DNA of 64,000 bases from Pseudomonas deceptionensis (GTDB lineage Bacteria > Pseudomonadota > Gammaproteobacteria > Pseudomonadales > Pseudomonadaceae): assembly GCF_900106095.1 (NCBI RefSeq), contig NZ_FNUD01000002.1:1819501-1883500 (forward strand), read 5' to 3'. Positions 1-64,000 of this stretch are shown here, one piece after another; position 1 is the stretch's first letter, and each line of letters opens with the position of its first letter. A model generated the notes under the pieces. The model saw only the letters and a list, made by a program, of their open reading frames with translations. It did no database searches and was not told the origin of the DNA. A program made the position numbers and the translations under genes.

Positions 1-1298
1 TCGACGATCACCCGATACTCATCGACATCGTTGTCAACGCTCTGGTACGCGGTATTGCCGCGGTTGGTGGCCCAGCGCAGACTCACCGCCAGGTCCTTGG
101 CCTTGCCTTCCTGGATCACGTATTTTAGCCCCAGGTCGCGCTCCCAATGGTGGGCGTTCTTGCCCTCAGGGTTGTACCAGTTGCTGTAGCCGATGCTGTT
201 GGAATCAGCCTTGGTCAGATCCAGCTCCCCGCGAGAGTATGAGGCACTGCCTGTCAGGCCGGCGATCCCGATCCCGGCAAAGTCATATTCGTATTGCAGC
301 TTCCAGGAGCGCTCGTTCGGGCCGTTGAAGTCCGAGTACTGCTGCGAGTTGTCGAGGTAAACGCTGTCGCCCTGGTAGATGTAATCAAAGGGCGTGTTGC
401 CGTTTACCCGCTGGTAAACCGCCGTCACCTTGTGTCCGTCCACGCCGACTGCAAAGTGCAGGCTGAAGGTGTTGTTGTCGATGTCCCCCAGCAGCGCCTT
501 GCCGGTGTCCTGGGTGTGATAGAAGTGCAGGCCGGGGTTAAGGCTGATGCTATCGCTCAGCGCATAGGTGTAATCCAGGTCGTAGTAGTACTGGTTCCAG
601 ATGTCCTGCAATTGGGCTGCATACAGATTGCTGGTGATCTCGGGTACACCGCTCCAGGACACCCCGGCCCAGGTGATGTGCTTGCTGCTCTGGTCGCCAA
701 GATCACCGTAAGTGGTGGTCAGACGGCGCATGCCGCTTTGGTTGTACGGTTTGTCGAAGCTGACCTGGCCGCCTTCGAACATCCAGCCTTCGAAGCTGTT
801 ATTGGTCAGGCTGACGCCGCGGAAGGACTGCGGCAGCATGCGGGACTCACCGCCGGCAATCACCGGGTTGGTCAGAAACATGTCGCCCGCCTTGAGCTCG
901 GTATCGAACGCACGCATTTTCAGCGCCGCACCGGCTGAGGAGAATGCTGTTGGTGCTTTGCCGTTGCCATCACTGACCGGCAGGATGCTGCTGCCATCCG
1001 TACCCCCGCCGCCATCGAGCTTGAGCCCGAGCAGGGCGTACGCATCCAGACCGAAGCCGACCGTGCCCTGGGTGAAGCCCGACTCGAATTTGCCGATAAA
1101 ACCTTGCCCCCACTCTTTGCTGTCATCGGCACGGGGGCTGCGGATGTCGTGGTTCATGTAGTAGTTGCGGGCGTGAAGCTTGAGGCTGGAGCCTTCAACA
1201 AAACCGTCTTTGGATGCGTCGTCCTCTGCGTGAGCGAAAGCGGGGATCGTTGCAGCCAGGGCAAGGAATAAAGGGCAGAGTTTGAGTGAATGCTTCAC
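1..1298 (-). CDS. OprD-family outer-membrane porin, 3' end cut by the window edge
   Basis: About 432 residues are visible, close to the usual 420-450 of the family. The frame opens with GTG at 1298, placed 10 bases after AAGGAG, and begins with a signal peptide ([16 protein letters not shown], cleaved near AHA-ED). Mature features typical of OprD porins follow: an N-terminal [20 protein letters not shown] strand, a GWMFEGG segment in the middle, and EYRVIV at the window edge, which is the start of the usual C-terminal beta strand. Probably fewer than ten residues are missing. These 18-stranded barrels take up basic amino acids, peptides or aromatic acids; the substrate cannot be told here. 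The gene stands alone, with no catabolic partner visible on its right. Confidence 0.9.
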
Positions 1299-1400
1299 CG
1301 GTGTTGAGCTCCTTTTAAGGTGGGGTTGCTGTTGTATTTTTTTAAACAATCCGGTGCCCGTCATGGGCCGCCCAAGGTCAGGGCGCCTTTTTTTAAGACC

Positions 1401-1429
1401 AAAAAAAAGCCGCTATGGTAGCGGCTTTT
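1401..1429 (-). terminator. Intrinsic terminator downstream of the small exported protein gene
   Basis: A 9-base stem (AAGCCGCTA / TAGCGGCTT, 1407-1415 with 1419-1427) has a 3-base loop. On the minus strand it is followed by eight T (A-run 1401-1408), so it ends the minus-strand transcript of the gene at 1492-1716. It lies upstream of the oprD-like start. Confidence 0.8.
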
Positions 1430-1491
1430 GAAACAGTAAGTCACATTTGTAGCGCGTGACTGACTGGGTCGGGAAGTCTGAAGGTGTGAGA

Positions 1492-1716
1492 TCAGCTGTC
1501 TTTCGCCTGTTGCGAGTCGCTGACTTCAACCTGTGTTTGCTGGGGCTTTGCGTCGTTTTGATGGCGTGCCGTAAGCTCTGCCTGACCTTGTTCAAAGGCG
1601 GCGGCGCGGGCGACATTTTGTGCGACAAATGCGGGCGATTCTTCCGCCATGGCCAAGGGCGACAACAACAAAGACGACAAAACGAAAACGCTAGCCATAC
1701 CCATACTGGTGGACAT
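1492..1716 (-). CDS. Small exported protein of unknown function (74 aa)
   Basis: The frame encodes a short protein with a clear Sec signal peptide (MSTSMGMASVFVLSSLLLSP, cleaved after AMA at residue 24) and a mature part of about 50 polar residues rich in Gln, Ala and Asp. No cysteines or known domain are seen. The ATG at 1716 was chosen over the in-frame ATG at 1740 because AAGG lies about 8 bases before it and it puts the signal peptide at the N-terminus. A strong minus-strand terminator at 1401-1429 supports a real transcript. No partner genes are visible. It resembles the many small periplasmic proteins of pseudomonads, but I do not recognise a function. Confidence 0.6.
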   Translation of the reverse strand: MSTSMGMASVFVLSSLLLSPLAMAEESPAFVAQNVARAAAFEQGQAELTARHQNDAKPQQTQVEVSDSQQAKDS

Positions 1717-1740
1717 TTCAAAGACCTTCTTGCTTAGCAA

Positions 1741-2238
1741 GTGCTGTGTGATGGCCTAAATCTATAGTGGTGCGGGGTGGCGAAAAAGCCATGTTTTGGA
1801 CAAGGACTTTTGCGTTTAAGGTAACAAATCGAGAGATGGGCGGGCTAGACACATCAAGCCCACAGGGAACTGAGCAAGGCTGCGATCCTTTTGAAGGTAA
1901 AGGTTGCAGCTTTGCTCAGTTCCTGCAGGAGTTTGTGGCACAGATGCTCATCATTGTGTCATGCGTCGGACAATGCAGAGTGCGGCTCAGCACAATGGTA
2001 AGCGCGTTTTAATGTTGAAGTTCGACTTGCAAGTTTGACATGTGCCGGGCGCTGTTACGCGACGGCAAACTTAATCATTGTGAAACCTCGTAGTTTAGTC
2101 GCGAGTCCCACAACGAGGCATAGACCGTGTTGACTCCCGGATAAGCCGGGTTGGCCCATGTGGTGGCGGGCATCCTCAGGTCGGATGCCTGTTACTTTCA
2201 CTTTAAGCGTTATTGAAGCCTCTTTTATATACTCGCTG
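1741..2238. other. Intergenic stretch without a convincing gene
   Basis: About 500 bases separate the small exported protein gene from the next gene. It holds one strong palindrome (1866-1923, listed separately) and a small hairpin (GGCATCC / GGATGCC, 2169-2175 with 2183-2189). An open frame on the plus strand (1767-2012) runs through the palindrome and has no family resemblance, so it was not called. Confidence 0.6.
1866..1923. repeat. 58-base REP-like palindrome
   Basis: Two 18-base arms, GGAACTGAGCAAGGCTGC at 1866-1883 and its near-perfect complement at 1906-1923, flank a 22-base spacer. One mismatch is visible in the arms. Intergenic position, size and high symmetry fit an extragenic palindrome (REP/REPIN-type element) rather than a terminator, because no T-run follows on either strand. 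Confidence 0.6.
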
Positions 2239-2637
2239 TTATGGGGTGGGTGAAACTGTTTTGATCTTGGGCGTGGTAGAACTAATGGCTTTAACGGAAA
2301 TTGTTTTTGAGTTTGTGAGATTGAGGTAGGTGGCTTTCATGGTGAGTGAAAAACTTTGTGTCACTGGCCCTGTGATCAAGCAGTTTCGAGCGCTGGTGTT
2401 GGTGATATTAAAGTTCGGCATATGCGGGTTGGTGCTCATGCTCCAGTAAACGACCCCGTCGAACACGGTGTTGCCGTTGGCATCCTGAACAAGGGAGGGC
2501 GTCGGGATAGCGCATCCTGTATTGATTGGCGTGTCAGTGTCGCCGCTACCGCCGATTAAAATCAGGGTCGCAGGCCCTGCTAGCGCATGGGTGTCTTTAT
2601 TTTTGGCGGATTCGTCACTGCTATTGAAGTCATTCAT
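2239..2637 (-). CDS. Hypothetical protein (132 aa)
   Basis: I do not recognise this protein. It starts MNDFNSSDESAKNKDTHALA, has no signal peptide or membrane segment, and becomes rich in Thr, Ser, Asn and Lys with beta-strand-like spacing towards a Pro-Thr tail (KIKTVSPTP). It has two cysteines (in NTGCAIP and SARNCLITG). Ribosome binding is weak (TAGGTAG about 6 bases before ATG). The gene and the 280 bases upstream of it (2638-2914) are visibly poorer in GC than the neighbours and hold no other clear gene, as expected for a recently acquired or orphan gene. Low similarity to its surroundings makes the call moderate. Confidence 0.5.
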   Translation of the reverse strand: MNDFNSSDESAKNKDTHALAGPATLILIGGSGDTDTPINTGCAIPTPSLVQDANGNTVFDGVVYWSMSTNPHMPNFNITNTSARNCLITGPVTQSFSLTMKATYLNLTNSKTISVKAISSTTPKIKTVSPTP

Positions 2638-2914
2638 GAGAACTACCTATTTGGGTAAGTTAAGTGCGTAAGGTCGCGAACTTTAATTGAGGCAGTTGGG
2701 ATAGATATTTAATACATGTTGCAGGGGGAGTGTGGGGAGGGGGATTTATGTTGTCTACTGTCATAAGTAACAGGTGTGGTGATGACAGTGGATGTTTATT
2801 GGGTGGGCGAGATAGTCGAGGCTCTAGGGCGCGGGGCGCGCATAGTTATTGTGTTTGTTTGATGTGTTGCAGGGTATTTGTTGTTTTTTTATTTGATGTT
2901 GTGTTTATAGATGT

Positions 2915-4303
2915 TTAATTCTTGGGTTCGGGTAATGTCAGTCCAAATGTATTTCTGCCTTGTTGGCTGTGCACAAATACTTCGCCGCCGTGCATTTGCG
3001 CAATGGCTTTAACGATGGCCAGCCCCAGTCCGTGATTAGCGCCACTGTTATAGCGAGCGGCATCTACCCGATAAAAACGCTCGAACAGGCGTGGTAAATG
3101 TTCTGAGGCAATCGGCTCGCCAGGATTGCTGATACTGATGGTCACCTGAGTCGCCGTGTGGCTGATCTGAACGTCAATCGACAGCCCGGCAGCGGTGTGC
3201 TGCACGGCGTTGTTCAGCAGGTTGATCAGCGCCCGGCGCAGATGAGGCTTTTCGATGCTGACGTCAGCGTCGCCACTGACCCGCACCTGTACTTGTGCGT
3301 CCTCAAGGATGAACTCCAGGTAGTCCAGGGTCGTTTTCACTTCATCCGCCAGAGAAGCACGGGTCAGTTTACTGGCCTTGCTGCCCTGGTCGGCGCTGGC
3401 CAGAAAGAGCATGTCATTGATGATGTTGCGCAGCCGCTCCAGCTCTTCAAGGTTGGATTGCAGCACCTCGAAGTAATGCTCGGCCGAGCGCCCGCGGGTC
3501 AGTGCAACCTGGGTCTGGCCAATCAGGTTGGTCAGCGGCGAACGCAGTTCATGGGCCACGTCGGCATTGAATGACTCCAGCCGGGTATAGGCCTGCTCGA
3601 CCCGGTCCAGGGTTGAGTTGAAGGCGCTGACCAACTGATCCAGCTCCGGTGCCAGTGGCGCAAGGTGCAGGCGCCCGGACAAGCGCGGAGGGGCCAGCTT
3701 TTGCGCTTCTTCAGACAACTTGATCAGCGGCTTTAGGCCGATCCGCGCCACCCAATAGCCCAGCGCCGAGGCCAGCAACACGCCTAATGTCGCCAGGCTG
3801 ATCAGGGCGATCAGCAAGTGGTGCTGGGTCTGGCGGAAGGTCTGGGTATCGATGCCGATCACAAAACGTAGCGCCGGGCGTTGCTCCTTGGCCGGTACCT
3901 CGCTGATCAGCACCTTGAACGGGTAAGCCTGGCCGGGCAACTGCACGTCCTGCACGCCGGTCTGCCCTTGGGCAAGTTCGCGGACCCGGGCCTCGGGATT
4001 GCCGTATTCATAGGCGGGGTCCGGGCTGATGGCCCAAAACCGGATGCGCTTGTCTTCTTCGCTGAGCAGTTTGAGCTTGGCGCTCATCTTGGCCCAATGT
4101 TCGAGGTTGCCGTAGCGGTTGATCGAAGACTCAAGCACGCTGTACCGGGCTTCCAGCTCCGCTTCGGGCAGGCGGCTGATGCTGGTGTCGACCTGTTGGT
4201 AAAGCGCACCGCCGATCAACACAAAGACCAGCAACGCCACCAGGGTAAACATCGCGCTCAAGCGCAGGGCGATGGAGTCCAGGTGTTGGGGCCGCTTAAA
4301 CAC
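2915..4303 (-). CDS. Heavy-metal-type sensor histidine kinase
   Basis: This membrane kinase of the CopS/CusS/CzcS-like family is about 462 residues long. It has an N-terminal membrane segment (SAMFTLVALLVFVLIGGALY), a periplasmic sensing region of about 130 residues, a second membrane segment (LLIALISLATLGVLLASALG) followed by HAMP, a HisKA box with the phospho-accepting His in VAHELRSPLTN, and an ATPase domain with NLLNNAVQHT and GLGLAIVKAI. The open frame extends upstream to 4477, but that part is a shadow of the regulator gene. GTG at 4303 is preferred: GGAG lies 8 bases before it and it overlaps the regulator stop by 8 bases, which indicates translational coupling. Its partner is the adjacent response regulator and the likely target is the pump operon in which it sits. 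The signal is unknown. Confidence 0.9.
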   Translation of the reverse strand: MFKRPQHLDSIALRLSAMFTLVALLVFVLIGGALYQQVDTSISRLPEAELEARYSVLESSINRYGNLEHWAKMSAKLKLLSEEDKRIRFWAISPDPAYEYGNPEARVRELAQGQTGVQDVQLPGQAYPFKVLISEVPAKEQRPALRFVIGIDTQTFRQTQHHLLIALISLATLGVLLASALGYWVARIGLKPLIKLSEEAQKLAPPRLSGRLHLAPLAPELDQLVSAFNSTLDRVEQAYTRLESFNADVAHELRSPLTNLIGQTQVALTRGRSAEHYFEVLQSNLEELERLRNIINDMLFLASADQGSKASKLTRASLADEVKTTLDYLEFILEDAQVQVRVSGDADVSIEKPHLRRALINLLNNAVQHTAAGLSIDVQISHTATQVTISISNPGEPIASEHLPRLFERFYRVDAARYNSGANHGLGLAIVKAIAQMHGGEVFVHSQQGRNTFGLTLPEPKN

Positions 4304-4970
4304 CGCGCCGCTCCAGCACGTAGCCCATGCCGCGAATGGTGTGCAGCAGCTTGTGTTCGAACGGCCCGTCGAGCTTGGCCCGCAGGCGTTTGATAGCGAC
4401 TTCGACCACGTTGGCGTCGCTGTCGAAATTGATGTCCCAGACCATCTCGGCGATGGCGGTTTTGGAGAGGATTTCACCCTGACGCCGTGCCAGCACGCTG
4501 AGCAGTGAAAACTCCTTGGCGGTCAGGTCAAGACGGGCGCCTGCGCGGCTGGCCTTGCGGCTGATCAGGTCAATCCACAGGTCATCCACCGTCACTTGCA
4601 CCGGTTCGTGGCCGCCGCTGCGGCGGGTCAAGGCCTGCAGGCGGGCGACCAGTTCAAGAAACGAAAACGGCTTGCCCAGATAATCGTCGGCACCTTCGCG
4701 CAAACCGCGAATGCGGTCTTCGACCCGCTCGCGGGCGGTGAGCATGATCACCGGGGTTTGCTTGCGCGCACGCAGGGCCCGCAGTACGCCAAAGCCGTCG
4801 AGCCCCGGGAGCATTACATCGAGCACGATCACGGCGTAATCGCTCTCCATCGCCAAGTGCAAACCTTCGATCCCGTCCCGGGCCACATCCACCGTGTAGC
4901 CTTGCTCGGTCAATCCGCGGTGCAGGTAATCGGCGGTTTTCTCTTCATCTTCAATAATCAGAATGCGCAT
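4296..4970 (-). CDS. OmpR-family response regulator (CopR/CusR-like)
   Basis: The 224-residue protein has a receiver domain (acidic pocket IIEDEE at 5-10, phospho-Asp51 in IVLDVMLPG, conserved Lys in DDYLGKPF) and a C-terminal winged-helix DNA-binding domain (LDLTAKEFSLLSVLARRQGE, ending RGMGYVLERRGV). ATG at 4970 follows GAGGCGGGTT and fits the family start MRILIIEDEE; an in-frame start further upstream would only add pump-gene sequence. It overlaps the RND gene by 20 bases and the kinase by 8, so pump and regulators form one transcript. Feedback control of the pump by its own two-component system is the natural inference. Confidence 0.93.
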   Translation of the reverse strand: MRILIIEDEEKTADYLHRGLTEQGYTVDVARDGIEGLHLAMESDYAVIVLDVMLPGLDGFGVLRALRARKQTPVIMLTARERVEDRIRGLREGADDYLGKPFSFLELVARLQALTRRSGGHEPVQVTVDDLWIDLISRKASRAGARLDLTAKEFSLLSVLARRQGEILSKTAIAEMVWDINFDSDANVVEVAIKRLRAKLDGPFEHKLLHTIRGMGYVLERRGV

Positions 4971-7900
4971 AACCCGCCTCAGTGATCGGTTTGGAACGAT
5001 GGAACAGCCGCTCAAGCCACAAGTATATGACCGGCGTGGTAAACAGCGTCAGCGCCTGGCTCACCAGCAACCCGCCCACCACGGCAATCCCCAGCGGCTG
5101 GCGCAGCTCGGCGCCGGTGCCGTAGCCGAGCATCAGCGGCAGGGCACCAAGCAAGGCGGCCAAGGTGGTCATGATGATCGGACGGAAACGGGTGATGCAG
5201 GCCTGGTAGATGGCGTCTTCGGGGCTCAAGCCGCGGTTGCGCTGGGCATCGAGGGCAAAGTCGATCATCAGGATGCCGTTTTTCTTGACGATACCGATCA
5301 GCAGCACCAGTCCTATCAGCGCCATGATCGAAAAGTCCTGGCCGCAGATCCAGAGCATCAATAGCGCGCCGACCCCTGCCGAGGGCAGGGTCGAAATGAT
5401 GGTCAGCGGGTGCACAAAGCTTTCGTACAGCACGCCCAGGATGATGTACACCGCCACCAGCGCCGCCAGGATCAGCCACGGCTGGCTGGCCAGCGAGCTC
5501 TGGAACGCCTGGGCGGCGCCCTGGAAGTTGCCGCTGATAGTGCTCGGCATGCCGATTTCGTTTTTCGCCTGGTTGAGCATCAGCACCGCATCGCCCAGGG
5601 CTACGCCGGGGGCGAGGTTGAACGACAGGTTGGCGGCCGGGAACATGCCGTCATGGCTGATCGAAAGCGGCCCGCTGGTGGGCGCATCGACCTTGGCCAC
5701 GGCCGACAGCGGCACCATTTCCCCGGTCAGCGGCGAGCGCAGGTAGAAGTAGTTCAGGCTCTCGGCCTTGCCGCGCTGTTGCGCGTCCACCTCCAGGATC
5801 ACGTTGTACTGGTTGGTCTCGGTCTGGAACTCATTGACCTGACGCTGGCCAAACGCGTCGTACAGCGCCTCATCGACATCGGTGGCGGTGAGGCCGAAAC
5901 GGGCCGCGGCGTTACGGTCGATGCTGAGGTGGGTGATGCTGCCGCCCAGTTGCAGGTCGTTGGACAAGTCGCGAAAGGCCGGGTTGGCCCGCAGCTTTTC
6001 GGTCAGGCGCTGGGTCCAGGTGGTGAGCGTCGGCCCGTCGTTGCTCTTGAGTACATATTGATACTGGCTGCGGCTTGGCCCCGAACTGAGGTTGATGTCC
6101 TGGCCTGCGCGCAGGTACAGCACGATGCCCGGGACCTTGGCCAGTTGCGGGCGGATCCGGTCGATAAACTGACTGGCCGACACATCGCGATCTCCCCGGT
6201 CCTTGAGGGCAATCCAGAACCGGCCGTTGGCAATGGTCTGGTTGCTGCCGGTCACGCCCACCGAATGGGAAAACGCCTGCACGGCGGGGTCGTCACTGAC
6301 GATTTTGGCCAGCGCCAGATGCTTTTGCATCATGTCGGGGAACGAGATGTCCGATGCCGCTTCGCTGGTGCCGAGCACGAAGCCGGTGTCTTGAACCGGG
6401 AAGAAACCTTTGGGGATCACTACATAGCCGGCAATGGCCATGGCCAGCGTCACGCCGAAAATCCCCAGCATCAGGCGCTGGTGGGCCAGGGCCCGCTTCA
6501 AGCCCTTTTCATACAGTGCCAGCAAGCGTTCGCCAAAGCCGGGCGTGGCATCGGCTTTGTGCACAGGGGCGCGCATGAACAGCGCGGCGAGGGTCGGGGC
6601 CAGGGTCAGCGACACCACGACCGAAATCAGGATGGTCGAGGTCGCGGTCAGGGCGAATTCCTTGAACAGCCGCCCGACCACCCCGCCCATGAACAGCAGA
6701 GGGATAAACGCCGCCACCAGCGAGAAGCTGATGGACACCACGGTGAAGCCAATCTCGCTGGAGCCCTTGATCGCCGCATCGCGCATGCTTTCGCCGGCTT
6801 CGAGGTGGCGGTGAATGTTCTCCACCACCACGATCGCATCGTCGACCACAAACCCCACGGCCACCACAATCGCCACCAGTGTCAGGTTGTTGAGGCTGAA
6901 ACCCAGCACATACATCAACGCAAAACTGGCGATCAGCGAGACGCCGAGTACCGCCGACACAATCAGCGTGGCCGACCATTGGCGCAAAAACAGCGCCATC
7001 ACGGCGACCACCAGCAACACGGCAATCAACAGGGTGATTTCCACTTCATGCAGAGAGGCGCGGATGGTTTTGGTCCGGTCGCTCAGCACGGTCACTTCAA
7101 CCGAGGCCGGAAGCATGGCTTGCAGGCCGGGCAGGGCGGCCTGGATGCGGTCCACGGTTTCAACGATGTTCGCCCCCGGCTGGCGGGATATCACCAGGTT
7201 GAGCCCCGGCTGATGCCCGGACCAGGCTTGCACGTAATCGTTTTCTGCACCGTTGACCACGCGCGCTACGTCGCGTAGCTGCACGGGGGCGCCGTCCTTG
7301 TACGAGACGATCAATCTGGCGTACTCATCCGCGTCAAACAACTGATCGTTGGTCGAGAGGGTCGAAATACTCGACGGCCCGTACAGCGCGCCCTTGGCCA
7401 GATTAAGGCTGGTTTGCTGGATGGCCAGGCGAATGTCGGCCAGGGTCAGGCCAATGGCGGCCAGTTTGTCGGCAGAAGCCTGGACCCGGATTGCCGGGCG
7501 TTGCTGGCCGGTAATGTTGATCAGGCCCACGCCGTCGATCTGGCTGATCTGGCGCGCCAGCAGGGTTTCGACGTAATCGCTCAGCTCGGTGCCGGGCATG
7601 TGCAGGGAGCTGATGCTCAGGATCAGCACCGGGCTATCGGCCGGGTTGACCTTCTTCCAGGTCGGCAGGGTCGGCATGTCCTTGGGCAGTTTGCCGGACG
7701 CGGTGTTGATCGCCGCCTGCACTTCTTGCGCGGCGGTATCGATGCTTTTGCTCAGGGTGAATTGCAGGGTCAGGGTGGTGGAGCCCAGTGCGCTGCTGGA
7801 CGTCATCTGGGTCATGCCGGGGATGGCGCTGAATTGCACCTCCAGGGGCGTTGCCACCGATGACGCCATGGTGTCCGGGCTGGCGCCGGGCAATTGCGCC

Positions 7901-8055
7901 GACACCTGGATGGTCGGGAACTCGGCTTCGGGCAAGGGGGCGATGGGCAGGCGCGGGAATGCGATCAGCCCCACCAGCACCAGGGCGAAGGTCAGCAGCA
8001 CCGTGGCGACCGGGTGGTCGACGCACCAGGCGGACACTGAACGGCTGCTGGTCAT
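4951..8055 (-). CDS. RND efflux pump inner-membrane protein (HAE1 / MdtB-MdtC-like)
   Basis: This 1034-residue proton-driven multidrug transporter is full length for the hydrophobic/amphiphilic RND family. It shows the duplicated plan: TM1, a large periplasmic loop, TM2-7, a second loop and TM8-12. The proton-relay aspartates are present in VGFVVDDAIVVVENI, and the start PVATVLLTFALVLVGLIAF and the APLPEAEFPTI motif are typical. The first codons overlap the adaptor gene by 4 bases (ATGA) and the end overlaps the regulator. There is a single RND subunit, unlike the MdtBC or MuxBC pairs, and no outer-membrane factor in the operon, so it presumably borrows one. Confidence 0.93.
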   Translation of the reverse strand: MTSSRSVSAWCVDHPVATVLLTFALVLVGLIAFPRLPIAPLPEAEFPTIQVSAQLPGASPDTMASSVATPLEVQFSAIPGMTQMTSSSALGSTTLTLQFTLSKSIDTAAQEVQAAINTASGKLPKDMPTLPTWKKVNPADSPVLILSISSLHMPGTELSDYVETLLARQISQIDGVGLINITGQQRPAIRVQASADKLAAIGLTLADIRLAIQQTSLNLAKGALYGPSSISTLSTNDQLFDADEYARLIVSYKDGAPVQLRDVARVVNGAENDYVQAWSGHQPGLNLVISRQPGANIVETVDRIQAALPGLQAMLPASVEVTVLSDRTKTIRASLHEVEITLLIAVLLVVAVMALFLRQWSATLIVSAVLGVSLIASFALMYVLGFSLNNLTLVAIVVAVGFVVDDAIVVVENIHRHLEAGESMRDAAIKGSSEIGFTVVSISFSLVAAFIPLLFMGGVVGRLFKEFALTATSTILISVVVSLTLAPTLAALFMRAPVHKADATPGFGERLLALYEKGLKRALAHQRLMLGIFGVTLAMAIAGYVVIPKGFFPVQDTGFVLGTSEAASDISFPDMMQKHLALAKIVSDDPAVQAFSHSVGVTGSNQTIANGRFWIALKDRGDRDVSASQFIDRIRPQLAKVPGIVLYLRAGQDINLSSGPSRSQYQYVLKSNDGPTLTTWTQRLTEKLRANPAFRDLSNDLQLGGSITHLSIDRNAAARFGLTATDVDEALYDAFGQRQVNEFQTETNQYNVILEVDAQQRGKAESLNYFYLRSPLTGEMVPLSAVAKVDAPTSGPLSISHDGMFPAANLSFNLAPGVALGDAVLMLNQAKNEIGMPSTISGNFQGAAQAFQSSLASQPWLILAALVAVYIILGVLYESFVHPLTIISTLPSAGVGALLMLWICGQDFSIMALIGLVLLIGIVKKNGILMIDFALDAQRNRGLSPEDAIYQACITRFRPIIMTTLAALLGALPLMLGYGTGAELRQPLGIAVVGGLLVSQALTLFTTPVIYLWLERLFHRSKPITEAGYAHSDY

Positions 8056-9197
8056 GGCTGCACCTGAGCGGCCGTGGGCTCGCCCAGCACTTCAATCCGC
8101 GCGCCGGGCTTGAGCCGCGACTGGCCATCGCTGACCAGTGTGTCGCCGGGGTTGACCCCGGTGATGATGCTTTGTTGGGTGTCCTGATAGACCAGTTGCA
8201 CCGGCACTGTTTCGACGTGCTGGCCGTTCACCCGGTACACGAAGTAGTTGTCCAGCCCGCGTTGCACCACTTGGGGCGGCACCACCAGCGCGTTCTGCGT
8301 CAGCCCGGTCTGGATCTCGACATTGACCAGTTGGCCGGGCCATAGCGTCTGTTTGGGGTTGTCAAACTGGGCCTTGACCTTGATCGTGCCGGTGGTCGCC
8401 GACACCTGATTGTCGATCAGGCTCAAGCGCCCTTCGCCCAGCGGCGTGCCGCTGCTATCGGGGTTGCCGATAAAGGCTTTGACCCGGGCCGGGTCTTTGG
8501 CTTCGAGCAAGTCGTGCAAGGTGGGCAATTGCTGCTGGGGCAGTGAAAACTCCACGGCGATAGGGTCTATCTGGGTTACGGAAAAAAGCCCCTGAGCATC
8601 GCTGACCCGCAAAAAGTTACCCGCATCCACTGCGCGAATCCCCACACGACCGGTGACCGGAGAGTGGATTTGCGTATACGACAACTGTACCTGCGCCGCC
8701 GTGATTGCGGCCTGATCGCCCTGGGTCGTAGCCTTGAGCTGATTGACCAGCGCCTGTTGCTGATCGAGGGTCTGTTTGGACACGCCGTCGTCCACGCTCA
8801 ACAACTGATAGCGCTTGAGGTTGACCAGCGCGACTTGCAGCAGCGCCTGGTTCTGCCCCAGTTGGGCCCTGGCCTGATCGAGACTGGCCTTGATCGAGCG
8901 GTCATCCAGTGTCGCCAACAGATCCCCGGCCTTGACTGTCTGGCCTTCCTCAACCTGTATGGCGGTGAGGATACCGTCGATCTGGGGGCGGATCGTCACG
9001 CTGTGCAGCGACAACACTGCGCCAATGCCGCTGACATAGCGCGGGACATCCTGCTCCAGCACCTGAACAACCCGTACCGGCACCGGTACGCCCCCTGCGG
9101 CAATGCCTGGAGCGGTGCGGTTGAGCCCCCAGAGGCCGGCACCGATCAGGGCAATCACGAGCGTGCCCAGCAAAATTTTTCGGGTTTTATTGGGCAT
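8052..9197 (-). CDS. RND efflux membrane-fusion protein (MdtA/AcrA-like)
   Basis: The 381-residue periplasmic adaptor has an N-terminal anchor or uncleaved signal (KILLGTLVIALIGAGLWGL), a barrel-sandwich/lipoyl half (TIRPQIDGILTAIQVEEGQTVK), a helical hairpin of about 80 residues rich in Gln and Leu, the second lipoyl half (TQIHSPVTGRVG) and a beta-barrel and membrane-proximal part ending in GDTLVSDGQSRLKPG. It is the first gene of the pump operon, its stop overlapping the RND start. The promoter should lie in 9198-9448, shared divergently with the next gene. No lipobox Cys is seen. Confidence 0.92.
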   Translation of the reverse strand: MPNKTRKILLGTLVIALIGAGLWGLNRTAPGIAAGGVPVPVRVVQVLEQDVPRYVSGIGAVLSLHSVTIRPQIDGILTAIQVEEGQTVKAGDLLATLDDRSIKASLDQARAQLGQNQALLQVALVNLKRYQLLSVDDGVSKQTLDQQQALVNQLKATTQGDQAAITAAQVQLSYTQIHSPVTGRVGIRAVDAGNFLRVSDAQGLFSVTQIDPIAVEFSLPQQQLPTLHDLLEAKDPARVKAFIGNPDSSGTPLGEGRLSLIDNQVSATTGTIKVKAQFDNPKQTLWPGQLVNVEIQTGLTQNALVVPPQVVQRGLDNYFVYRVNGQHVETVPVQLVYQDTQQSIITGVNPGDTLVSDGQSRLKPGARIEVLGEPTAAQVQP

Positions 9198-9448
9198 GTC
9201 TGATTGACGCCGTGTGCGTGGGATGGGGGCAGATCAATCAGTTATAGCGCGCAGACCCGGTCAGTACGGTGACTGCTAACTGACATTGCTGACAGTTAAA
9301 GGTTAAGCACAACCCCTGCGGCAGCGGTTACAGGGGGCAGCGAATCTTTAAATTTACGACCAGTGAGTGCAACGCACAGGGGGCGCGCAGGTATACTGCG
9401 CGGCATTGCGCCACTTGGCCTGACTTTTTACCGAATTTCGGAGCTTTC

Positions 9449-9694
9449 ATGACTACCCCTACACAATCGACGGCTCCTGATGCCCTGGGCACTGAACTGG
9501 TTGAAAATGAAACCAGCCTGGAGACCCCGAAAAAACCGGTGATTCCTGCGTTCACTTTCCCGTTCAAGCCTTCTGAGTTTGCCAAGGCCAAGTCCCAAGG
9601 CAAGGCCTACTACCAGAAGAGCGGTCTCGGCGGCCACGACACAACCCCAGGCGCACCGCCACACGGCACACGTAAAACCATGGGCAAGCGCTGA
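9449..9694 (+). CDS. Small conserved protein of unknown function (81 aa)
   Basis: A short soluble protein with an acidic N-terminal half (TELVENETSLETPKK), a hydrophobic FTFPFKPSEF segment and a basic Gly/Lys/His-rich C-terminus (HGTRKTMGKR). No signal peptide or known domain is recognised. GGAG lies 6 bases before the ATG, and a TATACT hexamer at 9392-9397 could be its -10 element, although the -35 is poor. It converges with the acetyltransferase gene, leaving a single base between the two stop codons. Gene structure and ribosome site make it credible; function is unknown. Confidence 0.65.
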   Translation: MTTPTQSTAPDALGTELVENETSLETPKKPVIPAFTFPFKPSEFAKAKSQGKAYYQKSGLGGHDTTPGAPPHGTRKTMGKR

Positions 9695-9695
9695 T

Positions 9696-10169
9696 TCAGA
9701 GCTCGATGCGCTGCACCTGAACCATCCCGGCCCGTTCGTACAGACGACGGGCCGCGGTGTTGCTCTCCATGACCTTCAGGTCAACGCAGGGCTCACCGCG
9801 TTGTGCGTACACCTCAAACACACGCGCCAGCAGCGCCCGGCCAATGCCCTGGCCCTGGTGTCGGGCATGCACCACCAAATCCTTCAGATAAGCGCTGGTC
9901 CAGCCTTGCGCAACCCCCACCACGATGCCTGAGCGCATGGCGATAAAGCACAACTGCGGGTCGAATTCGGCATCGTGCAGCAGGTTGTGGCGCCAGTCCT
10001 CCAGGGATTCGATACTGCCGCTGCCATCGCTGTAACCCTGGCTGAGCAAGGCATGCACCGGTTGCAGCAGCTCATCGCTGAGCGTCACCAGGCTGACATC
10101 TGCAGGCCAGTGCGCGGCTGTCAGCGGGCGAGTCAGGTCTTTGCGCAGCAACAGGCAGTACTCGCTCAT
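9696..10169 (-). CDS. GNAT-family N-acetyltransferase (157 aa)
   Basis: The protein has the GNAT fold signature: the central strand LKDLVVHARHQGQGIGRALL carries the acetyl-CoA pyrophosphate-binding RxxGxG loop, followed by VDLKVMESNTAARRLYERAGM near the C-terminus, the typical closing motif. The acceptor substrate is unknown. ATG at 10169 (MSEYCLLL) lies 5 bases beyond the cheV stop codon and was chosen because the longer frame to 10220 merely reads into cheV. The two genes are probably cotranscribed, but a functional link is not implied. Confidence 0.85.
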   Translation of the reverse strand: MSEYCLLLRKDLTRPLTAAHWPADVSLVTLSDELLQPVHALLSQGYSDGSGSIESLEDWRHNLLHDAEFDPQLCFIAMRSGIVVGVAQGWTSAYLKDLVVHARHQGQGIGRALLARVFEVYAQRGEPCVDLKVMESNTAARRLYERAGMVQVQRIEL

Positions 10170-10174
10170 GGTGC

Positions 10175-11074
10175 TTAGTAGCCTTGCTCGGCAACGGTAC
10201 GCGCGGCCAGGATCAGGCACTGGGTCAGTTCAGGTGAAGAGAACTTGGTGAGCACCGCATTGGCCCCGGCCAGTCGTGCCTTTTCACTGTTCATCGAACT
10301 GTTGAGCGAGGTATGCAGCAACACGTACAGGTGCGCAAAGTCCGGGGTGTCACGCACGGTGCGGGTGAAGGCGTAGCCGTCCATTTCGGACATTTCGATA
10401 TCGGACACCAGCACGTTGATCTGATTTTCAGTGCCCTGCAGTTCCAGCAGGCGCTCGATGGCTTCCTTGGCACTGCGCGCCGTGTGGCAATGCAGGCCCA
10501 GGTTGCGCAGGGTGATCACCGATTGTTGCAGCGCCACTTGGCTGTCATCCACCACCAGAATTCGCGCGTTGGCCAGCAGCTTGGCTTCTTCGCGGCTGAG
10601 GGTGCCGTCATTGGCTTCAACCTTGGCGGGGGTAATGCCGTGAATCACTTTTTCGATGTCCAGCACCTGCACCAGCACGCCATCGACCTGGGTGACGCCG
10701 GTGATGTACGAGCGTCGGCCGGAGCCATAGGGTGGCGGGCGGATATCGGTGCTCAGGCAATGCACGATTTTGCTCACGGCCTGCACGTGCAGGCCCTGCT
10801 TGGAGCGGCTGACATCGGTCACGATCAGACAGCCGCCGTCAGGGTCGAGCAGCGGTTGCTCACCGATGGCGCGGCTCAGGTCGATCACCGACAGCGGGGC
10901 GCCGCGCAATACCGCAATGCCTTTCACGTTGGGGTGTGACTCGGGCATTTTGGTCAATGGCGGGCAGGGGATGATCTCGCTGACTTTGAGCAGGTTGATC
11001 GCCATCAGCTTGCCGCTGCGCAGCGTGAACAGCAGAAGCGAAAGTGAATCTGCGCGGGCATTGTTCGATGACAT
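10175..11074 (-). CDS. cheV: Chemotaxis coupling protein CheV (CheW domain plus receiver)
   Basis: The 299-residue protein has a CheW-like domain at about 15-160 (SLLLFTLRSGKLMAINLLKVSEII, with IAVLRGAPLSVIDLSRAIG) joined to a response-regulator receiver at about 170-295 (ILVVDDSQ, phospho-Asp in NVLVSDIEMSEMDGYAF, conserved Lys in VLTKFSSPEL). This is the CheV layout: it couples chemoreceptors to CheA and tunes the array through phosphorylation. No other chemotaxis genes are nearby, which is normal for CheV paralogues in pseudomonads; which paralogue it is cannot be decided from sequence alone. Confidence 0.92.
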   Translation of the reverse strand: MSSNNARADSLSLLLFTLRSGKLMAINLLKVSEIIPCPPLTKMPESHPNVKGIAVLRGAPLSVIDLSRAIGEQPLLDPDGGCLIVTDVSRSKQGLHVQAVSKIVHCLSTDIRPPPYGSGRRSYITGVTQVDGVLVQVLDIEKVIHGITPAKVEANDGTLSREEAKLLANARILVVDDSQVALQQSVITLRNLGLHCHTARSAKEAIERLLELQGTENQINVLVSDIEMSEMDGYAFTRTVRDTPDFAHLYVLLHTSLNSSMNSEKARLAGANAVLTKFSSPELTQCLILAARTVAEQGY

Positions 11075-11168
11075 AAAAACCTTCTGTTGAGGGGCAGCGA
11101 TACAGGGTTATCGACCTGAAAACCGATTCCTGTAGGCGCTGCATATCTTCTATGGGGGCGAGTTCTTT

Positions 11169-11268
11169 GTAGCCGCTGACGAGGCACGAGGCTGCGATGT
11201 GGGCCGCAGGATCACCGCTTGGGGCCGCTGCGCAGCCCATCGCAGCCTCGTGCCTCGTCAGCGGCTAC
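11169..11268. repeat. 100-base REP palindrome (GTAGCCGCTG family), copy 1
   Basis: Thirty-base outer arms, beginning GTAGCCGCTGACGAGGCACG at 11169 and ending with the exact complement at 11268, enclose a GC-rich core containing GGGCCGCAGGA. The element lies just past the norR stop. It shares its arm ends and core words with the element at 14175-14264, so both belong to one REP doublet family. Confidence 0.85.
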
Positions 11269-11280
11269 AGGTTTAGCGGT

Positions 11281-12825
11281 TTACTTCAGCCCCAGCCGCT
11301 TAGCCATCCGGCCCAGATTCGCACGGTCCAGCCCCAGCTCCCGCGCAGCGCTGGCCCAGTTATGTTGATGGCGTTCAAGGCAGGCGCTGATCAGCTGGCG
11401 CTGGTAGTTTTCGGTAGCCAGACGCAAGTCGCCGACGGCATCCGGCACGCTCTGCGGCTCAACCACTGCAGCGCTCTCGTGGGTAGCGGGCAAATCCAGA
11501 TCCGCTGCCGTCAGGGTCAAAATGCGCGGGCGCGTGCTGCAACTTCCCAGGGCTTTAAGGGCGCTGCGGCCGATCAGGTGTTCCAGTTCGCGAACATTGC
11601 CAGGCCAGGAGTAATGCACCAGTGCGGCTTGGGCGTCGGGGCTCAGGCGCAAGCTGCCCAAGCCCATGCGGGAACGGTTTTGCTCCAGGAAAAAACCGCT
11701 CAACAACAGCACATCGCGCCCGCGCTCACGCAAGGCCGGTACCCGGAGCGGGTAGACGCTCAGGCGATGGTAAAAGTCTGCGCGGTAGCGCCCGCTGCGC
11801 ACTTCTTCGGCCAGGTCGCGGTTGGTCGCCGCGATCAGCCGGACATTGACCTGATGTTCCTGATCCGAGCCCAGACGCTGCAACTGCCCGCTCTGCAGCA
11901 CCCGCAGCAACTTGGCCTGCACGGTCAGCGACAGCTCCCCCACTTCATCCAGGAACAGGGTACCGCCGTTGGCCAGTTCGAACTTGCCCCGCCGGTCTTG
12001 GGTGGCGCCCGTAAAGGCCCCGCGCACATGGCCGAACAGCTCGCTTTCTACCAGCGTGTCGGGCAGGGCGGCGCAGTTGAGGCTGATCATCGGTTTGTCT
12101 GCCCGTGGCGATGCGGCGTGAATGGCCTGGGCCACCAGCTCCTTGCCTACACCGGTTTCGCCGGTGATCAAAACGGTCAGGTCGCTGCCGCCCACAAGGG
12201 CGATTTCTTCCAGCAGGCGCTTGTGGATTTTGCTCTGGCCGATCAGTTCCTTGTTGGGCGCGCCGCTGGCCTGTCGATAGAATTCGGCTTTTTGCTGCTC
12301 ATCCTCAACCCGCAACGCCAGCCGCTCGATGCGCTGCGCCACATTGACCGTGGCCGCGGCCAGGCTGGCAAAGGCCTGCAAGTCATCCAGCCCGATCGGC
12401 TCGAAGCGCTTGGGGTCCAGGGCATCCAGGGTCAGCAGCCCCCATGGGCGCTCTTCAACAAACAGCGGGCAGCCCATGCAGTCGTGAACTTCAAGGTGCT
12501 CGGCCAGCCCGTCCACCAACCCGTCATAGGGGTCGGGCAGCTCACAATTACTGGGGAAACGCGTCGGCCCGGGGCTGCTGAGCAGGGCTTCAAAGCGCGG
12601 GTGCTCGCTGACTTTAAAGCGCCGGCCCAGCGTATCCAGGCTCAGGCCATCCACTGCCAACGGCACCAGCCAGTCGCCGTCCAGCCGCAGCAGAGCAGCT
12701 GCATCGCAGGGGAGAAGGGCGCGCAAGGCTTGCAGCAGGCGCCGATAGCGCTCGCTTTCAGGAAGGTCGCGGGACAGGTCCGCCACCAGAGGCAGCAGGG
12801 TGGTGAGCAGGGATTTTGCAGTCAT
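11281..12825 (-). CDS. norR: Nitric-oxide-sensing sigma-54 activator NorR (FhpR)
   Basis: The 514-residue protein has the NorR layout: an N-terminal GAF domain (about 20-170) that binds a non-haem iron to sense NO, an AAA+ domain (about 190-420) with Walker A GETGVGKE, the sigma-54-contacting GAFTGA loop and Walker B GGTLFLDEVGEL, and a C-terminal Fis-type helix-turn-helix (NWASAARELGLDRANLGRMAKRLGL). It is divergent from the flavohaemoglobin gene, the usual FhpR/Fhp pairing of Pseudomonas. NorR-type sites fill the shared intergenic region, and one overlaps this gene's own start codon, so negative autoregulation is plausible. Confidence 0.95.
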   Translation of the reverse strand: MTAKSLLTTLLPLVADLSRDLPESERYRRLLQALRALLPCDAAALLRLDGDWLVPLAVDGLSLDTLGRRFKVSEHPRFEALLSSPGPTRFPSNCELPDPYDGLVDGLAEHLEVHDCMGCPLFVEERPWGLLTLDALDPKRFEPIGLDDLQAFASLAAATVNVAQRIERLALRVEDEQQKAEFYRQASGAPNKELIGQSKIHKRLLEEIALVGGSDLTVLITGETGVGKELVAQAIHAASPRADKPMISLNCAALPDTLVESELFGHVRGAFTGATQDRRGKFELANGGTLFLDEVGELSLTVQAKLLRVLQSGQLQRLGSDQEHQVNVRLIAATNRDLAEEVRSGRYRADFYHRLSVYPLRVPALRERGRDVLLLSGFFLEQNRSRMGLGSLRLSPDAQAALVHYSWPGNVRELEHLIGRSALKALGSCSTRPRILTLTAADLDLPATHESAAVVEPQSVPDAVGDLRLATENYQRQLISACLERHQHNWASAARELGLDRANLGRMAKRLGLK

Positions 12826-12876
12826 TTTGACCTCATCTAGTCGTTATGACTATAAAGCACTCCGTGTCAAAATGAC
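12821..12876. promoter_or_regulatory. Cluster of three NorR-type operators
   Basis: Three 11-base inverted repeats fit the GT-N7-AC core of NorR enhancer sites: GTCATTTTGAC at 12821-12831 (overlapping the norR start codon), GTCGTTATGAC at 12840-12850 and GTCAAAATGAC at 12866-12876. Three tandem sites upstream of the target promoter is the arrangement known for E. coli norVW. The sites are 42-97 bases upstream of the sigma-54-like promoter of fhp. Confidence 0.8.
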
Positions 12877-12917
12877 TAATATGATTATAAGATACTGATT
12901 TTAAAGGTTTTTAATCT

Positions 12918-12934
12918 TGGCACGGAAACTGATA
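12918..12934 (+). promoter_or_regulatory. Sigma-54-like promoter of fhp
   Basis: TGGCAC at 12918-12923 is a perfect -24 element. Ten bases after the GG comes GA instead of the canonical GC (CTGAT in place of TTGCA), so the -12 half is imperfect. Position 46 bases before the fhp ATG and downstream of NorR-type sites supports the call. Confidence 0.6.
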
Positions 12935-12979
12935 GGTAAAGGGTAATTGATTAAGCCTACGTGCTCAGGAGTCACCCAT

Positions 12980-14152
12980 ATGCTTACCGCTCAGGATCGT
13001 GCCATCGTCAAATCCACTGTACCGTTGCTGGAAAGCGGCGGTGAAGCGCTGATCACCCACTTCTACCGCATGATGCTGTCGGAGTACCCGCAGGTGCGTT
13101 CGCTGTTCAATCAGGCCAACCAGGCCAGTGGCGACCAGCCGCGTGCCCTGGCTCGCGGTGTATTGATGTATGCGCGGCACATCGACCAGCTCGACCAGTT
13201 GGGCGACCTGGTGGCCAAAATCATCAACAAGCATGTTGCGCTGCAAATCCTCCCGGAACACTACCCGATTGTCGGCAGCTGCTTGCTGCGAGCGATTGAG
13301 GAAGTGCTGGGCAGCGATATCGCGACCCCGCAGGTGCTGGCAGCCTGGGGCGCGGCCTACAACCAACTGGCCGATATCCTGATCGGTGCCGAAGCGGCCA
13401 TCTACGACGAAAAAGCCGCTGCACCGGGCGGCTGGCGTGGCGGGCGTGAGTTCAAGCTGGCGGCCAAGGTCGAGGAAAGCGCAGAAATCACCTCGTTCTA
13501 TTTCCGTCCGGTCGACCAGCAACCGATCCTCGAGTTCGCCCCGGGCCAGTACATCGGCATGAAGCTGATGATTGATGGTGAAGAAGTACGTCGCAACTAC
13601 TCCTTGTCGGCGCTGGCCCAGGTCGGTCGCTACCGCATCAGCGTCAAGCGTGAGGACGGCGGTGTAGTGTCGAACTTCCTGCATGACCGCTTGAACGTGG
13701 GTGACACCCTGGAGCTGTTCCCGCCAGCGGGCGAGTTCACTCTGACCGACAGCCAGAAGCCGCTGGTGCTGATCAGTGGCGGTGTGGGCATTACCCCGAC
13801 CCTGGCCATGCTGGAAGCCGCGCTGGCGACACAGCGCCCGATTCACTTTATCCACTGCGCGCGCAATGCCCAGGTGCATGCGTTCCGTAGCTGGGTCGAT
13901 GAGTTGGCAGAACAGCACCCACAGCTGCAGCGGTTTTACTGCTACGCCGAGCAGGGCGAGTCGGCAGATCATGTAGGTTTGTTAACTGAGGAAGTGCTGG
14001 CGCAGTGGCTGCCACAAGAGCGCGATCTGGATGCTTACTTCCTGGGCCCCAAAGGCTTTATGGGTGCCGTAAAGCGCCATCTCAAAGCCTTGGGCGTGCC
14101 AGAGCAACAAAGTCGCTACGAGTTCTTCGGCCCGGCTGCTGAGCTGAAGTAA
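12980..14152 (+). CDS. fhp: Flavohaemoglobin, nitric oxide dioxygenase
   Basis: The 390-residue protein (Hmp/Fhp family, usually about 395) oxidises NO to nitrate using O2 and NAD(P)H. The globin domain covers 1-135, with the proximal His in IINKHVALQ. The FAD-binding ferredoxin-reductase domain carries VRRNYSLS, and the NAD-binding part has LISGGVGITPTLAML and ends YEFFGP. ATG at 12980 follows AGGAG by 8 bases; the longer frame from 12947 lacks family resemblance. It is divergent from norR and preceded by NorR-type sites and a sigma-54-like promoter, so NO induction is expected. Confidence 0.96.
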   Translation: MLTAQDRAIVKSTVPLLESGGEALITHFYRMMLSEYPQVRSLFNQANQASGDQPRALARGVLMYARHIDQLDQLGDLVAKIINKHVALQILPEHYPIVGSCLLRAIEEVLGSDIATPQVLAAWGAAYNQLADILIGAEAAIYDEKAAAPGGWRGGREFKLAAKVEESAEITSFYFRPVDQQPILEFAPGQYIGMKLMIDGEEVRRNYSLSALAQVGRYRISVKREDGGVVSNFLHDRLNVGDTLELFPPAGEFTLTDSQKPLVLISGGVGITPTLAMLEAALATQRPIHFIHCARNAQVHAFRSWVDELAEQHPQLQRFYCYAEQGESADHVGLLTEEVLAQWLPQERDLDAYFLGPKGFMGAVKRHLKALGVPEQQSRYEFFGPAAELK

Positions 14153-14174
14153 CCTGCCAATACAGGTTAAAACT

Positions 14175-14264
14175 GTAGCCGCTGCCGTAGGCTGCGATAA
14201 GGGCCGCAGGACCTTGCAAAGCAGGGTCGCTGCGCAATCCATCGCAGCCTGCGGCAGCGGCTAC
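14175..14264. repeat. 90-base REP palindrome (GTAGCCGCTG family), copy 2
   Basis: Outer arms start GTAGCCGCTGCCGTAGGCTG at 14175 and end with a near-complement (one mismatch) at 14264. The core contains GGGCCGCAGGA, as in the copy at 11169-11268. It lies 22 bases after the fhp stop codon. Confidence 0.85.
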
Positions 14265-14395
14265 GTGTATCAGGTCGGGGCCTTAATCCCCCATTAATCC
14301 CCCTGCGACACTTTCCCTGCAATGTTCAGATACATCCAATCCGAGGGTCAGGGTGTAAACTGCGCGCTTTTCACACTCAGGCAAAGGGACGCGGG

Positions 14396-14905
14396 ATGAC
14401 GGAAGACATGATGCAATTGGGTCGGGAGAAACGCTTCCTGGTCCTGCTGGGGCTGATCTGCCTGGCGCTGATTGGCGGTGCGCTCTATATGCAGATCGTG
14501 CTCGGCGAGGCGCCTTGCCCGTTGTGCATCCTGCAACGCTATGCCCTGCTGCTGATCGCGATCTTTGCCTTTATTGGCGCCGCGATGCCTGGCCGCCGCA
14601 GCCTGACGGCACTTGAAGTGCTGGTCGTGCTGAGCGCCATCGGTGGCATTATCGCTGCCGGGCGTCATGTCTATATCCTGGCTAACCCTGCGGTGAGCTG
14701 CGGTCTTGACGCGTTGCAGCCGATTGTCGATGGCTTGCCGCTGGCGGCGATCTTCCCGCTGGGGTTTCAGGTCGATGGTTTTTGCTCAACCCCGTATCCG
14801 CCCGTGCTCGGCCTGTCGCTGGCGCAGTGGGCGCTGGTGGCTTTTGTCATGACCTCGGTACTGGTACCGCTGGGCATTTACCGCAACCGGAAAAAAGCAG
14901 ACTGA
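14396..14905 (+). CDS. dsbB: Disulfide bond formation protein DsbB
   Basis: The 169-residue inner-membrane quinone reductase reoxidises periplasmic DsbA. It has four membrane segments, the first periplasmic redox pair Cys41-Pro-Leu-Cys44 (in EAPCPLCILQRYAL) and a second pair in NPAVSCGLDALQP and VDGFCSTPYPP, all as in the family. ATG at 14396 has AGGG about 9 bases upstream; ATG at 14408 or 14411 would also work. It stands alone between the fhp region and the cyo operon. Pseudomonads often have two DsbB paralogues, so the number cannot be assigned. Confidence 0.93.
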   Translation: MTEDMMQLGREKRFLVLLGLICLALIGGALYMQIVLGEAPCPLCILQRYALLLIAIFAFIGAAMPGRRSLTALEVLVVLSAIGGIIAAGRHVYILANPAVSCGLDALQPIVDGLPLAAIFPLGFQVDGFCSTPYPPVLGLSLAQWALVAFVMTSVLVPLGIYRNRKKAD

Positions 14906-15713
14906 GCAAAAGGTTAAATTTTGCTTGGGCCGCCTCGTTCTTCCCTTGGAAGTGCGGGGCATTTTTTTGCCCGAGAGGAAATGTAAAGGGGCTGTGATTC
15001 GACGCCGAAAAGGGGTGTGCGGCACTGCGACATATTGTCACGGAGAAATTGTCGCAGGACGTGTTTTGGCCTGACAAGCGGTCTTGCGAGCGTATGTCTT
15101 CATGTAACACGACGGAAGCAATCCGCTGCTGATGGCAGGCTTGAAAAGTACGCCGCGTGACACCATGGAAATCGGCTGTAGCCCTTTTTATTTGGGCGTT
15201 TAGCGGGTTGGGGAGGGGGCTTTCGTGCGCTAAAAAGGGGCGTTAAAATCGCGCGCCATTGGCATGCTTAGGCCCTGGATAAGGGGGGCTTTGAAACACG
15301 GGGGGTAATAATAGGAAGGGATTGTTACCGGGGCCGAGAAGAATTATTTCCGGATGAGACATGGTTTATAGAGAGCTACCTAACTACAATCGCCCGCACT
15401 GAACGTCCAGCCTGCTCATCCCTGAGCCCAAGCGGGAAGTTGAAGGGCGACTGGGCGGTTCATGACAGGCGTCCCATGCGACTCCCAGGTACTGGCAACC
15501 CTTCTAAGTTCCGCACCAAATGGAATTGGTCTGTGACAAGGCCATTGACCACGTATCGAATAAGAAATCACTGCTAACCCGGAATTTGCCCGTTCGCCTG
15601 ATGGTGATAGAGCAGGCTTTTATTCAATTCCGGAAAAGAGCCAACCCTTGGCAGGGCGAAGTGTTGGCGAAAAAAACCAACTGCATTGTGCAAGCTGTTT
15701 TAGAGGTCGTGAG
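14906..15713. other. 808-base region upstream of cyoA with no clear gene
   Basis: No convincing coding frame was found. A plus-strand frame at 15520-15717 encodes 65 residues without recognisable features and runs into the cyoA start. A stem CGGGGCA / TGCCCG separated by T residues (about 14955-14972) is a poor terminator for dsbB. The stretch is much longer than needed for a promoter and must contain the cyo control region. I found no clear TTGAT-N4-ATCAA (ANR) box by eye. Confidence 0.5.
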
Positions 15714-16652
15714 ATGACTAAAAAAAGGTACCCCAGACTCCTTGGCTTATTGCCACTTTTCGGCATGTTGCTGCTGGGGGGTTGCAAGTGGACGCTGCTG
15801 GATCCAGTGGGGCAGGTCGGGGTCGAAGAGCGAAATCTGATCATCACCGCTACGTTGCTGATGCTTCTGGTCGTGGTGCCGGTCATCATTATGACCCTGG
15901 TCTTCGCGTGGAAATATCGTGCGTCGAACACCAGCGCTACCTACACACCAAAGTGGTCGCACTCCACCAAGATCGAAGTTGTGATCTGGACCGTGCCGAT
16001 TTTGATCATCATCGCCCTGGGCGTGATCACCTACAAATCGACCCACGCGCTGGACCCGTATCGTCCGCTCGAATCTGACGTCAAGCCGATCACCATCGAA
16101 GTGGTGGCAATGGACTGGAAGTGGCTGTTCATCTACCCGGAACAGGGTATCGCCACCGTCAACAAGATCGTGTTCCCGGCCAACACCCCGGTCAATTTCC
16201 GTATCACCTCTGACACGGTCATGAACTCGTTCTTCATTCCGGGCCTGGGCGGTCAGATCTACGCCATGGCCGGTATGCAGACCAAGCTGCACTTGATTGC
16301 CAACCGCAACGCTGAAATGGAAGGCATCTCTGCCAACTACAGCGGTGCCGGTTTCACAGGCATGAAATTCAAAGCGATCGCGACTTCTCAGGCTGAATTC
16401 GATGCCTGGGTAAATGAAGTCAAAGCTTCACCTAAACAGCTTGATGAAGCTGAATACGCTGCTTTGTCCAAAGCAAGCCAGAACAACCCCGTTGAACTGT
16501 TCTCCACGTACACACCGAACCTGTTTCAGAAAATCGTCGACAAGTACGAAGGTATGACGCCAGGCAAGCCGGTGAAGCACGAGAAGAAAGAAGTGGCCGG
16601 GACCGATGGGGTGGACACAAGTTCGCATTCAGCTGCCGGGGCAGAGGAGTAA
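15714..16652 (+). CDS. cyoA: Cytochrome bo3 ubiquinol oxidase subunit II
   Basis: The 312-residue lipoprotein subunit has a signal peptide ending in the lipobox LLGGC (Cys24), two membrane helices ([20 protein letters not shown] and [19 protein letters not shown]), and a periplasmic cupredoxin-like domain without the CuA ligands, as expected for a quinol oxidase ([27 protein letters not shown]). ATG at 15714 with AGAGG upstream was chosen over the longer frame from 15648. It is the first of five cyo genes; cyoB starts 3 bases later. The subunit is part of the quinol-docking side of the complex. Confidence 0.97.
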
Positions 16653-16655
16653 ACG

Positions 16656-18680
16656 ATGTTTGGTAAATTAAGTTGGGAAGCGGTCCCGTTCCACGAGCCG
16701 ATTGTCATGGTCACCATTGCCATGATCGCGCTCGGTGGTCTGGCACTGTTTGCAGCAATCACCTACTTCAAGAAGTGGACCTACCTGTGGACCGAATGGC
16801 TAACGTCAGTCGACCACAAGAAAATCGGCGTGATGTACATCATCGTTGCCATGATCATGCTGCTGCGTGGCTTTGCCGACGCCGTCATGATGCGTACCCA
16901 GCTGGCCATGGCCACCGAGGGTTCGCCTGGCTACCTGCCGCCTGAACACTATGACCAGATCTTCACCGCTCACGGTGTGATCATGATCATCTTCATGGCG
17001 ATGCCATTCTTCACCGGCCTGATGAACCTTGCAGTGCCGCTGCAGATCGGCGCACGTGACGTGGCTTATCCGTTCCTGAACTCCCTGAGCTTCTGGCTGC
17101 TGGTGTCCGGCGTTGTGCTGGTCAACCTGTCGCTGGGCGTCGGCGAGTTCGCCAAAACCGGTTGGGTTGCCTATCCGCCGCTGTCGGGCCTGCAGTACAG
17201 CCCTGGCGTGGGGATGGATTACTACATCTGGGCGCTACAGCTATCGGGGCTAGGTACGACGTTAACCGGGGTTAACTTCCTGGCGACCGTACTGAAGATG
17301 CGTGCTCCTGGCATGAAACTGATGGACATGCCGATCTTCACCTGGACCTGCACCTGGGCAAACGTTCTGATCGTGGCTTCGTTCCCGATCCTGACCGCTA
17401 CCCTGGCGCTGCTGACACTTGACCGTTACATGGATTTCCACATTTTCACCAATGAACTTGGTGGCAATCCAATGATGTACGTCAACCTGTTCTGGGCGTG
17501 GGGTCACCCTGAGGTATACATCCTCATTCTGCCGGCGTTCGGTATCTTCTCTGAAGTTATCTCCACGTTCACCGGCAAGCGTCTGTTCGGTCACCACTCG
17601 ATGGTCTACGCCTCCGGCGCGATCTCGGTGCTGGGCTTCATGGTTTGGCTGCACCACTTCTTCACCATGGGTTCGGGTGCAAGCGTCAACGCCTTCTTCG
17701 GTCTGGCGACGATGCTGATTTCGATCCCGACGGGGGTCAAGCTATTCAACTGGCTGTTCACCATCTACCAGGGCCGTCTGCGCTTCACCAGTCAGGTTCT
17801 GTGGACCCTGGGCTTCATGGTGACCTTCGCTATCGGCGGCATGACCGGCGTACTGCTGGCCATCCCGGGTGCTGACTTCGTACTGCACAACAGCCTGTTC
17901 GTAATTGCTCACTTCCATAACGTGATCATCGGCGGCGCGGTATTCGGTTACATCGCAGGCTTCAGCTTCTACTTCCCTAAAGCGTTCGGCTTCAAACTGA
18001 ACGAGAAGTGGGGCAAGGCAGCGTTCTGGTTCTGGTGCGTCGGCTTCTTCGTAGCCTTCATGCCGCTCTACGCGCTGGGCTTCATGGGCATGACCCGTCG
18101 TCTGAACGCCAGCACCAACCCTGAGTGGGTGCCTTACCTGTACGTTGCTCTGTTCGGCGCAGCACTGATTGCTATCGGTATTGCCTGCCAACTGATCCAG
18201 CTGTACGTCAGTATTCGTGACCGCAAGCTGCCAGAGAACGCCTGCGAGCACGGCGATCCGTGGAATGGCCACACCCTGGAATGGTCGACTTCGTCGCCAC
18301 CTCCGTTCTACAACTTCGCTGTAGTGCCAAAAGTCGACACCATCGACGCGTTCACCGAAGCCAAGGAAAACGGTACTGCGTACCAGGCTCCGGCCAAGTA
18401 CTCGCCGATCCACATGCCTAACAACACCGCTACCGGTGTGTACATGGGTGCTTTGCTGACCGTGTTCGGTTTCGCAATGATCTGGCACATCTGGTGGTTG
18501 GCCATCGTTGGTCTGGTTGGCACTGTCGTGGTCTTCGTTGCCCACGCTGCCCGCGACGATCAAGGCTACATGGTGCCGGTTGAGACCATCGAGCGTATCG
18601 AGGCTGAGCAGCACAAGCGTCTGGTAGCCGCCAAAGCAATCCCGGCTACTCGTGTTGAAACCAAGTTGGAACAGGCTTAA
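16656..18680 (+). CDS. cyoB: Cytochrome bo3 ubiquinol oxidase subunit I
   Basis: The 674-residue catalytic subunit of the haem-copper oxidase superfamily (about 15 membrane helices) reduces O2 at a haem o3-CuB centre and pumps protons. The CuB ligand and cross-linked Tyr lie in [14 protein letters not shown]; further ligands are the HH pair in [11 protein letters not shown] and the haem His residues in [12 protein letters not shown]. The low-spin haem His lies in [15 protein letters not shown]. Length equals the family norm of about 663-675. It sits 3 bases after cyoA and 3 before cyoC, in one operon. Confidence 0.98.
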
Positions 18681-18683
18681 ACC

Positions 18684-19307
18684 ATGTCGAACTTAGCGAC
18701 CACTGCTGGACACGCTCATGGTCACGACCATGAGCACGAGGAACACCACGACGCGGGCGAGACAACCATCTTTGGTTTCTGGCTCTACCTGATGACCGAC
18801 TGCATCTTGTTTGCGTCGATCTTCGCGGTATACGCGGTATTGGTAAACAACGTTGCAGGTGGCCCGTCGGGCCACGACATCTTCGAACTGCCGTACGTAC
18901 TGGGTGAAACCGCCCTGTTGCTGTTCAGTTCGATCACCTACGGCTTCGCCATGCTGGCGTTGTTCAAGGGTAAAAAGCAGCAGGTGCTGTTCTGGCTGGG
19001 CATGACCTTCCTGCTCGGTGCAGGCTTCATCGCCATGGAAATCAACGAGTTCCACCTGTTGATCTCCGAGGGCTACGGCCCTAGCCGTTCGGGCTTCCTG
19101 TCTGGCTTCTTCACCCTGGTCGGTACCCACGGTCTGCACGTGACCAGCGGTCTGATCTGGATGGCGATCATGATGTATCAGGTGCAGAAAAACGGCCTGA
19201 CTTCGACCAACAAGACCCGCCTGAGCTGCCTGAGCCTGTTCTGGCACTTCCTGGACGTGGTCTGGATCTGCGTATTCACCGTTGTTTACCTGATGGGGAC
19301 TTTGTAA
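18684..19307 (+). CDS. cyoC: Cytochrome bo3 ubiquinol oxidase subunit III
   Basis: The 207-residue membrane protein of the CoxC/CyoC family has five helices. A His-rich N-terminus ([18 protein letters not shown]) precedes the conserved [35 protein letters not shown] and [20 protein letters not shown] close the protein. Its stop overlaps the cyoD start by one base (TAATG), showing tight coupling. The subunit supports assembly and proton uptake of the oxidase. Confidence 0.97.
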
Positions 19308-19633
19308 TGGCTAACGCACATTCCGACGGCGCCAACCATGGCAGCGTGAAGTCCTATGCAATCGGCTTCATCCTGTCGGTGATCCTGACTGTTATTCCGT
19401 TCGGGCTGGTGATGTACCCATCGCTGCCCAAATTCACCACGCTGGCGATCGTGCTGTTGTTCGCTGTCGTTCAAGTGGTTGTTCACCTGGTGTACTTCCT
19501 GCACCTGGACCGTTCGCCTGCACAACGCAACAACGTCACCGCGCTGGTGTTTGCTGCGCTGGTTATTGTGCTGCTGGTGGGCTTGTCCCTGTGGATCATG
19601 TTCAGCATCCACACTGAAATGATGGCGAAGTGA
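19307..19633 (+). CDS. cyoD: Cytochrome bo3 ubiquinol oxidase subunit IV
   Basis: The 108-residue subunit has three membrane helices (AIGFILSVILTVIPFGLVM, LAIVLLFAVVQVVVHLVYFLH, ALVFAALVIVLLVGLSLWIMF) and the CyoD-type HLVYFLHLDRSPAQR loop. It helps CuB assembly in subunit I. It overlaps cyoC by one base and is followed 11 bases later by cyoE. Confidence 0.95.
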   Translation: MANAHSDGANHGSVKSYAIGFILSVILTVIPFGLVMYPSLPKFTTLAIVLLFAVVQVVVHLVYFLHLDRSPAQRNNVTALVFAALVIVLLVGLSLWIMFSIHTEMMAK

Positions 19634-19644
19634 GGTAAGACCCG

Positions 19645-20532
19645 ATGTCCTTTAAGCACTTTATCCAAATCACCAAACCGGGGATCATTTTCGGTAACGT
19701 GCTTTCTGTGGCAGGTGGGTTTTTCCTGGCCTCGAAGGGGCATTTCGATCTTGCCCTGTTCCTGGCCGCGGTAATCGGCACCTCCTTGGTGGTAGCGTCC
19801 GGTTGTGTGTTTAACAACTGCATCGACCGCGACATCGACATCAAGATGGACCGCACCAAGAACCGCGTACTGGTTCAAGGCCTGATCTCCCTCAAGGTGG
19901 CGCTGATTTACGCTACCTTGCTGGGGGTTGCCGGCCTTGCCCTGCTGTATCGCGTGGCCAACCCGCTGGCGGCTCTGTTCGCATCGATCGGCTTCGTGAT
20001 CTACGTGGGTCTGTACAGCCTGTACTTCAAGCGCAAGTCGGTTCACGGCACGCTGATTGGCAGTCTGTCGGGTGCAATGCCACCGGTTATTGGCTACGTG
20101 GCTGTGAGTAACAGCTTCGACATGGCCGCACTGACCCTGCTGGTGATGTTCAGCCTGTGGCAGATGCCGCATTCCTACGCCATCGCGATCTTCCGCTTCA
20201 ACGATTACCTGGCCGCATCGATTCCGGTGTTGCCAGTGAAGCGCGGGATCAAGGTTGCCAAGAAGCACATCCTGCTTTACATCCTCGCGTTCCTGATCGC
20301 GACCCTGATGCTCACCCTCGGCGGTTACGCCGGCATGAGCTACATGGCTGTGGCAGCCGCGATGGGCATGTACTGGTTGTACATGGCGTGGACGGGCTAC
20401 AAGGCCGTTGACGACAAGGTCTGGGCACGCAAACTGTTCGTGTTCTCGATCTTCACCATCACCGCCCTGAGCGTCATGATGTCTCTGGATTTCAAAGCGC
20501 CCGCCGAGTTGTTGCTGACTTACGCGCACTAA
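19645..20532 (+). CDS. cyoE: Protohaem IX farnesyltransferase (haem o synthase)
   Basis: The 295-residue UbiA-superfamily prenyltransferase converts haem b to the haem o needed by the oxidase. The first Asp-rich motif [18 protein letters not shown] binds farnesyl diphosphate, and [28 protein letters not shown] is the CyoE/CtaB signature; about nine membrane helices follow from the hydrophobic pattern. It closes the operon, with a strong terminator 14 bases after its stop. A ctaB paralogue for the aa3 oxidase may exist elsewhere; operon position settles the name here. Confidence 0.97.
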
Positions 20533-20545
20533 GAACGCCAGACCG

Positions 20546-20585
20546 AAAAACCCCCGCCTTCGAGAGGAGCGCGGGGGTTTTTTTT
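20546..20585 (+). terminator. Intrinsic terminator of the cyo operon
   Basis: A GC stem (AACCCCCGC / GCGGGGGTT) with a 13-base loop is followed by a run of T from 20578. It lies directly after cyoE. Confidence 0.9.
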
Positions 20586-20804
20586 GGCTGGGATTCAGAC
20601 CTGAGTATGGCGAGAGTGGGCGGGGATAGGGCGTAGGATATTTTGATAAGTAGTTGTTATTTGGTTTTGTGTGTGGTCTTTGGTTGCTTGAATTCTTACA
20701 ATCCCCTAGGGAAAGTCCTGCATTATTAATGGCGTACTAATGGTCAAATGCCCGGGCTTAACTTCATCAGGAAGTTCTGCTTAATTTGAACTAAGGTATA
20801 AAGC

Positions 20805-21275
20805 ATGTCCAAATTCTCGTTTAGGAAACTTATTGTTGTAGCGTCTCTAGTTTGTCTGCCGGCAACCGCCAGCTTTGCGACCAATCTTAATGTTGGCGTG
20901 GGTCAGTCAAAAACCTTCTCGCTCTCCTGCAAGTCTGGAAATTTTACCGGTATTGTTGAAGGCGTTGTAGGTAATCATTATCAGGCAGGTAAATGGGTAC
21001 ATACCACCCGCTACAAAATTACCCGTTCTAACGGTCAGAAAGGCGGCAATAAGGCCAACATAAACTTGTATGCTGGCAAAGCGCCGCACTTTATCGGCGA
21101 CGGTGGAAGCAAATCCCCTGACAGCATGAAGCAGGATGGTAATTGGCATAACCTCACGCTGCAACGAGGTAATATGGGGTTGGGTGCTTCCTTGAAGGGC
21201 GAGGCGTACTTCCAGTTTGTTTTTGATAAATCACTTGCCGATCCCGACTGCTACACCAGTTCAGTCTACTTCTAA
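20805..21275 (+). CDS. Secreted protein of unknown function (156 aa), upstream of an exporter cluster
   Basis: A Sec signal peptide (FRKLIVVASLVCLPATASFA, cleaved after residue 25) precedes a mature part of about 131 residues with only two cysteines (Cys42 and Cys149), which could form one disulfide joining its ends. The mature part is basic and rich in Gly, Asn, Lys and aromatic residues, with likely beta structure (QSKTFSLSCKSGNFTGIVEG, GEAYFQFVFDK). No known domain is recognised. Base composition is lower in GC than the cyo genes before it. It lies on the same strand 186 bases before the exporter genes and may belong with them, but this rests on position only. Confidence 0.7.
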   Translation: MSKFSFRKLIVVASLVCLPATASFATNLNVGVGQSKTFSLSCKSGNFTGIVEGVVGNHYQAGKWVHTTRYKITRSNGQKGGNKANINLYAGKAPHFIGDGGSKSPDSMKQDGNWHNLTLQRGNMGLGASLKGEAYFQFVFDKSLADPDCYTSSVYF

Positions 21276-21461
21276 GTCAGTTGTGCTCGTGCCGGTTTCT
21301 GGGGTGTGAGGTTGCGCACTCTTTCTTTTCAATGTTTCGGGAAGAAAGGGTGTGCAGTAAAAGTACATCTGCTGGTTTTAATTGCTTGGTTTCACTGCGC
21401 ACATAAAGATGTTGTGGGGTGGTTGATCTCTTGGCTTCTTGGTGAAAGGTACAGGCTTGTA

Positions 21462-22151
21462 ATGCACGACTTTAAATGCATTTCAATGAAAGGGGTCAGC
21501 AGAACTTACCGTCATGACGGTAAGTTGAATTCGGTTATCAGTCAGGTTGATCTTCAGATTGACGTGGGAGAAACCTGCGCCATTGTCGGCCCGTCCGGGT
21601 CCGGCAAAAGTACGCTATTGAACATTATCGGCCTGCTGGACTTTGCCGATGAGGGCGAGTACCTGTTCATGGGGCATCCGATATCCAAAGCTCAGAGTGA
21701 CGACCTGCCAACCCTTCGAAAGATGAACATCGGCTTTATCTTTCAGAACTTCAATTTGATCCCCCGCCTGAGTGTTGTCGAGAATGTGGCTTTGCCGCTT
21801 CGATACCGCGCAATGGATCGAGCGCGCTCCCTGGAAGAGGCCATGTTCATGCTGGAGCGGGTGGGCATGGCGCAGCGTGCCAGTTACAGGCCCGCCGACC
21901 TGTCAGGCGGGCAAAAGCAGCGAGTGGCCATCGCTCGTGCTCTGGTAGGCAAGCCGTCCCTGATTCTGGCCGATGAGCCGACTGGAAGTCTGGACAGCCA
22001 CACCGCCAGTGAAATTCTGGAACTGCTGCTGTCGATACAACAAGAAAAACACGTAACGCTATTGATCGTGACTCACGACATGGGTGTCGCGCAGCTCATG
22101 CAGCGTCAGGTTGTCGTGCGAAGTGGTGGTGTTGAGGAACTCCGGCCGTGA
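21462..22151 (+). CDS. ABC transporter ATPase of the MacB/LolD type
   Basis: The 229-residue stand-alone nucleotide-binding protein has Walker [11 protein letters not shown]-loop [10 protein letters not shown], signature [15 protein letters not shown], Walker [13 protein letters not shown] and the switch His in IVTHD. The [15 protein letters not shown] motif is characteristic of the MacB/LolD/FtsE branch that powers mechanotransmission exporters. ATG at 21462 places the domain at the usual distance; AAAGG is 12 bases upstream, which is long, and the frame is open further upstream. Its stop overlaps the permease GTG. In MacB this domain is fused to the permease; here they are separate, as in YknYZ or LolCDE. 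Confidence 0.93.
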
Positions 22152-23353
22152 GTTTTTTAACCCGGTTGATAACCCCCGCCCTGGCCCAGGTTGTTGAAGA
22201 TGCCCTCGACAGTTTTCGTACCCTGGGCAAACGCTCGGTACTGGCGTTGTTAGGCATTGTGATTGGTAGTGGCTCTATCGTGGCGGTGATTAATATTGGT
22301 CATAACGCCGGACAGGAGGCGGCGAAAATATTTCAGGATATGGGTGTTGATACTTTGATTGCCAATCTTAATAACGATTTGAATATTGAAGACTCCCTTC
22401 TCTGGCACGATGCTGCAAAAATCCGGGCGCTTGATTTGCCGGGACTAATGATTGCACCTGTTTCGGATGTTTCGGGCAAGGTCAGTTTTAATCATCAGCA
22501 GGTCGATGCGAAAATTGTCGGGACGGAACCGGCACTGTTGGGCGTGATGAATTTATCTGTCAGCCGCGGGCGTTTTTTACATGACTTTGATCGTGACGAT
22601 AATGTCGTTGTGCTCGGTCATAAAGTGGCGGCTTCTCTGAGTAATAGCGGTCTCACAGTCCAACTCGGCGATTGGCTCAGGATCAAGGGTTACTTGTTCA
22701 GGACGGTCGGTGTATTGCAGCCCGCGAGCACCTCAATGATCAATCCGGTATTGACCGATGATTCGGTATTTATTCCGTTTCGGGGGCTTGCCCGAGTGGA
22801 CAGTAGCGCAAGCATTTTTAATGTGGTTATGCGTGTCATGCCTGCGCATAACCTCGAACGGGTCATGCCGCTGATACTGGAACGTTTGAGCCGTGCATTT
22901 AAAACACGCACTGTTGAAATGGTCGCCCCGAAACAAATGATGGAGGCCATGAGCCGCCAGGATAAAACCTTTCATTATCTGCTGATGGCGCTGGGGGTTA
23001 TTACGCTGGTGGGGGGCGGTGTTGCCGTCATGAACGTGATGTATATGAATGTTTCTGAGCGTCGTATTGAAATCGGTTTACGAATGGCAATTGGCGCTCG
23101 CCGCCAGGACATCCGCAATCTGTTTCTGGTCGAAGCGCTCGCGCTCAGTACAGTGGGTGCTGTGTTGGGGGCGGGCGTCGGTATTGCACTGGCCTGGTTG
23201 TATGCCTTGGTATCGGGTTGGGCGTTTGAGTTGGCGATGCTGTCCATCCCGTTGGGCGTTTCAAGTACGTTACTGGTCGGCGTTTTCTTTGGGTTGAAAC
23301 CTGCAATTGCGGCTTCGCGCCTTACACCTGTAGAGGCGCTCCGTGATTATTAA
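22148..23353 (+). CDS. MacB/FtsX-like ABC permease
   Basis: The 401-residue protein matches the membrane half of MacB: one N-terminal helix (SVLALLGIVIGSGSIVAVINIG), a periplasmic domain of about 230 residues (MacB_PCD-like), and a C-terminal FtsX domain with three helices (LLMALGVITLVGGGVAVMNVM, ALSTVGAVLGAGVGIALAWL, STLLVGVFFGLKPAIAASRL). NVMYMNVSERRIEIGLRMAIGARRQDI is the family's cytoplasmic coupling-helix motif. It starts at GTG 22148, overlapping the ATPase stop, and its last 11 bases overlap the outer-membrane gene. It should act by mechanotransmission, handing periplasmic substrate to the adaptor and channel. Confidence 0.92.
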   Translation: MSFLTRLITPALAQVVEDALDSFRTLGKRSVLALLGIVIGSGSIVAVINIGHNAGQEAAKIFQDMGVDTLIANLNNDLNIEDSLLWHDAAKIRALDLPGLMIAPVSDVSGKVSFNHQQVDAKIVGTEPALLGVMNLSVSRGRFLHDFDRDDNVVVLGHKVAASLSNSGLTVQLGDWLRIKGYLFRTVGVLQPASTSMINPVLTDDSVFIPFRGLARVDSSASIFNVVMRVMPAHNLERVMPLILERLSRAFKTRTVEMVAPKQMMEAMSRQDKTFHYLLMALGVITLVGGGVAVMNVMYMNVSERRIEIGLRMAIGARRQDIRNLFLVEALALSTVGAVLGAGVGIALAWLYALVSGWAFELAMLSIPLGVSSTLLVGVFFGLKPAIAASRLTPVEALRDY

Positions 23354-24824
23354 ACTGGCCGTTATTACAAGCGCGGCGTGCTGTGCTTTGATCCTGTCGA
23401 AACAACTGGCGGCAGCCCCGGCCCGGGTCGACACCCGCGTGACGCTTCAGAGCGAATTGCGCAGTGACTTGTTGAGTCAGCATTCCATCGATCTGTCCTT
23501 GGCTGAAGCCGTTTCGCTGGGCCTGCGCCGCAACTACAGCATTCGTAGCCTCAAGCTCCAGCGCTTGCGGGAGAAGTTCGATCTGCTTGTGGCGGATGAC
23601 ATGTTCAACCCAAAACTGAAGCTCAGTGGTACTCACGGGCTATCCAAGGGCAGCGCCGACAGCGGTCGTTCTACTGGCATCACGCCCTCGGTGAGCTTGC
23701 TGGGTGAATACGGGACCAACCTTGATCTGAACTGGAGCCAGAAGCTCAGTGCCACGAAAAAAACGGGCGACTTGAGCAGTGATGGCCTGGGGCTGACGTT
23801 GACTCAACCGTTGCTCAGGGGGGCAGGTAAAGAGGTCGCGACGGCCCCCTTGCGCCTGGCCAAACTGACCGAGCAAGTCAACCAGCTGAATGTGAAGGCG
23901 AACGTATCCCAAACCCTGTACGACATCATTGCTGCCTATCGCACGCTGATGAAATCCCAGAGTCAGGTGACGCTTGCCCTGGAGGCGCTTGAACGGGCCG
24001 TTTTGCTCCTCAAGGTCAACAAACAGCTGATTGAAGCAGGACGAGTTGCGGAGTTTGACGTTGTCCAGATCGAAGCGGATATCGCGACACAGGAGCTGGC
24101 GGTAGAAGAGGCGAAAAACCAGCTGCAAGCGAGTCGATTACTGATGCTCAAGTTATTGGCACTCGATCTGGCGACGCCTGTACGTGCCAGTGACACCCTG
24201 CAAGTGACCCGGCTTGATATTGATCAGGCGACGGCGTTTGGGGTGGCGCAGGCCAGGCAGCCGCAATACCTGGCGACACTGCTACAGAGCGAGCAGGCAG
24301 CGATCAACCTGTTGGTCGCCCAAGACAGAGCTCTTTGGGATGTGTCGTGGGTGGCGGGAGTCAATCAGCAACGGGATCAGCACAGTCTCAAAGGTTCCAG
24401 TCGGACGTGGGACAGTTACACAGGCCTGAAGCTGGAGATCCCCATTGGAGATATCAGCATCCGCCAGGGCAAGGTCAATGCCCAGAGCCTGGTTGAGCAG
24501 CAGCAGTTGCTCCAAGAAGAGGCGCGTCTTGATTTGAAACGCCAGATCACCGATTCGGTCCGCGGGCTTAACACCCTGTGGCGTCAGCTTGAAATCTCCC
24601 AACGGGTGATGGACCTCTCCAGGCGCAAGCTGTCCATCGAGAGCGACAAGTTGAATGCGGGGCGATCCAGCAACTTTCAAATCATCAGTTTCGAAGCCGA
24701 CCTGCGTGCGGCGGAAGATGCCAATTTGAGCGCGAAGATTTCATATCTGGATGCCAGAGCCCAGCTGGATCTGCTGCTGGGCGTCATGCTGGAGAGCTGG
24801 GAGATTTCACTTGAGAGTTTTTGA
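23343..24824 (+). CDS. TolC-family outer-membrane efflux protein
   Basis: The 493-residue outer-membrane channel has a signal peptide (KLAVITSAACCALILSKQLAAA) without a clear lipobox, then duplicated OEP repeats with long amphipathic helices. LSLAEAVSLGLRRNYSIRSLKLQ and LTLTQPLLRGAGKEVA are signature stretches of the family, and a second hairpin lies near KLNAGRSSNFQIISFEADL. It starts with GTG at 23343, inside the end of the permease gene, and overlaps the adaptor start. Having a dedicated channel in the operon suggests a specialised exporter rather than one using the general TolC. Confidence 0.92.
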   Translation: MIIKLAVITSAACCALILSKQLAAAPARVDTRVTLQSELRSDLLSQHSIDLSLAEAVSLGLRRNYSIRSLKLQRLREKFDLLVADDMFNPKLKLSGTHGLSKGSADSGRSTGITPSVSLLGEYGTNLDLNWSQKLSATKKTGDLSSDGLGLTLTQPLLRGAGKEVATAPLRLAKLTEQVNQLNVKANVSQTLYDIIAAYRTLMKSQSQVTLALEALERAVLLLKVNKQLIEAGRVAEFDVVQIEADIATQELAVEEAKNQLQASRLLMLKLLALDLATPVRASDTLQVTRLDIDQATAFGVAQARQPQYLATLLQSEQAAINLLVAQDRALWDVSWVAGVNQQRDQHSLKGSSRTWDSYTGLKLEIPIGDISIRQGKVNAQSLVEQQQLLQEEARLDLKRQITDSVRGLNTLWRQLEISQRVMDLSRRKLSIESDKLNAGRSSNFQIISFEADLRAAEDANLSAKISYLDARAQLDLLLGVMLESWEISLESF

Positions 24825-26073
24825 CCGGTTAAAGGCCCTGACGGGGGGCTGGAAGTCTCTTACGGCAGGGGGGTTGGTACTGATCTTGTTGCTGGTGTTG
24901 TACCTGCCAGCGGCCCCGGACGCCGCAGTTTCCTGGGTGGCTGTCGGTAGCCAGAAACTGGAGCATGAAATCGGCCTGGTCGGCAAAATCGAACCGGTTG
25001 AGACAACCATCATCACCGTTCCTTTTGATGGTTTTGCCTTGGCCAATGAATTGCGGCCGGGCATGCAGATCGAACAGGGGCAGGTCTTGTTGTCGCTCGA
25101 TACGGCCCTGCTGGACATCAAGGTCAGGGACGCCCTGGCCACCAAGCTGAAAATGCAGCAGGCCGTTGAGGTCTACAAGACATGGGCTACGGGGCCGGAA
25201 ATGACGCGGGCCAGACAGGCCCTCAGAGTGGCCGAACTGTCCACAGGCAGTCTTGAGCTTGAGCTTTCTCAAGTCGAGGCGCTGTATCAAAAAGGCATTG
25301 TCCCGCGTAATGAACGTGATGCCTTGAAGCAGCAGCATTACCTGCAATCCCTTGAACTGACAGCAGCCACAAGGGAACTCAAAAATGTGCAGGTGGCCGG
25401 CAAGGGTGAGGCCAGAACCATTGCCGATATGGAATACCAGAACGCATCCATCGCCCATCAACAGCTAAGCGCCTTGCTGGAACACAAGACCCTCTATGCT
25501 CCATTTTCGGGTGTTGTGCTGTCCCTTGGGGCGCCGCAGACGACAGGGGGCGAAGTGGGAGCGTTGCACCAAGGCGCTCTTTTGGCCAAAGGCCAGCAAC
25601 TGATCAAACTGGCGAACATGAAAGGGCTCAAGGTGGTTACCCAGGTGGCGGAGTCGGACGTGAACACGTTTGCCCTTAACCAGGAAGTCGCTATAGCTGG
25701 CGATGGATTTTCGGGGCGGGTACTCAGTGGTTACGTCAGCGCCATCAGTCAGTTGGCCGTTCCGGATGACAATGCAGGCAATGCTGCCAGATTCCCGATC
25801 ACCATCACCGTGAATGCCCCGGAGAGCGGGGATTTCAAGGACGTTCGGCTGGGCATGAGTGTCCACATGACGATCGTGACATACCGCAATGAACACAGCT
25901 TTATCATCCCTCACGGGGCGGTTGAACAGGCAGGGGGCGCAAGCTTCGTGGAGCACCGTGAAGACCTTGACGCGCCAGTGATCCGGCGCGAGGTCACGAT
26001 CGGCCAATCCACCGCCCAAGGGGTTGAGGTGTTCGGGCTGACCCCCGGGTTTGTGAGTGTGAAGCACTTGTGA
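24811..26073 (+). CDS. HlyD/MacA-like periplasmic adaptor protein
   Basis: The 420-residue membrane-fusion protein has one N-terminal helix (SLTAGGLVLILLLVLYLP), a barrel-sandwich half (IEPVETTIITVPFDGFALA), a long coiled hairpin at about 110-220 rich in Leu, Glu and Gln, the second half (KTLYAPFSGVVLSLGAP) and a beta-barrel ending GVEVFGLTPGFVSVKHL. The open frame begins at 24751, but TTG at 24811 is preferred: GGGAG lies 7 bases before it, the upstream part duplicates outer-membrane gene sequence, and the helix then sits near the N-terminus. It overlaps the previous gene by 14 bases and completes the exporter. Confidence 0.88.
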   Translation: MRVFDRLKALTGGWKSLTAGGLVLILLLVLYLPAAPDAAVSWVAVGSQKLEHEIGLVGKIEPVETTIITVPFDGFALANELRPGMQIEQGQVLLSLDTALLDIKVRDALATKLKMQQAVEVYKTWATGPEMTRARQALRVAELSTGSLELELSQVEALYQKGIVPRNERDALKQQHYLQSLELTAATRELKNVQVAGKGEARTIADMEYQNASIAHQQLSALLEHKTLYAPFSGVVLSLGAPQTTGGEVGALHQGALLAKGQQLIKLANMKGLKVVTQVAESDVNTFALNQEVAIAGDGFSGRVLSGYVSAISQLAVPDDNAGNAARFPITITVNAPESGDFKDVRLGMSVHMTIVTYRNEHSFIIPHGAVEQAGGASFVEHREDLDAPVIRREVTIGQSTAQGVEVFGLTPGFVSVKHL

Positions 26074-26108
26074 AAGCGCGATAGCTCACAACCCAACCCC
26101 CACTGCTG

Positions 26109-27440
26109 TTAAGCCGTCGCCGGCAACATTGGCTGCATTCTGCTGATTCCTGTGGCGGCCGCATAAGGTCGCAATATGCTAATCAGCAGTCCGCTTGCCA
26201 GCAGGTACCCCCCAGAGCAAATGACCATTGACCAGCGCAGTGCGTCAGCGCCGATATACGGGGTCAAATGATCGCTCAGCACACCAACGGCCAACGGCCC
26301 GAACCCTGCCCCCAGCGCCATGATTGCGAAGTTGTAAATCGCAATCATGGTCGCCCGGCGTTCCGGGATCACCAGTTGCGCAATGGCGGTGTAGCTGGGC
26401 GCCATCCACCACATGCCGAACACCGACATGGCGAACATAAATATGGCCGCTTGCGGTACCAGCAGCGCACCCAGCGACCAGGGATTGCCTGCCGGGTACA
26501 ACGCAAACGCCACGGCCATGGGGCAGGCGAGCAGTGAGCCGACAATCGGCACACCCAGTTGCCAGCGACTGTCACGCTGGGCCAGATAGGAACTCAGCCA
26601 GCCGCTGGAGAGTGAGCCGATGACGGCGCCCGGCCCGGCAGCCAGGCCCATGATGATGCCCGCATCCTTGAGCGACAGCCCGTGGCTGCGCACCAGGAAC
26701 GCCGTGCTCCAGATGCTGAAGGCGTAACTGGAAAACGCCAGCAGGGCTCCCGCCACGGCAATGCGCACGAAGGTCTTGGATCGCCAGGCCACGCGCATCA
26801 CTTGCATCACGCTTTCGTGGGGCAAGGCCGGTCGCGCCTGCTGAGCCTTTTCCCAGAGCCCGCGCAGCGGTTCAGTGGCCGTGAGGCGCAGCAACACGGC
26901 GGCAACAATGCCCGGGATTGCCATCCAGATAAATGCTTCACGCCAGCCGTGGTAATAGGCGATATAGGCCCCCAGGCTCATCCCCAGCAGCGCCCCGATC
27001 GGTGCGCCGAGCATGAACACGCTGATGGCCTTGGCCCGCTGGTGCGGCGGGTAGAGGTCGGCGATGATCGACATCGAGGCTGCGCCGCTGCCCGACTCAC
27101 CTACCGCCACGCCAACCCGCGCCAGTGCCAGTTGCCAGAAGTTGCTGGCGAAGCCGCAGAGCATGGCCATCACGCTCCAGAACGCGCAGCACCAGCCGAT
27201 CAGGTTGCGTCGGTGCGCGCGGTCGGCATAGCGCCCTAGCGGGATCGCGAACACGCAGTACACCAGCGCAAAGGCCAGCCCCGTGAGCAGGCCGATCTGG
27301 GTGTCGGAGACGTGGAACTCGGCTTTGATCGGTTCTATGACCACGCCCATGACCTGGCGGTCTATCAGGCTGACCGCTGAAATCAGGAACAACACAAACA
27401 AGGTGTAATGACGGCGAAATCCACGGACTTGGGTGTTCAT
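26109..27440 (-). CDS. MFS transporter (Spinster-like)
   Basis: The 443-residue protein has 12 hydrophobic segments. The first half opens with LFVLFLISAVSLIDRQVMGVVIEPIKAEFHVSDTQIG style sequence typical of the Spns/YhjE branch of the major facilitator superfamily, with the loop 2-3 motif GRYADRAHRRNLIG and VGVAVGESGSGAASMSIIADLYPP in helix 4-5. The direction and substrate are unknown. It is the last of three minus-strand genes after an OprB-like porin and an amidase, so it may import the amide hydrolysed by the amidase or its product. Confidence 0.88.
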   Translation of the reverse strand: MNTQVRGFRRHYTLFVLFLISAVSLIDRQVMGVVIEPIKAEFHVSDTQIGLLTGLAFALVYCVFAIPLGRYADRAHRRNLIGWCCAFWSVMAMLCGFASNFWQLALARVGVAVGESGSGAASMSIIADLYPPHQRAKAISVFMLGAPIGALLGMSLGAYIAYYHGWREAFIWMAIPGIVAAVLLRLTATEPLRGLWEKAQQARPALPHESVMQVMRVAWRSKTFVRIAVAGALLAFSSYAFSIWSTAFLVRSHGLSLKDAGIIMGLAAGPGAVIGSLSSGWLSSYLAQRDSRWQLGVPIVGSLLACPMAVAFALYPAGNPWSLGALLVPQAAIFMFAMSVFGMWWMAPSYTAIAQLVIPERRATMIAIYNFAIMALGAGFGPLAVGVLSDHLTPYIGADALRWSMVICSGGYLLASGLLISILRPYAAATGISRMQPMLPATA

Positions 27441-27480
27441 CAGTTCAATCCCATCGAGCAGTGTTCATCGGTTGAGTGCG

Positions 27481-28941
27481 TTACAGCGGTGCGCGTCGCC
27501 CCGCCCAGGGGCGGGCCTGTTCGAGTTGTCCGGCCAATTGGAACAGCAGGTCTTCGCGGCACATCGGCGCAGTGAACATCATGCCGATGGGTAGACCCTC
27601 ACGGCTGGAGCCCAGCGGTACAGACATTGCCGGCTGACCACTGACATTGGCCAGTACGCTGTAGCCGATGCTGCCCAGGATGCCCTGGATGTAACCCTCA
27701 TAGCGCTGGTCCAGGCTGGCCCGCGACAGCAGTGGCGTGACGCACGAAGTCACCGGGCTCAGCAGGATGTCGTAATCGTCGAACACGCGCTCCATGCGAC
27801 TGCCGACACGTTCAAAGTCGCGCCGCGCACGGTACAGGTTTTCAGCTGTGGCGGAAGTGGCGTTGCGGACCAGACAGTGGCTCACGGGCTGCAGTTCGTC
27901 ATCGCGCAGGGGGCGGTCGAGGGCCGCTTCGCGATCGCGCACGGCGGCCAGTAATGCGGCGGCCCCCACGGCACCGTGGGCGCCATATACCTGCCGGGGA
28001 TCAATCGCCAGGCTCAACGGCTCAACCCGGTGTCCGAGGTCCAACAGCACTTCAACAGTTGTGTACAGAACCGAGCGGATGTCGGGGGCCAGTTCAACGC
28101 CGGTCATGGCCTGTTCGACCAGGCCGATGCGCAATGAACCGGGTGGGCGCTGCACGGCTTCGCTGAAGCTGACGGCTTGCGGTGTCAGCCAATACGGGCT
28201 GCCGGGTTCATGGCCGTGGCTGATGTCCAGTAGCAGCGCCGAGTCCCGCACGCTGCGCGACACCACATGGCCGCAGCTGGCGCCGAACCAGCCTTCAAAG
28301 GTGTTGGGGCCATGGGGGGTGCGGTAGCGCGTGGGCTTTAGGCCAAACACGCCGCAGTACGAGGCTGGGATGCGGATCGAGCCGCCGCCGTCGGTGGCGT
28401 GGGCCACGGGCACAATACCTGCCGCCACCGCTGCCGCAGCCCCGCCGGATGAACCGCCCGCGCTGTGTGCCAGGTTCCAGGGGTTGCAGGTTTTCCCCCA
28501 CAGGGCCGATTCGGTGGTGGTGGTCAGGCCGAACTCGGGGCTGCTGGTCTTGCCGAAAATCAGCATGCCGGCGGCCTCATAACGCTGCACCAGGGTGCTG
28601 TCGTAGAGGCTCGGCGGGCTCTGGGCCAGCAGGCGCGAACCATTGGTGGTCACGGTGCCGGCCAGGTAGGTATTCAAGTCCTTGAGCAGCATCGGCACTC
28701 CGGCCAGCGCGCCCAGCCGCTCGCTGCCTGCGGTATGACGCGCGGCCAGCACGGTTGCGGCATGGGCGTCGTGGCGCATGTTGACCGCATTGATGCGTGG
28801 GTTGACCTCGTCACAACGGGCCTGTGCGGCCATGAGCAGCGCGCCGGGGGTGATCTGGCCGCTGTGAACCGCAGCGGCCATGGCTGTGGCATCCAGTGCC
28901 AGATAGTCGTTGGGGGGCAGTTGATTGTGTTCGTTGTTCAT
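27481..28941 (-). CDS. Amidase signature family amidohydrolase
   Basis: The 486-residue enzyme has the Ser-cisSer-Lys triad of the family: Lys87 in VPMLLKDLN, Ser165 in AGGSSGGAA and the nucleophile Ser188 in TDGGGSIRIPAS, followed by YCGVFGLKPTR. It hydrolyses a carbon-nitrogen amide bond; the substrate cannot be read from sequence. It lacks the GatA partners (no gatB or gatC nearby), so it is not the tRNA amidotransferase. ATG at 28941 follows GAGG by 9 bases; the longer frame has no ribosome site. It lies between porin and MFS genes and is probably cotranscribed with them. Confidence 0.92.
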   Translation of the reverse strand: MNNEHNQLPPNDYLALDATAMAAAVHSGQITPGALLMAAQARCDEVNPRINAVNMRHDAHAATVLAARHTAGSERLGALAGVPMLLKDLNTYLAGTVTTNGSRLLAQSPPSLYDSTLVQRYEAAGMLIFGKTSSPEFGLTTTTESALWGKTCNPWNLAHSAGGSSGGAAAAVAAGIVPVAHATDGGGSIRIPASYCGVFGLKPTRYRTPHGPNTFEGWFGASCGHVVSRSVRDSALLLDISHGHEPGSPYWLTPQAVSFSEAVQRPPGSLRIGLVEQAMTGVELAPDIRSVLYTTVEVLLDLGHRVEPLSLAIDPRQVYGAHGAVGAAALLAAVRDREAALDRPLRDDELQPVSHCLVRNATSATAENLYRARRDFERVGSRMERVFDDYDILLSPVTSCVTPLLSRASLDQRYEGYIQGILGSIGYSVLANVSGQPAMSVPLGSSREGLPIGMMFTAPMCREDLLFQLAGQLEQARPWAGRRAPL

Positions 28942-29010
28942 GAAAAATGGCCTCGTGAATGCACTTCGACCTGGGCGTGAGCAGGGCAAAGTGAGCTTTT
29001 TCAGGGAGTT

Positions 29011-30300
29011 TTAAAACAGGAAGTTCAGCGATTCCTGCAACAGCAAGGCGTCGGAATGGATCGGTGAAAATACCGGGTTTTTGGTGTAGGTCAGGCCGCT
29101 GATCAAATACACCCCGGGGAACAGCCGCGCCGCATACGAGGTGGTCACAGCCAGGGTGTAGGGCGCCGCTTCGAGCCCGTAACGGGTCGTGGCGTCGCGC
29201 AGGTCACGGCTGTAGTAGCTTTTGGTCAGGCCCACGGCCGCCATGTCGGCGGGGCGGCTGGCAAATGGGCCGACATTGAAGGCACTGACCTGAAAGGCCT
29301 TGTTGATGGCGTTCACCGAGTCGGGCGAGTAGTCGATCTTGCTGTCCAGGTACCAGCCCCGGGCATCGTTGTAGGGCTTGGTGACTTGCACGGTTTCGGC
29401 CAGGTAAACCCCATAGTTGTTGTCCGACTGTTCGCCGGATTTGAACTCGGTGTAATGGCTGGTGTTGTACATCGCCCCGGCGCGCAACCACATCGCATGG
29501 GTGGAGGCCGACGAGGCTTGTTTATAGCCTGCCTCGTTGATAAACATCGCCCGGGCATCCTTGACCTTGAAGCTCAGGCCGCTGGGGTTGAGGTCGATGT
29601 CTTTTTGGATGCCTTCGGGGCTGACGCTGCGGGTCACGGCGGTGCTGTTGTAGAAGCGCAGGGACGGATCGCGCACGATCACGTTCACGGTGGGCGTCGG
29701 CTCGGTGGCGGACATACCGACCTGGAACGGCACCACGCTGCTTGGGCCAAGCGCTGCGGTAGAGGCGCTGCCGCCCAGTGCCATGCCGTAGAACAGGCGC
29801 ACGCCGGGGATAAACCCGTATTCGAATTCCAGTTGGTGATTGAAGAAGGACTGGTTGATGGCAAACACCGACACGGTTTTGACCCGGGGGTTGGCGGGGG
29901 TGTAGGTCGAGTCCACCCAGTTGCCGGCCAGGGTCAGCTGGGCGTCATTGGCAAAGCCGATGCGGGTCAGGTCGTAGGTCAGGTACAGGTTGAGCGAGGT
30001 GTTGTAGCTGGGGTTTTGCCCGTTATACACCTGCTTTTTCGCGTTATTGCCCAACACGTCGTAGGTGTAGCCGTTGTACGAAGTGGCGGTAAATCCGATC
30101 CCGTGTGCGGCCAGCTCCTTGCGCAGCCCCCAGAGGCCGGGGTTGATGCGGGCACAAACGGGCACGTTTTTGAACGACAGTTCGGCGCGGGTCAACAGTG
30201 GCTCGTATTGCGCGCACTCTGGCGTGTCAGCGGCCCGGGCGTGATGGGCAAAAGCCGCGGCGGCCAGACTGATGGCCAGTGGATACTTGGAGTCAAACAT
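29011..30300 (-). CDS. OprB-like carbohydrate-selective porin family protein
   Basis: The 429-residue protein has a signal peptide (cleaved after ARA near residue 23) and ends in Phe (ESLNFLF), the usual outer-membrane assembly signal. GLWGLRKELAAHGIGFTATSYNGYTYDVLGN near the start resembles the opening of OprB porins, and evenly spaced aromatic beta strands follow. OprB family proteins admit sugars and other small neutral solutes; here the amidase and MFS partner genes suggest an amide. Two cysteines (ECAQYE and VPVCAR) lie in the N-terminal segment. A MocR-type operator lies upstream (30393-30424). Confidence 0.75.
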   Translation of the reverse strand: MFDSKYPLAISLAAAAFAHHARAADTPECAQYEPLLTRAELSFKNVPVCARINPGLWGLRKELAAHGIGFTATSYNGYTYDVLGNNAKKQVYNGQNPSYNTSLNLYLTYDLTRIGFANDAQLTLAGNWVDSTYTPANPRVKTVSVFAINQSFFNHQLEFEYGFIPGVRLFYGMALGGSASTAALGPSSVVPFQVGMSATEPTPTVNVIVRDPSLRFYNSTAVTRSVSPEGIQKDIDLNPSGLSFKVKDARAMFINEAGYKQASSASTHAMWLRAGAMYNTSHYTEFKSGEQSDNNYGVYLAETVQVTKPYNDARGWYLDSKIDYSPDSVNAINKAFQVSAFNVGPFASRPADMAAVGLTKSYYSRDLRDATTRYGLEAAPYTLAVTTSYAARLFPGVYLISGLTYTKNPVFSPIHSDALLLQESLNFLF

Positions 30301-30392
30301 GGTCAGAGCTTCCCATCCTTAAATTGTTTTTTTCAGGACGACGCCAAGGTGTTTGGTGGTCAGCATTAGTACTGCATATTCGTAACCAGCGA

Positions 30393-30424
30393 ATGGGGCC
30401 AGTGGGGTTTATCGATAGGGCCAG
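30393..30424. promoter_or_regulatory. Putative MocR-type operator upstream of the porin gene
   Basis: Direct repeats ATGGGGCCAG (30393-30402) and ATAGGGCCAG (30415-30424) place their CCAG cores exactly 22 bases apart, about 93 bases before the porin start. TCGATAGGGCCAG (30412-30424) is identical to 38042-38054 in the toa/isfE operator. Likely bound by the adjacent MocR protein or by TauR. Confidence 0.55.
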
Positions 30425-30484
30425 GCAATGCCAAATAAAAAGCACCCAGATCCTCTCGGAGGGAGAGGTTGTGGGGCAAATGGT

Positions 30485-31996
30485 TCAGATACGCACACTG
30501 CCGGGTCGTTTGGCATGCCCGTTGATCACCAGCCCCAGCTCGCGAATGCCCGGCGCGATCAGTTCCTGGGCGATGGAGCCAAACCCCAGTCGCAGGCTGG
30601 GCCGGGTCAGGGTGTCGGGCTCAGAGCAGAATGCATTGCCCGGGTCGAACAGCACGCCCTTGGCCACACCTGCGTAATACAGGCTCAGCAGGTCGTGCTG
30701 GCCTGCCAGTTTTAGCCACAGGGTGGCGCCGCCGCTGGGCATGTGGAACTCGGCGTCGGGCAATGCTTCGCGCAAAGCGCTGGCCAGCGCCTGCGCCCGC
30801 GCCTGGAGTTTCTCCCGGGCCTGTTGCAGCAGGCGGTCGTAGTGCCCCTGCTGGATAAACAGCGCGGCGGTGATCTGGTTGTTGCCGGGGATCTGGCGAA
30901 TCATCAGCCGTTGCAGCTGGCGCAACTGCTCGATGACCGGCGCCGGGGCGACGATGTAGCCAATGCCCAGGCCGGGGGAAAGCAGCTTGGACAGGCTGCT
31001 GAGGTAGATCACCCGGTCTGCCGGGTCGATGGCTTTGAGGGCTGGCTGGGCGTGGCCGTCATATTCGGTTTCGGGGTCGTCATCGTCCTCGAAGATCACC
31101 TGGTCGTGCCGTTGCGCATGGGCGAGCACAGCCTGGCGCCGGGCCGGGGTCATGGTCACGCCGGTAGGGCATTGGTAGGCAGGAGTGCAGTACAGGTAGT
31201 CGCACCTGGAGAGGGCGGGGGTGATCATCAGCCCCTGTTCGTCGATGGCCAGCGACACCACCTCTGCGCCATCGTGGGCGAAGGCATTGCGCGGGTCGCG
31301 AAACCCCGGTTCTTCAACGCCGATAACCGTGCCCGGTCGCGCAAACAAGCGTGCCAGCAAGTAAAAGCTCTGCTGGCGGCCCAGAGTCAGCAGCACCTGG
31401 TCGTGGGTGGCGGCGATGCCGCGACGGGGCAGTACACGGCGAATCAGCTGGTCGATCAGCTGGCTTTCGCCGACGTTCTCACCCTCTTGCCACCAGCGAT
31501 CCACCGCCTTCCATTCCAGGGCCTGGCGGCTGCACTGGCGCCATTGCGACAGCGGGAATTGCTTGGGGTCGAACTGGCCATAGACAAAGGGGTAGCGCAC
31601 CTGGCGCCAGGTCGGCGGACGATCGGCCCAGGCTACCCCGGGTTTGTCGCTGTGCATGCGCGCCGACCAGTCGGGGGGCTGCGCGGCGGGGGCGGGTGAG
31701 GGCTGCGCCTGTTGGGTCGGCGGGATGGCGCCGCATACAAAGAAGCCGTCCCGTGGCCGGGAGTCGACATACCCTTCGCCCACCAGACGCTCATACACCA
31801 GCATGGCGGTGTTGCGCGACACCCCGCTCAGCATCGCCAGATCCCGGCTCGACGGCAGGCGTGTGCCCGCAGGCAAGCGCCCCTCCAGAATGGCGGTGAC
31901 AAAGGCGGTACACAGCTGCACTTGCAGCGGCTCATCATGCGTGTGCACTTTGGGCAGCAGCTGGCGCCACATCAAATCATGCTGGATGGAGCGCAT
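30485..31996 (-). CDS. MocR-family (GntR plus aminotransferase-like) transcriptional regulator
   Basis: The 503-residue protein has an N-terminal GntR winged helix (about 15-85; LPSSRDLAMLSGVSRNTAMLVYERLVGEGYV) joined to a fold-type I aminotransferase-like domain with the PLP-anchoring Lys in YLSSLSKLLSPGLGIGY and the ring-stacking region VIFEDDDDPETEY. MocR proteins sense PLP or amino compounds through this domain. It is a paralogue of the TauR encoded at 35069-36607. It lies upstream of the porin-amidase-MFS set on the same strand and probably controls it, perhaps through the repeat at 30393-30424. Confidence 0.93.
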   Translation of the reverse strand: MRSIQHDLMWRQLLPKVHTHDEPLQVQLCTAFVTAILEGRLPAGTRLPSSRDLAMLSGVSRNTAMLVYERLVGEGYVDSRPRDGFFVCGAIPPTQQAQPSPAPAAQPPDWSARMHSDKPGVAWADRPPTWRQVRYPFVYGQFDPKQFPLSQWRQCSRQALEWKAVDRWWQEGENVGESQLIDQLIRRVLPRRGIAATHDQVLLTLGRQQSFYLLARLFARPGTVIGVEEPGFRDPRNAFAHDGAEVVSLAIDEQGLMITPALSRCDYLYCTPAYQCPTGVTMTPARRQAVLAHAQRHDQVIFEDDDDPETEYDGHAQPALKAIDPADRVIYLSSLSKLLSPGLGIGYIVAPAPVIEQLRQLQRLMIRQIPGNNQITAALFIQQGHYDRLLQQAREKLQARAQALASALREALPDAEFHMPSGGATLWLKLAGQHDLLSLYYAGVAKGVLFDPGNAFCSEPDTLTRPSLRLGFGSIAQELIAPGIRELGLVINGHAKRPGSVRI

Positions 31997-32128
31997 CTTG
32001 ATCCTGGGGGGCGGTCGGGGATTGCCACCCTAACCCAAGACTCTTTTGCAGCGCTATGGAGTCCTTGATCAACGGATCGTCACTGTGAACCCGGTCCTGT
32101 TCTGCAGTCTGATACACCGCGCGGGCAT

Positions 32129-32998
32129 TTAGCCCCGGCCTTTCCACGGCACCAGGTTGCGTTCCAGCCAGCGCATGCCCAAATCGAACAGCAGCGCCAG
32201 CACGCCGATGACCAGAATGCCCATGATCACCACATCGGTGGCCATGAACTTGGAGGCGGTGAGCACCATAAAGCCCAGCCCGGCAGTGGCCGCGACCATT
32301 TCAGCAGCCACCAGGGTGGTCCAGCCAAAGCCGATGGCGATCCGCATCCCGGTCAGTATCTCGGGCAGGGCGGCGGGCATGATTACGTACTTGAGCACTT
32401 GCCCCCGGCTGGCGCCCATGGAGTAGGCTGCGTGGATTTGCTCGATGGCCACCGACTTGACCCCGGCCCTCGCACTCAGGGCCAGAGGGGCAAACATCGC
32501 AAGGTAGATCAGGAGGATTTTCGAGCCTTCGCCGATGCCCATCCAGATCACCACCAAGGGCAGATAGGCCAGTGGTGGCAGCGGTCGATAAAACTCCACC
32601 AGCGGGTCGAACACGCCACGGGCGACGCGATTGACGCCCATCAGGATCCCCACCGGGATGGCTGTGAGCACCGCCAGCACAAAAGCGCCAAACACCCGCA
32701 AGGCGCTCCAGCCGATATGGGTCAGCAGGCTGGCGTCAGCAAAGCCGTCGCGGCTGACCTCGATGATTTGCGCCCATACCGCTTGGGGCGAGGGCAGAAA
32801 CAAGGGTTTGATCCAGCCATGGTTGGTGGCCATGAACCACAGGGCAAACACCACGAAAATCGTGCCCAGGCTCAGGGCCATGCTTGAGCCGTTGCCGGGT
32901 GCGCCATATTGCTCGCCCGGTCTGGCGGGGGCTGCACGGCGCAGCTCGTTCAGGGTGCGCAGCACGGCATTGCGTTGTTTTTCGTCTAGCAGGCTCAT
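32129..32998 (-). CDS. tauC: Taurine ABC transporter permease TauC
   Basis: The 289-residue inner-membrane permease of the SsuC/TauC family has about six helices and the cytoplasmic EAA loop (AAYSMGASRGQVLKYVIMPAALPEILTGMRIAIGFGWTTLVAAE). LEFYRPLPPLAYLPLVVIWMGIGEGSKILLIYLAMFAP is replaced in pieces across helices 3-4 as in E. coli TauC. It overlaps the tauB stop by one base and is the last gene of tauABC. Alternative: an SsuC-like alkanesulfonate permease, but the surrounding taurine genes favour TauC. Confidence 0.9.
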   Translation of the reverse strand: MSLLDEKQRNAVLRTLNELRRAAPARPGEQYGAPGNGSSMALSLGTIFVVFALWFMATNHGWIKPLFLPSPQAVWAQIIEVSRDGFADASLLTHIGWSALRVFGAFVLAVLTAIPVGILMGVNRVARGVFDPLVEFYRPLPPLAYLPLVVIWMGIGEGSKILLIYLAMFAPLALSARAGVKSVAIEQIHAAYSMGASRGQVLKYVIMPAALPEILTGMRIAIGFGWTTLVAAEMVAATAGLGFMVLTASKFMATDVVIMGILVIGVLALLFDLGMRWLERNLVPWKGRG

Positions 32999-33834
32999 TA
33001 CGCTGCCTCCTCATCACCGTGGATGATGCTCAGGATCTGCTCGCGCAGGGCAATAAAATCAGGGCTGGATTTGACTGCGCGGGCGTCCCGGCACGTGAGA
33101 AAACGCTGGCCGAAATCCACCGCGAATTCGTGGGTGATGCGCCCCGGGCGCGGCGACATGATGATCAGCCGGGTGGCCATGAACAGCGCTTCTTCCACGT
33201 CATGGGTGATAAAAAACATCATCTTTTGCGTGCGCTGCCATATCTCCAGGATCAGCTCCTGCAAGCGTTCGCGGGTCAGGGCGTCCAGCGCGCCCAGGGG
33301 TTCGTCCAGCAACAGCATCTTGGGGTCATTGGTCAGGGCGCGGGCGATACCGACGCGTTGCTGCATGCCCCCCGAAAGCTGATAGGTGGCGTGGTCGCGA
33401 AACTCTGCCAGGCCGGTCAGTTGCAAAAAATGCATCGCCCGCTCGTACCGCTCTGCTTTGGGAATACCGCGCAATTTGAGGCCGAAGGCAACGTTGTCGA
33501 TCACATTCAGCCATGGCAGCAGCGCGTGCTTCTGGAACACCACGCCGCGCTCGGCTCCGGGGCCGGTGACCTGATCGCGCAGCTCGGCGCCCTCGATACG
33601 GGCAGGCACCTGGCCGTGATAATCGCCCAGCGTGATCACCCCGCTGCTGGGTTGAATAAACCCGGCCATCAGGTTGAGCAAGGTGGTTTTGCCGCAGCCC
33701 GAGGCGCCGAGTGCGACCACAAAATCACCGGCGGCAATATCCAGATTGACCCCGGACAAGGCACGCACCGGCTGACCCTTTTGCTGCCCTGGATAGAGCA
33801 CTGACACATCGTGGATTTTGAGGCTGAGGCTCAT
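32998..33834 (-). CDS. tauB: Taurine ABC transporter ATPase TauB
   Basis: The 278-residue importer ATPase has Walker [10 protein letters not shown], signature [15 protein letters not shown], Walker [13 protein letters not shown] and the switch His in [15 protein letters not shown]. The C-terminus ([15 protein letters not shown] stretch, then FAVDFGQRF) is as in the nitrate/sulfonate/taurine ATPase group. It overlaps tauC by one base and follows tauA with a short gap, so the three genes form one operon. Confidence 0.92.
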
Positions 33835-33879
33835 GGATGACTCCTTTGTGTCTCTGCAGTGTGTGGGTGCGGGTGATGT

Positions 33880-34884
33880 TTAATGGGCGGCCTGCACAAA
33901 CGTCGGGTTGATCGCCACGCTGTAGTCAGGCAGCAGCGCCGGGATTTTCTTCTGGGCTTTCAAAAATTCGGCCGTGGCGTTCAGGGCCTTGGCCGCGCCG
34001 CCGCCCAGCCACGCAGAGCCTGCCTGTTCGCTGGCCAGCGGGAACTGGTACAGCGCCAGTACCGCGGGCACTTCTTGTGGCTTGGCCCCGGACTGCCTGG
34101 CTACGTTGATCACTTGCGGCGAATCGGCGGTCCAGGTTTTTGGCGCATTGACGTAACCCGCCGTGCTGTCTTGCAACACCTGGGTAAAGGCCTGCATGCC
34201 GGGGCCGTTGGCGGCGGCGAACGTTTTATCCACAACCAGCCCGTCAAAGGTGGCCTTGCCCCAGTTGGTCAATTGGCCCGAGGTCAGCAGCACATGGCCG
34301 CTTTGCTTGAGGCGGCCCAGCGCCGGGTCCCAGATAAAGGCGGCATCGATATCCCCGCGTTCCCAGGCGGCCGGAATATCCGAGGGCTGCAGGTTGATGA
34401 CCTTGACCTTGCCGGTCAGGCCGAATTGCTCAAGGGCAAACAGCGCGTGAAAGTGGGTGGTCGAGACAAACGGCACGGCGAGGGTTTTGCCGGCCAGGTC
34501 CTGGGGCGCGACGATGCCGCTGCCATTGCGCACCACCAGCGCTTCGGCGTCGGCGATGTTGTCCAGAATCCAGAACAACTGCGCGTCCACGCCACGGCTC
34601 ACGGCTGCCGCAATCGGGCTGCTGCCGGCGACGCCGATCTGCACATCGCCCGAAGCCATGGCCATCATCACGTCGCCGCCGCTGTCGAAGTTGCGCCACT
34701 GGATATCCCAGCCGGTGGCCTTCTCAAATGCCTTTTGTGCGATGGCATCCTTCCAGGGCGCAAACATGCTTTGCACGCCGACGGTGACGGTTTGTGCATG
34801 GGCATTGGCCGCCAGACCGAAGGTCAGGGCCGTGAGCGGCAACAAGACAGCACGACGAATCCAGGTATTCAGGGGCTTGAGCAT
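33880..34884 (-). CDS. tauA: Taurine ABC transporter substrate-binding protein TauA
   Basis: The 334-residue periplasmic protein has a signal peptide cleaved after ANAHA (residue 30). The mature protein follows the TauA pattern: TVTVGVQSMFAPWKDAI, WRNFDSGGDVMMAMASGDVQIGVAGSSPIAAAVSRG for sulfonate recognition, then KTLAVPFVSTTHFHALFAL and AAFIWDPALGRLKQSG. It is the first gene of tauABC and is divergent from tauR, whose likely operator (34956-34987) is 72 bases upstream of this start. Confidence 0.93.
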   Translation of the reverse strand: MLKPLNTWIRRAVLLPLTALTFGLAANAHAQTVTVGVQSMFAPWKDAIAQKAFEKATGWDIQWRNFDSGGDVMMAMASGDVQIGVAGSSPIAAAVSRGVDAQLFWILDNIADAEALVVRNGSGIVAPQDLAGKTLAVPFVSTTHFHALFALEQFGLTGKVKVINLQPSDIPAAWERGDIDAAFIWDPALGRLKQSGHVLLTSGQLTNWGKATFDGLVVDKTFAAANGPGMQAFTQVLQDSTAGYVNAPKTWTADSPQVINVARQSGAKPQEVPAVLALYQFPLASEQAGSAWLGGGAAKALNATAEFLKAQKKIPALLPDYSVAINPTFVQAAH

Positions 34885-34955
34885 GGTGAGGCTCCGAGAA
34901 GGGGAAGGCGTTGTTTTGAGTCAGCCCGATCTTAGGTGCTGGCCCGACGCTTGCT

Positions 34956-34987
34956 TTAGATCCAGTTGCTGCAAGCTGTGGTGCCAG
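34956..34987. promoter_or_regulatory. Putative TauR operator between tauA and tauR
   Basis: TTAGATCCAG at 34956-34965 is, on the minus strand, CTGGATCTAA, one base from the CTGGACYTAA motif reported for Rhodobacter TauR. A second, weaker half ending in CCAG (34978-34987) follows so that the CCAG cores are 22 bases apart. The strong half is 72 bases before the tauA start, matching its distance from toa in the other operator. Confidence 0.65.
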
Positions 34988-35068
34988 AGGATGCTGCAGG
35001 CCTTGCCCGGCAAGGCTTGTAGCGCATCGGGTGCGCCATCAAGGGGCATCGGAGCAGGAGCTTGAACC

Positions 35069-36607
35069 ATGTTGGAGCGTTATTTTCGACCCTTCGAAGC
35101 GGGCCGAGGTTTGCAGGAACAACTGCGCGAGAGCCTGCTCAGCGCGATACTGGACGGCGCCATGCCGCCCAGTGAGCCGATGCCGTCTTCGCGCAAGTTG
35201 TGCGAGCTGCTCAAGGTGTCGCGCAATACCGTGGTGCTGGTTTATGAGCAGTTGGTGCAGGATGGTTATTTGATCCCGTCGGACCGGCGCGGTTATTTCA
35301 TCAACGAGAAATACCTGCGCCAGCAACTCAACGTCACGCTCAAGCCGGCCACGCAAAAAATCTTCGAGCGGGCCGATCACGCGCCCGACTGGGAAGCACG
35401 CTTGCAAAGCAGCTCGTCGCGCCTGCGGGCCATCGTCAAGCCGCGCAACTGGCGTGAGTACCGCTACCCGTTTATCTATGGTCAGGTTGAGGCCGACGAG
35501 CAGACCGCCGCCCGCTGGCGCGACTGTTCGCGCATCGCCAGCACCGGCGCGCATATGCGCAGTTGGGTGGACGATCAGGTGATGCTGGATGACCCGCTGC
35601 TGGTCGAGCAGATTATCCAGCGGGTGCTGCCCAAGCGTGGGATCAGCGTGTCGGCGCAAGAAATACTGGTGACCATCGGCACCCAGAATTCGCTCTATAT
35701 GCTGGCGCAACTGCTGGGTCGGCCGGGGCTGGTGATGGGGCTGGAAGAGCCGGGTTATGTCGATGCGCGCAATATTTTCAGCTTGAGCGGCTGTGAGCTC
35801 AAGCCGCTGCGCATTGACCGCCAGGGGCTGGTGGTCAATGAACAGCTGGATGGTTGCGAGATGGTGTTCAGCACCCCCAGCCACCAATCGCCTACCGGGG
35901 TGACCATGCCGCTGTACCGCCGCCTGGAGCTGATGGCCAGTGCTCGCGAGCGGGATTTTCTGATCATCGAAGACGACTACGAAAACGAGCAGAATTTTTT
36001 GGGCAGCAACCACCCGGCCTTGAAGAGCTTTGATGACACCGGGCGAGTGATCTATCTGGGCAGCCTGACCAAAAGCCTGCTGCCGGGGGTACGTCTGGGG
36101 TTTATTGCGGCGGATGCTGAATTGATCCATGAGCTGCGTGCGTTGCGCCGTTACATCTATCGGCACCCGCCGTCGAATAACCAGCGCACGCTGGCGCTGT
36201 TTTTATCCATGGGGCATTACGACGCCCATGCCCGCCGCTTGCGTGATCGTCTGGCGCGCAAATGGCGGGTGATCAGCCGGGCGATGGCCGAGCACCTGCC
36301 CGAGTTCAATGCCAGCGGCATGGCGGGTGGTTCATCGCTGTGGGTCACTTGCCCGCAGGGGGTCGATGCCTGGGTGCTGCAACGGCTGGTGGCCAGGCGC
36401 GGGGTGTTGATTGAACCGGGGGATATTCACTACCTGAGCGAGCAGCGCCCGTTGAACTGTTTTCGGCTTGGGTTCGGGGCCATTGCTGAAGAGTTGATCG
36501 AGCCCGGGATTGCCGCGCTGGGGGCCGCGTGGCGGGAGATGCTGGTGGAGCATAAAGCCCTTCACCCTCTCCCGGAGGGAGAGGGTGCTGGCTTGAATTG
36601 CGCTTGA
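35069..36607 (+). CDS. tauR: MocR-family regulator of taurine utilisation, TauR
   Basis: The 512-residue GntR/MocR regulator has a winged helix at about 15-85 (MPSSRKLCELLKVSRNTVVLVYEQLVQDGYL) and an aminotransferase-like sensor domain with the PLP Lys in YLGSLTKSLLPGVRLGF. It is divergent from tauABC and next to the aminotransferase gene, the place occupied by TauR in the C. salexigens cluster. TauR of this type activates taurine genes. The last residues (HPLPEGEGAG) are encoded by an 11-base-stem palindrome, so the native C-terminus has probably been extended by a repeat. Start ATG at 35069 has a weak ribosome site (GGAGC 15 bases upstream). Confidence 0.88.
   Translation: MLERYFRPFEAGRGLQEQLRESLLSAILDGAMPPSEPMPSSRKLCELLKVSRNTVVLVYEQLVQDGYLIPSDRRGYFINEKYLRQQLNVTLKPATQKIFERADHAPDWEARLQSSSSRLRAIVKPRNWREYRYPFIYGQVEADEQTAARWRDCSRIASTGAHMRSWVDDQVMLDDPLLVEQIIQRVLPKRGISVSAQEILVTIGTQNSLYMLAQLLGRPGLVMGLEEPGYVDARNIFSLSGCELKPLRIDRQGLVVNEQLDGCEMVFSTPSHQSPTGVTMPLYRRLELMASARERDFLIIEDDYENEQNFLGSNHPALKSFDDTGRVIYLGSLTKSLLPGVRLGFIAADAELIHELRALRRYIYRHPPSNNQRTLALFLSMGHYDAHARRLRDRLARKWRVISRAMAEHLPEFNASGMAGGSSLWVTCPQGVDAWVLQRLVARRGVLIEPGDIHYLSEQRPLNCFRLGFGAIAEELIEPGIAALGAAWREMLVEHKALHPLPEGEGAGLNCA
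36563..36587. repeat. Perfect palindrome inside the 3' end of tauR
   Basis: CACCCTCTCCC and its exact complement GGGAGAGGGTG (36563-36573, 36577-36587) flank a GGA loop. Such CCCTCTCCC/GGGAGAGGG hairpins are dispersed repeats in many proteobacteria. Here it lies in frame within tauR codons near the stop; a decayed relative (CCTCTC / GAGAGG) is at 30452-30468. Confidence 0.7.
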
Positions 36608-36641
36608 GTCCGTATGCGGTCATGGGGGGCCATGATTGCTG

Positions 36642-37952
36642 TCACAGCGCTTCGCGGCTCAGCGTGTCTTTGAGCAGGCCGAACATCGCATCCAGATCCG
36701 CTCGCCCGGTGACCAGCGCCGGGGCGAAGATAATCGCGTCGCCGGTGGTTTTTACATGCAGCCCCGCGTCATAAAGCGCCCGTTGAACCCGCGCACCTTT
36801 GGCCCCCGGTGTCTCGCCGGGGGTGAGCTGAATCCCGCTGAGCAGCCCGTAACCGCGCAAGTCGCTGACCTGCGCCAAACCTTTCAGGCCGCTGAGGGAC
36901 TCAAGAAAGTACGGTGCCAACTGCGCGCCTTTTCCGAACACATCCTCATCCCGGTAAATGTCCAGTGAGGCCAGCGCGGCCGCACACGCCACCGGGTGCC
37001 CGGAGTAGGTGTAGCCGTGGAAGAGCTCCGGGCCGCCGCCCTTGCTGGCGTTGATCACCGTGTCGTAAACCCCTTCGTCGATTGCCACCGCGCCCATCGG
37101 GATCGCGCCATTGGTCAAGGCCTTGGCCAGGGTGATGAGGTCCGGTTTCACGTCAAAACTCTGCGCTGCAAACGCCTGGCCGGTGCGGCCAAAACCGGTA
37201 ATGACTTCGTCGAAGACCAGCAGAATCCCGTGCTTGTCGCAGATGTCCCGCAGACGCTTGAGGTAACCCGCAGGCGGTACATAGACGCCGATAGAGCCGG
37301 CAATCGGTTCCACAAAACACGCCGCAATGCTGTCGCCGCCATGCATGGCGATGATCCGCTCCAGATCGCTGGCAAGGTCGGCGCCCTGCTGCGGCTCGCC
37401 CAACTGGTAGCGCTGGTCTTCTTGCCAGGTGTGGCGCATATGGCTGACGTGGGGCAGGCCGCCCGTCGCGAATGCCTGGCGGTTACGCATCATCCCTGAC
37501 AGCGCGACGCCACCGAAATTGACCCCGTGATACGCCCACTCGCGGGACACAAAGCGGGTGCGCTGAGCTTCGCCGCGAGCGCGGTGATAGGCCAGGGCGA
37601 TCTTCATCGCGCTGTCCACCGACTCGGAGCCGGAGTTGGTGAAAAACAGTTTGTTCAGGCCTGCGGGCAGCAGCTCGCTCAAGCGTTCGGCCAGTTCAAA
37701 GGACAGAGGCGAAGCGCGCTGAAAATGCGGGGTGAAATCCAGGGTCAGCAGTTGCTTGCACACGGCTTCGGCGATCTCGGTGCGGCCATGGCCGGCGGCA
37801 CTGCAAAATAGCCCCGAGCTGCCATCGAGCAACTCGCGACCCTCGGCATTCCAGTAGCGCACGCCCTCGGCACGGACGAACAACTGCGGCGCCCGCTGGA
37901 ACTCGCGGTTGTCGGTGAAAGGCATCCACTGGTGGTTCAGATTCGTCGCCAT
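36642..37952 (-). CDS. toa: Class III omega-aminotransferase, probable taurine aminotransferase Toa
   Basis: The 436-residue PLP enzyme belongs to the omega-amino acid transaminase branch near beta-alanine:pyruvate aminotransferase. The opening HWMPFT-like stretch (NHQWMPFTDNREFQ), SGSESVDSAMKIALAYHRARG, LLVFDEVITGFGRTG and the PLP Lys in LAKALTNGAIPMG are family marks. In this cluster it would move the amino group of taurine to 2-oxoglutarate or pyruvate, giving sulfoacetaldehyde. ATG at 37952 follows AGGAG by 8 bases; a GTG at 37961 is too close to the ribosome site. It is divergent from isfE, with a double operator between. Choice of acceptor keto acid cannot be decided from sequence. Confidence 0.8.
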   Translation of the reverse strand: MATNLNHQWMPFTDNREFQRAPQLFVRAEGVRYWNAEGRELLDGSSGLFCSAAGHGRTEIAEAVCKQLLTLDFTPHFQRASPLSFELAERLSELLPAGLNKLFFTNSGSESVDSAMKIALAYHRARGEAQRTRFVSREWAYHGVNFGGVALSGMMRNRQAFATGGLPHVSHMRHTWQEDQRYQLGEPQQGADLASDLERIIAMHGGDSIAACFVEPIAGSIGVYVPPAGYLKRLRDICDKHGILLVFDEVITGFGRTGQAFAAQSFDVKPDLITLAKALTNGAIPMGAVAIDEGVYDTVINASKGGGPELFHGYTYSGHPVACAAALASLDIYRDEDVFGKGAQLAPYFLESLSGLKGLAQVSDLRGYGLLSGIQLTPGETPGAKGARVQRALYDAGLHVKTTGDAIIFAPALVTGRADLDAMFGLLKDTLSREAL

Positions 37953-38020
37953 GGGTATCACTCCTGAGGGTAGGTCTGGGCGGGCCAGTTGCCTGCAGAC
38001 TAGTCACGGCGGGCCGTGGG

Positions 38021-38090
38021 GCTTAGATCCAGATGGGTCTTTCGATAGGGCCAGTTCTGGCACCATCGAAAGGCCTTGCTGGATCTAAGC
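38021..38090. promoter_or_regulatory. 70-base palindromic double operator (putative TauR) between toa and isfE
   Basis: GCTTAGATCCAG (38021-38032) and CTGGATCTAAGC (38079-38090) are exact complements. Inside them CTTTCGAT / ATCGAAAG (38039-38046, 38065-38072) and CCAG / CTGG (38051-38054, 38057-38060) are also symmetric about the same centre. Each side is thus a pair of CCAG (or CTGG) cores 22 bases apart, one pair facing each promoter, 71 bases from toa and 55 from isfE. Confidence 0.75.
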
Positions 38091-38142
38091 CGGTGCCTGG
38101 CGGCTGACTACAGTGGGGCCATTGAGCACGCCGGAGCTGCGG

Positions 38143-38880
38143 ATGAACCCTGAATTGAGTTGGGCGTTAAGTGCAGGTTGCGTGCTGGTGGCGGCCATTG
38201 TTCGCGGGCTGACCGGTTTCGGTTTTGCCGCCATTGCAGTGGTGGGGCTGGCGATGCTCGGTTCGCTGCAACAGGCGGTACCGCTGGTGTTGTTTTTGGA
38301 GGTTGCGTCCAGCGTGATGTTGCTGCGCAGCGCCTGGCGTGAAGCGGATTACCGCCTGCTCAAGCGCCTGCTGTTGGCGAGCGCATGCGGTGTGCCCTGC
38401 GGGGTGTTGCTGTTGACCGGCATCGACAGCGGAGGGCTTGCCGTCGGGGTTTATCTGTTGGTGGGGCTGCTGGCGATTCTCGGCCTGACGCGCATTCGCT
38501 TGCCGTTGGGCGAGGGCCGTACCGGTGCCTGGCTGGTGGGTGCCAGCAGCGGCGCGCTGATTGCCGCGTTCAGTATTGGCGGACCTCTGGTGGTGGCGTG
38601 GCTCAGCCATTGCGGGCTGCGGGCGCATGCCTTGCGGGCAACGCTGATCATGTTCTTTTTCGTGGTGGATATCGCGGCTCTGGGAGGGCTGGCGGCCGCC
38701 TCGGCGATCCCGGCCGACACCGGCCGCCAAGCGCTGCTGATGGTGCCTGCGTTGCTGCTGGGGTTGTGGCTGGGCCAGCAGTTGTTCGCCCGTATTCAGG
38801 CCGATCAGGCCGCCCGTTTTACCCAATGGCTATTGCTGGTGCTGGCAGGCGTGGGCCTGCTGGGCCGGGCGTGGTCCTGA
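38143..38880 (+). CDS. isfE: TSUP-family (TauE/SafE) anion exporter, probable isethionate exporter IsfE
   Basis: The 245-residue membrane protein has about eight helices in two repeats. The first starts AAIVRGLTGFGFAAIAVVGLAML and the second ASSGALIAAFSIGGPLVVAWL, with the Gly-rich motifs of the sulfite-exporter family TauE/SafE. ATG at 38143 follows GGAG by 7 bases; the frame is open further upstream. It lies 19 bases before the dehydrogenase gene, a likely operon. Position matches the predicted isethionate exporter of C. salexigens. TSUP proteins also move sulfite or sulfoacetate, so the exact substrate is inferred. Confidence 0.8.
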   Translation: MNPELSWALSAGCVLVAAIVRGLTGFGFAAIAVVGLAMLGSLQQAVPLVLFLEVASSVMLLRSAWREADYRLLKRLLLASACGVPCGVLLLTGIDSGGLAVGVYLLVGLLAILGLTRIRLPLGEGRTGAWLVGASSGALIAAFSIGGPLVVAWLSHCGLRAHALRATLIMFFFVVDIAALGGLAAASAIPADTGRQALLMVPALLLGLWLGQQLFARIQADQAARFTQWLLLVLAGVGLLGRAWS

Positions 38881-38899
38881 CTCATCCAAGGAGCTGTAT

Positions 38900-39658
38900 A
38901 TGACACCGACCGTTTTTATCACCGGGGCAACCTCGGGTTTTGGCCAGGCGTGCGCCCGCAGGTTTGCCGCCGCTGGCTGGTCGCTGGTGCTCACCGGGCG
39001 CCGGGCCGAACGTTTGCACGCCTTGGCCGATGAGCTTGGCACCCAGGCCCGGGTACTGCCTCTGGTGCTCGACGTGCGTGATCGCGCCGCCATGGAGCAG
39101 GCCATCGGGCAACTGCCACCGGCCTTCAGCACCTTGCGCGGGCTGATCAACAATGCCGGGCTGGCATTGGGCACCGCACCTGCTGCCCAGTGTTCGCTGG
39201 ATGATTGGGACACCATGGTCGATACCAATATCAAGGGCCTGCTCTACAGCACGCGCTTGTTGTTGCCGCGCTTGATTGCCCACGGTGCGGGCGCCGGGAT
39301 CGTCAATCTGGGGTCGATTGCGGGTAACTGGCCTTACCCCGGCAGCCATGTGTATGGCGCGAGCAAAGCCTTTGTGCGGCAGTTTTCATTGAACCTGCGC
39401 TGTGATTTGCAGGGTACCGGGGTGCGCGTCACCAACCTTGAGCCGGGGTTGTGCGAGAGCGAGTTCTCACAGGTGCGCTTTGCCGGTGATCAGGCCCGGT
39501 ATGACGCGCTGTATGCCGGTGCCCGGGCGATTCAACCGGAGGACATTGCCGAGACGATTTTCTGGATTCTCAACCAGCCGGCGCATATCAATATCAACAG
39601 TCTTGAGTTGATGCCCGTCAGCCAGTCGTGGAGCAACTTTGCGGTTGAACGCGCCTAG
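38900..39658 (+). CDS. isfD: Short-chain dehydrogenase, probable sulfoacetaldehyde reductase IsfD
   Basis: The 252-residue SDR has the cofactor motif TGATSGFG (8-15), LVLTGRRAERLHAL with the Arg pair favouring NADPH, NNAG in GLINNAGLAL, and the catalytic Ser-Tyr-Lys in NLGSIAG and YGASK. It resembles the YdfG/IsfD branch (about 27 kDa). With Toa and IsfE it would reduce sulfoacetaldehyde to isethionate. AAGGAG lies 7 bases before the ATG. Alternative: a serine/3-hydroxy acid dehydrogenase of the YdfG group; the taurine context makes IsfD more likely. Confidence 0.8.
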   Translation: MTPTVFITGATSGFGQACARRFAAAGWSLVLTGRRAERLHALADELGTQARVLPLVLDVRDRAAMEQAIGQLPPAFSTLRGLINNAGLALGTAPAAQCSLDDWDTMVDTNIKGLLYSTRLLLPRLIAHGAGAGIVNLGSIAGNWPYPGSHVYGASKAFVRQFSLNLRCDLQGTGVRVTNLEPGLCESEFSQVRFAGDQARYDALYAGARAIQPEDIAETIFWILNQPAHININSLELMPVSQSWSNFAVERA

Positions 39659-39804
39659 GGGCTGCTTTCAGGCCGGCTTTCCAGGGCGTGTATTCAATCC
39701 TGTGGAATGCCCTGGTCAAGCCTTTGTCGTTGGGCGCCTGCACACGGCCTGTGCCGTCGCTCATCAACATCAGGGAGGCCACGCCGACACTGTCATCGTG
39801 CCAT
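39659..39804 (-). pseudogene. Possible remnant of a coding sequence
   Basis: Between isfD and the NmrA-like gene, the minus strand reads a protein-like stretch (RIEWHDDSVGVASLMLMSDG, then RVQAPNDKGLTRAFHRIEY) with no start of its own; the frame continues out of phase into the neighbouring gene. This looks like the leftover of a gene tail after deletion. I could not name the family and the region is only 146 bases long. Confidence 0.3.
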
Positions 39805-40692
39805 TCAATACGCAAAGGCGCTGCGGTGCTTTTGCACAAAATCCTCCCAGCGTACTGGCTGGCGGCCCGTGATTTCGGTGAAGTTGTCGAAGGTTTCATC
39901 AGCCCCTGGAATCTGCCGGGCGGCCATGCGGGTGAAGTTGTCATGTACGCAGGTCATGTAAGCCATTTCGGCTCCGGCGGCGCGCATGTTCTCCAGAAAA
40001 ACGTCGGGTGACTGGGGGTTGTAGCTGAACGGCTGGCCCAGTACGCGGGTCATGATGTCGGCGATATCACCGTAGGACTGCACGTCATAACCTAGGCGGT
40101 AGGTCTGGCCTGCGTGTTTGGCGGGGTTCAGCAGCGCTTGTGCCGCGACTCGGGCAACGTCTTCGCCATCTACCCAACTGAATGGCGTATCACCGGTGTA
40201 CTGCTCGATCACTCCGGCTTTTACGGCCTGGGTGCCATCGTAGCTGAGCAGGTTTTGCATGAAACACTCGGGGCGCAAGTGGGTGAACGAGAAACCCGAC
40301 CACTCGATGTAGCGCTCGACAAACTGGTGCCAGGCCCAGTGGGCGATGGTGGTGTCGTCCCGCCCGCAAGCGCCCAGGTGCACCATGTGCTGCACGCCGG
40401 ATTTTTTTGCCTGATCGAGGAAAGCCTTGCTCTGGCGCAGCATGTCCACGGTGTAGCCGGTCACGAGCAGGGCGCGGTCGATGCCTTGTAGCGCCGGAGC
40501 CAGAGTTTCCTCTTTATCGAAGTCCAGAATGACGGTGCGAATGCCTTGGTCTTCAAAGGGCTTGGCCTTGGCGGGGGAGCGTACTGCCGCGACCAGGGTG
40601 ATGGTCTCGTCGGCCAGCAGGTTGCGCAGGGTGTCGCCGCCGATCTGGCCGGTGGCCCCGGTGATTAAAACGGTAGGTTTGTGCAAGGTCAT
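39805..40692 (-). CDS. NmrA-like NAD(P)-binding protein (atypical SDR)
   Basis: The 295-residue Rossmann protein has the glycine motif ITGATGQIGGDTLRNLL at the N-terminus and the atypical SDR pattern of the NmrA/QOR2 group (LLVTGYTVDMLRQSKAFLDQAKKSGVQHMVHLGACG, then THLRPECFMQNLL). There is no YxxxK active site, so it may be a redox sensor or a quinone/NAD(P)H oxidoreductase rather than a classical dehydrogenase. It is divergent from the LysR-type gene, a common regulator-target pairing. Its last codons adjoin the possible gene remnant. Confidence 0.85.
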   Translation of the reverse strand: MTLHKPTVLITGATGQIGGDTLRNLLADETITLVAAVRSPAKAKPFEDQGIRTVILDFDKEETLAPALQGIDRALLVTGYTVDMLRQSKAFLDQAKKSGVQHMVHLGACGRDDTTIAHWAWHQFVERYIEWSGFSFTHLRPECFMQNLLSYDGTQAVKAGVIEQYTGDTPFSWVDGEDVARVAAQALLNPAKHAGQTYRLGYDVQSYGDIADIMTRVLGQPFSYNPQSPDVFLENMRAAGAEMAYMTCVHDNFTRMAARQIPGADETFDNFTEITGRQPVRWEDFVQKHRSAFAY

Positions 40693-40809
40693 AAAGGCGC
40701 CTGATGCTTGAGTAAGGGTGTGGTGGGGAAGCTTACTGGGGAATTCAGATCCTATTTGCGATACCTTTTACTCAATCACATGAACTTAATTCATCAATAT
40801 GGGGTGGGC

Positions 40810-41724
40810 ATGCTTTCCTCCGAGCGCTTGAAGGGTATCGATGTCTTTGTTTGCGTGGCCGATTCGGGCAGTTTCAGAGCGGCTGCCGAGCGTTTGAACC
40901 TGACGGCCTCGGCGATCAGCAAGGCCATCGCCCGGCTTGAGAGCCGGCTTGAAGTCCGCTTGTTTCAGCGCACTACCCGGCGCCTGGCCTTGACCGATGC
41001 GGGCGCTGCGTTCTATCGGACTTGCACGGCGGTGTTGGCCGAACTGGAAGAAGCCGAACTGTCCCTTCAGGTCGAAAACACCGAGCCCCGAGGCCGGATC
41101 CGTATTGACCTGCCTGCGGCCTTCGGGCGTTTGCAGGCGCTGCCGGTGATCCTGCAGTTTGTGCAGGCCCATGCGCTGTTACTGCCGCATATCTCGTTTT
41201 CTGACCGCTTTATCGATCCGGTCGAAGAGGGGGTGGATATTGTCGTGCGGGTAGGTGGCCCGGATGTCTGGCCTGCTGCGCTGGCGCATCGTTTTCTGGG
41301 CCGTGAGCGGCATGTGTTCTGCGCCGCGCCCGCCTATTTGAACAGCCACGGCACGCCCGGGACCGACCGCGACCTGGAACATCACCAATGTGTTGCCTAT
41401 GGCCGGGCCGACGGCACGGTCAGCCCCTGGAGTTTCAAAGGCAGCCGGCCCGGCGAGACCGAGCGCCGGGTGATGTCTGCCAAGTACATTGTGGGGGACG
41501 GTGAAGGGCAGGTGATGACAGTGCTGGCGGGGTGCGGCATCGCCCAGTTGCCCACCTGGCTGATCAAACAGCATCTGGCCGATGGTTCACTGGTAGAAGT
41601 GCTGCCGCATTTGGCGAGTGAAGGGTTGGCGATCAACCTGGTGTGGCCAAAAAGTCGGCAGGCCTTGCCCAAGGTCAGCGCGTTGCTGGATGCCCTGGCG
41701 GCCGGGTTGATGCCGCTGGTGTAA
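40810..41724 (+). CDS. LysR-family transcriptional regulator
   Basis: The 304-residue protein has the LysR winged helix (about 1-62; ERLKGIDVFVCVADSGSFRAAAERLNLTASAISKAIARLE) and a periplasmic-binding-fold effector domain (ending LPHLASEGLAINLVWPKSR). ATG at 40810 gives the standard family N-terminus; the longer frame from 40708 has no equivalent in the family. An ATG at 40780 is also possible. It is divergent from the NmrA-like gene across about 117 bases and probably regulates it. Confidence 0.9.
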   Translation: MLSSERLKGIDVFVCVADSGSFRAAAERLNLTASAISKAIARLESRLEVRLFQRTTRRLALTDAGAAFYRTCTAVLAELEEAELSLQVENTEPRGRIRIDLPAAFGRLQALPVILQFVQAHALLLPHISFSDRFIDPVEEGVDIVVRVGGPDVWPAALAHRFLGRERHVFCAAPAYLNSHGTPGTDRDLEHHQCVAYGRADGTVSPWSFKGSRPGETERRVMSAKYIVGDGEGQVMTVLAGCGIAQLPTWLIKQHLADGSLVEVLPHLASEGLAINLVWPKSRQALPKVSALLDALAAGLMPLV

Positions 41725-41736
41725 GCGCCTCCAGCG

Positions 41737-42189
41737 CTACAACGGCAGCATGCGGTCCTGAATGACCCGCTTCATCACCAGGGTTGAGGTGAGGCGCTGA
41801 ACGTTGGGCAATGAGGTCAGGCGCTCGTCGTACAGCTGCTGGAAGGCGGGCAGGTCTGCGGCGACCACGTGCAGCAGGTAGTCCGGATCGCCGAACAGCC
41901 GTTGTGCGTCGACGATCTGCGAGGTTTCAATCACTGCAGCTTCAAAGTCGGCGATCGCCTGGCGGGTGACTTCGCGCAGGGTGACGAACACCATCGCGGA
42001 GAAATTCAGCCCCAGCTCACTGGGTGCCAGCAGGGCGCGATAGCCCAGGATCACCCCTGACTCCTCCAGTGCCCGCACCCGTCGATGACAGGGCGAGAGG
42101 CTCAGGCCCACGCGTTCAGCCAGTTCAGTGACCGAAAGTCGGCCGTCGGCTTGCAGCTGCGCAAGAATATTCCTGTCTATGCGGTCCAT
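41737..42189 (-). CDS. Lrp/AsnC-family transcriptional regulator
   Basis: The 150-residue protein has an N-terminal helix-turn-helix (MDRIDRNILAQLQADGRLSVTELAERVGLSLSPCHRRVRALEE in pieces) and a C-terminal RAM/AsnC effector domain (DPDYLLHVVAADLPAFQQLYDERL, GVQR-like turn at NVQRLTSTLVMKRV). These proteins respond to amino acids. It is divergent from the LysE/RhtB exporter gene, the classic pairing in which the regulator induces amino-acid export. Confidence 0.93.
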   Translation of the reverse strand: MDRIDRNILAQLQADGRLSVTELAERVGLSLSPCHRRVRALEESGVILGYRALLAPSELGLNFSAMVFVTLREVTRQAIADFEAAVIETSQIVDAQRLFGDPDYLLHVVAADLPAFQQLYDERLTSLPNVQRLTSTLVMKRVIQDRMLPL

Positions 42190-42303
42190 GTGGAAGAACC
42201 TTCCCTTGTCTTGGTTGTAGGTTGGGATAAACGAAAGATAATCCTACCAGCATTTCCTTATTCTTCTTTTGGCGGTTTTCGCTTCAGAGGAGTTGGGCAT
42301 CCC

Positions 42304-42930
42304 GTGACTATCAGTGTATTGGCCGCATTTTGGGCGGTGTCGTTTTTGTTTGTGATCACCCCGGGCGCAGATTGGGCGTACGCGATTTCTGCGGGCATGC
42401 GCGGGCGAGGGGTCACGCCTGCGGTGGCGGGTTTGCTGTCCGGGCACTTGCTGGCCACGGTCATTGTGGCGGCGGGAGTGGGCGCGCTGGTGGCCAGCAA
42501 CCCCATGATCCTGACCGTGCTTACGATTGCAGGTTCGCTGTACTTGCTGTGGCTGGGCGTCAGCCTGCTGCGCAACCCGGCGACGCCTGAGTCGGGGCAG
42601 GTCCAGGGCTCGGATTCATGGACGCGCTGGGCGTGGAAGGGGCTGTGTGTCAGCGGCTTGAACCCCAAGGTGCTGCTGCTGTTTCTGGCCCTTTTGCCGC
42701 AATTCACCGACCCGCTGTCGACATGGCCAATCCCTGTGCAAATCATTGCGTTGGGTGCGTTGCATGCCGTCAGTTGTGGCGTGGTGTACCTCATGGTCGG
42801 TTTCAGTGCCCAGGCTGTGTTGCAGACCCGTCCGAGCGCTGCGAAAAACGTCAGCCGCCTGTCCGGGACAGTGATGATCATCATCGCAGTGGTGCTGCTG
42901 GCAGAGCAGGTGCTGGCTGCCAGTCGATGA
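42304..42930 (+). CDS. LysE/RhtB-family amino-acid exporter
   Basis: The 208-residue inner-membrane exporter has about six helices. FLFVITPGADWAYAISAGMRGRG carries the PG motif of the RhtB branch, and GLCVSGLNPKVLLLFLALLPQF is its central signature. The start is taken as GTG 42304, which gives the family N-terminus (MTISVLAAFWAVSFL) and has GAGGAG 11 bases upstream, a long spacing. The frame is open back to 42085, but that part overlaps the Lrp gene. Substrate unknown. Confidence 0.9.
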   Translation: MTISVLAAFWAVSFLFVITPGADWAYAISAGMRGRGVTPAVAGLLSGHLLATVIVAAGVGALVASNPMILTVLTIAGSLYLLWLGVSLLRNPATPESGQVQGSDSWTRWAWKGLCVSGLNPKVLLLFLALLPQFTDPLSTWPIPVQIIALGALHAVSCGVVYLMVGFSAQAVLQTRPSAAKNVSRLSGTVMIIIAVVLLAEQVLAASR

Positions 42931-42995
42931 TTGGGGGCTGTGGGAGCTGCTAGGGTGTAGGCAACGTTTTTCTTGTGCGACCCGAGGAGCGACCT

Positions 42996-43556
42996 GTGGC
43001 AACGACTCAAAGTGAACTGGCGCAAACACCGCAGGCGGTGATTGAATTCTGGAAACAGGCGGGCCCCAAGCAGTGGTTCGCCAAGGATCAAGCGTTTGAC
43101 CGCTTGTTTGGCGACACTTTCCACACCGCCCATTTCCAGGCGGCCCGGCGCGAGTTGGAGCACTGGATGGCAGAGCCGCAAGGGGCTCTGGCCTTGCTCA
43201 TATTGCTTGATCAATACCCGCGCAATACCTTTCGCGGCACGGCGCACATGTTCGCCACCGACCCGCTCGCACGCTTCTATGCCCGGCAGATGATCGATGC
43301 CGGGCTGGACCGCCAGGTTGATGCGTCCTTGCGCGCTTTTTGCTATCTGCCGTTCGAGCACTCGGAGGACGCAGCGGACCAGCGCCTGTCGTTGAAGCTG
43401 CACCAGGATTTCGAGCCGGAAGATTTCAAATGGGCAAAAGAACACGCCGACATCATCGAAAGGTTTGGGCGCTTTCCCCATCGCAACCATGTGCTGGGTC
43501 GATCGACTACCGAGCAGGAGCGTATTTTTCTGGAGAGTGGCGGTTTTGCGGGGTAG
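42996..43556 (+). CDS. DUF924 family protein (186 aa)
   Basis: The protein has the DUF924 hallmarks: AVIEFWKQAGPKQWFAKDQAFD near the start and ALLILLDQYPRNTFRGTAHMFATDP in the middle, with a C-terminal GRFPHRNHVLGRSTTEQE. It is all-helical and soluble. The family's biochemical role is not established. GTG at 42996 has GAGGAG 6 bases upstream and was preferred to GTG 42975. It lies alone on the plus strand between the LysE gene and a cytochrome gene. Confidence 0.88.
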   Translation: MATTQSELAQTPQAVIEFWKQAGPKQWFAKDQAFDRLFGDTFHTAHFQAARRELEHWMAEPQGALALLILLDQYPRNTFRGTAHMFATDPLARFYARQMIDAGLDRQVDASLRAFCYLPFEHSEDAADQRLSLKLHQDFEPEDFKWAKEHADIIERFGRFPHRNHVLGRSTTEQERIFLESGGFAG

Positions 43557-43636
43557 CCGGTTGGTGGGCGGGCTGCGGGCGGGCATAATTGCCGCTGAAA
43601 CCCTTGCCGCCAGCAACGCCTGATGTGGAGTCGCCC

Positions 43637-44026
43637 ATGAAATGCCCTGCTTTATTGACCTTTGCCCTGATCCTCGCTGCCGGGTTTTTCAGTGCCTCGG
43701 CAGTTGCGGCGGGCGATGCTGAAGCGGGCGGCAAGCTGTTCAGCAAGGTATGTGGCGGCTGCCACAGCGTCGGTGAAAATGCCCGGGGCGGATTTGGTCC
43801 GCAGCTCAACGGGGTGATTGGCCGGCTTGCCGGGACGACCGCGGACTATCAGTATTCGGACGCGATGAAAAATTCGGGTGTGGTCTGGACGCGGGACAAA
43901 CTGGCAGCGTATATCGAAGCACCAAAGAAAGTGGTGAGCGGTACGCGCATGATCTTCTGGGGCATCAGCGACCCCGAGAAGATCGAAAACCTGTTGGCGT
44001 ATCTGGAGACGTTCCAGAAGCCGTGA
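43637..44026 (+). CDS. Class I cytochrome c (129 aa)
   Basis: A signal peptide (cleaved after AVAA at residue 25) precedes a single haem domain with Cys39-Gly-Gly-Cys42-His43 and the axial Met105 in GTRMIFWGI. GFGPQLNGVIGRLAGT and YSDAMKNSGVVWT are typical of c2/c550 soluble cytochromes. It would be a periplasmic electron carrier. GGAG lies 8 bases before ATG 43637. It converges with the next gene, their stop codons directly adjoining. No oxidase or dehydrogenase partner is adjacent. Confidence 0.93.
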   Translation: MKCPALLTFALILAAGFFSASAVAAGDAEAGGKLFSKVCGGCHSVGENARGGFGPQLNGVIGRLAGTTADYQYSDAMKNSGVVWTRDKLAAYIEAPKKVVSGTRMIFWGISDPEKIENLLAYLETFQKP

Positions 44027-44356
44027 TCACTGAATGTCTTTCAAGTAGTCCCTCAGGTGCATGAGGGGCGTACCCATTTGCTCTATCGTCGGCGCCTGTG
44101 TGAAGTCAGTGGACAGCTTGCACAGTTCGCGGCCCATGACCGTATCCACACCGCCCAAGGCTTTCAGCGCCAACTCAAGGCATTGATTCACTTTGACTTG
44201 AATCGTGCCGATATCGCCGTTGCGCACAAGCAAGGCAAACACCTCGCGCTCGTAGTCAGCCATGACCGGATCGTCGCGCAAAAGCGGGCTTGAACCTTCG
44301 GACTCATACGCCAGTTTGAGTGCATAAAGGGCGACTGCTTCCAGTGGCAATTCCAT
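44027..44356 (-). CDS. Hypothetical protein (109 aa)
   Basis: A small, acidic, probably all-helical cytosolic protein (MELPLEAVALYALKLAYESE, ending MHLRDYLKDIQ). No signal peptide, membrane segment or named domain is recognised. AGGAA lies about 10 bases before the ATG at 44356; the longer frame to 44407 adds a His-rich stretch without support. Its stop directly adjoins that of the cytochrome gene. Coding character is good and function unknown. Confidence 0.7.
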   Translation of the reverse strand: MELPLEAVALYALKLAYESEGSSPLLRDDPVMADYEREVFALLVRNGDIGTIQVKVNQCLELALKALGGVDTVMGRELCKLSTDFTQAPTIEQMGTPLMHLRDYLKDIQ

Positions 44357-44464
44357 GGTGCGGGTTCCTGTGCTGTGGTGCCGGTGAAAAAAAACCTTGG
44401 GGTTCAAATCTGATATCTGGAGCTCAGTCGGGGTATCCCGACAATCGACGTTTTTTCGATGAGC

Positions 44465-45166
44465 TCAGCGAGGGGCAATCAGCTCGGTGATCCACCGGAC
44501 CTGCTGTGCGATCTCTTGCACCTTGTCCTCGGGCACGGCTTGTCGTGCCCTGGCGAGGTTGCTCAGGTTCTTTTGTTTCTGGCGCAGCATTCGCTGCCAC
44601 TTGGCCAGGAATACAGGGCTGCGCGTCTGCATCTGCAGCGGGCCGAAGTAGAGTTCCTGAGGGGTATAGAGCATCGGCCCGGTTCGCTCGGCGACGATGA
44701 TTTCGTAGTCGAAACTGTTTTCCCGCAGCAGCTCCTCGCAGAGGATGCGGTAGTCATTGTCCATCAGCCATTGGCGCAGTGGCTGCTCGCCGCCGTTGGG
44801 CTGCAGGATCAGCCGCTCCCGGCCGCTCAGGCGCGCCTTGCCGTTGTCGAGGATGTCGCGGATCGTCTCGCCGCCCATGCCGCAGATACTGATGGCCGTG
44901 ATCCCGTCCTGCGGTTCGATTGCCGCGAGGCCACAGGCTTGTCGCACAGTGACCAGATGGCCCAGACCGTTCTGGCGCACAGTGCGTTCGGCCGAGCGGA
45001 ACGGTGTCAGCGCGACCTCGCCGGCCACTGCTGTGGCTATCGCGCCGCGGCGTATCAATGCCACCGGCAGGTAAGCGTGATCCGAGCCGATATCGGCCAG
45101 GCGCGCGCCGGCCGGCATCTGCGCAGCCACGCGCTCCAGGCGCATGGACAAAGTATGTTCGTTCAA
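44465..45166 (-). CDS. trmK: tRNA (adenine-22 N1)-methyltransferase TrmK
   Basis: The 233-residue Rossmann methyltransferase makes m1A22 in tRNA. SAM motif I is ARLADIGSDHAYLPV, followed by AISICGMGGETIRDIL and LILQPNGGEQPLRQWL, all TrmK marks. The start is placed at TTG 45166: AAGGA lies 9 bases upstream and the protein then begins MNEHTLSMRLERVAA, the family start. The in-frame ATG at 45223 is a less likely alternative. It lies near tRNA-Leu and queA, other tRNA-related loci. Confidence 0.88.
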   Translation of the reverse strand: MNEHTLSMRLERVAAQMPAGARLADIGSDHAYLPVALIRRGAIATAVAGEVALTPFRSAERTVRQNGLGHLVTVRQACGLAAIEPQDGITAISICGMGGETIRDILDNGKARLSGRERLILQPNGGEQPLRQWLMDNDYRILCEELLRENSFDYEIIVAERTGPMLYTPQELYFGPLQMQTRSPVFLAKWQRMLRQKQKNLSNLARARQAVPEDKVQEIAQQVRWITELIAPR

Positions 45167-45370
45167 CTGCAGTTCCTTATCACCACGAATGCCCGGCACC
45201 TTTGGCATCAGAGCGAGCTGCATATGATGCTTGGTGGCAGGGGCAGGGTAAAGCGCTGGCGGGGGCAAAAAGGAAGGGGGCGTGATGTCGCGGTGCTTCA
45301 GGTCTGTATCCCGGGGTCATGTGTTTCTCTGGGGATACAAGGAGGGATACAGGGGTAGAATTTCAAGCAC

Positions 45371-45401
45371 AAAAAAACCGGCGCAGTGGCCGGTTTTTTT
45401 G
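45371..45401 (-). terminator. Bidirectional intrinsic terminator after tRNA-Leu
   Basis: ACCGGC / GCCGGT (45377-45382, 45389-45394) with a 6-base loop is flanked by an A-run at 45371-45377 and a T-run from 45394. On the minus strand it follows tRNA-Leu by about 40 bases. Confidence 0.85.
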
Positions 45402-45440
45402 TATTCAAGGTGCATTGAGCGGCACCTTGAGATCTTTGTT

Positions 45441-45525
45441 TGGTGCCCCGAGGGAGACTCGAACTCCCACTTCTTTCGAAAACGGATTTTGAATCCGCCG
45501 CGTCTACCAATTCCGCCATCAGGGC
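45441..45525 (-). tRNA. tRNA-Leu(CAA)
   Basis: The 85-base minus-strand sequence folds as a class II tRNA. The acceptor GCCCTGA pairs with TCGGGGC, and the CCA end is encoded. The anticodon loop is TTCAAAA, giving CAA. The D-loop (AATTGGTAGACGC) and T-arm (GGGAGTTCGAGTCTCCC) are standard, and a long variable arm (TTTCGAAAGAAG region) identifies tRNA-Leu. Confidence 0.96.
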
Positions 45526-45631
45526 TCAATGGCGGCGAAGTATAGAGATGAGGTTTAGGTCGGTCAACAACTTATTGGTCTATTTTTACTAAGTCCGTTA
45601 AACTCCCCGGCCCTGCTAGACGAAACCTATC

Positions 45632-47820
<2,189 letters not shown>

Positions 47821-47862
47821 GTTTCGGACCTTTAAGAAACAACATTGCAACTGGAGTGCTTA

Positions 47863-48201
47863 ATGAGCTTTTTCATCTCTTCCGCTTTCGCGGACGCTGC
47901 TGCACCTGCCGCTGCTGGCCCTATGGGTGGTGGTTTTGAATGGATTTTCCTGGTCGGCTTCCTGGTCATCTTCTACCTGATGATCTGGCGTCCACAGGCC
48001 AAGCGCGCCAAAGAGCAGAAAGCCCTGTTGGGTAATTTGCAAAAAGGCGACGAAGTTGTAACTACTGGTGGTATCGCCGGCAAGATCACCAAAGTATCCG
48101 ATGCTTTCGTTGTAATCGAAGTGTCCGACACTGTTGAGCTGAAAATTCAGAAAGGCTCTATTGCAGCCACGTTGCCTAAAGGCACGCTGAAAGCGATCTG
48201 A
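47863..48201 (+). CDS. yajC: Preprotein translocase accessory subunit YajC
   Basis: The 112-residue membrane protein has one helix (FEWIFLVGFLVIFYLMIWRPQAKR) and a small cytosolic domain (GDEVVTTGGIAGKITKVSDAFVVIEV). GGAG is about 8 bases before ATG 47863. YajC associates with SecDF. Length and order in the operon are typical. Confidence 0.96.
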   Translation: MSFFISSAFADAAAPAAAGPMGGGFEWIFLVGFLVIFYLMIWRPQAKRAKEQKALLGNLQKGDEVVTTGGIAGKITKVSDAFVVIEVSDTVELKIQKGSIAATLPKGTLKAI

Positions 48202-48268
48202 AGTTTCAACTTTTAACAATCGACGGGGCGCGCAAGGCGCCCCGCGTTTTAAGCGGGCGGCGTGATTG

Positions 48269-50137
48269 ATGCTGAACAAATACCCTCTGTGGAAATACCT
48301 ACTGATCCTGGCAGTGCTGGCGATCGGTTTTATTTATTCCGCTCCCAATTTGTACCCCGATGATCCGGCTATTCAGGTGTCGGGCGCGAGCACGGCCCTG
48401 CAGGTCACTCAAGCTGATCTGGATCGTGCAAGCAAGGCGCTTGCGGATGCAGGTATTGCTGTCAAGGGCGCTTCCCTAGCCCAGAATGGCAAAGGTGGTT
48501 TGCTGCGTCTGGCCAAGAAAGACGACCAGTTGCCGGCCAAGGATGTCGTACGCAAGGCCCTGGGCGACGACTATGTCGTAGCGCTCAACCTGGCACAGAC
48601 CACGCCTCAATGGTTGCGTAGTCTGGGTGCTCACCCGATGAAACTGGGTCTGGACTTGTCGGGCGGTGTGCACTTCCTGCTGGAAGTGGACATGGACAAA
48701 GCGGTTGACGCGCGGATGAAAGTCTACGAAAGCGACGTCAAAAGCCTGTTGCGTAAAGAGAAGGTGCGTTACCGCAGCCTGCCGCAGCTTAACGGTGCCA
48801 TTCAGTTGGGTTTCACTGATGAAGCCGCACGTGAGCAAGCGCGTAGCCTGATTCGCAAGAGCTTCAACGATTTTGACATTACCGCTGCAGACCTGAACGG
48901 TCAGCCGGTTCTGCGTCTGGCGATGACCCCGGCCAAGCTGGCGGAAATCCGTGAATATTCCATCAAGCAAAACCTGACAACGGTCCGTAACCGGGTCAAC
49001 GAGTTGGGTGTTGCCGAGCCGCTGGTTCAGCGTCAGGGTGCCAACCGCATCGTGGTTGAGCTGCCAGGCGTACAAGACACCGCCGAAGCCAAGCGTATCC
49101 TGGGCAAGACGGCCAACCTTGAGTTCCGTCTGGCCGCTGAGCCGGGCGCTTCCAAAGCCACTTCCGAAACTTTCGAGTTCCGTGAAGGCAACCGTCCAAC
49201 CGCCCAGATCGAGCGTGGCTTGATCATCACCGGCGACCAGGTGACCGACGCGCAAGCGGGCTTTGACGAGCACGGCCGTCCACAGGTGAACATCAAGCTT
49301 GATGGTCATGGTGGCGAGCTGATGAGCCGTTCCACTCGCAGCAACGTTGGCCGCAGCATGGCGGTAATCTTCATCGAGCAGAAGCCGGTGACGACTTACA
49401 CCAAGAAAGTGGTTGATGGTGTCGAGAAGGACGTGCCGGTTCAGACGTTCAAGGAAGAGAAAAAAATCATCAGCCTGGCGACCATCCAGTCGCCGCTGGG
49501 CAGTCAGTTCCGCATTACCGGCCTGAACGGCCAGGGTGAGGCTTCGGAGCTTGCGCTGCTGTTGCGTGCCGGTGGTCTGGCGGCGCCAATGTACTTCGCT
49601 GAAGAGCGCACCATTGGTCCGAGCCTGGGTGCTGACAACATCACCAAGGGTATCGATGCGTCGCTGTGGGGCATGCTGTTCGTGTCGATCTTCATCATCG
49701 CCATCTACCGTTTCTTCGGTGTGATCGCGACGGTGGCTCTGGCGGGCAATATGGTCTTGCTGCTTGCGCTGATGTCGGTGCTGGGCGCAACTCTGACCTT
49801 GCCGGGTATTGCCGGTATCGTTTTGACGATGGGTATGGCGGTCGATGCAAACGTACTGATCTTCTCGCGTATTCGTGAAGAAATTGCCAATGGCATGACT
49901 CCACAGCGGGCGATCAATGAAGGTTTCAGTCGTGCCTTTACGGCAATTGTCGACTCCAACCTGACAACCCTGCTGGTCGGCGGGATTCTCTTTGCCATGG
50001 GTACCGGGCCGGTAAAAGGCTTTGCGGTGACCATGTCCCTCGGGATCTTTACCTCGATGTTCACGGCCATTATGGTGACCCGCGCAATGGTCAACCTGGT
50101 GTATGGCGGTCGGGACTTCAAGAAGTTGTGGATTTAA
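48269..50137 (+). CDS. secD: Protein translocase subunit SecD
   Basis: The 622-residue RND-type membrane protein pulls secreted proteins to the periplasm using the proton gradient. It has an N-terminal helix (KYLLILAVLAIGFIYSAPNLY), a large periplasmic domain with GLDLSGGVHFLLEV, and five C-terminal helices including MGMAVDANVLIFSRIREE. ATG 48269 is preferred to the TTG one codon earlier. secF follows 9 bases later. Confidence 0.97.
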   Translation: MLNKYPLWKYLLILAVLAIGFIYSAPNLYPDDPAIQVSGASTALQVTQADLDRASKALADAGIAVKGASLAQNGKGGLLRLAKKDDQLPAKDVVRKALGDDYVVALNLAQTTPQWLRSLGAHPMKLGLDLSGGVHFLLEVDMDKAVDARMKVYESDVKSLLRKEKVRYRSLPQLNGAIQLGFTDEAAREQARSLIRKSFNDFDITAADLNGQPVLRLAMTPAKLAEIREYSIKQNLTTVRNRVNELGVAEPLVQRQGANRIVVELPGVQDTAEAKRILGKTANLEFRLAAEPGASKATSETFEFREGNRPTAQIERGLIITGDQVTDAQAGFDEHGRPQVNIKLDGHGGELMSRSTRSNVGRSMAVIFIEQKPVTTYTKKVVDGVEKDVPVQTFKEEKKIISLATIQSPLGSQFRITGLNGQGEASELALLLRAGGLAAPMYFAEERTIGPSLGADNITKGIDASLWGMLFVSIFIIAIYRFFGVIATVALAGNMVLLLALMSVLGATLTLPGIAGIVLTMGMAVDANVLIFSRIREEIANGMTPQRAINEGFSRAFTAIVDSNLTTLLVGGILFAMGTGPVKGFAVTMSLGIFTSMFTAIMVTRAMVNLVYGGRDFKKLWI

Positions 50138-50146
50138 GGGGCTGCC

Positions 50147-51061
50147 ATGTTACGTACAATCAACTTCATGGGCGTTCGCAACGTTGCGTTCGGCGTCACT
50201 GTAGTGCTTACCGTGCTGGCTTTGTTCAGCATGTTCCACAAGGGCATGAACTACGGTCTGGACTTCACCGGCGGTACGCTTATTGAGCTGACCTACGAGA
50301 AGCCTGCTGACCTGACCAAGGTGCGTACCGAGCTGGCTACGGCCGGTTTCCACGATGCTGTGGTGCAGAGCTTCGGTGCAACCACCGACCTGCTGGTGCG
50401 TATGCCGGGCGATGATCCGTTGCTGGGTAACAAGGTGGCTGCTGCGCTGGGTCAGGCAGATACGGCCAACCCGGCCGTCATCAAGCGCGTCGAGTTCGTG
50501 GGCCCGCAAGTGGGTGAAGAGCTGCGCGATCAGGGCGGTCTCGGCATGCTGATGGCGCTGGGCGGCATCATGCTGTACCTGGCTTTCCGCTTTCAGTGGA
50601 AGTTTGCGGTTGGTGCGATCGTGTCTCTGGTTCACGACGTGATCGTGACCATGGGTATCCTGTCCTGGTTCCAGATCACCTTCGACCTGACGGTATTGGC
50701 GGCGGTGCTGGCGATCATCGGTTACTCGCTCAACGACACCATCGTGGTATTCGACCGGGTTCGGGAGAACTTCCGGGTGTTGCGCAAGGCCAGCCTGATC
50801 GACAACATCAATATCTCGACCACGCAAACCCTGTTGCGCACCATGGCGACCTCGATCTCCACCTTGCTGGCGATTGCGGCACTGCTGATTTTCGGTGGCG
50901 ATAACTTGTGGGGCTTCTCGATTGCACTGTTCGTGGGTGTATTGGCGGGTACCTACTCGTCGATTTATATCGCGAACGTCGTGCTGATCTGGCTGAACCT
51001 CAGTGCAGAAGACTTGATCCCGCCTGTGGCGAGTGAGAAAGAGATCGACGACCGCCCATAA
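50147..51061 (+). CDS. secF: Protein translocase subunit SecF
   Basis: The 304-residue partner of SecD has MGVRNVAFGVTVVLTVLALFS, the LDFTGGTLIEL strand and the later GYSLNDTIVVFDRVREN helix segment that forms the proton path. Six helices are seen. It ends the queA-tgt-yajC-secDF operon, with a strong terminator 28 bases after its stop. Confidence 0.97.
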   Translation: MLRTINFMGVRNVAFGVTVVLTVLALFSMFHKGMNYGLDFTGGTLIELTYEKPADLTKVRTELATAGFHDAVVQSFGATTDLLVRMPGDDPLLGNKVAAALGQADTANPAVIKRVEFVGPQVGEELRDQGGLGMLMALGGIMLYLAFRFQWKFAVGAIVSLVHDVIVTMGILSWFQITFDLTVLAAVLAIIGYSLNDTIVVFDRVRENFRVLRKASLIDNINISTTQTLLRTMATSISTLLAIAALLIFGGDNLWGFSIALFVGVLAGTYSSIYIANVVLIWLNLSAEDLIPPVASEKEIDDRP

Positions 51062-51088
51062 CCTCTGGTTATAAGCAGGTTGTCACTT

Positions 51089-51122
51089 AAAAGGCGCGAG
51101 TATTGAACTCGCGCCTTTTTTT
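51089..51122 (+). terminator. Intrinsic terminator of the secDF operon
   Basis: A stem AAAAGGCGCGAGT / ACTCGCGCCTTTTT with loop ATTGA is followed by continued T residues. Confidence 0.9.
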
Positions 51123-51182
51123 GTGCTCCAAGGCTAGGATTGATGTGGGATTGTCCCTACGTATGATGGTCTGGAGGTTCAC

Positions 51183-51710
51183 GTGAACAAGTCATTGCTG
51201 GTAGGTGCTGTGCTGGGTGCTGTCGGTGTTACAGCCGGTGGTGCTTTTGCCACTTACAGCTTGGTTAAAGGCCCTGAGTCTGCGCAGGTGCTGGCAGTTG
51301 TGCCAGTCAACCAGCAGGTCAAAACGCCGCGTGAGGTGTGCAAGGATGTGACTGTGACGCGTCAGGCGCCGGTCAAGGATCAGCATCAGATCGTCGGCAG
51401 TGTGATAGGTGCTGTTGCGGGCGGTTTGTTGGGTAATCAGGTTGGCGGTGGTACCGGCAAGAAGATTGCCACGGTAGCCGGTGCGGTCGGTGGCGGTTAT
51501 GCGGGTAACAAGGTTCAGGAAGGCATGCAGGAGCGTGATACCTACACCACTACCCAGACGCGCTGTAATACGGTCAACGACATCAGCAACAAGGTTGTTG
51601 GGTATGACGTGCGTTATTCGCTCGACGGCAAGGAAGGCAAGGTGCGTATGGATCACGAGCCGGGCAATGAAATTGCCGTGGACAAGCAGGGCAAGCTGAT
51701 TCTGAATTAA
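51183..51710 (+). CDS. Glycine-zipper 2TM outer-membrane family protein (175 aa)
   Basis: A hydrophobic N-terminus (LLVGAVLGAVGVTAGGAFATYS) is followed by a central glycine-zipper stretch (IVGSVIGAVAGGLLGNQVGG, then ATVAGAVGGGYAGNKVQ) of the Rickettsia 17-kDa antigen family, and a C-terminal domain with VVGYDVRYSLDGKEGKVRMD. Such proteins sit in the cell envelope; the role is unknown. GTG at 51183 has GGAGG 6 bases upstream. The gene equals PA3819 by position. Confidence 0.88.
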   Translation: MNKSLLVGAVLGAVGVTAGGAFATYSLVKGPESAQVLAVVPVNQQVKTPREVCKDVTVTRQAPVKDQHQIVGSVIGAVAGGLLGNQVGGGTGKKIATVAGAVGGGYAGNKVQEGMQERDTYTTTQTRCNTVNDISNKVVGYDVRYSLDGKEGKVRMDHEPGNEIAVDKQGKLILN

Positions 51711-51747
51711 GCGGGCTCTCACGGGGCAGGTGTCAAAACACCTGGCC

Positions 51748-51777
51748 AAAAAAAAGCACCCCTAGGGGTGCTTTTTT
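51748..51777. terminator. Bidirectional terminator between the glycine-zipper gene and suhB
   Basis: A stem AAAGCACCCC / GGGGTGCTTT around the central TA has an A-run on the left and a T-run on the right. It ends both convergent transcripts. Confidence 0.88.
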
Positions 51778-51792
51778 GTGCCCGGATTTCGC

Positions 51793-52608
51793 TTAGCGTT
51801 TCAGCGAAGGTGGCAGGTGTGGCTGGATTGCGGTCAGTACAGCTTTGAAGCACTTGGTGTTACCGGCAACGATGTGGCCTTTTTCAAGGAAATCGTGGCT
51901 GCCGGTGAAGTCGCTGACCAGGCCGCCTGCTTCTTGAATCAGCAGTGCGCCTGCAGCCATGTCCCACTCGGACAGGCCCGACTCCCAGAATGCGTCAAAA
52001 CGGCCGGCGGCAACGTAAGCCAGATCCAGGCTGGCAGCGCCTGCGCGGCGGATGCCGGCAGTCTGGCCGACCAGGCTGCGGAACATGCCCAGGTAGTTGT
52101 CCAGGTTGTCCATCTGGTTATCGCGGAACGGGAAGCCGGTACCCAGCAGGGCGCCTTCAAGGCTGGTGCGACCGCTTACGCGCAGGCGACGACCATTGAG
52201 CTGGGCGCCACGGCCACGGCTGGCGGTGAATTCTTCCTGGCGAACCGGGTCGAGAACCACTGCGTGCTCAAGGCGGCCACGGTATTTGCAGGCGATGCTG
52301 ACGGCGAAGTGTGGAACGCCGCGCAGGAAGTTGGTGGTGCCATCCAGCGGATCGATGATCCACAGGTAGTCTTCACCTTCACCGCTGCCAGGGTGCATGC
52401 CGGTTTCTTCACCGAGGATGCCGTGTGTAGGGTAAGCCTTGCGCAAGGCGTCGATGATTTTCTGTTCAGCAGCACGATCGACTTCAGAGACGTAATCCTT
52501 GGCGTCTTTTTCGTCAACCTTGATGGTATCCAGGCGCTCGATGGAGCGGAAAATCAATTCACTGGCGCTGCGGGCGGCGCGCAGCGCGATATTCAGCATG
52601 GGCTGCAT
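51793..52608 (-). CDS. suhB: Inositol-1-monophosphatase SuhB
   Basis: The 271-residue Mg-dependent phosphatase has the metal-binding motifs GEETGMHPG, WIIDPLDGTTNFLRG and WDMAAGALLIQEAGG. Besides inositol monophosphatase activity, SuhB takes part in ribosomal RNA antitermination and, in Pseudomonas, in virulence regulation. It is divergent from trmJ, exactly as in PAO1. Confidence 0.96.
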   Translation of the reverse strand: MQPMLNIALRAARSASELIFRSIERLDTIKVDEKDAKDYVSEVDRAAEQKIIDALRKAYPTHGILGEETGMHPGSGEGEDYLWIIDPLDGTTNFLRGVPHFAVSIACKYRGRLEHAVVLDPVRQEEFTASRGRGAQLNGRRLRVSGRTSLEGALLGTGFPFRDNQMDNLDNYLGMFRSLVGQTAGIRRAGAASLDLAYVAAGRFDAFWESGLSEWDMAAGALLIQEAGGLVSDFTGSHDFLEKGHIVAGNTKCFKAVLTAIQPHLPPSLKR

Positions 52609-52752
52609 GGACGTTTCACCTAAGGTTGTTAAAGAAAGCCGAATATTCTATCAGAAAACTTTGTGAGATGAAGGTTTGCGTTAGCTTTCGTAGCTTATGG
52701 CGTTTTGCTTAGGTAAGATTTGCTCCCTTTTGCTGGTCTGTGAGCGCTTCCT

Positions 52753-53523
52753 TTGTTGCCTAATATTCGTGTCGTTCTGGTCAATACCAGCCATCCCGGG
52801 AACATCGGCGGTGCTGCGCGTGCCATGAAAAACATGGGGTTGTCGCGGCTGGTTCTGGTGGAGCCAAGGTTGTTTCCTCACCATGAAGCCGACGCGCGGG
52901 CGTCAGGGGCAGGTGACATTCTCGAAAATGCTCAAGTGGTTGCGACCCTTGAAGATGCCTTGGTGGGCTGCAATCTGGTTCTGGGTACCAGTGCCCGCGA
53001 TCGCCGCATCCCCTGGCCGTTGCTGGACCCGCGTGAGTGTGGTCAAAAAGTAATTGAGGAGGCGGCTCAAGGTGCTGAAATCGCTTTGGTGTTTGGTCGT
53101 GAGGACTCCGGCCTGACCAATGACGAGTTGCAGCGTTGTCACTTTCACGTGCATATCCCCTCCGACCCGGAGTTCAGTTCTCTGAATCTGGGTGCGGCCG
53201 TGCAGGTGTTGAGTTACGAAATCCGCATGGCCTGGCTCGCGAGCCAGGGTCAGCCGAGCAAGATCGAAAAAGAGGAAGTGGCGTCCACTAAAAGTGGCGA
53301 GTTGGCGACCATGGATGAGCTGGAGCGCTTTTACGAGCATCTGGAGCAAACCTTGGTGGCCATTGAATTTATGGACCCGGAAAAGCCGCGCCACCTGATG
53401 GCGCGCCTGCGTCGACTGTACGGGCGCAGCTCTGTCAGTCGCGCAGAGATGAATATCTTGCGTGGCATTCTCACCGAAACCCAAAAAGCAGCCCGTGGCG
53501 AGCTGCTCAAGCGCAAGGATTAA
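52753..53523 (+). CDS. trmJ: tRNA (cytidine/uridine-32 2'-O)-methyltransferase TrmJ
   Basis: The 256-residue SPOUT methyltransferase has [22 protein letters not shown] at the N-terminus and the SAM knot [15 protein letters not shown] with [16 protein letters not shown]. Start is TTG 52753, giving [16 protein letters not shown], which lines up with E. coli TrmJ from residue 1; the ribosome site is weak. cysE follows directly (TAATGATG). Confidence 0.95.
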
Positions 53524-53525
53524 TG

Positions 53526-54302
53526 ATGTTCGAGCGTCTGCGTGAAGATATCCAGAGTGTGTTTCATCGTGATCCTGCGGCGCGCAATGCTTTTGAGGTG
53601 CTGACGTGCTATCCGGGGATGCATGCGATCTGGATTCACCGTTTGTCGGCACTGCTGTGGCATGCCGGCTGGAAGTGGTTGGCGCGGCTGGTGTCGAACT
53701 TCGGGCGCTGGTTGACCGGGATTGAAATTCATCCGGGGGCCAAGGTGGGGCGCCGTTTCTTTATCGATCACGGCATGGGCATTGTGATTGGTGAGACCGC
53801 TGAAATCGGTGATGACGTGACCCTGTATCAGGGCGTTACCCTGGGCGGCACTAGCTGGAACAAGGGCAAGCGCCATCCGACGCTGGAAAATGGCGTTGTG
53901 GTAGGGGCGGGCGCCAAGGTGCTCGGCCCGTTCACGGTCGGTGCGGGGGCCAAGGTCGGCTCCAATGCGGTGGTGACCAAGGCGGTGCCAGCGGGAGCGA
54001 CAGTTGTGGGTATTCCGGGTCGCATCATCATCAAAAGTGACGATGAGACCGAGGCCAAGCGCAAGGCGATGGCCGAGAAGATCGGTTTTGATGCCTATGG
54101 CGTCAGTGAAGACATGCCCGATCCGGTAGCGCGCGCGATTGCTCAGTTGCTGGACCATTTGCAGGCGGTCGACGGCAAGCTGGATGGTATGTGTGGTGCG
54201 CTCAAAGATTTGGGCAGTACTTACTGTGCCAAGGACTTGCCGCAACTGCGCGAAGAAGACTTTGCCTGCGTCAAGGACAAGGACGAAAGCAAGGCGGTCT
54301 AG
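53526..54302 (+). CDS. cysE: Serine O-acetyltransferase CysE
   Basis: The 258-residue enzyme of cysteine synthesis acetylates serine. An N-terminal helical domain ([21 protein letters not shown]) precedes the left-handed hexapeptide helix ([29 protein letters not shown], with the catalytic His in DHG). The second ATG at 53526 has AAGGA 6 bases before it and is preferred to the one at 53523. Cysteine supply links well with the iron-sulfur genes that follow. Confidence 0.95.
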
Positions 54303-54316
54303 GTTCTGGGTGCTGT

Positions 54317-54396
54317 GGGAGCGAGCCTGCTCGCGATGCTGGCGCTGCGATCTTTCGGACGGTCGAGGTGCGGCCATCGCGAGCAGGCTCGCTCCC
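54317..54396. repeat. REP doublet (GGGAGCGAGCCTGCTCGC family)
   Basis: Twenty-two-base arms (54317-54338 and 54375-54396), exact complements beginning GGGAGCGAGCCTGCTCGCGA, flank a 36-base spacer. This is the head-to-head REP pair (REPIN-like) typical of the P. fluorescens group. It lies 15 bases after cysE. Confidence 0.9.
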
Positions 54397-54487
54397 GCGC
54401 TAGATGCTTCATGTGCCATTGCGCCGCAGACCCTGCTACAATGCGCGCGCTCTTTTGCGGGTAATCCCGACTAAAGTACTAGGTCTA

Positions 54488-54512
54488 ATAGTTGACTTAA
54501 ATAGTCGGGAAT
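54488..54512 (+). promoter_or_regulatory. IscR type-1 operator upstream of iscR
   Basis: The 25-base site fits the E. coli type-1 consensus ATASYYGACTRWWWYAGTCRRSTAT at all but two positions (ATAGTTGACT, then AAATAGTCGGGAAT). A weaker relative around GACTAAAGTACTAGGTC (54469-54485) lies upstream. The site is 41 bases before the iscR ATG and should mediate autorepression by [2Fe-2S]-IscR. Confidence 0.85.
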
Positions 54513-54552
54513 AGCATACTCGCTTCCATTCCGAATTCCGTGGTACCTGTCC

Positions 54553-55044
54553 ATGAGACTGACTACAAAAGGCCGTTACGCCGTAACTGCAATGCTTGAT
54601 TTGGCGTTGCACGCACAGCATGGGCCGGTGTCCCTGGCCGATATTTCCGAGCGCCAAGGCATCTCTCTTTCCTACCTTGAGCAACTGTTCGCCAAATTGC
54701 GCCGCAGCAGCCTGGTTTCCAGTGTGCGTGGTCCGGGTGGCGGCTATCAGCTGTCGCGCGACATGCATGGCATTCAGGTAGCTCAAGTTATTGATGCCGT
54801 GAACGAGTCAGTTGACGCAACGCGTTGCCAGGGTCTTGGCGATTGCCATGCCGGCGACACGTGCCTGACCCACCACTTGTGGTGCGACCTTAGCTTGCAA
54901 ATCCACGATTTTCTCAGCGGTATCAGCTTGGCTGATCTTGTCACTCGCCGTGAGGTGCAAGAAGTAGCCCAGCGTCAGGATCAGCGCCGCTGTAATGGCA
55001 AGGCGCCGCACCTGGATAAGATCGAAGCGTCCGCCGTCGATTAA
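54553..55044 (+). CDS. iscR: Iron-sulfur-responsive regulator IscR
   Basis: The 163-residue Rrf2-family regulator aligns with E. coli IscR almost from end to end: [19 protein letters not shown], winged helix [30 protein letters not shown], and the [2Fe-2S] ligands Cys92, Cys98, Cys104 and His107 in [19 protein letters not shown]. It is the first gene of the isc operon and is expected to repress it when cluster-loaded. Confidence 0.97.
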
Positions 55045-55093
55045 TTGCATAAAAACGACGGTGCGCCAGCCAGCCTGATTTAGGAGATAGTCC

Positions 55094-56308
55094 ATGAAAT
55101 TGCCAATTTACCTCGATTACTCAGCCACTACCCCGGTTGATCCGCGTGTTGCTCAAAAAATGAGCGACTGCCTGTTGGTTGACGGGAACTTCGGTAACCC
55201 GGCTTCGCGTTCTCACGTGTTTGGCTGGAAGGCTGAAGAAGCGGTCGAGAATGGTCGTCGTCAGGTTGCAGACCTGGTCAATGCCGACCCGCGTGAAATT
55301 GTCTGGACCTCCGGTGCGACCGAGGCCAACAACCTGGCAATCAAAGGTGCTGCGCATTTCTATGCCACCAAGGGCAAGCACCTGATCACCGACAAGATTG
55401 AACACAAGGCCGTCCTCGACACCATGCGTCAGCTGGAGCGTGAAGGCTTTGAAGTGACCTACATCGAGCCGGGCACCGATGGCCTGGTGACGCCGGCCAT
55501 GGTTGAAGCAGCCATGCGCGACGACACCATCCTGGTTTCGATCATGCACGTGAACAACGAAATCGGCACCATCAACGATATCGCTGCCATTGGTGAGCTG
55601 ACTCGCTCGCGCGGCGTGTTGTTCCATGTTGATGCGGCACAGTCCACCGGCAAGGTCGAGATCGACCTGGCCAAGCTGAAAGTCGACATGATGTCGTTCT
55701 CGGCTCACAAAACCTACGGCCCTAAAGGCATTGGCGCGCTCTACGTGAGCCGCAAGCCTCGCGTACGTATCGAAGCAGCCATGCACGGCGGCGGTCACGA
55801 GCGCGGCATGCGTTCGGGCACCTTGGCTACCCACCAGATTGTGGGTATGGGCGAAGCGTTCCAGATTGCCAAAGAAGAGATGGCGGCGGAAAATATCCGT
55901 ATCAAGGCGTTGAGCGACCGTTTCTTCAAGCAGGTTGAACACCTCGAAGAGCTGTACGTCAACGGCAGCATGACTGCCCGCGTTCCGCACAACCTGAACC
56001 TGAGCTTCAACTACGTTGAAGGCGAGTCGCTGATCATGGCGCTCAAGGATCTGGCAGTGTCGTCCGGTTCGGCCTGTACCTCCGCTTCCCTTGAGCCGTC
56101 CTACGTTTTGCGCGCCTTGGGCCGCAATGACGAATTGGCACACAGCTCGATCCGCTTCACCTTCGGCCGTTTCACCACCGAAGAAGAAATCGATTACGCC
56201 GCGCAGAAGGTTTGCGAGGCTGTTACCAAGCTGCGCGCCTTGTCGCCGCTGTGGGACATGTACAAAGATGGCATCGACATTTCGAAAATCGAATGGGCGG
56301 CGCACTAA
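55094..56308 (+). CDS. iscS: Cysteine desulfurase IscS
   Basis: The 404-residue PLP enzyme supplies sulfur from cysteine. It starts [20 protein letters not shown], has the PLP Lys in [12 protein letters not shown] and the active-site Cys in [21 protein letters not shown]. Length is identical to E. coli IscS. GGAG lies upstream of ATG 55094. It forms the assembly complex with IscU. Confidence 0.98.
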
Positions 56309-56404
56309 CAATTTAAGTCGCCGTAAGTAGACGCTGTAAGCGTAGCGAACAGCAGCTTTTACAGCGTCTCAAGAGCGACTCTCTGATGAGTGAGGATTAG
56401 TACC

Positions 56405-56791
56405 ATGGCTTACAGCGAAAAGGTCATTGACCACTACGAGAACCCGCGCAACGTCGGCAAGATGGACGCGGAAGATCCGGATGTCGGCACCGGCATGGTC
56501 GGCGCTCCGGCGTGCGGCGACGTGATGCGTTTGCAGATCAAGGTTAACGAGCAGGGCATCATCGAAGATGCCAAGTTCAAGACCTACGGTTGTGGTTCGG
56601 CAATTGCTTCCAGCTCCCTGGCAACCGAGTGGATGAAAGGCAAGACTCTGGATGAAGCAGAGACCATCAAGAACACTCAGCTGGCAGAAGAACTGGCTTT
56701 GCCTCCAGTAAAAATTCACTGCTCGGTACTCGCTGAAGACGCCATTAAAGCGGCTGTTCGCGACTACAAGCAGAAGAAAGGTTTGATCTGA
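56405..56791 (+). CDS. iscU: Iron-sulfur scaffold protein IscU
   Basis: The 128-residue scaffold has the cluster ligands Cys37 and Asp39 (GAPACGDV), a second Cys in KTYGCGSAIASSS and a third in LPPVKIHCSVLAEDA, including the LPPVK motif recognised by HscA. ATG 56405 follows GAGGA. The gap before it (56309-56404) contains a small dyad GACGCTGTAA / TTACAGCGTC. Confidence 0.98.
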   Translation: MAYSEKVIDHYENPRNVGKMDAEDPDVGTGMVGAPACGDVMRLQIKVNEQGIIEDAKFKTYGCGSAIASSSLATEWMKGKTLDEAETIKNTQLAEELALPPVKIHCSVLAEDAIKAAVRDYKQKKGLI

Positions 56792-56858
56792 TCTTCGATC
56801 CCCGTGCCGGCAACGGCATGAGCGTGGTGAAGATACTGGCGATATGTAAGGAGTCCTG

Positions 56859-57182
56859 ATGGCTATCAGCATGACAGAAGCGGCGGCTCGGCATATTCGT
56901 CGTTCCCTTGATGGGCGCGGCAAAGGTGAGGGGATTCGTCTGGGTGTTCGCACCACGGGCTGTTCCGGTCTTGCCTATGTGCTTGAGTTTGTTGACGAGG
57001 TTGGCAGCGACGATCAAGTCTTTGAAAGTCATGGCGAAAAAGTGATCATCGATCCTAAAAGCCTGACCTATCTGGACGGGACCGAGCTCGATTTCGCCAA
57101 GGAAGGGTTGAACGAAGGTTTCAAGTTCAACAACCCCAACGTGCGCGGTGAATGTGGCTGCGGCGAAAGCTTCAACATCTGA
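56859..57182 (+). CDS. iscA: A-type iron-sulfur carrier IscA
   Basis: The 107-residue protein has the three conserved Cys: [17 protein letters not shown] and [11 protein letters not shown]. It delivers iron-sulfur clusters to targets. AAGGAG lies 5 bases before the ATG. hscB starts 8 bases after its stop. Confidence 0.97.
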
Positions 57183-57190
57183 GGCTACTC

Positions 57191-57712
57191 GTGGGTACTC
57201 CTTGTCATTTCGCACTATTTGAACTGCAACCGGGCTTTACGCTCGATCTCGAGCAGTTGGCTACGCGCTACCGTGAGTTGGCGCGCAGTGTTCATCCGGA
57301 CCGCTTTGCTGATGCTTCCGAGCGTGAGCAGCGCCTGGCGCTAGAGCAATCCGCCAGCCTCAACGAGGCCTACCAGACACTCAAGAGCCCTCCCAAGCGC
57401 GCGCGTTACCTGCTTGCGATGAATGGCCGTGAGATGCCGCTGGAGGTCACGGTGCACGATCCCGAGTTTCTGATGCAGCAGATGCAGTGGCGCGAAGAAC
57501 TTGAAGATTTGCACGACAGCGCCGATATGGCGGGTATTGCTGAATTCAAGCGCCGGCTGAAGGTCGCTCAGAATGAATTGAACGACAGCTTCGCTGCTTG
57601 TTGGGATGATGCTGCGCAACGTGAACAGGCCGAACGCCTGATGCGGCGCATGCAGTTCCTCGACAAGCTCACTTACGAAGTGCGCCAGTTAGAAGAGCGC
57701 CTCGACGATTAA
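57191..57712 (+). CDS. hscB: Co-chaperone HscB
   Basis: The 173-residue J-domain protein brings IscU to HscA. J domain at about 5-75 with the HPD motif ([12 protein letters not shown]), then the C-terminal coiled domain. Start is GTG 57191 ([16 protein letters not shown]) with GAGG upstream; the longer frame from 57152 overlaps iscA out of phase. Confidence 0.95.
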
Positions 57713-57762
57713 CTCCGTGCTTTCCTGATTGCACGCCTGATTACAGATAAGTCCTGATTACG

Positions 57763-59625
57763 ATGGCCCTACTGCAGATCGCCGAACCCGGCCAAAGTCC
57801 TCAACCGCACCAGCGCCGTCTGGCTGTGGGGATCGACTTGGGCACTACCAATTCGCTGGTCGCTGCGTTGCGCAGTGGTCTTTCCGAGCCGCTGGCTGAT
57901 GCAGAGGGCCGAGTCATTTTGCCTTCTGCCGTGCGTTATCACGCCGATCGCATCGAGGTAGGTGAGTCCGCCCGCCTGGCTGCCGCCAGCGATCCTTTCA
58001 ATACCGTGCTTTCGGTCAAGCGCTTGATGGGTCGTGGTCTGTCCGACGTCAAGCAATTGGGCGAGCAGCTGCCTTACCGCTTTGTGGGCGGCGAGTCGCA
58101 CATGCCGTTTATTGACACCGTGCAGGGCCCTAAAAGCCCGGTGGAAGTGTCAGCCGATATCTTGAAAGCGCTGCGTGAGCGAGCTGAAAAGGCGTTGGGC
58201 GGTGAGTTGGTGGGTGCGGTCATTACCGTCCCGGCCTATTTCGATGACGCTCAGCGTCAGGCGACCAAGGATGCTGCCCGGCTTGCCGGGCTGAACGTAT
58301 TGCGCCTGCTCAACGAGCCAACGGCTGCGGCAGTGGCTTACGGCCTCGATCAGCATGCTGAAGGCGTTGTCGCAATCTATGATCTGGGTGGCGGGACCTT
58401 CGATATCTCGATCCTGCGCCTGACCGGTGGTGTATTTGAAGTGCTGGCCACGGGCGGCGACACCGCGCTCGGCGGCGATGACTTCGATCATGCCATTGCG
58501 AACTGGATTGTCGAGCAGGCGGGCTTGTCCGCTGATCTTGACCCGGGTACCCAGCGCAAGTTGCTGCAAATTGCCTGTGCGGCCAAAGAAGCGCTGACTG
58601 ATGCGTCTTCTGTACCTGTCGTTTACGAAGACTGGCGTGCAGAGCTGACCCGTGACGCCTTTGACGCCCTTATCGAGCCAATGATTGCGCGCAGCCTCAA
58701 GGCTTGCCGCCGTGCGGTGCGTGACTCCAACGTCGAGCTCGAAGAAGTCCAGGCAGTGGTGATGGTCGGTGGTTCTACCCGGGTACCTCGAGTGCGTGAA
58801 GCTGTTGCCCAGATGTTTGGCCGTCAGCCGCTGACCGATATTGACCCGGATCAGGTGGTTGCCATTGGTGCCGCTATTCAGGCTGATACCCTGGCCGGCA
58901 ACAAGCGTGACGGTGGCGAACTGCTGTTGCTGGACGTGATTCCTTTGTCCCTGGGGCTTGAGACCATGGGCGGGCTGATGGAAAAAGTCATTCCGCGCAA
59001 CACCACCATACCGGTCGCGCGCGCCCAGGACTTCACGACCTACAAAGATGGCCAGACGGCCATGATGATTCATGTGTTGCAGGGTGAGCGCGAGTTGATC
59101 AGCGATTGTCGCTCCCTGGCGCGTTTTGAATTGCGCGGTATTCCGCCGATGGTTGCCGGTGCTGCGAAGATTCGCGTTACCTTTCAGGTGGATGCGGACG
59201 GTTTGCTTAACGTGTCGGCCCGCGAGCTGGGTTCGGGCGTAGAAGCCAATATCCAGGTCAAGCCGTCCTACGGTCTGACCGATGGCGAAATTGCCAAAAT
59301 GCTCAAGGACTCGTTCCAGCATGCCAGTGACGACAAGGTCGCCCGTGTCCTGCGTGAGCATCAGGTCGATGCTCAGCGCCTGATCGAAGCCGTGCAGGCT
59401 GCGCTTGAGGTCGATGGTGATCGCTTGCTGGACGCCGAAGAACGCATGGTCATTGAGCTGCAGATGCAGCAACTGTCCGAATTGTTGAAAGGCACCGATG
59501 GTTACGCCATCGAGCAGCAGACCAAGCGTCTGTCGCAAGTGACTGATGCCTTTGCTGCCCGCCGCATGGACTTGACCGTCAAGGCCGCCCTGGCGGGCCG
59601 CAACCTGAATGAAATCGAGGAATAA
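57763..59625 (+). CDS. hscA: Hsp70-family chaperone HscA
   Basis: The 620-residue DnaK-like ATPase has the nucleotide-binding domain ([42 protein letters not shown]) and a substrate-binding domain that recognises the LPPVK motif of IscU. Length is as in E. coli HscA (616). fdx follows 3 bases later. Confidence 0.97.
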
Positions 59626-59628
59626 CTG

Positions 59629-59970
59629 ATGCCGCAGATCATTTTTCTGCCACACGCCGAGCATTGCCCGGACGGTATGGTTGTAGAGGCTGAGACCGGC
59701 AAGACCATTCTCGAAGTGGCCCACGACAACCACATCGAAATCGAAAGCGCCTGCGGTGGTGTTTGTGCCTGCACCACGTGTCACTGCGTGATTCGCGAGG
59801 GTTTTGACTCGCTGAACGAAGCTGACGAGCTGGAAGAGGACTATCTTGACCGGGCATGGGGTCTGGAAGCGACTTCACGCCTGAGTTGTCAGGCCCGCGT
59901 CGGTACCGAAGACATCACCGTCGAGATCCCGAAATACTCGCTCAACCATGCCGCCGAAGCGCCGCACTGA
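59629..59970 (+). CDS. fdx: [2Fe-2S] ferredoxin of the isc operon
   Basis: The 113-residue ferredoxin has the ligands in ESACGGVCACTTCHC and a last Cys in RLSCQARVG. It donates electrons for cluster assembly. It lies between hscA and iscX, as usual. Confidence 0.97.
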   Translation: MPQIIFLPHAEHCPDGMVVEAETGKTILEVAHDNHIEIESACGGVCACTTCHCVIREGFDSLNEADELEEDYLDRAWGLEATSRLSCQARVGTEDITVEIPKYSLNHAAEAPH

Positions 59971-59982
59971 TAAGGAGTTGTC

Positions 59983-60183
59983 ATGAGCCTTAAATGGGTT
60001 GATGTGCAGGAAATCGCCATACAACTGGCTGAAGCTCACCCGGATATCGATCCGTTGTCGGTGAATTTCGTCACGCTGCGCAATCTGGTCATGGCGTTGC
60101 CTGAGTTCGACGACATCCCTGATCGCGGCGGAGAGAAGGTTCTCGAAGCCATCCAGGGTTTGTGGATCGAAGAAGCCGACTAA
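59983..60183 (+). CDS. iscX: Iron-binding protein IscX
   Basis: The 66-residue acidic protein (MSLKWVDVQEIAIQLAEAHP, ending LWIEEAD) is the IscX/YfhJ family, which binds IscS and iron. AAGGAG lies upstream of ATG 59983. It is the last gene of the isc operon. Confidence 0.95.
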   Translation: MSLKWVDVQEIAIQLAEAHPDIDPLSVNFVTLRNLVMALPEFDDIPDRGGEKVLEAIQGLWIEEAD

Positions 60184-60216
60184 GCTTGTAACCGACGTAA
60201 TTATGAAATACCCAAG

Positions 60217-60247
60217 AACCCGCGTATAATTCGCGGGTTTAATTTTT
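60217..60247 (+). terminator. Isc operon terminator whose loop contains a -10 hexamer
   Basis: A stem AACCCGCG / CGCGGGTT (60217-60224, 60232-60239) is followed by TAATTTTT. The loop TATAATT carries a consensus -10 TATAAT (60225-60230), 48 bases before the ndk ATG, probably the ndk promoter. The -35 region around 60202-60207 is weak. Confidence 0.75.
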
Positions 60248-60277
60248 CGCTTAAATCACTGTTTCTGGAGTTACACC

Positions 60278-60703
60278 ATGGCTGTTCAACGCACTTTCTC
60301 CATCATCAAGCCTGACGCTGTTGCAAAAAACGTTATCGGCGAGATCACCACTCGTTTTGAAAAAGCCGGCCTGAAGGTTGTAGCTTCCAAACTGAAGCAA
60401 CTGTCCAAAGCTGAAGCTGAAGGCTTCTACGCTGAGCACAGCGCTCGTGGCTTCTTCGGCGACCTGGTTGCTTTCATGATCTCCGGTCCTGTTGTTGTTC
60501 AGGTTCTGGAAGGCGAAAACGCTATCGCTCTGAACCGCGAACTGATGGGCGCTACCAACCCTAAAGAAGCAGCAGCTGGCACTATCCGTGCTGATTTCGC
60601 TGAATCCATCGACGCTAACGCTGTTCACGGTTCCGACTCTGAAGCAGCTGCTGCTCGTGAAATCTCGTACTTTTTCGCAGCTACTGAAGTAACCACTCGC
60701 TAA
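60278..60703 (+). CDS. ndk: Nucleoside diphosphate kinase
   Basis: The 141-residue enzyme balances nucleoside triphosphates through a phospho-His. It shows [20 protein letters not shown] and the active-site His in [18 protein letters not shown]. Its codon choice is markedly that of a highly expressed gene (GCT, CGT, CTG). GGAG is upstream of ATG 60278. Confidence 0.98.
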
Positions 60704-60731
60704 GTATTAGCTTGTGAGTGAGGGTGAAGAC

Positions 60732-61880
60732 ATGATTGCAACGACTGGCAAAACCAACCTGCTGGGACTGACTCAGCCGGAAATGGAGAAATTCTTCGAC
60801 TCAATCGGGGAGAAGCGTTTCCGTGCCGGTCAGGTCATGAAGTGGATTCACCACTTTGGCGTCGATGATTTCGACGCCATGACAAACGTCAGCAAGGCCT
60901 TGCGCGACAAGCTCAAGGCCATTGCTGAAGTTCGTGGACCTGAAGTCGTCAGCGAGGACATCTCAACCGATGGCACCCGTAAGTGGGTGGTTCGTGTCGA
61001 GTCCGGCAGCTGCGTCGAGACCGTTTATATCCCCTCGGGCAAACGTGGCACCTTGTGCGTTTCGTCCCAGGCAGGCTGTGCCCTGGACTGCAGTTTCTGC
61101 TCCACCGGCAAGCAAGGCTTCAATAGCAACCTCACCGCCGCCGAAGTGATTGGCCAGGTGTGGATTGCCAACAAATCCTTTGGCAGCGTCCCGGCAACCA
61201 TCGACCGTGCCATCACCAACGTGGTGATGATGGGCATGGGCGAGCCGCTGCTCAACTTCGACAACGTTATCGCCGCCATGCATCTGATGATGGATGATTT
61301 GGGCTATGGCATCTCCAAGCGCCGGGTGACCCTGTCTACCTCGGGCGTGGTGCCGATGATTGATGAGCTGGCAAAGCACATCGACGTCTCCCTGGCGTTG
61401 TCGCTGCATGCACCCAATGACGAATTGCGCAGTCAATTGGTGCCGATCAACAAGAAGTACCCGCTCAAAATGCTGCTTGAGTCCTGCCGACGCTATATGT
61501 CGACCCTGGGCGAAAAGCGTGTGCTGACCGTTGAGTACACCCTGCTCAAGGATGTGAACGACCATGTTGATCACGCCCGCGAAATGATCGAGCTGTTAAA
61601 AGACACGCCGTGCAAGATCAACCTGATCCCGTTCAACCCGTTCCCGCATTCGGGCTATGAGCGTCCAAGCAATAACGCCATCCGCCGTTTCCAGGAGCTG
61701 TTGCAGCAAGCTGGCTACAACGTGACCGTGCGTACCACCCGCGGTGAGGACATTGACGCCGCTTGCGGTCAGCTGGTCGGCCAGGTTGATGACCGGACGC
61801 GCCGCAGTTCGCGCCTTATCGCGGCACGTGAGCTCAGTGCCGACGCCGAATCAGCGCAAAACGCTGCCTCTGCGCCCTGA
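60732..61880 (+). CDS. rlmN: Dual-specificity RNA (adenine-2-C)-methyltransferase RlmN
   Basis: The 382-residue radical-SAM enzyme methylates C2 of A2503 in 23S rRNA and A37 in some tRNAs. The 4Fe-4S motif is [15 protein letters not shown], and the methyl-carrying Cys regions are near [17 protein letters not shown] 60732 ([13 protein letters not shown]) follows GAGG by about 8 bases; the longer frame from 60714 is not supported. Confidence 0.96.
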
Positions 61881-61892
61881 GAGAGGACATCC

Positions 61893-62651
61893 ATGATCCT
61901 TCGCGCTGCGCTTTCTGTCGTGTTGGTCAGCCTTTTGGCTGGCTGTGTGTCATCGGGCGATTCAAGCGCGATGACCACCGACAAAGGGCGTAACGAGGCG
62001 CGTGAGGCTTATGTTCAGTTGGGTCTCGGTTATCTCCAGCAGGGGATGACCGGGCAGGCCAAGGTTCCGTTGCGCAAAGCCCTCGAGCTCGACAAGTCTG
62101 ACCCGGATACCAACGCCGCACTGGCCTTGGTGTATCAGTCCGAAATGGAGCCCGGGCTGGCCGAGCAGGCGTTCCGCACCGCGCTTGACAGGCGGCCTGA
62201 TGATGCCCGCATCCTCAACAATTACGGCAGTTTCCTGTATGAGCAGCAGCGCTATCAGGAAGCCAGTGCCCAGTTTCAAAAAGCGGCGGCAGACACCCTT
62301 TACCCTGAACGTTCCCGGGTTTACGAAAACCTGGGGATAACGTCGCTCAAGCTCGGCCAGCGTGATGCTGGCCGTGCGCAGCTTGAAAAAGCCCTGCGCC
62401 TGAACCGTCAACAGCCCCGAGCGTTGCTCGAAATGGCTGAGTTGTCTTACGAAGACAGGCATTATGTGCCTGCACGTGACTATTACGATCGTTTTAGCCT
62501 GCTTAGCGGGCAAAATGCACGTAGTCTATTGCTCGGTGCGCGACTGGCGAATGTTTTCGACGAGCGCACCCCAACTGCCAACTATGGCCAGCAACTAAAA
62601 CGACTCTATCCCGGCACGCCGGAATATCAGCAATACCTGTCGGAGCAATGA
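61893..62651 (+). CDS. pilW: Type IV pilus pilotin PilW/PilF (TPR lipoprotein)
   Basis: The 252-residue lipoprotein has a short signal with lipobox LLAGC and about six tetratricopeptide repeats (AYVQLGLGYLQQGMTGQA, ILNNYGSFLYEQQRYQEA and so on). It takes the PilQ secretin to the outer membrane; called PilF in P. aeruginosa. Its end overlaps rodZ by 4 bases. Confidence 0.93.
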   Translation: MILRAALSVVLVSLLAGCVSSGDSSAMTTDKGRNEAREAYVQLGLGYLQQGMTGQAKVPLRKALELDKSDPDTNAALALVYQSEMEPGLAEQAFRTALDRRPDDARILNNYGSFLYEQQRYQEASAQFQKAAADTLYPERSRVYENLGITSLKLGQRDAGRAQLEKALRLNRQQPRALLEMAELSYEDRHYVPARDYYDRFSLLSGQNARSLLLGARLANVFDERTPTANYGQQLKRLYPGTPEYQQYLSEQ

Positions 62652-63640
62652 TGAAAGCGGCGCAACCCGAAGTTCTAGCAGCGACTCGTGTCAATCCCGG
62701 TGAGACCTTGCGTCAGGCCCGTGAAAACAATGGATGGACGTTGGCTGAAGTCGCCCTGAAACTCAATCTTACGGTCAGCTCCCTGAGCAACCTTGAGACG
62801 GGGGCGTTCGATAAGCTGCCAGGGCATACCTTTGCCCGTGGTTATATCCGGACCTATGCCAAATTGCTTGGTATGGACCAGGCCAGTCTGGTTCGCGAGT
62901 TCGACCTCTACACCGGTACTGACGCCAACGGCAGCAACGTGCACAGCCTGGGCCGCATAGAAGAGCCGGTGCGGGTGTCCCATACCATTTTGCGTATTGT
63001 CAGCCTGTTGTTGCTGATTGCCGTGGTCGGTGGCGGTTTTATCTGGTGGCAGGACCAGACGTCCATGCGGGCCAAGGACCTGATCGGTCTGACGCCGGAG
63101 CACGTCGAAGTTGAAGGCGCTGACGGCACAACCCGGATCCACCCGATCGACGAGCCGGAAGACCAGGCTGTGGCCGAAGCCAAGGCTGAAGGCGACGCAT
63201 CGGCAGTTGAGCCTGCTGGCGAAGCGGCCGGGTCGACGGCGCTGGAACTGCCTGCAACTGTGCCCGGCGCTGCTGTGACGCCAGCGGCGGCCCCTGTGGT
63301 TCAACCCGCTCCGGCTGTTGTTGTTCCTGCCGCTGCGATTGTTGCTCCGGCTGCCACACCTGCTGCCGCCACTTCCTCCACTGCAGCACCGGTCGCCGGT
63401 GCGGGCAAAGTGAGCGTGCAGTACACCGCTGATTGCTGGACTCAGGTCACCGACGGCACGGGTAAAGTGCTGTTTGGTGGGCTCAAGCGCAAAGGCGAAA
63501 ATCTAGAAGTGAGCGGCAAGCCTCCACTGACCCTGCGCCTGGGCTATGCCCGCGGTGCGCAGGTGGCCTACAACGGTCAGGCAGTGGATGTGGCTCCTTT
63601 CACCAGTGGCGAAACTGCTCGCCTGAAGTTGGGTCAATAA
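62648..63640 (+). CDS. rodZ: Cell-shape protein RodZ
   Basis: The 330-residue protein has a cytosolic XRE-type helix-turn-helix domain at about 15-90 (LRQARENNGWTLAEVALKLN), one membrane helix (ILRIVSLLLLIAVVGGGFIWW), a Pro/Ala-rich periplasmic linker of about 100 residues and a C-terminal DUF4115 domain (VSVQYTADCWTQVTDGTGK). It links MreB to the envelope. It overlaps pilW by 4 bases and precedes ispG by 3. Confidence 0.94.
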   Translation: MMKAAQPEVLAATRVNPGETLRQARENNGWTLAEVALKLNLTVSSLSNLETGAFDKLPGHTFARGYIRTYAKLLGMDQASLVREFDLYTGTDANGSNVHSLGRIEEPVRVSHTILRIVSLLLLIAVVGGGFIWWQDQTSMRAKDLIGLTPEHVEVEGADGTTRIHPIDEPEDQAVAEAKAEGDASAVEPAGEAAGSTALELPATVPGAAVTPAAAPVVQPAPAVVVPAAAIVAPAATPAAATSSTAAPVAGAGKVSVQYTADCWTQVTDGTGKVLFGGLKRKGENLEVSGKPPLTLRLGYARGAQVAYNGQAVDVAPFTSGETARLKLGQ

Positions 63641-63643
63641 GTC

Positions 63644-64000
63644 ATGCACGGCGAATCACCAATCAAACGTCGCGAATCGCGCAAAATCTGGGTCGGTAAT
63701 GTGCCGGTAGGTGGCGATGCCCCTATCGCTGTACAGAGCATGACCAACAGTGACACCAATGATGTCGCTGCAACCGTTGCCCAAATCAACCGGCTGGAAG
63801 CTGCGGGCGTCGATATCGTGCGGATTTCCGTGCCGGATATGGACGCGGCAGAAGCGTTTGGCCGTATCAAGCAACTGGTCAAGGTGCCATTGGTTGCCGA
63901 CATCCACTTCGACTACCGGATCGCCCTGCGCGTTGCGGAGCTGGGGGTGGACTGCCTGCGGATCAACCCGGGCAACATCGGTCGCGAAGACCGTGTGCGT
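63644..64000 (+). CDS. ispG: 4-hydroxy-3-methylbut-2-enyl diphosphate synthase IspG, 3' end beyond the window
   Basis: The first 119 residues of the MEP-pathway enzyme are present. [38 protein letters not shown] and [20 protein letters not shown] are IspG/GcpE signatures of the TIM-barrel domain. The [4Fe-4S] cysteines lie beyond the window. It follows rodZ by 3 bases, as in PAO1. Confidence 0.96.

Follow-up and report, generated by a model that had tools for sequence, protein, structure and literature searches.

A palindrome between divergent genes of a probable taurine cluster in Pseudomonas deceptionensis reads as two candidate TauR-type operators

The stretch of Pseudomonas deceptionensis DNA analysed here (64,000 nucleotides, hereafter the window) carries, by family matches, TauABC, Toa, IsfD and IsfE together, a gene set described for taurine-nitrogen assimilation with isethionate release (PMC6616044). 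An omega-aminotransferase gene, probably the taurine aminotransferase gene toa (36642-37952, minus strand; start placed by eye at ATG 37952, listed as GTG 37961), is transcribed leftward. Rightward runs a gene for a TauE/SafE-family membrane protein (tsup), probably the isethionate exporter gene isfE (38143-38880, plus strand; start placed by eye at ATG 38143), followed by a short-chain dehydrogenase gene, probably the sulfoacetaldehyde reductase gene isfD (38900-39658, plus strand). The tsup query used in searches spanned 38149-38880 and was two codons shorter than the gene delimited by eye. Beyond toa lie a MocR-type regulator gene (35069-36607, plus strand) and tauA, encoding the binding protein of a taurine ABC transporter (33880-34884, minus strand). 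After tauA come tauB-like (32998-33834) and tauC-like (32129-32998) genes, named from best matches that fall below their curated cut-offs. The closest relatives of the locus are found in Pseudomonas species of the fragi group.

The regulator has the MocR architecture, with a GntR domain (PF00392, positions 15-78) and an aminotransferase domain (PF00155, positions 178-482), and GabR structures are among its sequence matches. GabR, a MocR protein with solved structures, shares this domain architecture and binds direct repeats (PMC5320631), as is predicted for the regulator here, but differs in ligand and genes. The regulator is about 50% identical to alphaproteobacterial proteins, for example 51% to P0063 from a Rhodobacterales bacterium. 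Its best NCBIfam match is PdxR, at a score just above the cut-off (326.2 against 320), and the PdxR label recurs in the source names of some relatives. The gene context next to tauABC suggests TauR rather than PdxR.

The region between toa and isfE contains the strongest palindrome in the window. Centred between 38055 and 38056, it forms 29 complementary pairs out of 36 and ranks first among all window centres, and 20 shuffles within 500-base blocks reached a maximum of 23 pairs. Its arms, 38020-38054 and 38057-38091, are 35 nucleotides each, 83% complementary, and separated by two nucleotides (TT). Three word pairs share the centre: TTAGATCCAG (38023-38032) with CTGGATCTAA (38079-38088) on the outside, CTTTCGAT (38039-38046) with ATCGAAAG (38065-38072) in the middle, and GCCAG (38050-38054) with CTGGC (38057-38061) innermost. 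CCAG starts at 38029 and 38051 and CTGG at 38057 and 38079, giving a spacing of 22 bases in either half. An earlier note on this DNA had described both the three nested pairs around one centre and the 22-base repeat, and the palindrome is real and as described there. Other strong palindromes in the window, centred at 54356 (27 of 36 pairs) and 11218 (26 of 36), are perhaps terminators.

Each half of the palindrome has the general form CTGG-N18-CTGGATCTAA, a 22-base direct repeat oriented toward its own promoter. The candidate toa-side operator (38023-38054, minus strand) consists of the inner box CTGGCCCTAT (38045-38054) and the outer box CTGGATCTAA (38023-38032). After a gap of two bases (TT, 38055-38056), the candidate tsup/isfE-side operator (38057-38088, plus strand) follows with the inner box CTGGCACCAT (38057-38066) and the outer box CTGGATCTAA (38079-38088). 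A third candidate operator, standing singly before tauA (34956-34987, minus strand), reads CTGGCACCAC-N12-CTGGATCTAA, so that here too a CTGG lies 22 bases from CTGGATCTAA. The 5.1-Mb genome holds three copies of CTGGATCTAA: one closes the palindrome at each end and the third precedes tauA. The reversed word does not occur. TauR is reported to bind repeats of CTGGACYTAA (PMC5320631), from which the outer box differs at one position, as the earlier note had said. The inner boxes are weaker, agreeing at 8 (CTGGCCCTAT) and 6 (CTGGCACCAT) of 10 positions. The repeats are of the CTGGACYTAA type, with one mismatch in the outer box and a conserved 22-base spacing. The claim that two complete sites lie here, one for toa and one for isfE, is borne out by a 22-base repeat for each divergent gene, close to a MocR gene and tauABC. 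Judged from these sequences, the palindrome is probably two separate TauR-type operators placed back to back, one per divergent promoter, and its mirror symmetry would arise because the divergent genes each have an upstream operator.

A protein search with the tsup membrane protein in named genomes returned 31 loci, 13 from Pseudomonas and 18 from other genera. Both operators and the 22-base repeat are kept in the window and in all 13 Pseudomonas loci, which were found by protein and not by motif (the outer-box pattern allowed two free positions); the exception in detail is P. psychrophila, where the right inner box has TTGG for CTGG. The earlier note had held that loss of one half or of the 22-base spacing in relatives would speak against its reading, and neither loss is seen in these 13 loci. 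The Pseudomonas rows come from related species, so their counts are not independent. Over distances of 12 to 44 bases, the repeat spacing is 22 at 40 sites in the 14 Pseudomonas loci and at 18 sites in the 18 outgroup loci, with all other distances combined accounting for 7 and 3 sites, respectively. The same holds for the operator before tauA, where, with no spacing imposed, CTGG stands 22 bases upstream of the outer box in 12/12 Pseudomonas loci with adjacent tauA and tauR.

The gap between the two operators varies by clade. It is 2 bases in the fragi group (the window and five named loci, 8/8 rows when two further genomes are included), 11 in all four loci of the next clade, three of which differ in the 11 bases themselves, and 32 in P. 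marginalis; in three further loci it is 47. Row counts leave out L073/G196, L082/G291, L083/G303 and L085/G235 as repeats of the arms of L036, L034, L064 and L041; the arms of L043 and L044 are identical. On a midpoint-rooted tree of toa and tsup DNA, gap classes 2, 11 and 47 each form one supported group, and the gap-32 locus sits beside the gap-47 group. Since the central gap varies while both halves and their repeat are kept, each half is conserved as a unit and their juxtaposition is not; the near-zero gap is a trait of the fragi group.

Outside Pseudomonas the arrangement is simpler. One 22-base operator oriented to tsup is present in 9 of 18 outgroup loci, and a second operator facing away was not seen in those nine; the operator pattern was not found at all in 6 of the 18. 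At outgroup tauA, the 22-base repeat occurs in only 11 of 16 loci, one of them at the second-best box. Where a TauR relative is nearby in other genera, tsup lies downstream of it in the same direction. Across 398 genomes of the genus, CTGG-N18-CTGGMTCTAA was found at 27 places in 14 genomes and its reversed pattern at 3; 22 of the 27 places adjoin tauA/tauR or toa/tsup genes and 5 lie elsewhere. Both halves with a gap of 0-30 match in five of these genomes, and only G533, which carries the P. nabeulensis site, adds to the genomes already named. Of 115 relatives searched for the operator pattern, four match: the window genome and, with a single match apiece, three genomes from other families. 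Two genomes (G392 and G384; loci L077 and L078) encode a TauR relative of 74-76% identity and have a tauA operator with the 22-base repeat and TAAGAT at 20 bases, which is their only match to CTGG-N18-CTGGMTCTAA. P. psychrophila HA-4 (L035) has toa, tsup, the dehydrogenase gene and the palindrome, with neither tauR nor tauA beside toa in 12.7 kb. Its TauR relative, 83% identical, is on another contig (L099, G443:C92), with a tsup-like stretch of 55 residues after it; CTGG-N18-CTGGNTCTAN was not found in the 15 kb around this relative.

All three operators stand at a fixed distance from a -10-like hexamer. TAGTCT (37997-38002, minus strand) for toa and TACAGT (38109-38114, plus strand) for tsup/isfE are both 20 bases beyond the outer box, and TAAGAT (34929-34934) for tauA is at 21. 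A TANNNT at 20 or 21 bases is present in 16/16 toa rows, 16/16 tsup rows and 20/20 tauA rows; the tauA rows include three repeats of a species and were picked by a first-box filter excluding ATCGAAA, to keep out toa/tsup sites. In the outgroup, TANNNT is at 21 in 18/18 sites from 12 loci. A sigma-70 scan found no normal promoter, which says little because shuffles average only 0.1. A sigma-54 reading of CTGGCAC...TTGC was rejected by eye, its spacing being wrong for the consensus. The layout from box to -10 fits an activator that compensates for a weak -35, and TauR has been reported as an activator (PMC5320631). The candidate operators, their spacing, the -10 ruler and their conservation are properties of the sequences themselves.

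Direct repeats two or three helical turns apart are known for MocR regulators, and a four-box motif of the order <- <- -> -> has been predicted for 8 regulogs covering 39 regulons (Table 2, PMC5320631). The box order and direction here are the same, with the operators head to head. The layout is therefore of a known kind, and the view of the earlier note that a head-to-head MocR operator is unusual finds no support in these predictions. Inter-box distances in the predicted motifs are generally constant within an orthologous group (PMC5320631), whereas the central gap here is 2, 11, 32 or 47, which makes two operators a better description than a single four-box motif. The TauR operators of Rhodobacter capsulatus and the regulogs of PMC5320631 likewise combine CTGGACYTAA-like direct repeats (with one mismatch here), a MocR regulator and tau genes; the difference is that two operators serve a divergent toa / isfE-isfD pair here. 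Gammaproteobacterial TauR targets in that work are tauABC, tpa and an amino acid transporter, and the isf names do not appear in its main text. The isf/toa pathway described for Chromohalobacter salexigens and Klebsiella oxytoca (PMC6616044) has the same TauABC, Toa, IsfD and IsfE set; the present locus differs from it in having toa and isfE diverge from paired operators.

Reading both operators as TauR sites leaves one observation unexplained, and we count it against that reading: the likeness of the inner boxes to a site beside a second MocR-type regulator (MocR2; 30485-31996, minus strand), which is 40% identical to TauR. Next to MocR2 is a run of porin, amidase and MFS genes (29011-30300, 27481-28989 and 26109-27440, all minus strand), and in front of the OprB-type porin gene lies an operator-like site (30393-30424, minus strand), CTGGCCCTATCGATA...CTGGCCCCAT, with a 22-base repeat and a first box resembling the palindrome inner boxes. 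It is possible, though we doubt it, that TauR reads the outer boxes and that MocR2, in addition to TauR or in its place, reads the inner boxes, CTGGCNCYATCGAWA, which would link taurine use to the porin-amidase-MFS run. Exact CTGGCNCYATCGAWA occurs three times in the genome, at the two inner boxes and at the porin front. The pattern was written after the sites had been seen, however, and at one mismatch there are 14 more genome matches (3 in all for the reversed control). Counting the window, MocR2 is present in 10 loci (collected at the strict limit of 1e-130). In 8 of them the exact word precedes the porin gene, in L101 it differs at one position, and in L107 such a site before the porin gene was not found. 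A longer word common to the palindrome inner boxes, CTGGCNCYATCGAAA, is absent from the tauA operators (12/12 Pseudomonas) and from 18 outgroup sites, as ATCGAWA is from the tauA inner boxes and the 18 outgroup sites. The absence of ATCGAAA at tauA is taken from the 12 Pseudomonas loci with adjacent tauA and tauR and not from the 20 tauA rows, because the filter for those rows excluded that word. The putative recognition helices of the two regulators, VSRNTVVLVYEQL and VSRNTAMLVYERL, are nearly alike, which fits MocR2 reading the inner boxes, but TauR itself could read all these boxes.

Of the rows with MocR2, 7 of 9 carry exact ATCGAAA in both inner boxes, as do none of the 7 without, a contrast confounded by the clustering of MocR2 presence on the tree (3 changes). 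Each of the seven rows lacking MocR2 retains the word in a single inner box, the left one in five rows and the right one in two, so MocR2 is not needed for it, and a strict dependence of inner ATCGAAA on MocR2 was rejected. The porin site is also one of 17 one-mismatch matches to the operator pattern; the reversed pattern yields 14, so that search alone does not lift the site above chance. The porin site has TACTAA at 21 bases and no TANNNT at 20 or 21. The porin-amidase-MFS run may serve to release taurine from an acylated derivative; its amidase may act on N-acetyltaurine, as in naa gene clusters. The N-acetyltaurine amidohydrolase gene naaS is listed with a LysR, not a MocR, regulator (PMC4334477).

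An extended form of this idea has two paralogous MocR regulators sharing the palindrome as a composite operator, TauR at the outer and MocR2 at the symmetric inner boxes, with taurine and a precursor setting the same promoter pair and the arm symmetry renewed in places by template switching; we consider it unlikely. Template switching as a cause of arm symmetry is only a lead, because it is drawn from work in yeast (PMC8604942). The arms of P. nabeulensis (L045, operators from 5869) are 31/32 identical, with a spacer identity of 17 against 14.0, and share ATGGAAA, found in no other compared row; this looks like homogenisation. As a general process, arm homogenisation was rejected: over 18 spacer positions, the agreement between left and right arms of one genome lies within -1.3 to +1.4 of their mean agreement with arms from other genomes in that gap class, P. 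nabeulensis excepted, in a comparison where P. marginalis has no same-gap-class partner.

The earlier note had seen a fused operator that would allow cooperative or looped binding by two dimers. The fused arrangement as the functional unit is not supported, and we regard it as improbable that two TauR dimers touch across the centre and switch toa and isfED together. The gap is exactly 2 in 8/8 fragi-group rows and exactly 11 in 4/4 rows of the next clade, even though the bases differ among three of the latter, and for gaps of 2, 11 and 32 the inner CTGG words are 154-206 degrees apart (at 34.3 degrees per base); both points favour such contact. A gap of 47 (three rows) breaks this phase, at about 309 degrees; there are four different gaps while the 22-base repeat is constant; and tauA is served by a single operator, as is tsup in 9 of 18 outgroup loci. 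Fixed helical phasing between the operators was rejected on the same grounds, gaps 2, 11 and 32 being roughly in phase and 47 not, with four classes too few for a rule. A role as a DNA or RNA hairpin (terminator or cruciform), in place of two operators, is hardly credible for the palindrome despite the stable predicted fold (38018-38093 as single-strand DNA, -28.3 kcal/mol, z -10.2), since a scan found no terminator-like site there (shuffles average 0.4), no more than 22-23 of 32 arm positions match where the gap is 47 yet each half remains an operator, and a single half stands alone at tauA.

With two separate TauR-type operators as the preferred reading, regulation might proceed as follows. 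A dimer of the MocR protein encoded at 35069-36607, PLP-bound and responsive to taurine as the signal, would bind CTGG-N18-CTGGATCTAA as a 22-base direct repeat at each site. The outer box would end at the expected start of the -35 element, 20 or 21 bases upstream of a bare -10; because it abuts this position, bound TauR could draw RNA polymerase to a promoter lacking a good -35, or remodel the polymerase there, and so activate the promoter. The left operator would drive toa, for the conversion of taurine to sulfoacetaldehyde, and the right operator isfE-isfD, for reduction of sulfoacetaldehyde to isethionate and isethionate export.

The explanation of the palindrome is mostly ordinary. Less expected are how strictly the -10 is spaced from the outer box and the recurrence of the inner-box word near a second MocR regulator. 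Together the data offer a compact rule for TauR-type promoters: a 22-base direct repeat, an outer box 20 or 21 bases from the -10, and one operator per promoter. The separation of the operators by 2 to 47 bases in one and the same divergent gene pair provides a ready series for the question of cooperation between MocR dimers, and the inner boxes raise the possibility that the two MocR paralogues of this cluster engage in cross-talk.
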